Assembly: GCA_002691285.1 (NCBI GenBank)
Contig: NZHK01000018.1
Span: forward strand, 1-32,807
DNA length: 32,807 bases
Direction of reading: 5' to 3'
Source of the DNA: Fidelibacterota bacterium
Lineage (GTDB): Bacteria > Fidelibacterota > Marinisomatia > Marinisomatales > UBA1611
The translations under genes and the position numbers were made by a program. Below are positions 1-32,807 of the stretch, in pieces (the stretch's first letter is position 1; each line of letters starts with the position of its first letter). The notes under the pieces are model-generated. The model saw only the letters and a program-made list of their open reading frames with translations, was not told where the DNA came from and ran no database searches.

Positions 1-1653
1 GAATCACTTGCTGCAGGAATAATTTTTACAATGCCTGCATTAATTTTAATTGGCATCTGGCAAGAATTTGACATGATACTTACTACGGTTATTGCATTTA
101 CAGGGGGACTGTTAGGAATCCTTTTTATGATTCCAATGAGACAGGTTTTCATTGTCTCTAACGAAAGTAACTTAAAATATCCAGAAGGAATTGCCTGTGC
201 CTCTGTTTTAGAAGCTGGGCAAGATACTGGAGATACAAAACAAGCGAACAGTATTATCAAAGGAATTGTTATTGGAGCTTTGTTTAAAGGACTAATTTCT
301 TTTACAGGTTTATTAAAAAGCGTATTAGAGATTGCCACCTTGCATGGAAATAGAATTATATTTTTTGGTGGAGATATATCACCTGCTTTGGTCGCAGTGG
401 GATTTATTGTTCGTCTTAACATTGCCATTCTAATATTTACTGGAGGTGCGCTAAGTTGGTTAATTGGCATTCCCATTTTAGGAAATGGCTTAGAGTATGC
501 TGCTAATCCCTTGGATGGTGCTTGGAATATCTGGTCAACAAAAATTAGATATATTGGTGTGGGTGCAATGGTAATAGGAGGATTATCATCCATATACAAA
601 GTACGAAATGGCTTAGTAGATGCTATTAAAGTTTTAAAGAGTAGCAACTCCTCTTCATCGATTCAAGCTCAGTTAGGAAGTCAAAGAAATATTTCTTCTA
701 AATCTATTAATATTTTGTCGACCATAGCAATAATACTTGTTGGAAGCGTTTATTACTACATTACTCAAAATTTAGGTATTGCTTTATTGACGACCTTTAT
801 TATGGTTATTATGGCTTTCTTTTTCACTGCAGTTGCATCCTATATTGTAGGGCTTGTAGGAAATTCAAACTCTCCTGTTTCTGGGATGACAATAACAGCA
901 GTTCTTTTTACTGGAGGCCTACTATATATTTTTGGATTTTCTGGAACTGAAGGCATGGTTGCAACGTTAGGCGTAGCGGCTATCGTTTGTTGCGCAGCTT
1001 GTACCTCTGGAGATGTGTGTAATGATTTAAAAACTGGACAACTTGTTGGAGCAAGTCCATATAGGCAACAGATTATGCAAATTATTGGCGTTGGGTTTGC
1101 ATCTTTAGTAATGGCTCCAATAATGCAATTATTACATGAAAATACGCCTGGGGGAATTGGCGGAAGAGAATTAGCTGCGCCTCAAGCTGGTCTTTTTGCA
1201 AGCCTTGCTAATGGATTCTTTGGAGATGGTGATTTACCATGGGATATGGTAAGCATTGGTGCAGTATTGGGTATTTTAATACTATTAGGTGACTTGTTCC
1301 TTGAAAAAAATAAATCCTATTTCAGATTACACCTCATGCCTGTGGCTGTTGGAATGTATTTGCCATTCGGACTATCTACTCCAATTTTGCTTGGAGGGCT
1401 TATGGCATTTTTCATAGAGAAGCAAAATAAAACTGATTTAGAACCTGACATTTCGCTTCAAAATGGAATACTAGTGTCTTCAGGATTAATAGCTGGTGAA
1501 TCTTTAATGGGAATTATACTTGCATTTATTGCTGGTGCAGGAATAAAAAGTCTAAATTTGGGTTTAGATCCAACTTTGATAAATATTGCTACGATTTTTA
1601 GTGTATTATTTTTTGGAATATGGTTTTTCAAAGAATCAAAACCAAAAAGTTAA
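1..1653 (+). CDS. OPT family oligopeptide/metal-chelate transporter, 5' end outside window
   Basis: The reading frame is open from base 1 to the TAA at 1651-1653, giving 550 visible residues, almost all in hydrophobic membrane segments. The visible start ESLAAGIIFTMPALILIG matches the early part of OPT (oligopeptide transporter superfamily) proteins, and a YPEG-I-A motif and a NPLDGAWNIW stretch follow, both in the style of prokaryotic OPT members. The family is usually 600-700 aa, so about 100 N-terminal residues probably lie upstream; the ATG at 31 is an internal Met, not the start. Family members import oligopeptides or metal-chelate complexes across the inner membrane, driven by protons. 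The substrate here cannot be told from sequence. The gene is convergent with the next one, 63 bp away, and is unrelated to the glycan cluster. Confidence 0.9.
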   Translation, partial: ESLAAGIIFTMPALILIGIWQEFDMILTTVIAFTGGLLGILFMIPMRQVFIVSNESNLKYPEGIACASVLEAGQDTGDTKQANSIIKGIVIGALFKGLISFTGLLKSVLEIATLHGNRIIFFGGDISPALVAVGFIVRLNIAILIFTGGALSWLIGIPILGNGLEYAANPLDGAWNIWSTKIRYIGVGAMVIGGLSSIYKVRNGLVDAIKVLKSSNSSSSIQAQLGSQRNISSKSINILSTIAIILVGSVYYYITQNLGIALLTTFIMVIMAFFFTAVASYIVGLVGNSNSPVSGMTITAVLFTGGLLYIFGFSGTEGMVATLGVAAIVCCAACTSGDVCNDLKTGQLVGASPYRQQIMQIIGVGFASLVMAPIMQLLHENTPGGIGGRELAAPQAGLFASLANGFFGDGDLPWDMVSIGAVLGILILLGDLFLEKNKSYFRLHLMPVAVGMYLPFGLSTPILLGGLMAFFIEKQNKTDLEPDISLQNGILVSSGLIAGESLMGIILAFIAGAGIKSLNLGLDPTLINIATIFSVLFFGIWFFKESKPKS

Positions 1654-1716
1654 ATGCAACTAAGATAAATTTATTCCTCAAATAATTTTATACTTCTTGT
1701 TTAAAGGAATCAATAT

Positions 1717-4104
1717 TTAACTTTTATTAATAACCGTTATTTTTTCGATAGTATTTTTACCATCCTGATGATAAATCATCAATAGATATACTCCTGTAGA
1801 AACATAGTTACCTTCACTATCTCTGCCATCCCATTTTAACTGCTGACCATCTTTAGAAACTCCTCCTGATGTTATATCTCTTATAACTCTGCCATTTAAA
1901 GTCATTACCTTAAAAGATGATTCATATATAATACCATCTATAATCATTGGATTATTTGATGGTACATAATAAGGACTTGGAAAAATTTTCAGATTCTTAA
2001 AATCATTTTTTGGTGTTCCAAAAGGTATTTTTAATACACTTACTCCATTGCTAGTAGCTATATAAGCTAAATTTCTTTTATGATCAAAGTCTATATCTCT
2101 TATTTCACCCGATAGTAAGTCACTATTTAATCTATTAAACCCCTCTAAGTTCGGCCAATAGGACGTATTTTCTTGCAAGACATAAACACCTTGACTACTT
2201 GAGCTAGCCCAGATATTCCCTTGAAAATCAATATTGATTTTTGATCCAGAACCAAAAGATATATTAGGAAAGTATGGATAAAGATTCTCACTTAAAACAG
2301 GATTAGATCCAGGTTTCAAATCATAATAATTTAACCCCGACGGTGTAAGATAATACAACCTGTCATTATTTCCTATTCCCAAAGACCATACCGTGCCATT
2401 AAGGTTGATTTGGTTCCAAAAAAAACTATTAGGATTAAAGGGATCACCATTAAAACTCAGTACTGCAATACCCCCATTAGGGCGGCCTATATTTATATCT
2501 GCAGCTTGGAAAGATGAAACCCATATTCGATTATTATTATCAAAGGCTATCGATATAGGCGTATAACTAAGACTAGTTTCTGTCTCATTTGAACCAAAAT
2601 GTTTCCAAATACCATTAGGTGATCTAACATGAATAGGGCTATTTCCGTTTGTACAAAAAGGATTGGCTACCCATAAGTTACCATTATTATCAAATTCAAC
2701 ATCTAATACTACTTGGTATGGAAGATCACTATTTGAGCTAGTATAGTAGCTTAAATAAGAGGTATCAATTGTTGAAATATTTTCAGGGTTATCGATATCA
2801 ACAACTATAATACCTCCGCTCCATCTTGAAGGATTACTATTGTATACTCTTGAACCCCTAATAGCACAATAAACTAATCCATCAGGCCCCTGTTCTATAT
2901 CTGAAATAAACTCGCCAAAATCATATTCAACGGTATCAGCAATAAATTGGTCATAGTTATAACTCTCATTAATTATTTCAGTATTTATTTCTTTAATCTC
3001 CAAAATATTCCGCCACCCCGCATTGCTAAAAATAGAAAGGCCTTGATTACTTCCTCCAACCAACCTACCATCTTCAAGTACTTCAATTGCAGAAAAACTA
3101 TTTGTTACTGGAGAGTTAGGAATAAAAAGACTTTTTTCGAATAACTCCGTGCTACTTTTCCATTCTAAGAAAATTATCCCATTATCGGTACCCAATGTAT
3201 ATTTATCTCCAACCTTTGAAATTGTTAAAATATTATATTTATTTTCAATTAATGTCAATTCATTATTTCTAAATAAATAAAGTTGTTTTCCCTCACTAAA
3301 CCAATAATCATTACCGTAAACAAAAATATTTTGAGCCTGTTCTAATTCAATCTGGGTTTCTATTTGATTTAATTGATTAGATAGATAAGAATATTCAAAT
3401 AACCCATTATCAGTAGTGAATACTAATCCATCTGCATTTGAATCGATTGAAGATATCGGCTCCTCTATGTCTTGAATACTTTTCGTCCAGGAGAATGGGT
3501 TCTTTAAATTATTTTCTAGCATTGAGGAATAAATACCATCGTTTGTACCAAGGAAGATCATAGAATCCAAAGCTATAAAACAGTTGATTTTGGATATTTC
3601 TTCAGGATAATTCCTATATGAATCTCTGTATTCCCACCTATCATCAAAAACAAACTTCATCAGGCCATTGTCTTGTCCATCTTGAAACAGAATCCAAGTT
3701 ATACTGCCTTTTACTTGAATATCATGAATTGCAGTTAATTGAAAATCAAAAGAAGATATAGGCTCCTTATTTAAAGGATCATATAATTGAAGGAATCCAA
3801 ATGGAGAGTTCCCTCCAATCCACAAATTGTCATTATTATCTTTTGCTATTGATAATAAATCAACACCAATTAAACCATTTGTATTTGTAATGACAGAATA
3901 ATCATTTTCTTTGATAGATAGGATTCCTCCCTCAGTAGCAGTATATAGGGTATTTTCAATAAATTCAACATCACGAATCTGTAAAAAAGAGGTAAGCGAA
4001 TTCCAATCTCCAACTTTAACTTGGGATAAACATAGTCTTACAAAGACAAAGAAAAAGATAAAAAAGCAATAGAAATTACTTTTCAATTTTTTATAAATAA
4101 TCAT
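1717..4104 (-). CDS. PorZ-like secreted propeller protein with FlgD-like C-terminal domain
   Basis: This is a 795-aa protein. I place the start at the ATG at 4104, not the in-frame TTG at 4119, because the ATG gives a clean signal peptide: MIIYKK, then a Phe-rich core, ending near LCLSQ (residues 1-28). Residues ~30-690 are repeated beta-propeller blades of two-component-regulator type, with motifs such as NGLIGVDLLSI, DNNDNLWIGG, DNNGNLWVAN and DFQGNIWASS. From ~702 to the end there is a FlgD-like/T9SS-type beta-sandwich: KIFPSPYYVPSNN, then WDGRDSEGN, then STGVYLLMIY. Propeller plus this tail is the architecture of PorZ, part of the type IX secretion attachment complex at the cell surface. 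I infer a surface-exposed role. PorZ itself versus another secreted propeller protein is not settled, since no other T9SS gene is in the window. It is divergent from the next gene. Confidence 0.75.
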   Translation of the reverse strand: MIIYKKLKSNFYCFFIFFFVFVRLCLSQVKVGDWNSLTSFLQIRDVEFIENTLYTATEGGILSIKENDYSVITNTNGLIGVDLLSIAKDNNDNLWIGGNSPFGFLQLYDPLNKEPISSFDFQLTAIHDIQVKGSITWILFQDGQDNGLMKFVFDDRWEYRDSYRNYPEEISKINCFIALDSMIFLGTNDGIYSSMLENNLKNPFSWTKSIQDIEEPISSIDSNADGLVFTTDNGLFEYSYLSNQLNQIETQIELEQAQNIFVYGNDYWFSEGKQLYLFRNNELTLIENKYNILTISKVGDKYTLGTDNGIIFLEWKSSTELFEKSLFIPNSPVTNSFSAIEVLEDGRLVGGSNQGLSIFSNAGWRNILEIKEINTEIINESYNYDQFIADTVEYDFGEFISDIEQGPDGLVYCAIRGSRVYNSNPSRWSGGIIVVDIDNPENISTIDTSYLSYYTSSNSDLPYQVVLDVEFDNNGNLWVANPFCTNGNSPIHVRSPNGIWKHFGSNETETSLSYTPISIAFDNNNRIWVSSFQAADINIGRPNGGIAVLSFNGDPFNPNSFFWNQINLNGTVWSLGIGNNDRLYYLTPSGLNYYDLKPGSNPVLSENLYPYFPNISFGSGSKINIDFQGNIWASSSSQGVYVLQENTSYWPNLEGFNRLNSDLLSGEIRDIDFDHKRNLAYIATSNGVSVLKIPFGTPKNDFKNLKIFPSPYYVPSNNPMIIDGIIYESSFKVMTLNGRVIRDITSGGVSKDGQQLKWDGRDSEGNYVSTGVYLLMIYHQDGKNTIEKITVINKS

Positions 4105-4186
4105 ACTAGAATTATACAATAATTTGTAAAAATTATGATCATAGCTTTTCCTTTCGTATTAAGTAATTTTTTACCAATTTAAGTGT

Positions 4187-4585
4187 ATGAAATTTTACTT
4201 GATTTTTATTCTGATTCCTTTTTTTACTTTTGCACAGAAATCGGATCCTTTTTCAATTGATTTAAGGCCACGAGTCATTGATAATGCAAAAATAATAGTA
4301 AATATTGAAATAACAAACCACCTCAATCGACCTATTGATTATTTAGAGGGATTTTTATCTGAATATTCCTCCAAAGGAGTATTTCTAAATGAAAAAAGAG
4401 TAGTTCTTTTATATAGTTATGAACCAGCTTTGCAAACTGGATTTTCTACTATCAAAACAGCAAAATTTGATTTGGGGAAAGAAGAACCTTCAAATTTTAA
4501 ATTTAATATTTCTAAAGTTAAGTTTTTTGGAGAGAGTCGAGTGTTTGCCTGGCATAAGAAAGCTGGATTCATTCGAATTGACTAG
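4187..4585 (+). CDS. Small secreted protein of unknown function
   Basis: This 132-aa protein starts with MKFYLIFILIPFFTFAQK, a short signal peptide with a likely cut after TFA. The mature ~115 aa look like one small beta-sandwich: VNIEITNHLNRPIDYLEGF reads like domains that describe 'additional' or transition properties of secreted proteins (FxLYD-like), but I do not recognise a named family. The gene lies in a divergent pair with the PorZ-like gene (82 bp between start codons) and is convergent with the next gene: its TAG at 4583-4585 is one base from the opposing stop. A longer frame at 4419-4640 on this strand is only a shadow of it. Secretion is well supported; function is unknown. Confidence 0.7.
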   Translation: MKFYLIFILIPFFTFAQKSDPFSIDLRPRVIDNAKIIVNIEITNHLNRPIDYLEGFLSEYSSKGVFLNEKRVVLLYSYEPALQTGFSTIKTAKFDLGKEEPSNFKFNISKVKFFGESRVFAWHKKAGFIRID

Positions 4586-4586
4586 G

Positions 4587-5108
4587 TTAATCATTATTAT
4601 GTTTTATAACTTTTTGCTCAAGAAGTTTGGAGTAATTTAGGGTATCTAAATCTAGTGTTAGTTCATTAATCCATTTCCTTGTGGATTTTATATAAAGGTC
4701 TATATTTTCCATATTCATTCTTTTTGCATACATATTAGCAATAAGAACAGCTGATGGAATTGGTATATAACTATTCATAGGATCATTATAAAAATGATCA
4801 ATATTTTTGATTAATTCTCTAATAGTTAAATAATCTACCGTTTCAGAAAAAACATTATCTGCAATAACTTTGTTATTTTCCCAAGTTTTTAAATAGGAAA
4901 AGAGCCGTCCATCCAAAACCCCTTCAAGGTAAGCTTTTTTTATTATAAATTCATAATTTGTATTATAATCTGCTATTTTTTTTACACGATTCCAATCTCT
5001 TCCATCCCAAAACAACTTATTATCCTTTGGAAATACTTCGTTAAAATATAAGACAAATAGCAATAATAGAGTTTTATAACCAAATATTTTCAAAGATTTA
5101 ATCATCAT
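4587..5108 (-). CDS. Small secreted protein of unknown function, coupled to the aldehyde dehydrogenase
   Basis: This 173-aa protein has an N-terminal hydrophobic segment (KTLLLLFVLYF, about residues 12-22) that fits a signal peptide or anchor. The mature part has the pattern DGRDWNRV...AYLEGVLDG, then FYNDPMNSYIPIPSAVLIA. This resembles small uncharacterised secreted proteins in which an NG-x-x-W motif precedes a G-x-x-DG helix and a later 'IPI..A' segment; I know no function for them. The start overlaps the end of the upstream aldehyde dehydrogenase by 11 bp (start ATG at 5108, second in-frame ATG at 5105), so the two are very likely translationally coupled. Either Met could be the true start. 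Confidence 0.7.
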   Translation of the reverse strand: MMIKSLKIFGYKTLLLLFVLYFNEVFPKDNKLFWDGRDWNRVKKIADYNTNYEFIIKKAYLEGVLDGRLFSYLKTWENNKVIADNVFSETVDYLTIRELIKNIDHFYNDPMNSYIPIPSAVLIANMYAKRMNMENIDLYIKSTRKWINELTLDLDTLNYSKLLEQKVIKHNND

Positions 5109-6471
5109 CTATTACAATTGTTTTTATGTTGACAAACTCCATAAGTCCGTAAATAGATAACTCTCTACCATATCCAGATTGTTTTATTCCCCCAAATGGT
5201 AAACGTGGATCAGATTTAACAAAATCATTTACAAAACAAAGTCCAGCGTTTAATCTGTTTTTAGCAATTTCCTTACCCTTATTGATATTTTTTGTAAAGA
5301 CTGCAGCTCCTAATCCAAAAGGGGAATCATTTGCTAAGTCTATAGCATGATTTTCATCTCTTGCTTTTATTACAGCAAACACAGGGCCAAAAATTTCCTC
5401 ATCAAAAGCAACAACCCCTGGTTTCACGTTTGAAAGTAATGTAATTGGGTAAAAAGCTCCAGGTATATTAGGGATCTCTCCTCCAATGATAAGATTTGCA
5501 CCACCTTCAACCGATTTTAAGACCTGTTGATGTACTTCTTCTCTAGCTTCTAAGGAGACCATAGGACCTATATCAACATCATCTTTTGGATCTCCCATTA
5601 TTTTTTTTAATAATTCATGTTCTAAAGATGATAAAAACTGATCGTGAAGAGGATCAACCACAATTAATCTTTTTGCAGATATACAGCTTTGTCCAGTATT
5701 TAAAATTCTACCACTTATACATGAATCAACTGATTTTTCAATGTCTGCATCATCCAATATCAAATAAGGATCATTTCCTCCAAGTTCTAAAACTGACTTT
5801 TTAAGTTCTTTACCAGCAATCTCTGCGACGGATCTACCTGCAGGAGTACTTCCAGTCAAAGTTACAGCAGATATTTTTGAATTTTTTATTACCTTAGACA
5901 CATTTTTCCCAGAAATGGAGATATTTTGGAATAAATGCTTTGGAAAGCCTGACTTTGCAAAGGAGGTTTCAATACTAAAAGCACACCCTTGCACATTTGA
6001 AGCATGTTTTAAAATAGCTCCATTACCAGCAATTATACTAGGAACCGCAAACCTGAGAACTTGCCAAAAAGGGAAATTCCATGGCATTATTCCGAGTACC
6101 AAGCCAAGTGGCCTTAAAGTAACAAAACTTTTTTGGCCATCTGTTTTAATTTTTTTATCCTCTAAGTATTTTCCTGAATTTTCTATATAGTAATTACAAA
6201 GCCAAATACATTTTTCAATTTCACCAATACCCTGTTTAAATGGCTTACCCATTTCTTCTGCCATCAATGAAGAATATTCTCTTTTGGAATCATAAAGAAC
6301 TTCAGAAAGTTGTTCAAGGCATTTTAACTTGAATTTTAAATCAGTATTTTGCCAATTTTTTTGAGCTTCAATAGAATTCTTTAAAATATTTTCTATTTCT
6401 TCATTACTATGTTGATTGTAAGATCTAATTTCAAGTCCTGTAGTAGGATTAATAGAAAGCAAAGGTTTCAT
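5098..6471 (-). CDS. NAD(P)-dependent aldehyde dehydrogenase, succinate-semialdehyde type (GabD1/YneI-like)
   Basis: This 457-aa protein is full length for the aldehyde dehydrogenase superfamily. It begins with SINPTTGLEI, as succinate-semialdehyde dehydrogenases do. Cofactor site: MPWNFPFWQVLRF (N131) and LKHASNVQGC (K154), a wording typical of the GabD1/YneI (Sad) branch. Catalysis: general base Glu in VLELGGND (E228) and nucleophile Cys in NTGQSCISAKR (C262). EIFGPVFAVIKA and PFGGIKQSGYGRE follow in the usual order. The likely reaction is oxidation of succinate semialdehyde, or a similar short aldehyde, to the acid in the cytoplasm; substrate choice is inference. It lies 99 bp downstream of the dehydratase fusion gene and is probably not part of the glycan pathway. 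The 3' end overlaps the small secreted protein gene. Confidence 0.9.
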   Translation of the reverse strand: MKPLLSINPTTGLEIRSYNQHSNEEIENILKNSIEAQKNWQNTDLKFKLKCLEQLSEVLYDSKREYSSLMAEEMGKPFKQGIGEIEKCIWLCNYYIENSGKYLEDKKIKTDGQKSFVTLRPLGLVLGIMPWNFPFWQVLRFAVPSIIAGNGAILKHASNVQGCAFSIETSFAKSGFPKHLFQNISISGKNVSKVIKNSKISAVTLTGSTPAGRSVAEIAGKELKKSVLELGGNDPYLILDDADIEKSVDSCISGRILNTGQSCISAKRLIVVDPLHDQFLSSLEHELLKKIMGDPKDDVDIGPMVSLEAREEVHQQVLKSVEGGANLIIGGEIPNIPGAFYPITLLSNVKPGVVAFDEEIFGPVFAVIKARDENHAIDLANDSPFGLGAAVFTKNINKGKEIAKNRLNAGLCFVNDFVKSDPRLPFGGIKQSGYGRELSIYGLMEFVNIKTIVIDDD

Positions 6472-6570
6472 ATAGAGAAGATATTAATAATAATTAACAA
6501 TATAATGCATTTATTAATAAGATAGAATGATTGTAAAACTGTAATTTTCTAAATAGAATAATAAATAATT

Positions 6571-9168
6571 TCAGGCGTGAGCTTTTGGGGAGGTTTTAAG
6601 TATTAGAGGTTCTACTTCGTCTTTTTTCAAAGGTTCATATTCAGGAACTAGAGATGTAAGAAGTGACCTCAGAATATTTCTATCGTATTCATGACTTATT
6701 AATTCGCCATCTATAATACGATTAGAAATTTCCTTAATTTTTATTTCTGATATATTAGGATGTACCTGAATTATTTTATTATGCCCTGTTTTGGATGATA
6801 ATTGATTATTTAATTCATTATCTTTTGGAACAGTTTCACCAGCTCTAGTACCAATGTAACTAATGGGTATATCTTTCCCATGCTCATTGCCAGAGATTCT
6901 TATTAATTCTTTTGCAATATCTAGAATTTTAATGGGATTCCCCATATCTAAACTAAAAATTTCACCGCCTTCACCAAAAGCACCTGATTGCAAAATTAAT
7001 TTAGCTGCCTCAGATGAAGACATAAAATAACGCTCCATTTCCGGATCTGTAATTGTAACTGGGCCACCACAGTTTATCTGTTCTTTTAAAACATTTATAA
7101 AACTACTTTTACTATCAATTAAGTTCCCAAATCTAACTGCCATAAAACGAGTATGCATATTATGATTAGCACCTTGACAGATTACTTCAGCTAAACGTTT
7201 TGTCGCGCTCATAATATTTATTGGCTTTACTGCTTTATCTGTGCTAATTAAAATAAATTTTTCCACCTTATGTTTGGATGATAATTTTACAAGGTTTGAA
7301 GTACCATTTATATTAGTTTCTACAGCTTCCCAAGGAAAGGACTCTTGCATGGAAACATGTTTATACGATGCAGCATGAAAAACTATTTGAGGCTCATAAT
7401 TATTATAAATTTTTGATAAAATATCAAAATCCCTTACATTTGAAAGTAATGGTTTCAAAAGGACATTTGTTTGTTGCGATAAAACTTCCCTTTCTATATT
7501 CATTAAACTATTTTCATGCTTATCAATAATAACTAGAAGAGCAGGTTCGTAGTTAAGGCATTGTCTAACCATCTCTGATCCTATCGTACCACCAGCTCCA
7601 GTAATTAAAATTCTTTTGCCATGAATATATTGTCTAATAAGATTTTTATCTAAAGATACTTCATTCTTACCAATTAAATCTAGAATAGATACCTCTTTCA
7701 AGCCAGTTAGCCCTAAACCTCCTGATATTATGCCATTAATTGATGGAAGCATCCTAAATGGCTTCCCAGATTTTTTACATATTTCAAAAATTTTCAATAA
7801 ATTTTTTCTTTGGGTATTTGGGCAGCATACAAGAACTTCATCATAATTTGGGAAAAAATCAGTTAAATCCGAAATTTTTCCAAGCACTTTTCTTCTGTGT
7901 ATATATTTCCCTTTAAGGTTTTTATCATCATCTAAAAATCCAATTGGATCCATTAAATGCTTTGAATTGTTTAAAAGCTCTCTACAAATAAATTCCCCAG
8001 CCTTACCTGCACCAATTAAAATAACCCGTTTTCTAAAATTAAATCTGTAGGGATTTGGATTTAATAAATGAGAATATATCAGCCTTACACTTAACCTCGA
8101 TGCAGATGTAAGAAGAATAGAAAGAACAAAATCAATGAATATAATTTCAAGATGTAAAATTTGAAATCTAGCAATACTTAGGGAACAAAATACCAAGGAA
8201 ATAGTAGACAATAAATTTGCTTTTAAGATTTGGGAGACATCCGTTATGCTAGTATATCTCCACATTCCTTTGTGAAGATTGCACATATAAAAAGCTAATA
8301 GCTTAATGCCCAATGTTGCACCAATAATTAAATGTAATTCAGGATGAAAGAATAAACTTGGAGTAGTAAAATTACTAGCAACAATAGAAGATAATATTAT
8401 ACTCGCAACAATAGTAATTATATCCATTAGAATCATAATTCTTCGATTCCTTCCATTGTTTTCTTTGACTTCCTTATGATCTGATAATTTCATTCTTACA
8501 TTATCTACAATTCTATTTAAGCTTATTTTTTCATTATCTTCAATCTTAAGAAGCTTTATAAAAAGATAATGTCCCATTCGTTTTGGAGTAAAAAGAGAAA
8601 GAATAGTAATCGTAACTAATTTTAAATCTTGCAAGAATCCTTTCTTAGTTACATAATAGTTATCTAAAGCAAGTTTAATATTTAATATTTCTTGATACGG
8701 GTCATCCGAATCTATCATTGACAAAATATCAGATTCGTTTCTAAAAATAATTGATGAATATCCTGAAAGTCCTGGTTTTATTTTATTTAAGAAAGAAAAA
8801 GTACTTTTATCCACATATTTTGGAATCTCAGGTCTAGGTCCAATAAAGCGCATATCTCCTTTAATTACATTTACTAACTGAGGTAATTCATCTAATTTTG
8901 TTTTGCGAAGAAATTTACCCCATCGAGTCACCTGTAGCAAATCACCATTATGGGAAAGAATGGTGTCTCCGCCCTTATTTTTAATAGTCCTAAATTTATA
9001 GATATTAAACTTTTTAAAATTTCTACCTACCCTTGGCTGAATGAATATAATAGGCAGTCCCTGAATAACTAAACTGACCAATGCAATAAAGACAAACAAA
9101 GGTGATAAAGCAATTATTAATAATAATGCCGTTAATCTTGAGGTTATTTCCATTACTGTAATATTCAT
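6571..9168 (-). CDS. Fused phosphoglycosyl transferase and NDP-sugar 4,6-dehydratase (PglC/WcaJ-like + FlaA1/WbpM-like)
   Basis: This 865-aa protein carries two enzymes that are usually separate. Residues ~1-210 are a monotopic phosphoglycosyl transferase (bacterial sugar transferase): an N-terminal membrane helix with the SPL break (~22-24), YKFRTIKN (57-64), the catalytic Asp-Glu pair in KTKLDELPQL (D93-E94), FIGPRPE (108-114) and KPGLSGYSSI. It would move a sugar phosphate to undecaprenyl phosphate. Residues ~245-370 hold four hydrophobic segments of CapD/WbpM type. Residues ~380-500 form a first Rossmann domain (LIGAGKAGEF). Residues ~518-830 form an extended short-chain dehydrogenase domain: TGAGGTIGSE (523-532), HAASYKHV, STDKAVKPINIMSATK. 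The usual Tyr of Y-x3-K is Met (M653-x3-K657), the normal state in WbpM/PglF dehydratases. The gene has its own 252-bp upstream spacer. No frameshift or internal stop separates the halves. Confidence 0.92.
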   Translation of the reverse strand: MNITVMEITSRLTALLLIIALSPLFVFIALVSLVIQGLPIIFIQPRVGRNFKKFNIYKFRTIKNKGGDTILSHNGDLLQVTRWGKFLRKTKLDELPQLVNVIKGDMRFIGPRPEIPKYVDKSTFSFLNKIKPGLSGYSSIIFRNESDILSMIDSDDPYQEILNIKLALDNYYVTKKGFLQDLKLVTITILSLFTPKRMGHYLFIKLLKIEDNEKISLNRIVDNVRMKLSDHKEVKENNGRNRRIMILMDIITIVASIILSSIVASNFTTPSLFFHPELHLIIGATLGIKLLAFYMCNLHKGMWRYTSITDVSQILKANLLSTISLVFCSLSIARFQILHLEIIFIDFVLSILLTSASRLSVRLIYSHLLNPNPYRFNFRKRVILIGAGKAGEFICRELLNNSKHLMDPIGFLDDDKNLKGKYIHRRKVLGKISDLTDFFPNYDEVLVCCPNTQRKNLLKIFEICKKSGKPFRMLPSINGIISGGLGLTGLKEVSILDLIGKNEVSLDKNLIRQYIHGKRILITGAGGTIGSEMVRQCLNYEPALLVIIDKHENSLMNIEREVLSQQTNVLLKPLLSNVRDFDILSKIYNNYEPQIVFHAASYKHVSMQESFPWEAVETNINGTSNLVKLSSKHKVEKFILISTDKAVKPINIMSATKRLAEVICQGANHNMHTRFMAVRFGNLIDSKSSFINVLKEQINCGGPVTITDPEMERYFMSSSEAAKLILQSGAFGEGGEIFSLDMGNPIKILDIAKELIRISGNEHGKDIPISYIGTRAGETVPKDNELNNQLSSKTGHNKIIQVHPNISEIKIKEISNRIIDGELISHEYDRNILRSLLTSLVPEYEPLKKDEVEPLILKTSPKAHA

Positions 9169-9420
9169 TTAAACTTGATTAAAAACAATCTCTAAAATTG
9201 TGTTGGTGACAATCATCACATCTGAAAAATCAACAATTAAAAAACGAAATAGAATGACGAATTACAAGGTTTTGCAACCCAAATAAATCAATGAACAGCA
9301 TATAATACCTCGGAAATATTATATTTAATATTATTTAAAATTAAAGATTATTGGCAAGAAAAGTTTATGGTTAAAAAAAATCTTTAAAAACTAGATTTTT
9401 TTTCCAAAAATAAACTTATC
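9169..9420. other. 252-bp spacer upstream of the PGT-dehydratase fusion
   Basis: There is no coding frame worth calling here. It holds the terminator-like repeat at 9373-9403 and a second, purely AT inverted repeat, AATATTA (9315-9321) and TAATATT (9326-9332), with a 4-base loop. This is the longest gap in the cluster's left half, so a promoter for the fusion gene is expected. I see no convincing -35/-10 pair and none of the Bacteroidota TTTG / TAnnTTTG type. Confidence 0.5.
9373..9403 (-). terminator. Candidate AT-type terminator after the aminotransferase gene
   Basis: An 11-base perfect inverted repeat, AAAAAAAATCT (9373-9383) and AGATTTTTTTT (9393-9403), surrounds a 9-base loop and lies 17 bp beyond the aminotransferase stop codon. 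Read on the minus strand it makes a hairpin whose 3' arm ends in eight U. The stem has only one G-C pair, so it is weak as a hairpin; the U run and position support termination. It is symmetric, so it could act in either direction. Confidence 0.4.
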
Positions 9421-10575
9421 TCATATTGAATATTTTACAAATAATTCCTTTATGCAATCTATGATGTAATCAACCTCTTTATCAGTCAAAAGTGGGTATA
9501 TAGGAAGAGATACTATTGAATTAAATAATTCATTCGCTCTTGGATAATCATCATTTTTTAATTTGTACATTTTTTTATAAAATGAAAGATGATGAATAGG
9601 TTTATAATGAACTGCTAATCCAATTCCCTTTTTATTCAATTTATCAATAAAGTCATTCCGTGAAATTTGCCATAACTCTAGATTAAGCCTTATCACATAT
9701 AGGTGCATTGCATGTTTTTGATCGATGTTTGGAAGAATAATTCCTTCAACATCTTTAAGTCCTTTTGAATATCTTTTAACAATATCTTTTCTTGATGATT
9801 GCCATTTTTTTAAAAATTGCCACTGCCACAAAGCAAAAGATGCGGAAACATCTGTCATATTATATTTAAATCCAAGCTCAGTAATATCATATTCCCATTT
9901 TCCAAATTTTTTATATCGATTCCATCCATCTTTTGTAATACCATGCAGAGATAATTTTTTAATTTTTTGAGCTAATTTCTTATTACTTGTTGCTAAAGCT
10001 CCACCTTCTCCTGCTGATGTAATATTTTTATTGGCATAAAATGAAAATGCAACAGCATGATTTAAGTATTCTTCTTTTTTGTTATTAAAACTATTTTCAA
10101 CAGCATGAGCCGCATCTTCTAGAACAAAAAGACCATATTTTTCTGCAATAGATATGATATTTTCCATGTCATTTAATTCACCACCATAATGCATTGGAAT
10201 AATTGCTTTTATATTAGTATCTCTTTTAATTTTATCTTCTATAAAATTTAAATCAATCAAAAATCCATCCTTTTTACAATCAATTAGAACCGGAGACATC
10301 CCCAAATATTCTCCACATTCAATAGTAGAAACAAAAGTTAAGGCAGGAGCAAGAAATTTATCTCCCTTATTAAATTCTTTTGCTACAAGGGCTAAATGGA
10401 GTCCCGCTGTACATGAACTAAGAGCAACAACATGTTTATAGAGTAGATAATTAGAAAGTTTTTTTTCAAATTTTAGTACTTGTGATCCGGTTGTAAGCCA
10501 TCCACTTTTAATTGAATCAGTATTGATTTTATCTAAGTTCTTGGGGATATTAGGTCTATGAAAAGGTATATTCAT
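9421..10575 (-). CDS. DegT/DnrJ/EryC1/StrS family sugar aminotransferase
   Basis: This 384-aa protein has the usual family length. It begins IPFHRPNIPKN, then SGWLTTGSQVLKFEKKL, the classic start of NDP-4-keto-sugar aminotransferases. The PLP site is clear: SSCTAGLHLAL (53-63) for phosphate contact, LEDAAHA (152-158) for the ring-binding Asp, and the Schiff-base Lys in FYANKNITSAGEGGA (K183). These enzymes transfer an amino group from glutamate to a 4-keto-6-deoxy sugar nucleotide, so this is the natural partner of the 4,6-dehydratase encoded next (PglE/perosamine-synthase role); the exact sugar is inference. Its ATG overlaps the TGA of the Wzi-like gene (ATGA, 10572-10575), which implies translational coupling. 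Confidence 0.92.
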   Translation of the reverse strand: MNIPFHRPNIPKNLDKINTDSIKSGWLTTGSQVLKFEKKLSNYLLYKHVVALSSCTAGLHLALVAKEFNKGDKFLAPALTFVSTIECGEYLGMSPVLIDCKKDGFLIDLNFIEDKIKRDTNIKAIIPMHYGGELNDMENIISIAEKYGLFVLEDAAHAVENSFNNKKEEYLNHAVAFSFYANKNITSAGEGGALATSNKKLAQKIKKLSLHGITKDGWNRYKKFGKWEYDITELGFKYNMTDVSASFALWQWQFLKKWQSSRKDIVKRYSKGLKDVEGIILPNIDQKHAMHLYVIRLNLELWQISRNDFIDKLNKKGIGLAVHYKPIHHLSFYKKMYKLKNDDYPRANELFNSIVSLPIYPLLTDKEVDYIIDCIKELFVKYSI

Positions 10576-11951
10576 ATTTTAGTATGTAATGGGAAATAAA
10601 TATCAAAACCCGCTTCAAGTTTACTTTGGTTGTCATGTTTTTCAACCTTCTCGTGATCAAATTTTATTAAAAAAGATAAATATGGTTTATACCACCATTG
10701 GATTCCTATTTGTGCAAAGAGGATTTTTCTAAAATCACCGCTTGGAAATACAGCAGATGAATAATCTATATATGGGCTATAAGAATTCTCAGTTATACTA
10801 TTAATTCCCAAATCTCTCTTACCTAGGTTTCCACTTACTAACATATTAATACTATCACTATATAGATTTAATCCAAACTTAGATTCTCTACCATCACTAC
10901 CGTGACTCCACCCTAACGGTTCTTCTCTAGCAACAAAATTATTTTTCCCATCCTCATGTCTAAAAGTGTTGGTACCGATTTTGATCGTAGAAAAATAAAT
11001 ATTTAAAAGATTATGTTCACTTAAAATATTAGAAGAATATAGTATTTTAAATGAAAATCCTCCTTCACTATTTTTATTAGCATCTTTTTGTACTTTATCT
11101 AACACAAATTCATCAATTAAATAATTAAATGAAAATTTTAAGCTCCTTCGAAATAAATAATCCATACTTAATTGCCAAATACCATTACCGCTATCTGTTC
11201 CCAAATCATTTTGTTTATCATTTAACTCAATTTCTAAATGTGTTGAAATTGGATTAAGATAAGAAAAATCTATTACCCTATTTTTACCTGAGTATATCAC
11301 TACTTCAGATAAGCCTAAAAGGAAGTTTTTTTTATTATTCCATTCAATACCTCTTCCAGTGATATATCTATTAACAAATAAAGTATCCGTTTCAAGATAC
11401 CCATTAAAATAACGAACTCTTAGATTTTTAAAATCCAAATCTAACATTCCATAATCATATGAATTTGAATTCTCACTTAATCCTAACTGAATATCATTGC
11501 CAGCCCCCCAACTTTCTCTACCCCTTCCAAATTGGAAAATAAGCCAATCATTTTCGAAACAGATCCCTGATTGGTCATTTTCTCCTGAAGTAAAACCATA
11601 CCGACTGATATCTCTTGGAATACCTGAATATCTTTCAAATAAATCGGGATAATTAACAACTCTAGAATACAAATATCCATGGAAGTTATCTTTATATGTA
11701 AAATGTCCATAGCCATAAAGGGATCTTGCTTTATTAAAGGCCTGAATTCCAAAGCGGCTATTAATTATCAAGGAGTCCGATTTACTTTTTGAATTAATTA
11801 TACGTGGCGGTCCAAATATAGAATTTTGGTCCCAATTTTTACCAGAGTCAATCAAAAGTTTTCTTTTGTGAAACTCTTTGAATTCATTAGGAATTGTTTG
11901 GCATGGTAAAAAATTACAAGCTAGAAAGAATATGAAGAAAAAAAACTTCAA
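10572..11951 (-). CDS. Wzi-like outer-membrane beta-barrel protein (capsule assembly)
   Basis: This 459-aa protein starts with a Phe-rich signal peptide (residues ~1-18, ending near FLPCQ). The mature part is a run of short amphipathic beta strands ending in an aromatic strand, FDIYFPLHTKI, as expected for an outer-membrane barrel. FGRGRESWGAGND (141-153), followed by LGLSENSNSYDYG, matches the conserved core of the Wzi/capsule-assembly family, which helps anchor capsule or O-antigen-like polymer on the outer surface. The start codon is TTG at 11951, seven bases after the TAG of the upstream GT2 gene, with a possible AGAAG ribosome site just before it. No ATG lies near, and the signal peptide begins exactly there. 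A lone 89-aa frame at 11483-11752 is a shadow. Confidence 0.75.
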   Translation of the reverse strand: MKFFFFIFFLACNFLPCQTIPNEFKEFHKRKLLIDSGKNWDQNSIFGPPRIINSKSKSDSLIINSRFGIQAFNKARSLYGYGHFTYKDNFHGYLYSRVVNYPDLFERYSGIPRDISRYGFTSGENDQSGICFENDWLIFQFGRGRESWGAGNDIQLGLSENSNSYDYGMLDLDFKNLRVRYFNGYLETDTLFVNRYITGRGIEWNNKKNFLLGLSEVVIYSGKNRVIDFSYLNPISTHLEIELNDKQNDLGTDSGNGIWQLSMDYLFRRSLKFSFNYLIDEFVLDKVQKDANKNSEGGFSFKILYSSNILSEHNLLNIYFSTIKIGTNTFRHEDGKNNFVAREEPLGWSHGSDGRESKFGLNLYSDSINMLVSGNLGKRDLGINSITENSYSPYIDYSSAVFPSGDFRKILFAQIGIQWWYKPYLSFLIKFDHEKVEKHDNQSKLEAGFDIYFPLHTKI

Positions 11952-11958
11952 AAAACTT

Positions 11959-12948
11959 CTATTTGCTTGAGGAGGGTAAAATGATTGTAGAAAAAAATAT
12001 ATTTACTCTTTTCAAATAACCTTGGATAAATCCAATGCCATAGCTATAGTGGATAGAAAAGAAAGTAAGAGTACTATAAAGAGAATCCTTGAATCTCATA
12101 TTTTTTTTAATTGAAAATATTAAAGCAAATATGAAATAATTAAAAAAATAATAAAGAGAATATTTATTATATGGAAAAACAGCAAAGGAAAAGATTGATA
12201 AAGTAAAATGGATAGCTGGTACAAAATGGTAAATTCTTGCGCCATAAGAAACTTTTTTAAAAACTAAAGGTTTGTAAAACCCATAAAGAAAATATTGTTT
12301 TGATAAATCGATTAAATTCTCTCTTACCAAATAATTTGTTTTTAGTTTGGGACTCATAAATATTTTAAATCCATTTTCAACGCATCTATAATTTAATTCA
12401 TCATCTTGATTTTTTATTAATTCTTCATCATAAAGACCAACTTTTTCTAATACTTTACGCTTATAAATTGGGAATGGAACGGTATCAACATATTGTTCCT
12501 CATTTGATATTCTGAATTTAGAATTTCCAACTCCAAAGGGGTGCATCATACAATTTGCAATTACTTTACCTTTCCAACCAATTCCAATATGATTTGCAGG
12601 CCCACCAACCACGTCAGCATTATTTTTTCTAAAAATATCTATTGCATCAGAAAAATAAGACTTTGGGTAGATTGTATGGCCATCAACCCTAGAAACAAAT
12701 TCACCCTTTGCATCATTAAAAGCTATATTAAAACCATGACTCACAAATTTTTTGTCATTCAAAATAAGTCTACAATTATCAATGTTTTTTATTGCCTTTT
12801 TTATCCATTCATATGTTCCATCATTTGATTGCCCATCAACAAAAAAAAATTCGCTTTCAACCTCTGAACCAGCTAGAATAATGGATTCGAATGATCTAGG
12901 AATATATAATATTTCATTATAGATTGGGATAATAATGCTTAATTGCAA
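11959..12948 (-). CDS. Glycosyltransferase family 2, ExoA-like, membrane-associated
   Basis: This 329-aa protein opens with LSIIIPIYNEILYIPRS, the GT-A nucleotide fold, followed by FFFVDGQSNDGT (~35-45) and SRVDGHTIYPKSYF. The VDGH form of the metal/sugar motif (88-91) is the signature of ExoA-type GT2 enzymes of exopolysaccharide pathways. KNQDDELNYRC is the acceptor-side motif. Residues ~240-320 hold several hydrophobic segments, so the enzyme sits at the inner membrane facing the cytoplasm. The start must be TTG at 12948: the codon just before it in frame is TAG, and the fold's first strand starts at once. A 72-bp gap, the largest between adjacent genes of this block, separates it from the upstream GT4 gene. 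Confidence 0.88.
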   Translation of the reverse strand: MQLSIIIPIYNEILYIPRSFESIILAGSEVESEFFFVDGQSNDGTYEWIKKAIKNIDNCRLILNDKKFVSHGFNIAFNDAKGEFVSRVDGHTIYPKSYFSDAIDIFRKNNADVVGGPANHIGIGWKGKVIANCMMHPFGVGNSKFRISNEEQYVDTVPFPIYKRKVLEKVGLYDEELIKNQDDELNYRCVENGFKIFMSPKLKTNYLVRENLIDLSKQYFLYGFYKPLVFKKVSYGARIYHFVPAIHFTLSIFSFAVFPYNKYSLYYFFNYFIFALIFSIKKNMRFKDSLYSTLTFFSIHYSYGIGFIQGYLKRVNIFFSTIILPSSSK

Positions 12949-13020
12949 CTACCTAAACCCCAAAATTTCGTATTCTATTTTCAATCCTAAATAAAACTTG
13001 GTTTTCCATTTCATCACTAA

Positions 13021-14040
13021 TTAAGAGTATTGGTTGATAATTTTAGACCATTCAGGTATAACTAAATCAGTTGAAAAACTTTTTGAATCTTCAAATGCTC
13101 TCATGGAAATTTCATTTGCAAAATAAGGCTTGTCAATCAAGTATTTAATTTGAGAAGCCATATTTTGTGCATCATTATTTTTTACAAGCAATGAATTTTT
13201 CCCATGTTCTAAAATAAAAGGTATACCGCCTACATTTGTAGATACTATTGGTAATCCCAAGGCCATCATCTCTATAACACTTACGGGCATATTATCAATT
13301 TTTGAAGTATTGATAAATATATCATGATCCCTAGCAATTTTAATCCAATCAGTTTTACTTAGATATCCTAAAAAATCAATATTATGATCAATCCTATATT
13401 TTTTTGATAACTGTATACAATGATTTAAAGATCCATCTTTATCAGGACCAATCATAGTTAATTTTGTTTTGCTATAGAAGGAAGTAATGATTTTAACAAC
13501 ATTTATAGCCATATTGGGATTGTAAATTTCATGAAAAGACCGCAACCAAATTATTCGGGGTCTGATTTTTTCACGTTTCTTAAATTTGTAGATAGAAAAA
13601 TTAATGCAATTAGGGATGTATTTTACTGCAAAATTATTATTTTTTAATATATTGTATACATATCTAGATGGAGAAATATTAATATCAGAATTTTTAAATA
13701 CAAAATTCGTCATCCATTTACTTTTCTTAATCCTAAGGTCAATATTACCTCCATGTATGATAGGGATATATTTTAAAGAAAAGAATTTTGAAATAAGTGC
13801 AAAATAAAATGTAAAGTAAAATGCTTTTGTGCTATATACATCAATAAACATCAATGAAACTCTTTTATAATTTCCCCAGTAGACGTAATTCATATGAAAA
13901 AATCTGAAAATTATATTTTTTTTATTAGAAGCAGTAATCATTTTAATCTTAGAAGATTTATAAATTTCTTTTCTAATAAGTTCTACCGGAGAAGGATTCA
14001 TCCCCTTTGAAGATAAAATATTTCCAATGTATAAAATCAT
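13021..14040 (-). CDS. Glycosyltransferase family 4 (start at the ATGA overlap)
   Basis: This is a 339-aa GT-B enzyme. I choose the ATG at 14040, not the longest frame to 14148: the ATG overlaps the TGA of the polymerase gene as ATGA (14037-14040), and MILYIGNILSSKGMNPSP is a normal GT-B first strand, while the extra 36 residues upstream only read the polymerase gene out of frame. The C-terminal half holds the sugar-nucleotide site: SKIDNMPVSVIEMMALGLP (a D-x7-E version of E-x7-E), then VSTNVGGIPFILEHG. It would add one sugar to the lipid-linked glycan on the cytoplasmic face. Donor and acceptor cannot be read from the sequence. Confidence 0.88.
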   Translation of the reverse strand: MILYIGNILSSKGMNPSPVELIRKEIYKSSKIKMITASNKKNIIFRFFHMNYVYWGNYKRVSLMFIDVYSTKAFYFTFYFALISKFFSLKYIPIIHGGNIDLRIKKSKWMTNFVFKNSDINISPSRYVYNILKNNNFAVKYIPNCINFSIYKFKKREKIRPRIIWLRSFHEIYNPNMAINVVKIITSFYSKTKLTMIGPDKDGSLNHCIQLSKKYRIDHNIDFLGYLSKTDWIKIARDHDIFINTSKIDNMPVSVIEMMALGLPIVSTNVGGIPFILEHGKNSLLVKNNDAQNMASQIKYLIDKPYFANEISMRAFEDSKSFSTDLVIPEWSKIINQYS

Positions 14041-15371
14041 TTCTCTCGCAATTTTAATACTACATAAGAAAGACCATAAATATACCCAGGTAGAGCTAAT
14101 CGAAATGCAGAATGAAACATTGTTAAGATACCAAAGATACTCATACAACCTAATAAAACTTTATTATAATCAATCCTTTTTCGATATTCCTTGTATGATA
14201 AAATTAGTATAGAAAGTAAAGATATTAACCCAAATAATCCATGCTCAGCTAACATCCTTGTGAACTCACTGTGTGCTCCAACTACAGTTCCATAACCATA
14301 TCTCCACCTTAAATCACGAGCAGCACCAGGACCAACACCCATCAAAAAATTATCTCTAAATATTTCAAGATCAAGTGCCATAATCTTTACACGTCCCGAA
14401 AGGGATGCTTCTTGTGGATTTACATATGTAAATAATGATGCATATCTAGCATCTAGCATTCCTTTTGTAAAATTAGATGAAAAATAATACAACCCTAAAA
14501 CTACTAAGGATATATACAAAATCCCTTTGCCCTGAATTTTATATTTTACACCTTTTGTAACAAAATAAGAAAAAGCAACTGCGATAATAGGAGCTATCAC
14601 ACCACCTCTCGCAAAAGTCAAAAGAGCTACACCTAAAGATGTTGATAAAAAAATATAATCGTAAAGTGCCCTAGGAAAAATCTTCAGATTAAACATCCTT
14701 GCTAGAGAAACAATAATTAAGGAAACTCCAAGCAAGGTAGAAACTTGATTAGGCCCGAACCCTGCACTCATCTCAAAATTAGCTTCACTAGAAAAAGTTA
14801 AATCTTGCATAGATGGAGCTCGAACAAATATCAAACCAAGCAAAGAAATAATTGGGAGCATTAAAGATTTAAAAACGTTAGATATATTTGCCGCACTAAA
14901 AATCCTGCCTCTAAAATATATAAAACTAATAAAAAGACATAACGGTCCGGATAGATTACCTGATATCATTTGACGTAAATAATTAAAAGGAACATCGGGT
15001 AACAAAGCTATAGCAGGTAACAAACTAACAAGATAAATAACCGATAAAGTATTTATTTTTAAAAATTTAACATTTTCAGTGAGCATTCCTACAATTAAAA
15101 GAAATATTGTTGAATATTTACCATATTCCCAAGGGACCGATGCACCAATCCCTCTTAAAACAACCTCTATTCCAACCAAATAACTAGCAAATATAGATGC
15201 TTCATCATTTCTATTATTATATCTGATTACATAAAGTAATCCATAAAAAAAAATTCCTAAACCCCAAAAAGTAGCTAAATCTTTTCTAGATGACACTAAA
15301 ACCCCCAATAAAAAATGAAGAACAGCTAGAATAGGTATGTTCTTTTCTAATTGTTTAATGTAGAATGGCAT
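14037..15371 (-). CDS. O-antigen polymerase/ligase family membrane protein (Wzy/WaaL-like)
   Basis: This 444-aa protein has about eleven membrane segments. The family signature is in the order expected: GFGPNQVSTLL (204-214), TFARGG (252-257, usually TFSRGG), then a long periplasmic loop with SGRVKIM and GVGPGAARD (345-353), ending in GAHSEFTRMLAEHGLFGL (His 367). This is the Wzy_C/O-antigen ligase domain. Such proteins either polymerise repeat units (Wzy) or ligate glycan to a lipid or protein (WaaL/PglL class). Sequence alone does not separate these; in a cluster with a PGT and a Wzi-like protein, Wzy is the more likely role. The 5' end overlaps the upstream GT4 gene by 17 bp and the 3' end overlaps the next by 4 bp. 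Confidence 0.9.
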   Translation of the reverse strand: MPFYIKQLEKNIPILAVLHFLLGVLVSSRKDLATFWGLGIFFYGLLYVIRYNNRNDEASIFASYLVGIEVVLRGIGASVPWEYGKYSTIFLLIVGMLTENVKFLKINTLSVIYLVSLLPAIALLPDVPFNYLRQMISGNLSGPLCLFISFIYFRGRIFSAANISNVFKSLMLPIISLLGLIFVRAPSMQDLTFSSEANFEMSAGFGPNQVSTLLGVSLIIVSLARMFNLKIFPRALYDYIFLSTSLGVALLTFARGGVIAPIIAVAFSYFVTKGVKYKIQGKGILYISLVVLGLYYFSSNFTKGMLDARYASLFTYVNPQEASLSGRVKIMALDLEIFRDNFLMGVGPGAARDLRWRYGYGTVVGAHSEFTRMLAEHGLFGLISLLSILILSYKEYRKRIDYNKVLLGCMSIFGILTMFHSAFRLALPGYIYGLSYVVLKLREK

Positions 15372-16482
15372 TTTTTATCTTTAATAAGTATTTTTCATAA
15401 GTGAAACTATGTGATTTTTTGAATATATTTATTGAACAAACTTTCAAAGTATCCATATCATCAAATACTAATTGAAAATCTTTATAATGATATTTTGAAT
15501 TATATGAATCCATTATAAATCCATCCGACCCATGTTTAATTACTTCTGATATTCCAGGAAGATTTGAAACTATTGGTACACATCCAAAAACCCCAGCTTC
15601 CATAATCACTTTAGGAAAACCTTCAGATTTTGATAATAAAATTAAAACATGGCTTTCTGCATAAATTTTAAAAATATCTTTTCTACTTAAGGGACCTAAA
15701 ATTGAAATCTTATGAGAAATAATATTAGCTTTTTCTCTGTAATAATTTTCTCTTTTTGATTCCCCAATTATTTTTAACGATTTTATGTTTTTCATACCCT
15801 CTATTTTTTGAAAAATTTTAAAAATATCATCTATACCCTTATTTTTTTCAACTCTACCTACAAATACCAAATTTAAACCATTTCTAAAGTTTTTTTTATG
15901 AACTATATTTTTATTATTTTTTATTATATCACTGCTGAAACACGGATTTAAAAATTGAAAAAAATTCTTCTCTAATTTAACTGTAGAGTTGTTTATAGTA
16001 ATTATTGCATTTTTAGGAAAATGTAGTAAAACCCATCTCTGAAATTTATAAGAAAGCGGGACATCATTTGAGGTCCAAGACCCTCCGTATTTAATCCAGA
16101 TTTTTTTTCTCCAAAAAACATAAAGCCAAGGTAGAAATAATACCCCAAAACCTGTTGGAGCTCTAAAGTGTATAATATCTGTTTTTTTTAAAAAAGGTTT
16201 TAATTTTAAAATATGTAAAGGAAAAAGAAAAACATGTTTAAGCTTGTTAAAAAAAAGTTTTCCTCCACTGGGTATCATTGGTAATACTCTTATATTTAAT
16301 TTTTGATGTTTAACAAATGATTTTGGTGATTCAATATTGTAAAGAGGTGCAAAGTGATATATTTTTTTGAATAATGAGCCTAAATGGTCTATCTCCTCTA
16401 CTGTTGGGCCTAATCCCACTAATTCACCGTTTTTATCTTTAGAATAAGGTGTATCAGAAATGATTGTACAAATTTCTTTCAT
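15355..16482 (-). CDS. Glycosyltransferase family 4
   Basis: This is a 375-aa GT-B enzyme. The N-terminal half has ICTIISDTPYSKDKNGE and GPTVEEIDHLG; IIHFRAPTGFG (~104-113) is the inter-domain region. The C-terminal nucleotide-sugar domain begins at LVFVGRVEKNKGIDDIF (~205-221), and the E-x7-E motif is SEGFPKVIMEAG (E287 and E295), followed by IVSNLPGISEVIKHG. It probably adds one residue to the repeat unit at the cytoplasmic side of the inner membrane. It starts two bases after the TAA of the preceding GT4 gene and its stop overlaps the polymerase start by 17 bp, so it is inside an operon. The sequence is notably Lys/Asn/Ile-rich, in keeping with the very low GC of this part. Confidence 0.9.
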   Translation of the reverse strand: MKEICTIISDTPYSKDKNGELVGLGPTVEEIDHLGSLFKKIYHFAPLYNIESPKSFVKHQKLNIRVLPMIPSGGKLFFNKLKHVFLFPLHILKLKPFLKKTDIIHFRAPTGFGVLFLPWLYVFWRKKIWIKYGGSWTSNDVPLSYKFQRWVLLHFPKNAIITINNSTVKLEKNFFQFLNPCFSSDIIKNNKNIVHKKNFRNGLNLVFVGRVEKNKGIDDIFKIFQKIEGMKNIKSLKIIGESKRENYYREKANIISHKISILGPLSRKDIFKIYAESHVLILLSKSEGFPKVIMEAGVFGCVPIVSNLPGISEVIKHGSDGFIMDSYNSKYHYKDFQLVFDDMDTLKVCSINIFKKSHSFTYEKYLLKIKNAILH

Positions 16483-16484
16483 TT

Positions 16485-17579
16485 TTATTGGATATATTTT
16501 TCATAATGATTCATTTTTGTTTCCCATTTATTATCAATTGCATAGGCTCTTGAACGTGAAAAATATTTATCATAATCCATAAAAATATTTTTTAAAGCCC
16601 CCATCACTTCATCTATATTCTTAGGATTTACTAATTCTCCATTATAGTGATTTCTAATTGCATCTTCTAGGCCTGATGCTTTTGCACCAATTACTGGTAC
16701 CCCATACAAATTCCCTTCCAAAACACTTATACCAAAACCTTCAAAATCAGTATTATTATCATTGCTTGAAAGCATCATATTAACATGAGAGATTCTATAC
16801 ATTTTTTCTAATTCTGAATGTTTCAAAATCCCATGTAAAGTTACATAATCATTTAATTTTAACTGTTTTATTAGTTTTAAAAGATTTTTTTTATCTTTGT
16901 AATTTCCAACGCAATGATAATGAGTTAAAGGATATTCTTTAATTATCTGGGGAAGAAATCTTATCACATTAAACTGACCTTTTCTTACAGAAATTGAACC
17001 TACAGTTAAAAGAATAGGAAAATTTTCTAATGTACATGGCCTATCTGTAAAACTCCATTCGTCAATATCTATACCATTATTAATTACATGGGTTTTCAAT
17101 CTTAATTTTTTGGGAATTAACGATTTCGTAAAATTTGAAACTGAGATTATATTATTAGATTTTCCTAAACAAAATAATGTCCATCTTAAAAACAAATTTT
17201 TTCCCAACTCTGTTCCATGGATAATAGTAGTGATTTTTACACTTCTACTAATCTTAATCAGAGGGATTAACCATATCGAAAATTCACCTGTAATAATTAC
17301 ATGCTTAATATTGTATTTTAAAATAGTTCTTCTAATTATTTTCAAACGGTGAATCCAATTTTGAAGAGTTGTTCTTTTTCGTTTAAATCTAAAAATTTTA
17401 TAGGGACATTTTATATCAAACAGAACTTCTTGGTCTTTATCCACATAATCCGACTTTGTATTGATAATTACCTTATAACCTCTCTTACTCAGCCCATTAG
17501 ATAAATTAAATGCATGACTTCCTATCCCGCCAGGTCCAGGAGGAAATTCAGATGAAATAACAAGAATTTTATTTTTCAT
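16485..17579 (-). CDS. Glycosyltransferase family 4 (start at ATG 17579)
   Basis: This is a 364-aa GT-B enzyme. The frame is open to an in-frame start at 17618, but MKNKILVISSEFPPGPGG is the canonical first strand and glycine loop of GT4 proteins (GGIGSHAFNLSNGLSKRG), so the ATG at 17579 fits best. A G-rich GAGGGGG (17598-17592 on the minus strand) lies 12 bases before that ATG and downstream of the rejected start, a loose ribosome-site match that agrees. The donor domain begins at LLTVGSISVRKGQFNVI; E-x7-E is FEGFGISVLEGNLYG, followed by PVIGAKASGLEDAI. The start overlaps the end of the upstream GT2 gene by 11 bp. Donor and acceptor are unknown. Confidence 0.88.
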   Translation of the reverse strand: MKNKILVISSEFPPGPGGIGSHAFNLSNGLSKRGYKVIINTKSDYVDKDQEVLFDIKCPYKIFRFKRKRTTLQNWIHRLKIIRRTILKYNIKHVIITGEFSIWLIPLIKISRSVKITTIIHGTELGKNLFLRWTLFCLGKSNNIISVSNFTKSLIPKKLRLKTHVINNGIDIDEWSFTDRPCTLENFPILLTVGSISVRKGQFNVIRFLPQIIKEYPLTHYHCVGNYKDKKNLLKLIKQLKLNDYVTLHGILKHSELEKMYRISHVNMMLSSNDNNTDFEGFGISVLEGNLYGVPVIGAKASGLEDAIRNHYNGELVNPKNIDEVMGALKNIFMDYDKYFSRSRAYAIDNKWETKMNHYEKYIQ

Positions 17580-18903
17580 ATGGTATTTTATCCCCCTCGG
17601 ATAAAATATTTGATGCAATAATCCAAGAATTAAACGTTTGAAATAGTATTATTGGAAAAATAAATACAAATAATAAAAGGCTAACAAATGTAAATAAATG
17701 ATCAGTTTTTTTTGAATATTTAGATAATGATAATGGCAAATTAATTAATAAATAAACAAGAGTGTTATAATTACCAAAATTTTTTCTAGCATAATAAAGA
17801 ACACTTGGTATAGGCCTAGGTTTCAAAAAACTTGTAGGCCTAAAGGCATCCCAAGATCCAAGTTTTCTCAATCCACCTTTTTTTGATTTTAAATGTATTC
17901 TATATGCTTCAGGATTTGAAATTGAGATAATACCATTTCTATATGCTCTTAAACCAAATTCAGCATCGCCCATCCTCATACCTTCAAATTGTTCATCAAA
18001 AAGCCCAAAGATTTTTAATATCCTCCGATTTAAAACTACATTCCCTGTATCAATTTGATCTGAAATACGATAAAATTTATAATTAAATGGTGTTTTTGCC
18101 CCCAATTGCGATAAAGAGACTCCTGCAGATATTTCTGAATTAAAATACTCTAAACAAGCCAAATGCTTTATTAGCCAATCATTATTAATTCTTGAATCAT
18201 CATCTAATAAAGCAATTACTTTTTCTGTAGTATTTTTAATTGCATTATTCCTTGCTTTCCATAATCCAGGTACTTCTTGCCTAACTAAATCTATATTAAT
18301 GCTAAAATTTTTATAAAAACCTTTATCAAAGTTTTCCGATTGATCAACAATTGTAACACAAAAATCTGAAAAAGTCTGATTTTCTAGATCTTTTAAAAGA
18401 TTATATAAAACACTATATCTATTATACGTAGGAATAATAATTCTGACTTTAGTTTTATTATCCAATAATTTAATTGGATTTTTTAATTTTAAATTTGTAT
18501 CACAAATTGATATATCATTAATATTCACTCTTTTTAAAAAAAATGTATTCATGAATGCAATGAACGATTTGAAAATAGATTTTAAAGTAACTATTCGATA
18601 TATTAAATATCCGACACTCCAAAACGGATTAAAAAATTTGCGAAGAAATCTAAATTCATCATAAGGACTATGTTTAAAGTTTACAAAATCTTTGGGTAAA
18701 CATTCTTTATCCGTGTTAAAATGAATATGACCAGTCATTAAAGCTATATAACTAGCTTCTGAAGCAGTGGATTGAATTGATTCGTAATCTGAATCTAATA
18801 GTTGTGGTGGAATAATATGACTGAACTCTGGCCAAATTACATTTTTACCACAATCTAAATGAAAATACCATAAAGGCTTTATAAATTTTAAACTTGCAAA
18901 CAA
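17569..18903 (-). CDS. Glycosyltransferase family 2 with a ~150-aa N-terminal extension of unknown function
   Basis: In this 444-aa protein the GT2 domain begins only at residue ~152: RIIIPTYNRYSVL, then FCVTIVDQSENFD, VPGLWKARNNAI, and the metal motif ALLDDDSRINNDW (DDD 234-236). MGDAEFGLRAYRNG is the catalytic-side motif, and a hydrophobic segment (~405-430) lies near the C-terminus. Residues 1-150, with LWYFHLDCGKNVIWPEFSH and ASYIALMTGHIHFNTDKE, match no domain I know. The start is TTG at 18903; the frame upstream closes at a TAA at 18925-18927 and the next Met is residue 56, so TTG is the best choice, though no clear ribosome site precedes it. The GT2 assignment is firm, the N-terminal part open. 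Confidence 0.85.
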   Translation of the reverse strand: MFASLKFIKPLWYFHLDCGKNVIWPEFSHIIPPQLLDSDYESIQSTASEASYIALMTGHIHFNTDKECLPKDFVNFKHSPYDEFRFLRKFFNPFWSVGYLIYRIVTLKSIFKSFIAFMNTFFLKRVNINDISICDTNLKLKNPIKLLDNKTKVRIIIPTYNRYSVLYNLLKDLENQTFSDFCVTIVDQSENFDKGFYKNFSINIDLVRQEVPGLWKARNNAIKNTTEKVIALLDDDSRINNDWLIKHLACLEYFNSEISAGVSLSQLGAKTPFNYKFYRISDQIDTGNVVLNRRILKIFGLFDEQFEGMRMGDAEFGLRAYRNGIISISNPEAYRIHLKSKKGGLRKLGSWDAFRPTSFLKPRPIPSVLYYARKNFGNYNTLVYLLINLPLSLSKYSKKTDHLFTFVSLLLFVFIFPIILFQTFNSWIIASNILSEGDKIPYEK

Positions 18904-18927
18904 ATTGTTAAACCAATAATAACATTA

Positions 18928-19968
18928 TTAAATATTGTTTTTCAGAATATTCTTTGTGAAGCCATAATAAAATCCGCTAAATGATAACTTATCAACCCAT
19001 AACTTCCTATTTGCCATTTGCATATTTATAATATCATTGTCATCCATAGCATTTATCGATAGGTTGACATAGTCTACAATTCTATTTGGTTCTATGTGCT
19101 TTATTATTATGCAATGGTTTTGCCAATTAATTTCATTATCCAAGGGCAAAACACAATCTGTATCGATTAAGATAGGTATTCTACCTAAGGCTAATGTCTC
19201 ATAAAATCTAACAGAAAAATTACCATTTCCTCTTACACAAATTGTAAAAGGAGCTAAAAGTATATTATTCCAATATTCAAATTTATACTTCTCTTTACTA
19301 ATGAGACTACTATCCCCTCTTTTTCTAATAATTAAATGAGTGTCCAAATTTGCATTTTGATCGAGTACTTTTAATAATTCCCCTCTCAAGTTCAACCCAG
19401 AGATAGGAAAGCTCAAATCTAAATAACGCTTGAAAACTTTATTCTTAATTCTAAAGAAAAACTCCTTCAAAATGCTCTCAAATCTATCTAAAAGAGTCCA
19501 ATTAGCTGTACCACAAAAACTTATACTGGGTTTTTTAAAACCTGATGCAATATTTACTCCATAAAACTTTAGATAATCAAATGGATCTCTAATAATCACG
19601 GGATATGCATATTCATTATTTTTTCGTTTACTTTCATATAAATTTTGTTGCAGAAGAATGAAATTCCCGTCTATAACCCTATGTGTGTAATCACCGCTTA
19701 CCCATGTTACTATAGGTTTACCAATCATTTCATAGTATTTTAAAATTTCATTAGCTTCATTAGTTTTACCATATTGAAAGTAATAGTTCCATGTAAGAGG
19801 CAAAATTAAGATATCAGCCTTTTTAGGATTTAATGACAAAATTAAATCTTTTTTTCTAATACCGTATAAATCGTGGCGCAAATCCGGGAACAAAGGTTTA
19901 ATCCAATCTGCATAAAATTTTCTTGGGATAGAATGTAAAATTTTATTTGTTTTGAAATGAATTCTCAT
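18928..19968 (-). CDS. Exostosin-like (GT47-type) glycosyltransferase
   Basis: This 346-aa protein has no GT2 or GT4 signature. Its C-terminal third has RGNGNFSVRFYETLALGR (246-263), then IPILIDTDCVLPLDNEINW. This is the pattern of the exostosin family (RG..N.S.R.YE.L..G.IPV.I.D...LP), in which the Glu-containing helix and the Asp bind the nucleotide sugar. An earlier strand, SISFCGTANW, also fits that family. The N-terminal half is an ordinary GT-B acceptor domain (ADILILPLTW, PIVTWVSGDY). Bacterial exostosin-like proteins occur in polysaccharide loci, but their sugars are mostly unassigned. It overlaps the downstream end of the neighbouring GT4 gene by 26 bp; the ATG at 19968 is the only Met before residue 81. 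Confidence 0.75.
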   Translation of the reverse strand: MRIHFKTNKILHSIPRKFYADWIKPLFPDLRHDLYGIRKKDLILSLNPKKADILILPLTWNYYFQYGKTNEANEILKYYEMIGKPIVTWVSGDYTHRVIDGNFILLQQNLYESKRKNNEYAYPVIIRDPFDYLKFYGVNIASGFKKPSISFCGTANWTLLDRFESILKEFFFRIKNKVFKRYLDLSFPISGLNLRGELLKVLDQNANLDTHLIIRKRGDSSLISKEKYKFEYWNNILLAPFTICVRGNGNFSVRFYETLALGRIPILIDTDCVLPLDNEINWQNHCIIIKHIEPNRIVDYVNLSINAMDDNDIINMQMANRKLWVDKLSFSGFYYGFTKNILKNNI

Positions 19969-21139
19969 TGAAGAAACTATCGAAGTACTTTTTTTGTCTA
20001 TTTAAATTAAATTTGTTTTGAACCCTTTCTATTGCATTTAAACGAATTATGTTTATTTTTTTATCTTCCATTGATATTATATGTTCTATTTTTCTTGCAA
20101 GAAGGGAAGGCTTTCGCTTTGGTACAATCCAACCAGTTTCCCCATCAACAACATTTTCACTTAAACCCAAGGCATCAGAAACAACAGTTAAGACGCCCAT
20201 AGATTGCGCTTCAAGAACAGCATTACAAAATCCTTCATCTAAACTATATTGTATATAAAGATCTGCTTTTTCATAAAAAGGAACTATATCCTTGTGAGGT
20301 ATATGTCCAACTAATTTAACTTTATCTTTTAAATTTAATTGATTAATAACTAACATAAGTCTTTCATATTCAATACCGCTACCGATAACTGTATATTTAA
20401 AATTAACTGATTCTAATTTCGCTAGTGCTTCAATTATGTATTCAAGACCTTTTATCCAATGCAGTCTTGCAACAGTTAAAATATCAATTGTATTTTTTGT
20501 ATTTTTATAATTAAATGAAACTCTCTGTTTTTTATTTTTAAATCTATTCGTATTTATAGCCGGAAAAATGACTTCTTGTTTAGTACTCCTATCTAAACCA
20601 TATTTTTTTGCCTTCTCTAAAAGAGAATATGATATAGAGTGAACCTTATCAACTTTCTTCCATACACCAGAATAACAATTATGGTTTTTTAAAGGATATA
20701 TGTTTATGTCATATCCACGCAGACTAACACCCATCTTAGCATTTATTGATTTAGCAATATTCTCTTTTCTAAGAGCTGTTGTGATGAAACAAAAATGAAG
20801 CCAATCCAAATTTTCCCTAAGAATTTTAGAACCCAGGTACAGATTTTCCCAACGTTGACGAAATGATTTTCCATCTATTTTTTCAAACCTCAAAAAGTTA
20901 TAAACAGTCATTGGACATTGGATCACAATAGTAAAATAAGCTAAAGTCATTTTTATTATTTGTAGAAAAAAATACTTGCTCACTCTTGGCATCTCTACAA
21001 CTTCACAATCATTAAAATTATTATTCTTATTTGCAAAAAGTATAACTTTGTGTCCTCCCTGTTGTAAAATCTTTATTTTAGAAATTAAAAATTCTTCAGA
21101 AAAAGATGGTGTTTTAAATAATACCAAACCGATCTTCAA
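19943..21139 (-). CDS. Glycosyltransferase family 4, paralogue of the next gene upstream
   Basis: This is a 398-aa GT-B enzyme of the WcaL/colanic-acid GT type. GVSLRGYDINIYP, VDKVHSISYSLLEKAKKYG and DILTVARLHWIKGLEYI run in order, and E-x7-E is DEGFCNAVLEAQSMG, followed by GLSENVVDGETGWIVPKR. The start codon is TTG at 21139, overlapping the TGA of the upstream gene as TTGA; a good ribosome site, GGAG (21151-21148 on the minus strand), lies eight bases before it. The neighbour encoded immediately upstream shares the same motif order and wording (SLRG, LLKAEKYGASR, GRFHWVKG), so the two arose by tandem duplication. Substrates are not readable. Confidence 0.9.
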   Translation of the reverse strand: MKIGLVLFKTPSFSEEFLISKIKILQQGGHKVILFANKNNNFNDCEVVEMPRVSKYFFLQIIKMTLAYFTIVIQCPMTVYNFLRFEKIDGKSFRQRWENLYLGSKILRENLDWLHFCFITTALRKENIAKSINAKMGVSLRGYDINIYPLKNHNCYSGVWKKVDKVHSISYSLLEKAKKYGLDRSTKQEVIFPAINTNRFKNKKQRVSFNYKNTKNTIDILTVARLHWIKGLEYIIEALAKLESVNFKYTVIGSGIEYERLMLVINQLNLKDKVKLVGHIPHKDIVPFYEKADLYIQYSLDEGFCNAVLEAQSMGVLTVVSDALGLSENVVDGETGWIVPKRKPSLLARKIEHIISMEDKKINIIRLNAIERVQNKFNLNRQKKYFDSFFNENSFQNK

Positions 21140-22335
21140 ATTCCAATCTCCGTAGTTTTTTTATAAAAATCATGAAATTGACTTTTTATTAAAGTGGTGT
21201 TCAAATTTTGATTTATAAATTTTTCCCCCTCTCTAATGATTCTTTCTCTTTCCTCGATTCTAAGATTCATGACTTTTAGTAATAATTTTTCTAATGCAAC
21301 TGAATCTCTAGATGGAAAATAAAATCCATTTCTACCATAATTAATAATTTCTTTCATTCCACCACAATCACTACTTATAACAGGTAGTCCTATAGCCATA
21401 GATTCAAGAACTACATTTGAAATACCCTCTTGAACGCTAGGAAGAATTAAACAATCTGATTGTCTCATAATTTCATAAACTTTGTCTTGGGAATCTGGAT
21501 GAACAATTTCAATATTATTTTTTAATGATAGCTCGTCTATTTGATATAATATTTCTTCTGATATACTATTGTTTGTAATAATTAAATAATGGATATTTTT
21601 ATTTATTTTTTTAAGATTCGCAAATGCTGAAATACTATATTGATAGCCTTTTACCCAATGGAACCGACCAACCGAAAGAAAACGAAAAGGTCTATGGGGT
21701 TTAAAATTATTTTTTTTATATGTTTTTAAAAGACCTAAATCCAGGGATGAATAGATAATATCTGTTTTATCCCTACTCGCTCCATACTTTTCAGCCTTTA
21801 ATAAAATTTTTTTAGAAACAGCATGCATTCTATCAACATTTGGAAATAAAATATTATAATTTTTAGCAAGAGAATCATTAGCAAAAGCTGAGTAATTTAT
21901 ATGAGATCCTCTTAGACTTAAAACAATCTTCACACCATATATTTCTTTTAAAAAGAACCAAAAAGGTAATGATTTAGCCCATTGAATATGAAAAATATCT
22001 GGAGTATGGTTCAATACTGGTAAAATTTTACTCAAAGATTTAAAGATAGATCCTGATTTTGTGAAAACTTTATAATTTCTTATCAGTTTATATAACTTTT
22101 TTGGATAAAAAATAAATAATCGAAATAGTTGAAAAAACACAAAATAAATAATTTTTATTTTTCCTTGAGGGGTAAAAAAAATTTTTATGCTTGAATTTTT
22201 ATATTTAACCGATCCTTTATTTCCAAACAAATATATATTGATTTTTTCATCTCCAATTAATTTTATAAGGTTTTCAATAAAATTTGGAGCAGGAATTATT
22301 CCAGAATAAATAGCTACGTTTATTTTCTTTTCCAA
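21136..22335 (-). CDS. Glycosyltransferase family 4, paralogue of the next gene downstream
   Basis: This is a 399-aa GT-B enzyme. VALYSG-like first strand (VAIYSGIIPAPNF), IVLSLRGSHINYSAF, DRMHAVSKKILLKAEKYG, FRFLSVGRFHWVKGYQY, and E-x7-E in VQEGISNVVLESMAIGLP, then VISSDCGGMKEIINYGRNG. It has the same layout as the adjacent paralogue encoded downstream. The start is TTG at 22335: the in-frame codons just before it are TGA, AAA, ATT, so no earlier standard start exists, and the frame overlaps the end of the asparagine-synthetase-like gene by 16 bp. Expected role: one sugar transfer on the cytoplasmic face during repeat-unit assembly. Confidence 0.9.
   Translation of the reverse strand: MEKKINVAIYSGIIPAPNFIENLIKLIGDEKINIYLFGNKGSVKYKNSSIKIFFTPQGKIKIIYFVFFQLFRLFIFYPKKLYKLIRNYKVFTKSGSIFKSLSKILPVLNHTPDIFHIQWAKSLPFWFFLKEIYGVKIVLSLRGSHINYSAFANDSLAKNYNILFPNVDRMHAVSKKILLKAEKYGASRDKTDIIYSSLDLGLLKTYKKNNFKPHRPFRFLSVGRFHWVKGYQYSISAFANLKKINKNIHYLIITNNSISEEILYQIDELSLKNNIEIVHPDSQDKVYEIMRQSDCLILPSVQEGISNVVLESMAIGLPVISSDCGGMKEIINYGRNGFYFPSRDSVALEKLLLKVMNLRIEERERIIREGEKFINQNLNTTLIKSQFHDFYKKTTEIGI
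21148..21151 (-). promoter_or_regulatory. Ribosome binding site GGAG that supports the TTG start at 21139
   Basis: On the minus strand the sequence reads GGAG, eight bases, then TTG AAG ATC. This is a normal Shine-Dalgarno core at normal spacing, and it supports TTG at 21139 as a true start in a TTGA stop/start overlap. Confidence 0.6.
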
Positions 22336-23696
22336 AATTTTTCACACCATAATGAAAGAGTTAATAACATACTTATTGGATGACTGAAAACAACTTTGTT
22401 TTCAGTCAAAAACTTTTGATAAAAATTATTTACTACGCTTAGAGGTACAATATCATTTAAAAAATTCTTATCAAATAACCAACGTTCTAAATGTTTTTTA
22501 TTCTCAGACCCTAAAAATTGTAACTCCCAGTTTCTTTGAATGACTGAGGGTTTATTTAAAATTTTTTCATAAAAATTACGTATTAAGAACCTATAAATCC
22601 TTCTTGGGAAAAAAAAATTATTAAAATATTTATAATTATATAGATTTAAATCATATACCTGCCAAGGTATTTTTGCTAAACTAGGGGAAGTATTTTGTAT
22701 ATACTTAATTTGAATTTTTCTGTCTTGCAGATAGGCATTAGGAATAGAGCATATAAATTCGCATATAGCATTTTCGTAATAAGGTGCAAATAGTTCACAT
22801 TTACTTGCAAAAATATTTAAATTTGGATTTGCCCATCTTTGAGCCCAATGTATTGATTTAAACGCCTGCACTCTCCTGCTTGGGTTTTCAATTTTTATTT
22901 CTAACAATAACTCTTTAATACGATTAAATAATATTTTTTCGAACTGTCCAGTAAAACCCCATTTCTCCCATAATTTTTTTGATAACAAAAGACCACCCGG
23001 CTTAACAATCTTATTAAAAAGAAATCTAGTTTGATTATCTAAATTTTCTTTTGCACTAAGTTTTGGTAAGTCAAAGAAAACATCTCCCCATTGGCCTGAA
23101 ATAATAAGATCACCAAGTTTAGATATTTGATCAATAACTGCCATTTGCCTCGGATGAATAAAATCTGATTGGCAAAAATTAATTTCTGCTAATCTTTCAA
23201 TTCTCTTCCAAAGATATCCTTTAGGAATCAAATAATTATAAAAGGGCCAATTCATTTCTTCACTTATTTTTTTCGCATATTTTATTTCTTTGACACCACC
23301 TAAAAACTCATATGAATAAGTAACAATATTATCTGTATTTCGCAAAGCTGAAGCTATCGTTCGAGAATCTAGACCTCCTGAGAGTGGTAAAATAATGTTT
23401 TTGTTTTTAACATTACTTATAATAAGAGTCTCAAAAATATGAGTAAACTCTTCTACCGCACTTTTAAAAGTGATATCCCTTGGCTCATAATACCAATTTG
23501 ATTCACAACTAAAATCTGTTTCTTGACCATATTTTTGTTTTGTGAAATTATTATCACCTAAAAAAAATCCACAAGCAATCCATTCTGCTATGGAGTATAA
23601 ATCAATATCACCCTCATAGTTATGATTGATATTTTTTCTTTTATTATAAAAAATATATTTTTTTATTTTTTTTTTCTTATTTTTTCTAAAATCCAT
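22320..23696 (-). CDS. Asparagine-synthetase-like protein lacking the glutaminase domain
   Basis: This 458-aa protein has the ATP-pyrophosphatase domain of asparagine synthetase: LPLSGGLDSRTIASAL (PP-loop SGGLDS, 106-111), TYSYEFLG, and a later ISGQWGDVFFDL (199-210) where glutamine-dependent AsnB has SGDGGDELF. ERWxxD-type C-terminal helices follow. The N-terminal class II glutaminase with Cys2 is absent: the protein begins with a Lys-rich stretch, and in-frame sequence upstream hits TAG at 23714 after five codons, so it is not hidden by start choice. Such shortened forms may use free ammonia, work with another amidotransferase, or activate a carboxylate for a different amine. It is the first gene of its block, after a 359-bp gap. 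The true substrate is unknown. Confidence 0.85.
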   Translation of the reverse strand: MDFRKNKKKKIKKYIFYNKRKNINHNYEGDIDLYSIAEWIACGFFLGDNNFTKQKYGQETDFSCESNWYYEPRDITFKSAVEEFTHIFETLIISNVKNKNIILPLSGGLDSRTIASALRNTDNIVTYSYEFLGGVKEIKYAKKISEEMNWPFYNYLIPKGYLWKRIERLAEINFCQSDFIHPRQMAVIDQISKLGDLIISGQWGDVFFDLPKLSAKENLDNQTRFLFNKIVKPGGLLLSKKLWEKWGFTGQFEKILFNRIKELLLEIKIENPSRRVQAFKSIHWAQRWANPNLNIFASKCELFAPYYENAICEFICSIPNAYLQDRKIQIKYIQNTSPSLAKIPWQVYDLNLYNYKYFNNFFFPRRIYRFLIRNFYEKILNKPSVIQRNWELQFLGSENKKHLERWLFDKNFLNDIVPLSVVNNFYQKFLTENKVVFSHPISMLLTLSLWCEKFWKRK

Positions 23697-24055
23697 TTTA
23701 GCAACAAAAATCTAGTTAAAAATTAGTCTTAAATTCAAAAAAAGGATTTACTAAGATTTTTTTCATATCTATAAATTCAATCACATTTAGTATTTTATTA
23801 CTTATCTAATTCTCTAATTGATTATTTATTGTAATAAATAAATTTATTCATCCTATAAATTATTAGGATTAAGAATTATTTATTTTGAAGATAAATTGAA
23901 GATAATAAGCAAATTTGAATTATTGATATAGGTATACAAAACAGTCTTTATTTTAAATCCCAATCATAAGTATTCTTACCGAATTTTGAGTTTCGATAGC
24001 TTTATTTTAGTTCAACAATCCTATTAATCAATTAAATAAATCTTTATTACATGCC
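23697..24055. other. 359-bp gene-free spacer splitting the glycan cluster
   Basis: This is the only long gap between minus-strand genes of the cluster. I find no coding frame, tRNA or clear hairpin terminator. It is extremely AT-rich, and holds a short tandem repeat (23885-23906) and a 12-bp AT palindrome (23837-23848). It should contain the promoter or 5' leader of the gene starting at 23696, but I see no confident -35/-10 pair. It could also be the scar of a gene lost from between the two blocks. Confidence 0.6.
23885..23906. repeat. Two tandem copies of an 11-bp unit
   Basis: TTGAAGATAAA (23885-23895) is followed at once by TTGAAGATAAT (23896-23906), identical except for the last base. 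The spacing of about one helical turn would suit a dimeric DNA-binding protein, but a chance repeat in AT-rich spacer is quite possible. Confidence 0.35.
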
Positions 24056-25186
24056 TTAATTTAAACTTAGTATTTTTTTATAAATTTTTTCATGAGCCTT
24101 AACTTCATTATTTATATCATATTTATTCAATACATGTCCTCTATAAATATTTTTTTTATCCTCTTTCTCCAATATTAAATTTTCTATTTTTTCTGCAAGG
24201 CTATCTGGGTCACCGGGAGAAAATAATAGATTAGGAAATGGATCCAAAATATCTTTAATACCACTGACATTACTTCCAACGGGAGAGATACCGCATGACA
24301 TTGCTTCCAATAAGGATACTGGGCATCCCTCACCTTTTTTAATGGTAGGAAGAACAAATATATCTGCAAGAGAATAGTAGTCTATCACCTCATCTACTTT
24401 TCCAACAAAATGAATATTTGATTTAAAAATACTTTTTCTTGCATTATTTTCCATCATCTTGCCGTAATCACCATTCTTGTTACCTACAAGAAATAACCTG
24501 ATAAAATTATATTTATAAGATAACTTTATAAAAGACTTTAAAAGAACGTCAATCCCCTTCACCGGAGAAAGGTTAGCAACAGTAAGTATTACTATCTCAC
24601 TTTCAAGAATATTATACTTTTTAATCAATGATATTTGCTTTTTTTTCGGAAAAAACTTTTTTGTATCCACGCCCCTTGGAACCAATGAAGTTTTTTTAGA
24701 TTTTTTAAAGAACATATTTTGCATGTCTCTATTTTGTATAAGTATATGAGAAGATAATATAGAGCGAATTTTCCACCCGTTTTTAGAGCTCCCACCCCAA
24801 TTCATATTTTTTTTTGTATAGACCCATGGGATACCAGCAATTTTCGCAGCTAATGCCTCTGAGTAGTCCGGACCATAATGGAATGAGTGAATCAGATCCA
24901 TGTTTAATTTTTTAAAAAATTTGGATAATTGATAGCAATTGAATACTCCCTCTAACCGAGGCTTCATTTGAACTTGATTATTATTAATATAAAATGGAGT
25001 TCCTGAACTAATTACTTTTTTAAATAAAGATCCTTCTGAATGAGAACAAGATATGTATGATTTAAAAAACTTTTTATCTAAGCGACTACAAAGATTTAAT
25101 AGCGCTTTTCCGCTCCCAGCAGTATCAAAGTTTGGTATCGTGAATAATATTTTCCATTTTTTATTATTTTTAACCTTTATTATCAT
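24056..25186 (-). CDS. Glycosyltransferase family 4
   Basis: This is a 376-aa GT-B enzyme. KILFTIPNFDTAGSGKALLN is the N-terminal glycine loop; LIHSFHYGPDYSEALAAKI and VYTKKNMNWGGSSK follow. The donor domain starts at ILTVANLSPVKGIDVLLKSF; E-x7-E is KKGEGCPVSLLEAMSCG, followed by GSNVSGIKDILDPF. Together these place it firmly in GT4. It overlaps the AsnB gene upstream by 17 bp and is the last gene before the 359-bp spacer. A 61-aa frame at 24184-24369 on the same strand is a shadow. The sugar transferred is unknown. Confidence 0.9.
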   Translation of the reverse strand: MIIKVKNNKKWKILFTIPNFDTAGSGKALLNLCSRLDKKFFKSYISCSHSEGSLFKKVISSGTPFYINNNQVQMKPRLEGVFNCYQLSKFFKKLNMDLIHSFHYGPDYSEALAAKIAGIPWVYTKKNMNWGGSSKNGWKIRSILSSHILIQNRDMQNMFFKKSKKTSLVPRGVDTKKFFPKKKQISLIKKYNILESEIVILTVANLSPVKGIDVLLKSFIKLSYKYNFIRLFLVGNKNGDYGKMMENNARKSIFKSNIHFVGKVDEVIDYYSLADIFVLPTIKKGEGCPVSLLEAMSCGISPVGSNVSGIKDILDPFPNLLFSPGDPDSLAEKIENLILEKEDKKNIYRGHVLNKYDINNEVKAHEKIYKKILSLN

Positions 25187-27023
25187 TCCATACCGCTAGA
25201 CTATAAAGTGTAAATAAGGGCCATTTGTAATCATTTTTTTCATTAATGTGATCATTAATTATTTCTTCCATTTTATTAATTTCAATACCAAAAAAATGAC
25301 AAAATTTTTCATCTAATAACTTCTCACAGAATGTATTTCTATAATTCTTAATTATCCAATATTTTAATGGTATTGAAAGCCCTTTTTTATTGAATTCCGG
25401 CTTAATATTTCGAAAGGATTTAATTAAAAGATCATAAAGAATTTTCTTCCTTTGTTTCATAGGTGAATGTGTTTCGATGCCCGTTTTTACTATTTTTTCA
25501 ATAAGTTTTTTTTTCAAAAATGGAACTCTAACTTCAATGCTATTTGCCATTGCTGCTCTATCAACCTTAGTGAGAGTTTTTTGAAGCATGCCATAAAATT
25601 CTACTTTTCTTATCATATGTAATAGTTCATTTTTTGTTTTTGGATTTGAATATTTATATAATTCAAAGCTTTCTGGAAATGGAATATTTCTTAGTCCCGG
25701 TACTAGCTTATTATAAAAATCCTTAGTTTGCATACTATGTAACCCAAAATGTGAATCACCAGGAGAGGAAGATAAAACGCATTCATTAATGAATTTATCA
25801 TCAAAAATTAACCTGTCAAGTCCTCGTAAAAGGTACCTTACATAAAAAGGATAATTCCAAAGCCAATGATTTTTTGCAATTGATTGAAACCGTTCATAAC
25901 CAAAAAACAATTCATCAGCACCATCGCCAGATAATATCACAGTAACTTTTGAAGAAGCTGCATGACTTAATTTCCATGTTGGAAGAATTGATGAGTCTCC
26001 AAAGGGCTCACCTGCTTTTCGTAATATATCATCAATATAAGAAAAAGAATTTTCAGAGGTCATTTTTTCTATATGATGTTTAGAGTTTAAAGCTTTAGCA
26101 TATTTACTAGATTGATGAGTCTCATCATGAATTGCACTATCTGATCCAATTGAAAAAGTATTAAAATCACCAGTAATATAATTTTTTGCATAATTACAAA
26201 TTAAAGGTGAATCAACGCCCCCAGATAAGAAAGCCCCTAATGGGACATCTGAGATTAGTTGTTCCTTAACAGAGTTCTTTATTTCATTTTCGATTATATT
26301 TCTAGCATCATTATAATCAATCATTGAATTATCAAATTCAGGAAAAGACCAGTATCTTTTTTTTTCTAATTTTCCATATTTATCCAATTTTATAATCTCT
26401 CCAGGGAATACTGAATAGGTATTTTTTAGAAGACCAAATGGAGGCGGGATATAGTGTTGAGAAATATATAATTTTAGCACTGATCGATTAATTTCTTCAT
26501 CAATAAAAAACGGATGACAACTTATCTGATTATATTGACTAGAAAAAACAAAACCTTTCCTATTACATCCATAAAACAATGGTTTAACACCTGCAAAATC
26601 CCTAGCTAGAGATAAAGACCTTGTTTCTCTATCCCATATCCCAATTGCAAACATCCCTTCGAGAGACTCTATTGATTTATTTATTCCCCATTTATCAATA
26701 AAATAAGCTAAGGATACAGTATCACCATGACTTTTAATATTTTCTCCAATTACGCCAAGATTTTTCCTCAATTCTATATGGTTATATATTTCTCCATTAA
26801 AAACAATTAAATAACGTCCTGATGGTGACCAAATTGGTTGAGAAGCTTCCTTTGATAAATCAAGTATAGATAAACGATTAAATCCAAAACGAACTTTACC
26901 TGAAATAGATTTAATAGAACTCTCATCTGGACCTCTGCTCTTCGAAATATCTAATATTTTTTTAAATCTTTCTATAGAGGGTAAGCTATTTGACGGAGAA
27001 TATTCTCCTAAAATTCCACACAA
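25170..27023 (-). CDS. asnB: Glutamine-dependent asparagine synthetase family amidotransferase (AsnB-like), copy 1
   Basis: This 617-aa protein is full length. Residues 1-~200 are the class II glutaminase: Cys2 in MCGILGEYSP, FNRLSILDLS (R50), FNGEIYNH (76-83) and HGD (99-101). The synthetase half has AFLSGGVDSPLI (PP-loop 267-272), ILSGDGADELFFGYERF (364-380) and TKVDRAAMANSIEVRVPFL. The start is TTG at 27023. This is fixed by function, since class II glutaminases need Cys as residue 2 and the codon after this TTG is TGT. The chemistry is ATP-driven amidation of a carboxylate with glutamine nitrogen. Inside a glycan locus the substrate is more likely a sugar acid than aspartate (compare WbpS and WbtH of O-antigen loci), but housekeeping asparagine synthesis is not excluded. 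Confidence 0.93.
   Translation of the reverse strand: MCGILGEYSPSNSLPSIERFKKILDISKSRGPDESSIKSISGKVRFGFNRLSILDLSKEASQPIWSPSGRYLIVFNGEIYNHIELRKNLGVIGENIKSHGDTVSLAYFIDKWGINKSIESLEGMFAIGIWDRETRSLSLARDFAGVKPLFYGCNRKGFVFSSQYNQISCHPFFIDEEINRSVLKLYISQHYIPPPFGLLKNTYSVFPGEIIKLDKYGKLEKKRYWSFPEFDNSMIDYNDARNIIENEIKNSVKEQLISDVPLGAFLSGGVDSPLICNYAKNYITGDFNTFSIGSDSAIHDETHQSSKYAKALNSKHHIEKMTSENSFSYIDDILRKAGEPFGDSSILPTWKLSHAASSKVTVILSGDGADELFFGYERFQSIAKNHWLWNYPFYVRYLLRGLDRLIFDDKFINECVLSSSPGDSHFGLHSMQTKDFYNKLVPGLRNIPFPESFELYKYSNPKTKNELLHMIRKVEFYGMLQKTLTKVDRAAMANSIEVRVPFLKKKLIEKIVKTGIETHSPMKQRKKILYDLLIKSFRNIKPEFNKKGLSIPLKYWIIKNYRNTFCEKLLDEKFCHFFGIEINKMEEIINDHINEKNDYKWPLFTLYSLAVWNDNKG
27021..27023 (-). promoter_or_regulatory. 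TTG start codon fixed by the catalytic Cys2
   Basis: On the minus strand TTG is followed by TGT GGA ATT, giving Met-Cys-Gly-Ile. Because the nucleophile of class II glutamine amidotransferases must be residue 2, this TTG has to be the start. An AGGA lies about 13 bases before it, a little far for a standard ribosome site. Confidence 0.85.
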
Positions 27024-27071
27024 TTTAATTAATTATCCTGTTTATAAATTTGTTAATTAAATTTAAAAAAA

Positions 27072-28946
27072 TTAATTTTCGTGATGATAAACTAATTTTG
27101 CCCATTTTTGTAAGGAATATAAAGTCCACAAACCCCATTCATTATTAATTCCATTGCCTTTATAATAATCGTTTACCATATCATAAATTACCTTTGAATC
27201 TATAAATTCATTTCCAAATAAGTTTTGACTCATAAGAGTATCTGTAAAATCTTCTTTTAATTCATTTTTTAATAGTCTGTTTAAATCGAATGAGAATCCT
27301 TGCTTATGACTAAGAAAATAATTTTCTGGAACATATTTTTTTAATATATTTTTTAACAAATACTTTTTATTTCTATGTGAAATTCCAAGCTCAGGACTAA
27401 TTAAAGAACTAAAATCAATAATTCTTTTATCTAAAAAAGGGACTCTTACTTCAATTCCATTAGCCATAGATGCACGGTCTACTTTAAGCAGAACTCTTTG
27501 TAAGTGGCCATAAAACTCATTTTTTCTTAACCATAATAATATTTCTTTTGATGTTTTTACTGAATTCGGAATCGTATATAGCTGTTTGGTCGTAAATGAG
27601 TGACTAGCATCAGGCAATAATTTCTTTAATTGTGATGCCCATATAGGACTCTGACGATCAAACACCCAGTCTTCAATAGTTTCATATTCTATGCAAGAAG
27701 AAACCTTATTGCCTAATCTTCTTAAAATACCACCCCAAATTAATCTTAAATGCTTTGGATACTTAAACCAATTTTTATAATCTAATACAGATAGAAACCT
27801 CGTATATCCCCAAAAAAGTTCATCTCCTCCATCACCAGATAATAAAACTTTATAGTTTTTAGAAGCCTCTTGACAAAGTATAAAGGTAGGGATTGATGAA
27901 TAATCTGAAAAAGGTTCAGAAAAAGCCAAAAAGTGATCATCCAGACTGCTTTTTATCTTGTTACCATCCAGTATATTAATTTCATGATCTATTTCTAAAT
28001 ATTTACTAATTTTTTGAGCATTTTCTGCTTCATTAACACCTAAATATTCTGTTGAAATAGTGAAAGCTTTTAATTTATGACCTATTTTTGACAACACAGC
28101 ATTTACAATAGGTGAATCAACACCGCCAGATAAAAAAGATCCTATCGGAGCATCTGAATGTACGTAATCAATAAAAGTACTATCTAAAATGTTTGACAAC
28201 TTTTCAAGTGTTGATTGATTAGTTTCAATGTATTTACAATTTTCATTAAGAATGTGATATTTTTCCATATGGGCATCTAATTCGGAGTTTATTATCACAA
28301 ATGATCCAGGCTCAATCATCCAAGATTTTTCAAATAATGCTGATGGAGCTGGTATATAACCTAATCTTAAATAATCTGTTAAAGATTTTATATTGACTTG
28401 GATATCTGATTTAAACCACAAATGTTTGAAAATTTGATTGTATTGTGATGCAAAAATCCATCCAAATTTTGTTTGAGCAAAATATAATGGCTTTATGCCT
28501 GCGGGGTCTCTAATTAGGAAAATATTATGATTAATTAAATCATATACAACCATAGCATACATTCCATTAAGACGTTTGATAGTATTTTTAATACCATAAT
28601 AATCAAAAGCATGAGATAAAATTTCCGTATCAGATAAAGATCTTAGATCTTTTGTTTTTAAACCCATATCCCTTTTGAGTTTCATATAATTGGTTATTTC
28701 GCCATTGCACATCACAACATATTTATTTGATTTAGATATTATTGGTTGATTTGCATTGCGTGTAAGGTCTAAAATAGACAATCTATTAAACCCGAATTGC
28801 AAAAATGGAGTCTCATCCTTTTTTCCTTTTAGGTTATTATAATACCCAATCATGTCAGGCCCTCTTTTCTCACTTAATTTAAGCAAAGAATCAAACTCCC
28901 TTTTTGGGGACTGAATTTTCCCAAATTCGCCTAAAAGACCACACAT
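27072..28946 (-). CDS. asnB: Glutamine-dependent asparagine synthetase family amidotransferase (AsnB-like), copy 2
   Basis: This 624-aa protein has both domains. Glutaminase: Cys2 in MCGLLGEFGK, FNRLSILDLT, CNGEITNY, and SDTEIL in place of a plain GD. Synthetase: SFLSGGVDSPIV (PP-loop 273-278), LLSGDGGDELFWGYTRF (368-384) and KVDRASMANGIEVRVPFLD. The ATG at 28946 overlaps the preceding stop as TAATG, and GAGGA (28957-28953) sits six bases upstream, a strong ribosome site. It parallels copy 1 motif for motif, 48 bp away, so the pair looks like an old tandem duplication that has diverged. The likely role is amidation of a carboxyl group on a sugar of the glycan; aspartate cannot be excluded. 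Confidence 0.93.
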   Translation of the reverse strand: MCGLLGEFGKIQSPKREFDSLLKLSEKRGPDMIGYYNNLKGKKDETPFLQFGFNRLSILDLTRNANQPIISKSNKYVVMCNGEITNYMKLKRDMGLKTKDLRSLSDTEILSHAFDYYGIKNTIKRLNGMYAMVVYDLINHNIFLIRDPAGIKPLYFAQTKFGWIFASQYNQIFKHLWFKSDIQVNIKSLTDYLRLGYIPAPSALFEKSWMIEPGSFVIINSELDAHMEKYHILNENCKYIETNQSTLEKLSNILDSTFIDYVHSDAPIGSFLSGGVDSPIVNAVLSKIGHKLKAFTISTEYLGVNEAENAQKISKYLEIDHEINILDGNKIKSSLDDHFLAFSEPFSDYSSIPTFILCQEASKNYKVLLSGDGGDELFWGYTRFLSVLDYKNWFKYPKHLRLIWGGILRRLGNKVSSCIEYETIEDWVFDRQSPIWASQLKKLLPDASHSFTTKQLYTIPNSVKTSKEILLWLRKNEFYGHLQRVLLKVDRASMANGIEVRVPFLDKRIIDFSSLISPELGISHRNKKYLLKNILKKYVPENYFLSHKQGFSFDLNRLLKNELKEDFTDTLMSQNLFGNEFIDSKVIYDMVNDYYKGNGINNEWGLWTLYSLQKWAKLVYHHEN

Positions 28947-30010
28947 TATGTATCCTCATTAATTTTAACGCCTAAATAACTTTTATAAATACTTATTAAT
29001 TTTTTCTTAATAATTGAATTATCATAATTAAGCATATGTAGGCGAGCATTTTTTGACATTACATCCATCCTCTCTTCATCATTCAGTAGTTCCAGGCAAG
29101 CATCTGCCATGCTCGTAAAATCCTGTGGTTGAAATGATAAGACTGCTTTGGTATTTGTATAATCTAATAAATTTGGAAATGAATTTGTAATGACTGGTAA
29201 ACCTGAAGACAGCGCTTCATTTAAAGTCTGGCTTGATCCGCCTTCTAATAGAGGTAGGATAAGAATACTTGCTTTATTATAAAGGTTTCTAAATTTTTTT
29301 TCCGGTAAAAAAGGTAGAATCTCTACTTCTGGATGATTTATAAAATTATCTTTTGCTTGCAAAGAACCTGCTAATTTTAATTTAATACTTGGTCTATTCT
29401 TTTTCAGAATTAAGTATATTTTTTTCAGAGTACTATAATCTCTTCGATTATTACCAACACAAATTACCAAGTTTTTATCACGATTATTTTTCCTTTTTAA
29501 TGGTCTAAATGATTTGGTATCAATCCCAAGAGGTAAGTATGCCAACTTACTACTACTGATAAAAGTACTTAAATAATCAATTTGAGCTTTACCAGAACAA
29601 GTGATTAGGTCTGCTCGTTTCAAGTGTAACTTATTTGGCATTCTCCTTTCCAATTCTTCCAAAGAAAAAAACAAATTTATAATTATCTTAGAACCAAAAA
29701 ATTTTTTAAACAAATAGCCATAATAATAATCATGATCTCCAAACCAATAATGTATTATTTCAATATTCTTACCTATTGCTTTCTTAATTACATTTAGTTC
29801 AAGAGCGGCACTCAGAGATGAATAACATCTATTACCCGTTTTATTTTTAAAATATCTATATACTCGATTATCAAATCCTCTTAAATCTTTACTAGTTACA
29901 TTAATAGCTTCAGGAAAAAACTTTAAAAGGTTTTCAAAAGTATTATTTGCACCCATAGTACTCCAATTACGTCCAACAAACAATAAATTCTTGGGAGATA
30001 TTTTTTTCAT
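28946..30010 (-). CDS. Glycosyltransferase family 4
   Basis: This is a 354-aa GT-B enzyme. It begins NLLFVGRNWSTMGANNTFEN, with IEIIHYWFGDHDYYYGYLF in the N-terminal domain. The donor domain has NLVICVGNNRRDYSTLKKI and ILILPLLEGGSSQTLNEALS, followed by GLPVITNSFPN; the first Glu and the helix Glu are separated by eight residues, a variant seen in this branch of GT4. It ends in a TAATG overlap with the AsnB-like copy 2 gene and starts 32 bp after the GT2 gene upstream, so it belongs to the same transcript. Donor and acceptor are unknown. Confidence 0.88.
   Translation of the reverse strand: MKKISPKNLLFVGRNWSTMGANNTFENLLKFFPEAINVTSKDLRGFDNRVYRYFKNKTGNRCYSSLSAALELNVIKKAIGKNIEIIHYWFGDHDYYYGYLFKKFFGSKIIINLFFSLEELERRMPNKLHLKRADLITCSGKAQIDYLSTFISSSKLAYLPLGIDTKSFRPLKRKNNRDKNLVICVGNNRRDYSTLKKIYLILKKNRPSIKLKLAGSLQAKDNFINHPEVEILPFLPEKKFRNLYNKASILILPLLEGGSSQTLNEALSSGLPVITNSFPNLLDYTNTKAVLSFQPQDFTSMADACLELLNDEERMDVMSKNARLHMLNYDNSIIKKKLISIYKSYLGVKINEDT
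28953..28957 (-). promoter_or_regulatory. Ribosome binding site GAGGA for the AsnB-like copy 2
   Basis: The minus strand reads GAGGA, six bases, then ATG at 28946. It lies within the end of the upstream GT4 gene, whose TAA shares its last base with the ATG, so the gene can be re-initiated or loaded independently. Confidence 0.6.
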
Positions 30011-30042
30011 CTCTTTTTTATAAAACTATATATCCATTTAGT

Positions 30043-30957
30043 TCACAATAATTTACCCATAAGTCTCATCGCATACCGAACTTTAGACATTTTCTCTTCA
30101 ATTAATATTTCTTGTAAAGTTGTAGTACTTGCCCCATTCTGCAAAGCAATTTTTGCATAGAATGCAGCCCTTTTCCTCTTCCTTTTTATCCGGTAATGCC
30201 TAGCTAATTTTTCATAAACGGAGTATAATGCTTTTCTTTTCCTTTTATTGTTAAAAAAAAATTTTGGATGCCGTGCAATTATAATATTTATCACATCAGG
30301 CCATTGTGACATATTTCTAGCTATCACATTGTGCGCATGATTTCTTCTATGATATAATATTTTTTTTGTTTCAGCGCCTACAATTTTTTTTTCATATACT
30401 GACAACCAAAAATCCCAATCTGCAGCAAAATATTTTAATTCTTTTGCATATCCACCAATGCGAAAATACATTGCAATTTTAATAGGCATTATAGCTGAAA
30501 ATAGTGCCGATGAAGTCAAAACTTCAGGATCATTTGACGGTGGCATTATATACGAAGATTTTTTTGAAAAATGCATAGTTGGTCCATAAATATATTCCGC
30601 GTTAGGGCTCTCACTTATTTTGTTTAATATTTCACTTATAGCATATGGTGGAATCTTATCATCACTGTCAAGTTGAAAAAACCAATCTGTTGATGAAAGC
30701 TTTATAGCTTCATGTCTGGCCTGCTCAGCACCTTTATGATTACTACATTTATGTTTTAAAATTCTGGGGTGTTCAAAACTATTAAATATTTTCTTAGTTT
30801 TTAAATCTGCACCTTTATCAAGAACAAATATTCCTTCCCAACTATCAACTGATTGATTGATAAGAGAATTCAACGCTTCCAAAAGGTATTTAGAATTTTT
30901 ATAAGCAGTTATTCCAACTGATATTTTTGCATTCCTCAAATCCTTATTTGAAACCAT
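30043..30957 (-). CDS. Glycosyltransferase family 2
   Basis: This 304-aa protein has a single GT-A domain: KISVGITAYKNSKYLLEALN, then SWEGIFVLDKGAD, KGAEQARHEAIKLSSTDWF and the metal motif FQLDSDDKIPP (DSDD 97-100). The C-terminal 70 residues are rich in Arg/Lys helices (RKRKRAAFYAKIALQNG) that may sit on the membrane surface or resemble a short TPR-like pair. It has no membrane segment. It is 30 bp from the GT-A-like gene upstream and 32 bp from the GT4 gene downstream. It probably transfers one sugar on the cytoplasmic side. Confidence 0.88.
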   Translation of the reverse strand: MVSNKDLRNAKISVGITAYKNSKYLLEALNSLINQSVDSWEGIFVLDKGADLKTKKIFNSFEHPRILKHKCSNHKGAEQARHEAIKLSSTDWFFQLDSDDKIPPYAISEILNKISESPNAEYIYGPTMHFSKKSSYIMPPSNDPEVLTSSALFSAIMPIKIAMYFRIGGYAKELKYFAADWDFWLSVYEKKIVGAETKKILYHRRNHAHNVIARNMSQWPDVINIIIARHPKFFFNNKRKRKALYSVYEKLARHYRIKRKRKRAAFYAKIALQNGASTTTLQEILIEEKMSKVRYAMRLMGKLL

Positions 30958-30987
30958 AATATTTTTTGTTAAAAATCGAAAAAATGT

Positions 30988-31896
30988 TTAGCTAGGACCT
31001 ATACTCTTATACAGAAGCATTCGATATAATTTCGCATAAATATTAAGAAAGAATGAAAATTCAGGAAAAATAATTGATAATTTTCCTAAGTTCCTATAAA
31101 CATACTCTTTCGATGTATTTTTTTCAATCCTACCATTTAATATAGAAAAATCTGCATCTAATAAATTCAGAACCCTATCACCATGTAATTTCATATTTTT
31201 CTTTCCATCTTCTTCGATAGATATTTTATTTCTATCGAAAATTTTTGGATTATTTTTTAGATTATGGAAATTATAGTGATGCCTTTGGTGTATTACTTTA
31301 ACTTCTTCGGAGATGTCAACTACAGGCATAAAATTCCTTCTAGCATACCATATTAACCAATTATCATACCCTGGCCTACCAACTACAAAATCAGGGATTT
31401 TTTTTAAAGAGTTTTTTCTAAAACCAAAATAATCTATTGCAGCAGGAGAAGCTTTTTTACTTTTCATTTCTGACATTTCCCAAAATAAAGATTCTGCAGC
31501 TGCTTCATTAAAATTGATTAATTTTTCCACTTTAAGATCCCACCTATGTCCAACTAAAAGAAAATGAGAAAACTTATCTTTTACATTTCTAATTGAATAA
31601 ATAAATCTTTTTGGTAAAAGAATATCTGAGTTAATGAATAGTAATATATCAAATGATGCAATTTGATTAGCCTTGTGAAATAAATCTGAAAGTAGAGGAA
31701 CACCATTCTTTGAACATTTTATATTAGGGTAATAAATTGCCGATACTTCATTTGCAATTTTTTGAGCACCTTCTGATTTACCAAAAATAATAATTTCTAC
31801 ATCTTTAGAAAGGGATCTCCAACTTCTAATTGCATTTATTTGAATTATCTTAAAAATACCTTCAAAATTTTTTGGTGTGCCAAAAATAGTGATCAT
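30988..31896 (-). CDS. Putative GT-A-fold glycosyltransferase, family not assigned
   Basis: This 302-aa protein lacks the usual GT2 opening but has a GT-A layout: MITIFGTPKNFEG..IQINAIRSW, VEIIIFGKSEGA, then DILLFINSDILLP, where NSD (89-91) takes the place of the DxD metal motif. Near residue 173 it has GRPGYDNWLIWYARR, then VIHQRHHYNFHNLK. I recognise this 'PGYDNW..HQ.H.Y' pattern from uncharacterised sugar-transferase-like proteins of polysaccharide loci. It has no membrane segment except a mildly hydrophobic C-terminus. It sits between the deacetylase and the GT2 gene with gaps of 17 and 30 bp. Glycosyltransferase activity is likely but inferred. Confidence 0.7.
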   Translation of the reverse strand: MITIFGTPKNFEGIFKIIQINAIRSWRSLSKDVEIIIFGKSEGAQKIANEVSAIYYPNIKCSKNGVPLLSDLFHKANQIASFDILLFINSDILLPKRFIYSIRNVKDKFSHFLLVGHRWDLKVEKLINFNEAAAESLFWEMSEMKSKKASPAAIDYFGFRKNSLKKIPDFVVGRPGYDNWLIWYARRNFMPVVDISEEVKVIHQRHHYNFHNLKNNPKIFDRNKISIEEDGKKNMKLHGDRVLNLLDADFSILNGRIEKNTSKEYVYRNLGKLSIIFPEFSFFLNIYAKLYRMLLYKSIGPS

Positions 31897-31913
31897 TTTA
31901 TAAAAATTTCAAA

Positions 31914-32807
31914 TTAATATCTAAAAAATCGCTTTATGTTCAAAATAAAATTATCTATATCCCAATCTCTTACTAGAAACCTAGGCATTTCATAAATATT
32001 GGAATCTTTATGCACTAGACCCTCAAAATTAGAAAATGCAAAATTAAAATTTCTTTTTACAATTTCAAGAGTATCAAAATTGTAATGGTATTTATTTCCA
32101 AATGGATAAGCAAATATTTTAACTTGCTGATTGATAATTGACTCAAGTTCCTTTTTACCTAACTCTATTTCTATCTTTTGATTATCATAATTTAATTTTG
32201 ACAAATTATAGTGATTGATAGTGTGACATCCAATTTTATGATAGTTTATTAATTTTTTATTTAACAAGTATGAAAAATTTCTTTTTTCATTAGAAAGACT
32301 AGTAATTACATCCAATATATTATTTTTTGTATAATGATTAACATCCTCCATTTCTTTTGCTAAGAAATAAAAAGCCTCGTTTCTATTAAAGGGAAAAACT
32401 TTATCAGTTACACTCCATTTTCTTAACACATCCATTAAATCAGAGGTTATGCTTTCTTCAATCTTAAAATGGCAACCTATATCAGTTAACAAATTATTTA
32501 TTTTGATAAGGTTTGATTTTTTAACATGCTGATTCTCAAATAATATTTTCGAAAGAATATCCCACCAATATTTTTCTTTTCTTAACGAAATAAAAAATAT
32601 TGCAGAGATAGATTCTTTTAGTAGTAGATCCATTGTCTGTTGATAGCTAGAATATCCATCATCAAAAGTCAATAAGACTGAGCGCCTAGGTAAATTTTTT
32701 CTATTTTCCAATGACTCAAATAATTGATTTGGACTAATTATTTTTGCAAATTCTTTTAAAAAGTTTATCTGTTTTAAAAAATTTTCTTTGGATACTGTAA
32801 TCTTAAC
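31914..32807 (-). CDS. Polysaccharide deacetylase (NodB domain), 5' end outside window
   Basis: The frame stays open to the right edge: 297 residues are visible and the true start lies beyond 32807. An in-frame TTG at 32711 is not the start, because the 32 residues before it (ENFLKQINFLKEF, then ISPNQLFESLENRKNLP) are the normal lead-in of this family. Motif 1 is VLLTFDDGYSS, with the catalytic and metal Asp pair. A ~130-residue insertion starting KYWWDILSKIL follows, typical of the subgroup in polysaccharide loci. Motif 2 is GCHTINHYNL, the zinc-binding H-x3-H. Motif 3 is AYPFGN and a late PRFLVRDWD completes the set. It probably removes acetyl groups from amino sugars of the glycan or of peptidoglycan. 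Whether it carries a signal peptide cannot be seen. Confidence 0.9.
   Translation of the reverse strand, partial: VKITVSKENFLKQINFLKEFAKIISPNQLFESLENRKNLPRRSVLLTFDDGYSSYQQTMDLLLKESISAIFFISLRKEKYWWDILSKILFENQHVKKSNLIKINNLLTDIGCHFKIEESITSDLMDVLRKWSVTDKVFPFNRNEAFYFLAKEMEDVNHYTKNNILDVITSLSNEKRNFSYLLNKKLINYHKIGCHTINHYNLSKLNYDNQKIEIELGKKELESIINQQVKIFAYPFGNKYHYNFDTLEIVKRNFNFAFSNFEGLVHKDSNIYEMPRFLVRDWDIDNFILNIKRFFRY

Follow-up and report, generated by a model that had tools for sequence, protein, structure and literature searches.

A monotopic phosphoglycosyl transferase fused to a PglF-type 4,6-dehydratase in one family of Candidatus Marinimicrobia

The Fusion Protein and Its Proposed Role

In one family of Candidatus Marinimicrobia, a monotopic phosphoglycosyl transferase (PGT) and a four-helix/PF13727/PglF-type 4,6-dehydratase are joined in a single 865-aa protein, whose reading frame is unbroken in eight genomes. 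In the window (the whole stretch of DNA analyzed, 32,807 nucleotides), the fusion gene occupies positions 6571-9168 on the minus strand. The first-pass annotation had placed the gene correctly and left its strand unstated; across this interval the plus strand is full of stops and the single 865-aa frame lies on the minus strand. Sequence comparison shows a single origin of this fusion, and we consider it reasonably probable that it works as a bifunctional initiating enzyme, carrying the first and last steps of a sugar pathway on one membrane protein.

We propose that adjacent genes of an aminotransferase-PGT-dehydratase operon were joined in this family, placing the PGT at the N-terminus and the PglF-type dehydratase at the C-terminus. 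The short-chain dehydrogenase/reductase (SDR) half would convert UDP-GlcNAc to a UDP-4-keto-6-deoxy sugar with C5 retained, as predicted from its TDK and Met residues, and the aminotransferase encoded upstream, judging from its family and conserved position, would aminate C4. The PGT half would then transfer sugar-1-phosphate from UDP-2-acetamido-4-amino-2,4,6-trideoxyhexose to undecaprenyl phosphate. This transfer would start a polysaccharide, to which the glycosyltransferase, Wzy_C-type, and export genes in the rest of the cluster probably contribute. Fused in this way, the enzymes for the first and the last step would share one site at the membrane, separated by the PF13727 domain. In the window's genus (g1), catalysis by the dehydratase may be altered in specificity, weakened, or lost.

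The domain order read by the first-pass annotation, PGT followed by dehydratase in one frame, was borne out by Pfam (PF02397, PF13727, and PF02719) and by the eight genomes. The PGT core (PF02397) spans residues 6-197 (positions 8578-9153, minus strand, as are all segments below), with the Pfam match at 11-193 (E 1.1e-43, 152 bits, profile positions 6-178 of 179). It is followed by an inter-domain linker at residues 198-240 (8449-8577), in which residues 198-207 are conserved among the fusions and the remainder is variable in the alignment. Hydropathy is high at about residues 10-39, the re-entrant helix, and in the 240-370 region; the membrane segments at residues 241-372 (8053-8448) are predicted to form a PglF/WbaP-type four-helix anchor, based on hydropathy and homology to full-length FlaA1/WbpM-type proteins. 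The PF13727 “CoA-binding” domain, with GAGKAGE at 386-392, was assigned to residues 376-490 (7699-8043; Pfam match at 309-474, E 1.1e-9), and the extended-SDR dehydratase domain to residues 515-812 (6733-7626; PF02719 at 520-802, E 2.3e-92, profile positions 1-291 of 293). The best solved relatives of the N- and C-terminal halves are PglC (8e37, E 2.3e-21) and Campylobacter jejuni PglF/WlaL (5bju, E 7.5e-64), respectively. An AlphaFold model of the fusion built from three sequences was too poor for use (pLDDT 40).

The N-terminal half thus has the features of monotopic PGTs (PF02397 core, Asp-Glu dyad, and re-entrant helix), and the C-terminal half has the PglF/WbpM-type layout of N-terminal membrane helices, PF13727, and PF02719. 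The combination of a PGT core with another glycoconjugate enzyme in one polypeptide, as in Bi-PGTs, is found in all eight genomes. Large PGTs carry four transmembrane helices (4TM) and PF13727 on the N-terminal side of the PGT core; the fusion does not fit this type, its PGT core being N-terminal.

Distribution and Origin of the Fusion

Close matches of the fusion come from genomes of Candidatus Marinimicrobia (Neomarinimicrobiota). Eight of 245 genomes of the phylum carry the two halves without a stop between them, namely G000 (the window), G001, G002, G005, G010, G019, G025, and G027. They represent four genera of one family, at 55-89% identity; seven of the fusions are full length, and that of G002 is cut by the contig end at residue 728. 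The unbroken architecture in eight genomes rules out chance and artefacts of assembly or annotation. No fused homolog has a stop or frameshift near residues 220-245, the region where the first-pass annotation had suggested looking for evidence against a fusion.

It is also conceivable that the frame yields two working proteins, with proteolysis or an internal start near M227/M245 separating the halves, and the fusion would then be nominal. There are several Met codons near the junction, and the linker evolves faster than the domains (dN/dS of 0.33 for residues 201-242 between G000 and G002). However, the junction is free of stops and frameshifts in all eight genomes, and we regard this explanation as very improbable.

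In the dehydratase tree, a single branch sets the eight fusions apart (support 100/100; 100% of bootstrap trees), and the same grouping appears in the PGT tree at lower support (76/99). The sister pair of the fusions in the dehydratase tree, G008/G017, is unfused, and the G017 ORFs for PGT and dehydratase follow the order of the fusion with a 10-bp overlap. The unfused sister pair and the overlapping ORFs make the joining of adjacent genes the simplest origin, and the grouping of all eight fusions indicates that this happened once.

Several further candidates were rejected. In the phylum, these were G033 (a 983-aa “frame”), G158, and G135 (about 1130), as well as G001:C15, G016, and G182, which had been suspected from frame length; all proved to be distinct genes, divided by stops or gaps. 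The single-piece matches on Rhizobium plasmids are separate genes in one frame.

Gene Neighborhood and the Predicted Initiating Sugar

A gene encoding a 384-aa DegT/DnrJ/EryC1 aminotransferase, with ArnB-type proteins as its closest solved relatives, lies at 9421-10575 (minus strand) and is the next gene upstream of the fusion in all eight loci. The pathway logic put forward in the first-pass annotation, with the keto sugar made first and the PGT acting last, is sound, and the predicted enzyme for the middle step is encoded directly upstream. The aminotransferase, PGT, and dehydratase also occur as separate neighbors in G017, G033, and G182, with the aminotransferase again upstream. Outside the phylum, PGT and dehydratase genes lie close together on Shigella sonnei plasmids (as placed by the search match) and on plasmids of Rhizobium, Enterococcus, and Priestia. 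Besides these genes, the window cluster encodes several glycosyltransferases and a Wzy_C protein. Judging from their translations, genes for an ABC exporter pair and for a Wzc-like protein of the chain-length type follow further along the contig.

This set of three enzymes speaks for a 4-amino-4,6-dideoxy sugar as the predicted initiating sugar, as the first-pass annotation had proposed for the first lipid-linked sugar, and its precise identity is a matter of prediction. In ten genomes, no PglD/NeuD-type acetyltransferase scored over the curated TIGR03570 cut-off, and full-length matches below the cut-off are present in G000 and G025. Because of this, we infer that a non-acetylated 4-amino sugar is more likely than diNAcBac. 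The fusion also predicts which sugar is linked to lipid first when members of an uncultured marine phylum build a surface polysaccharide.

Alternatively, the fusion may merely co-localize its two enzymes, with the PGT using a common substrate (for example, UDP-Gal or UDP-GlcNAc) and a glycosyltransferase adding the dideoxy sugar later, and the cluster does encode many glycosyltransferases. Two observations speak against this. The aminotransferase-PGT-dehydratase trio stays together across families, and in B. subtilis, where the PGT EpsL is encoded together with a dehydratase of the PglF type, EpsL uses the sugar produced by EpsCNM (PMC10653937). We therefore consider a common sugar as PGT substrate unlikely.

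Beyond the aminotransferase gene, at 10572-11951 (minus strand), is a gene whose 459-aa product matches no Pfam family at E 1e-5 and is conserved beside PGT/dehydratase loci. Homologs of this protein (36-82% identity) are found beside a PGT/PglF-type dehydratase in most loci of family f1, with or without the fusion, including L015, L021, L022, L050-L055, L061-L063, and L066. The protein is perhaps a Wzi-like outer-membrane protein and a conserved partner of polysaccharide loci.

Conserved and Altered Residues in the Two Halves

The PGT half is well preserved. It has a Ser-Pro break in the membrane helix (S22-P23), GPRP at 110-113, and the D93-E94 pair, which the first-pass annotation had already read as intact and which is invariant across the window's genus, and none of its 19 near-invariant columns is altered. 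The active-site residues are intact, and sugar-1-phosphate transfer is predicted on this basis.

The dehydratase halves of the eight fusions were aligned with 37 separate dehydratases, of which 35 came from the phylum and two from plasmids of Rhizobium. Columns were taken as near-invariant when conservation reached 95% or more among the sequences outside the window's genus. The active site given for PglF and WbpM, TDKxnMx3K with Met replacing Tyr (PMC8987622), is present in the fusion (T643, D644, K645, M653, and K657). The window protein departs at 17 of 103 near-invariant columns, G001 at 11 of 103, and G002, whose sequence ends at residue 728, at 12 of 79, vs. 0-2 columns in the five fusions outside the genus. 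Most separate Marinimicrobia dehydratases depart at 0-3 columns and the most distant sequences at 5-10. Since eight altered columns are common to G000 and G001, these changes probably predate the split of the two. The loss of 11-17 near-invariant residues places dehydratase activity in the window's genus in doubt.

The altered columns are clustered in two segments. The first (residues 680-695, positions 7084-7131, minus strand) reads FGNLIDSKSSFINVLK, where the family consensus is FGNVLGSSGSVIPxFx; within it, the columns at residues 683-694 change from GNVLGSSGSVIPxF to GNLIDSKSSFINVL. The second (residues 774-785, positions 6814-6849, minus strand) reads TRAGETVPKDNE, where the consensus is xRPGEKxxEELx; here GEKxxEEL has become GETVPKDN around residues 779-784, while R775, G777, and E778 are kept. 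Expressed as the motifs GSSGSVIPxF and RxGEKxxEEL, which are taken from conservation in the present alignment rather than from a published definition, the window has DSKSSFINVL and RAGETVPKDN instead. Both segments are altered in G001, and the first is altered in G002, where the contig ends before the second. The five remaining fusions have both segments, and the motifs in genera g4, g9, and g10 are canonical. The first-pass annotation had called the dehydratase complete, which holds for domain length and for catalytic T643, D644, K645, and M653 but not for these two segments or for the near-invariant residues lost in its own genus.

The substrate-binding domain of CapE is made up of residues 168-199, 227-260, and 310-337 (PMC3699295), and from the register of the motifs the two eroded segments appear to fall, approximately, in or at the edge of 168-199 and 227-260. 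An alanine mutant of CapE E257 is inactive (PMC3699295); taking E257 as the Glu of the CapE RxGE motif, we equate it with E778 of the fusion.

One explanation for these losses is that the dehydratase half in the window's genus is a pseudoenzyme that does not turn over UDP-GlcNAc, the keto sugar coming from another dehydratase, and that the block of 4TM, PF13727, and SDR serves the PGT as an anchor, dimerizer, or nucleotide sensor, comparable to the N-terminal block in WbaP and other large PGTs. The number of lost residues, concentrated mainly in two near-pocket segments, their probable age, and the intact PGT half would all fit this explanation. So would the second canonical dehydratase that G001 and G002 possess beside a separate PGT, since with this second pair the fused dehydratase may be dispensable. 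Further, a four-helix and PF13727 block is common to large PGTs and PglF-type dehydratases, which has been called puzzling, and in WbaP the PF13727 domain responds to uridine nucleotides, with UMP inhibiting the enzyme at an apparent IC50 of 4.1 uM (PMC10942596). On the other hand, T643, D644, K645, M653, and R775/E778 are kept, E778 being the residue equated with an essential Glu in CapE, and the 86% complete G000 assembly yielded no further FlaA1/PglF-type dehydratase of full length. We view a pseudoenzyme as possible, though doubtful.

The dN/dS values are low throughout. In the comparison of G000 with G002, the PGT has a value of 0.05, PF13727 one of 0.055, and the SDR half one of 0.075; for G000 against G001, where synonymous sites are near saturation, the corresponding values are 0.089, 0.136, and 0.131. 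A relaxed, decaying pseudogene half is ruled out by the SDR-half values (0.075-0.131), which indicate purifying selection and thus a half that is maintained. They are consistent both with an active enzyme of changed specificity and with a conserved non-catalytic domain, and a low dN/dS would be equally expected of an active enzyme. The dehydratase of genus g1 may be active on a different NDP-sugar, taken up through the altered UDP-pocket segments, with the aminotransferase and PGT following the change. Kept catalytic residues, changed pocket segments, and strong purifying selection all point this way. The aminotransferase, however, was compared by its general conservation alone (88 and 70% identity within the genus), and we hold such a substrate shift only tentatively.

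A more speculative and rather unlikely form of the non-catalytic explanation is that the dehydratase of this genus has become a conserved domain for nucleotide sensing or another non-catalytic role that regulates or dimerizes the fused PGT, in which case an architecture like that of large PGTs would have evolved independently, from a dehydratase, and been caught part-way. For the fusion as a whole, we favor the bifunctional initiating enzyme. We hypothesize that PF13727 serves both catalytic halves, and the block might sense UMP, the by-product of the PGT. With both catalytic domains on one four-helix and PF13727 block, UMP sensing and feedback on the dehydratase are testable in one protein. 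Canonical dehydratases in the sister genera and altered ones in the window's genus, on the same PGT, offer a natural comparison of presumably active and possibly retired forms.

Relation to Known Systems

The Bi-PGT class was reportedly described by O'Toole, Imperiali and Allen in 2021, with Neisseria PglB as an example. As the first-pass annotation had noted, small monotopic PGTs fused to other glycan enzymes form an already described class; the additional domains occur N- or C-terminal to the PGT (PMC10942596) and include sugar-modifying ones (PMC12802240). Like these Bi-PGTs, the present fusion joins a small PGT core to a sugar-modifying pathway enzyme, but its partner is a full-length four-helix PglF/WbpM-type dehydratase, an enzyme type that acts at the opening step of sugar modification and not at the final one. 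As far as we have seen, with fusions sought within the phylum, the restriction to a single family, the origin by joining of adjacent genes, and the changes in the dehydratase of one genus are new.

Taken separately, each half has familiar counterparts. The C-terminal half resembles C. jejuni PglF, P. aeruginosa WbpM, and B. subtilis EpsC in its layout of 4TM, PF13727, and SDR, its TDKxnMx3K site, and its best match (5bju), but it sits behind a PGT and, in the window's genus, has lost GSSGSVIPxF and GEKxxEEL. The N-terminal half resembles the small PGTs PglC and EpsL in its re-entrant helix, Ser-Pro break, DE pair, and GPRP, and differs from them in being fused to a dehydratase. WbaP/WcaJ large PGTs contain the same kinds of modules (4TM, PF13727, and PGT), in the order 4TM-PF13727-PGT and without a dehydratase, whereas in the fusion the PGT is N-terminal and the block is part of the dehydratase. 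As a set of aminotransferase, PGT, and dehydratase, the closest parallels are wbgX-wbgY-wbgZ of S. sonnei and wcfR-wcfS of Bacteroides fragilis, which are said to make and load 2-acetamido-4-amino-2,4,6-trideoxy-galactose; the genes are separate there, unlike the fused PGT-dehydratase here.

Additional Features of the Loci

The separate PGT-dehydratase pairs of G001 and G002 (L050 5250-8719 and L051 3722-7487) are preceded by an NAD-dependent epimerase-like gene and not by an aminotransferase gene, which suggests a different sugar at this second locus, of the QuiNAc/FucNAc type.

The gap between the aminotransferase and fusion genes (window 9169-9420) is 252 bp long and AT-rich in g1 (G001 and G002 are similar) and about 45 bp in g9. 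Downstream of the fusion, an aldehyde dehydrogenase and a 173-aa protein with the motif LFWDGRDWN (window 4587-6471, minus strand) are encoded in g1, g4, g9, and g10, with other genes between them and the fusion in g9.

Ambiguous bases, seen as X residues, are abundant in genes of the same contig that adjoin the window (L049 211-2445 and 16527-19829), suggesting mixed strains or low coverage in that region; no such base falls in the fusion gene. The polysaccharide cluster also contains two asparagine-synthase-like genes side by side (617 and 624 aa; window 25170-28946, minus strand), and further genes of this kind are located at 22320-23696 and at L049 13293-15050 and 17642-19462.
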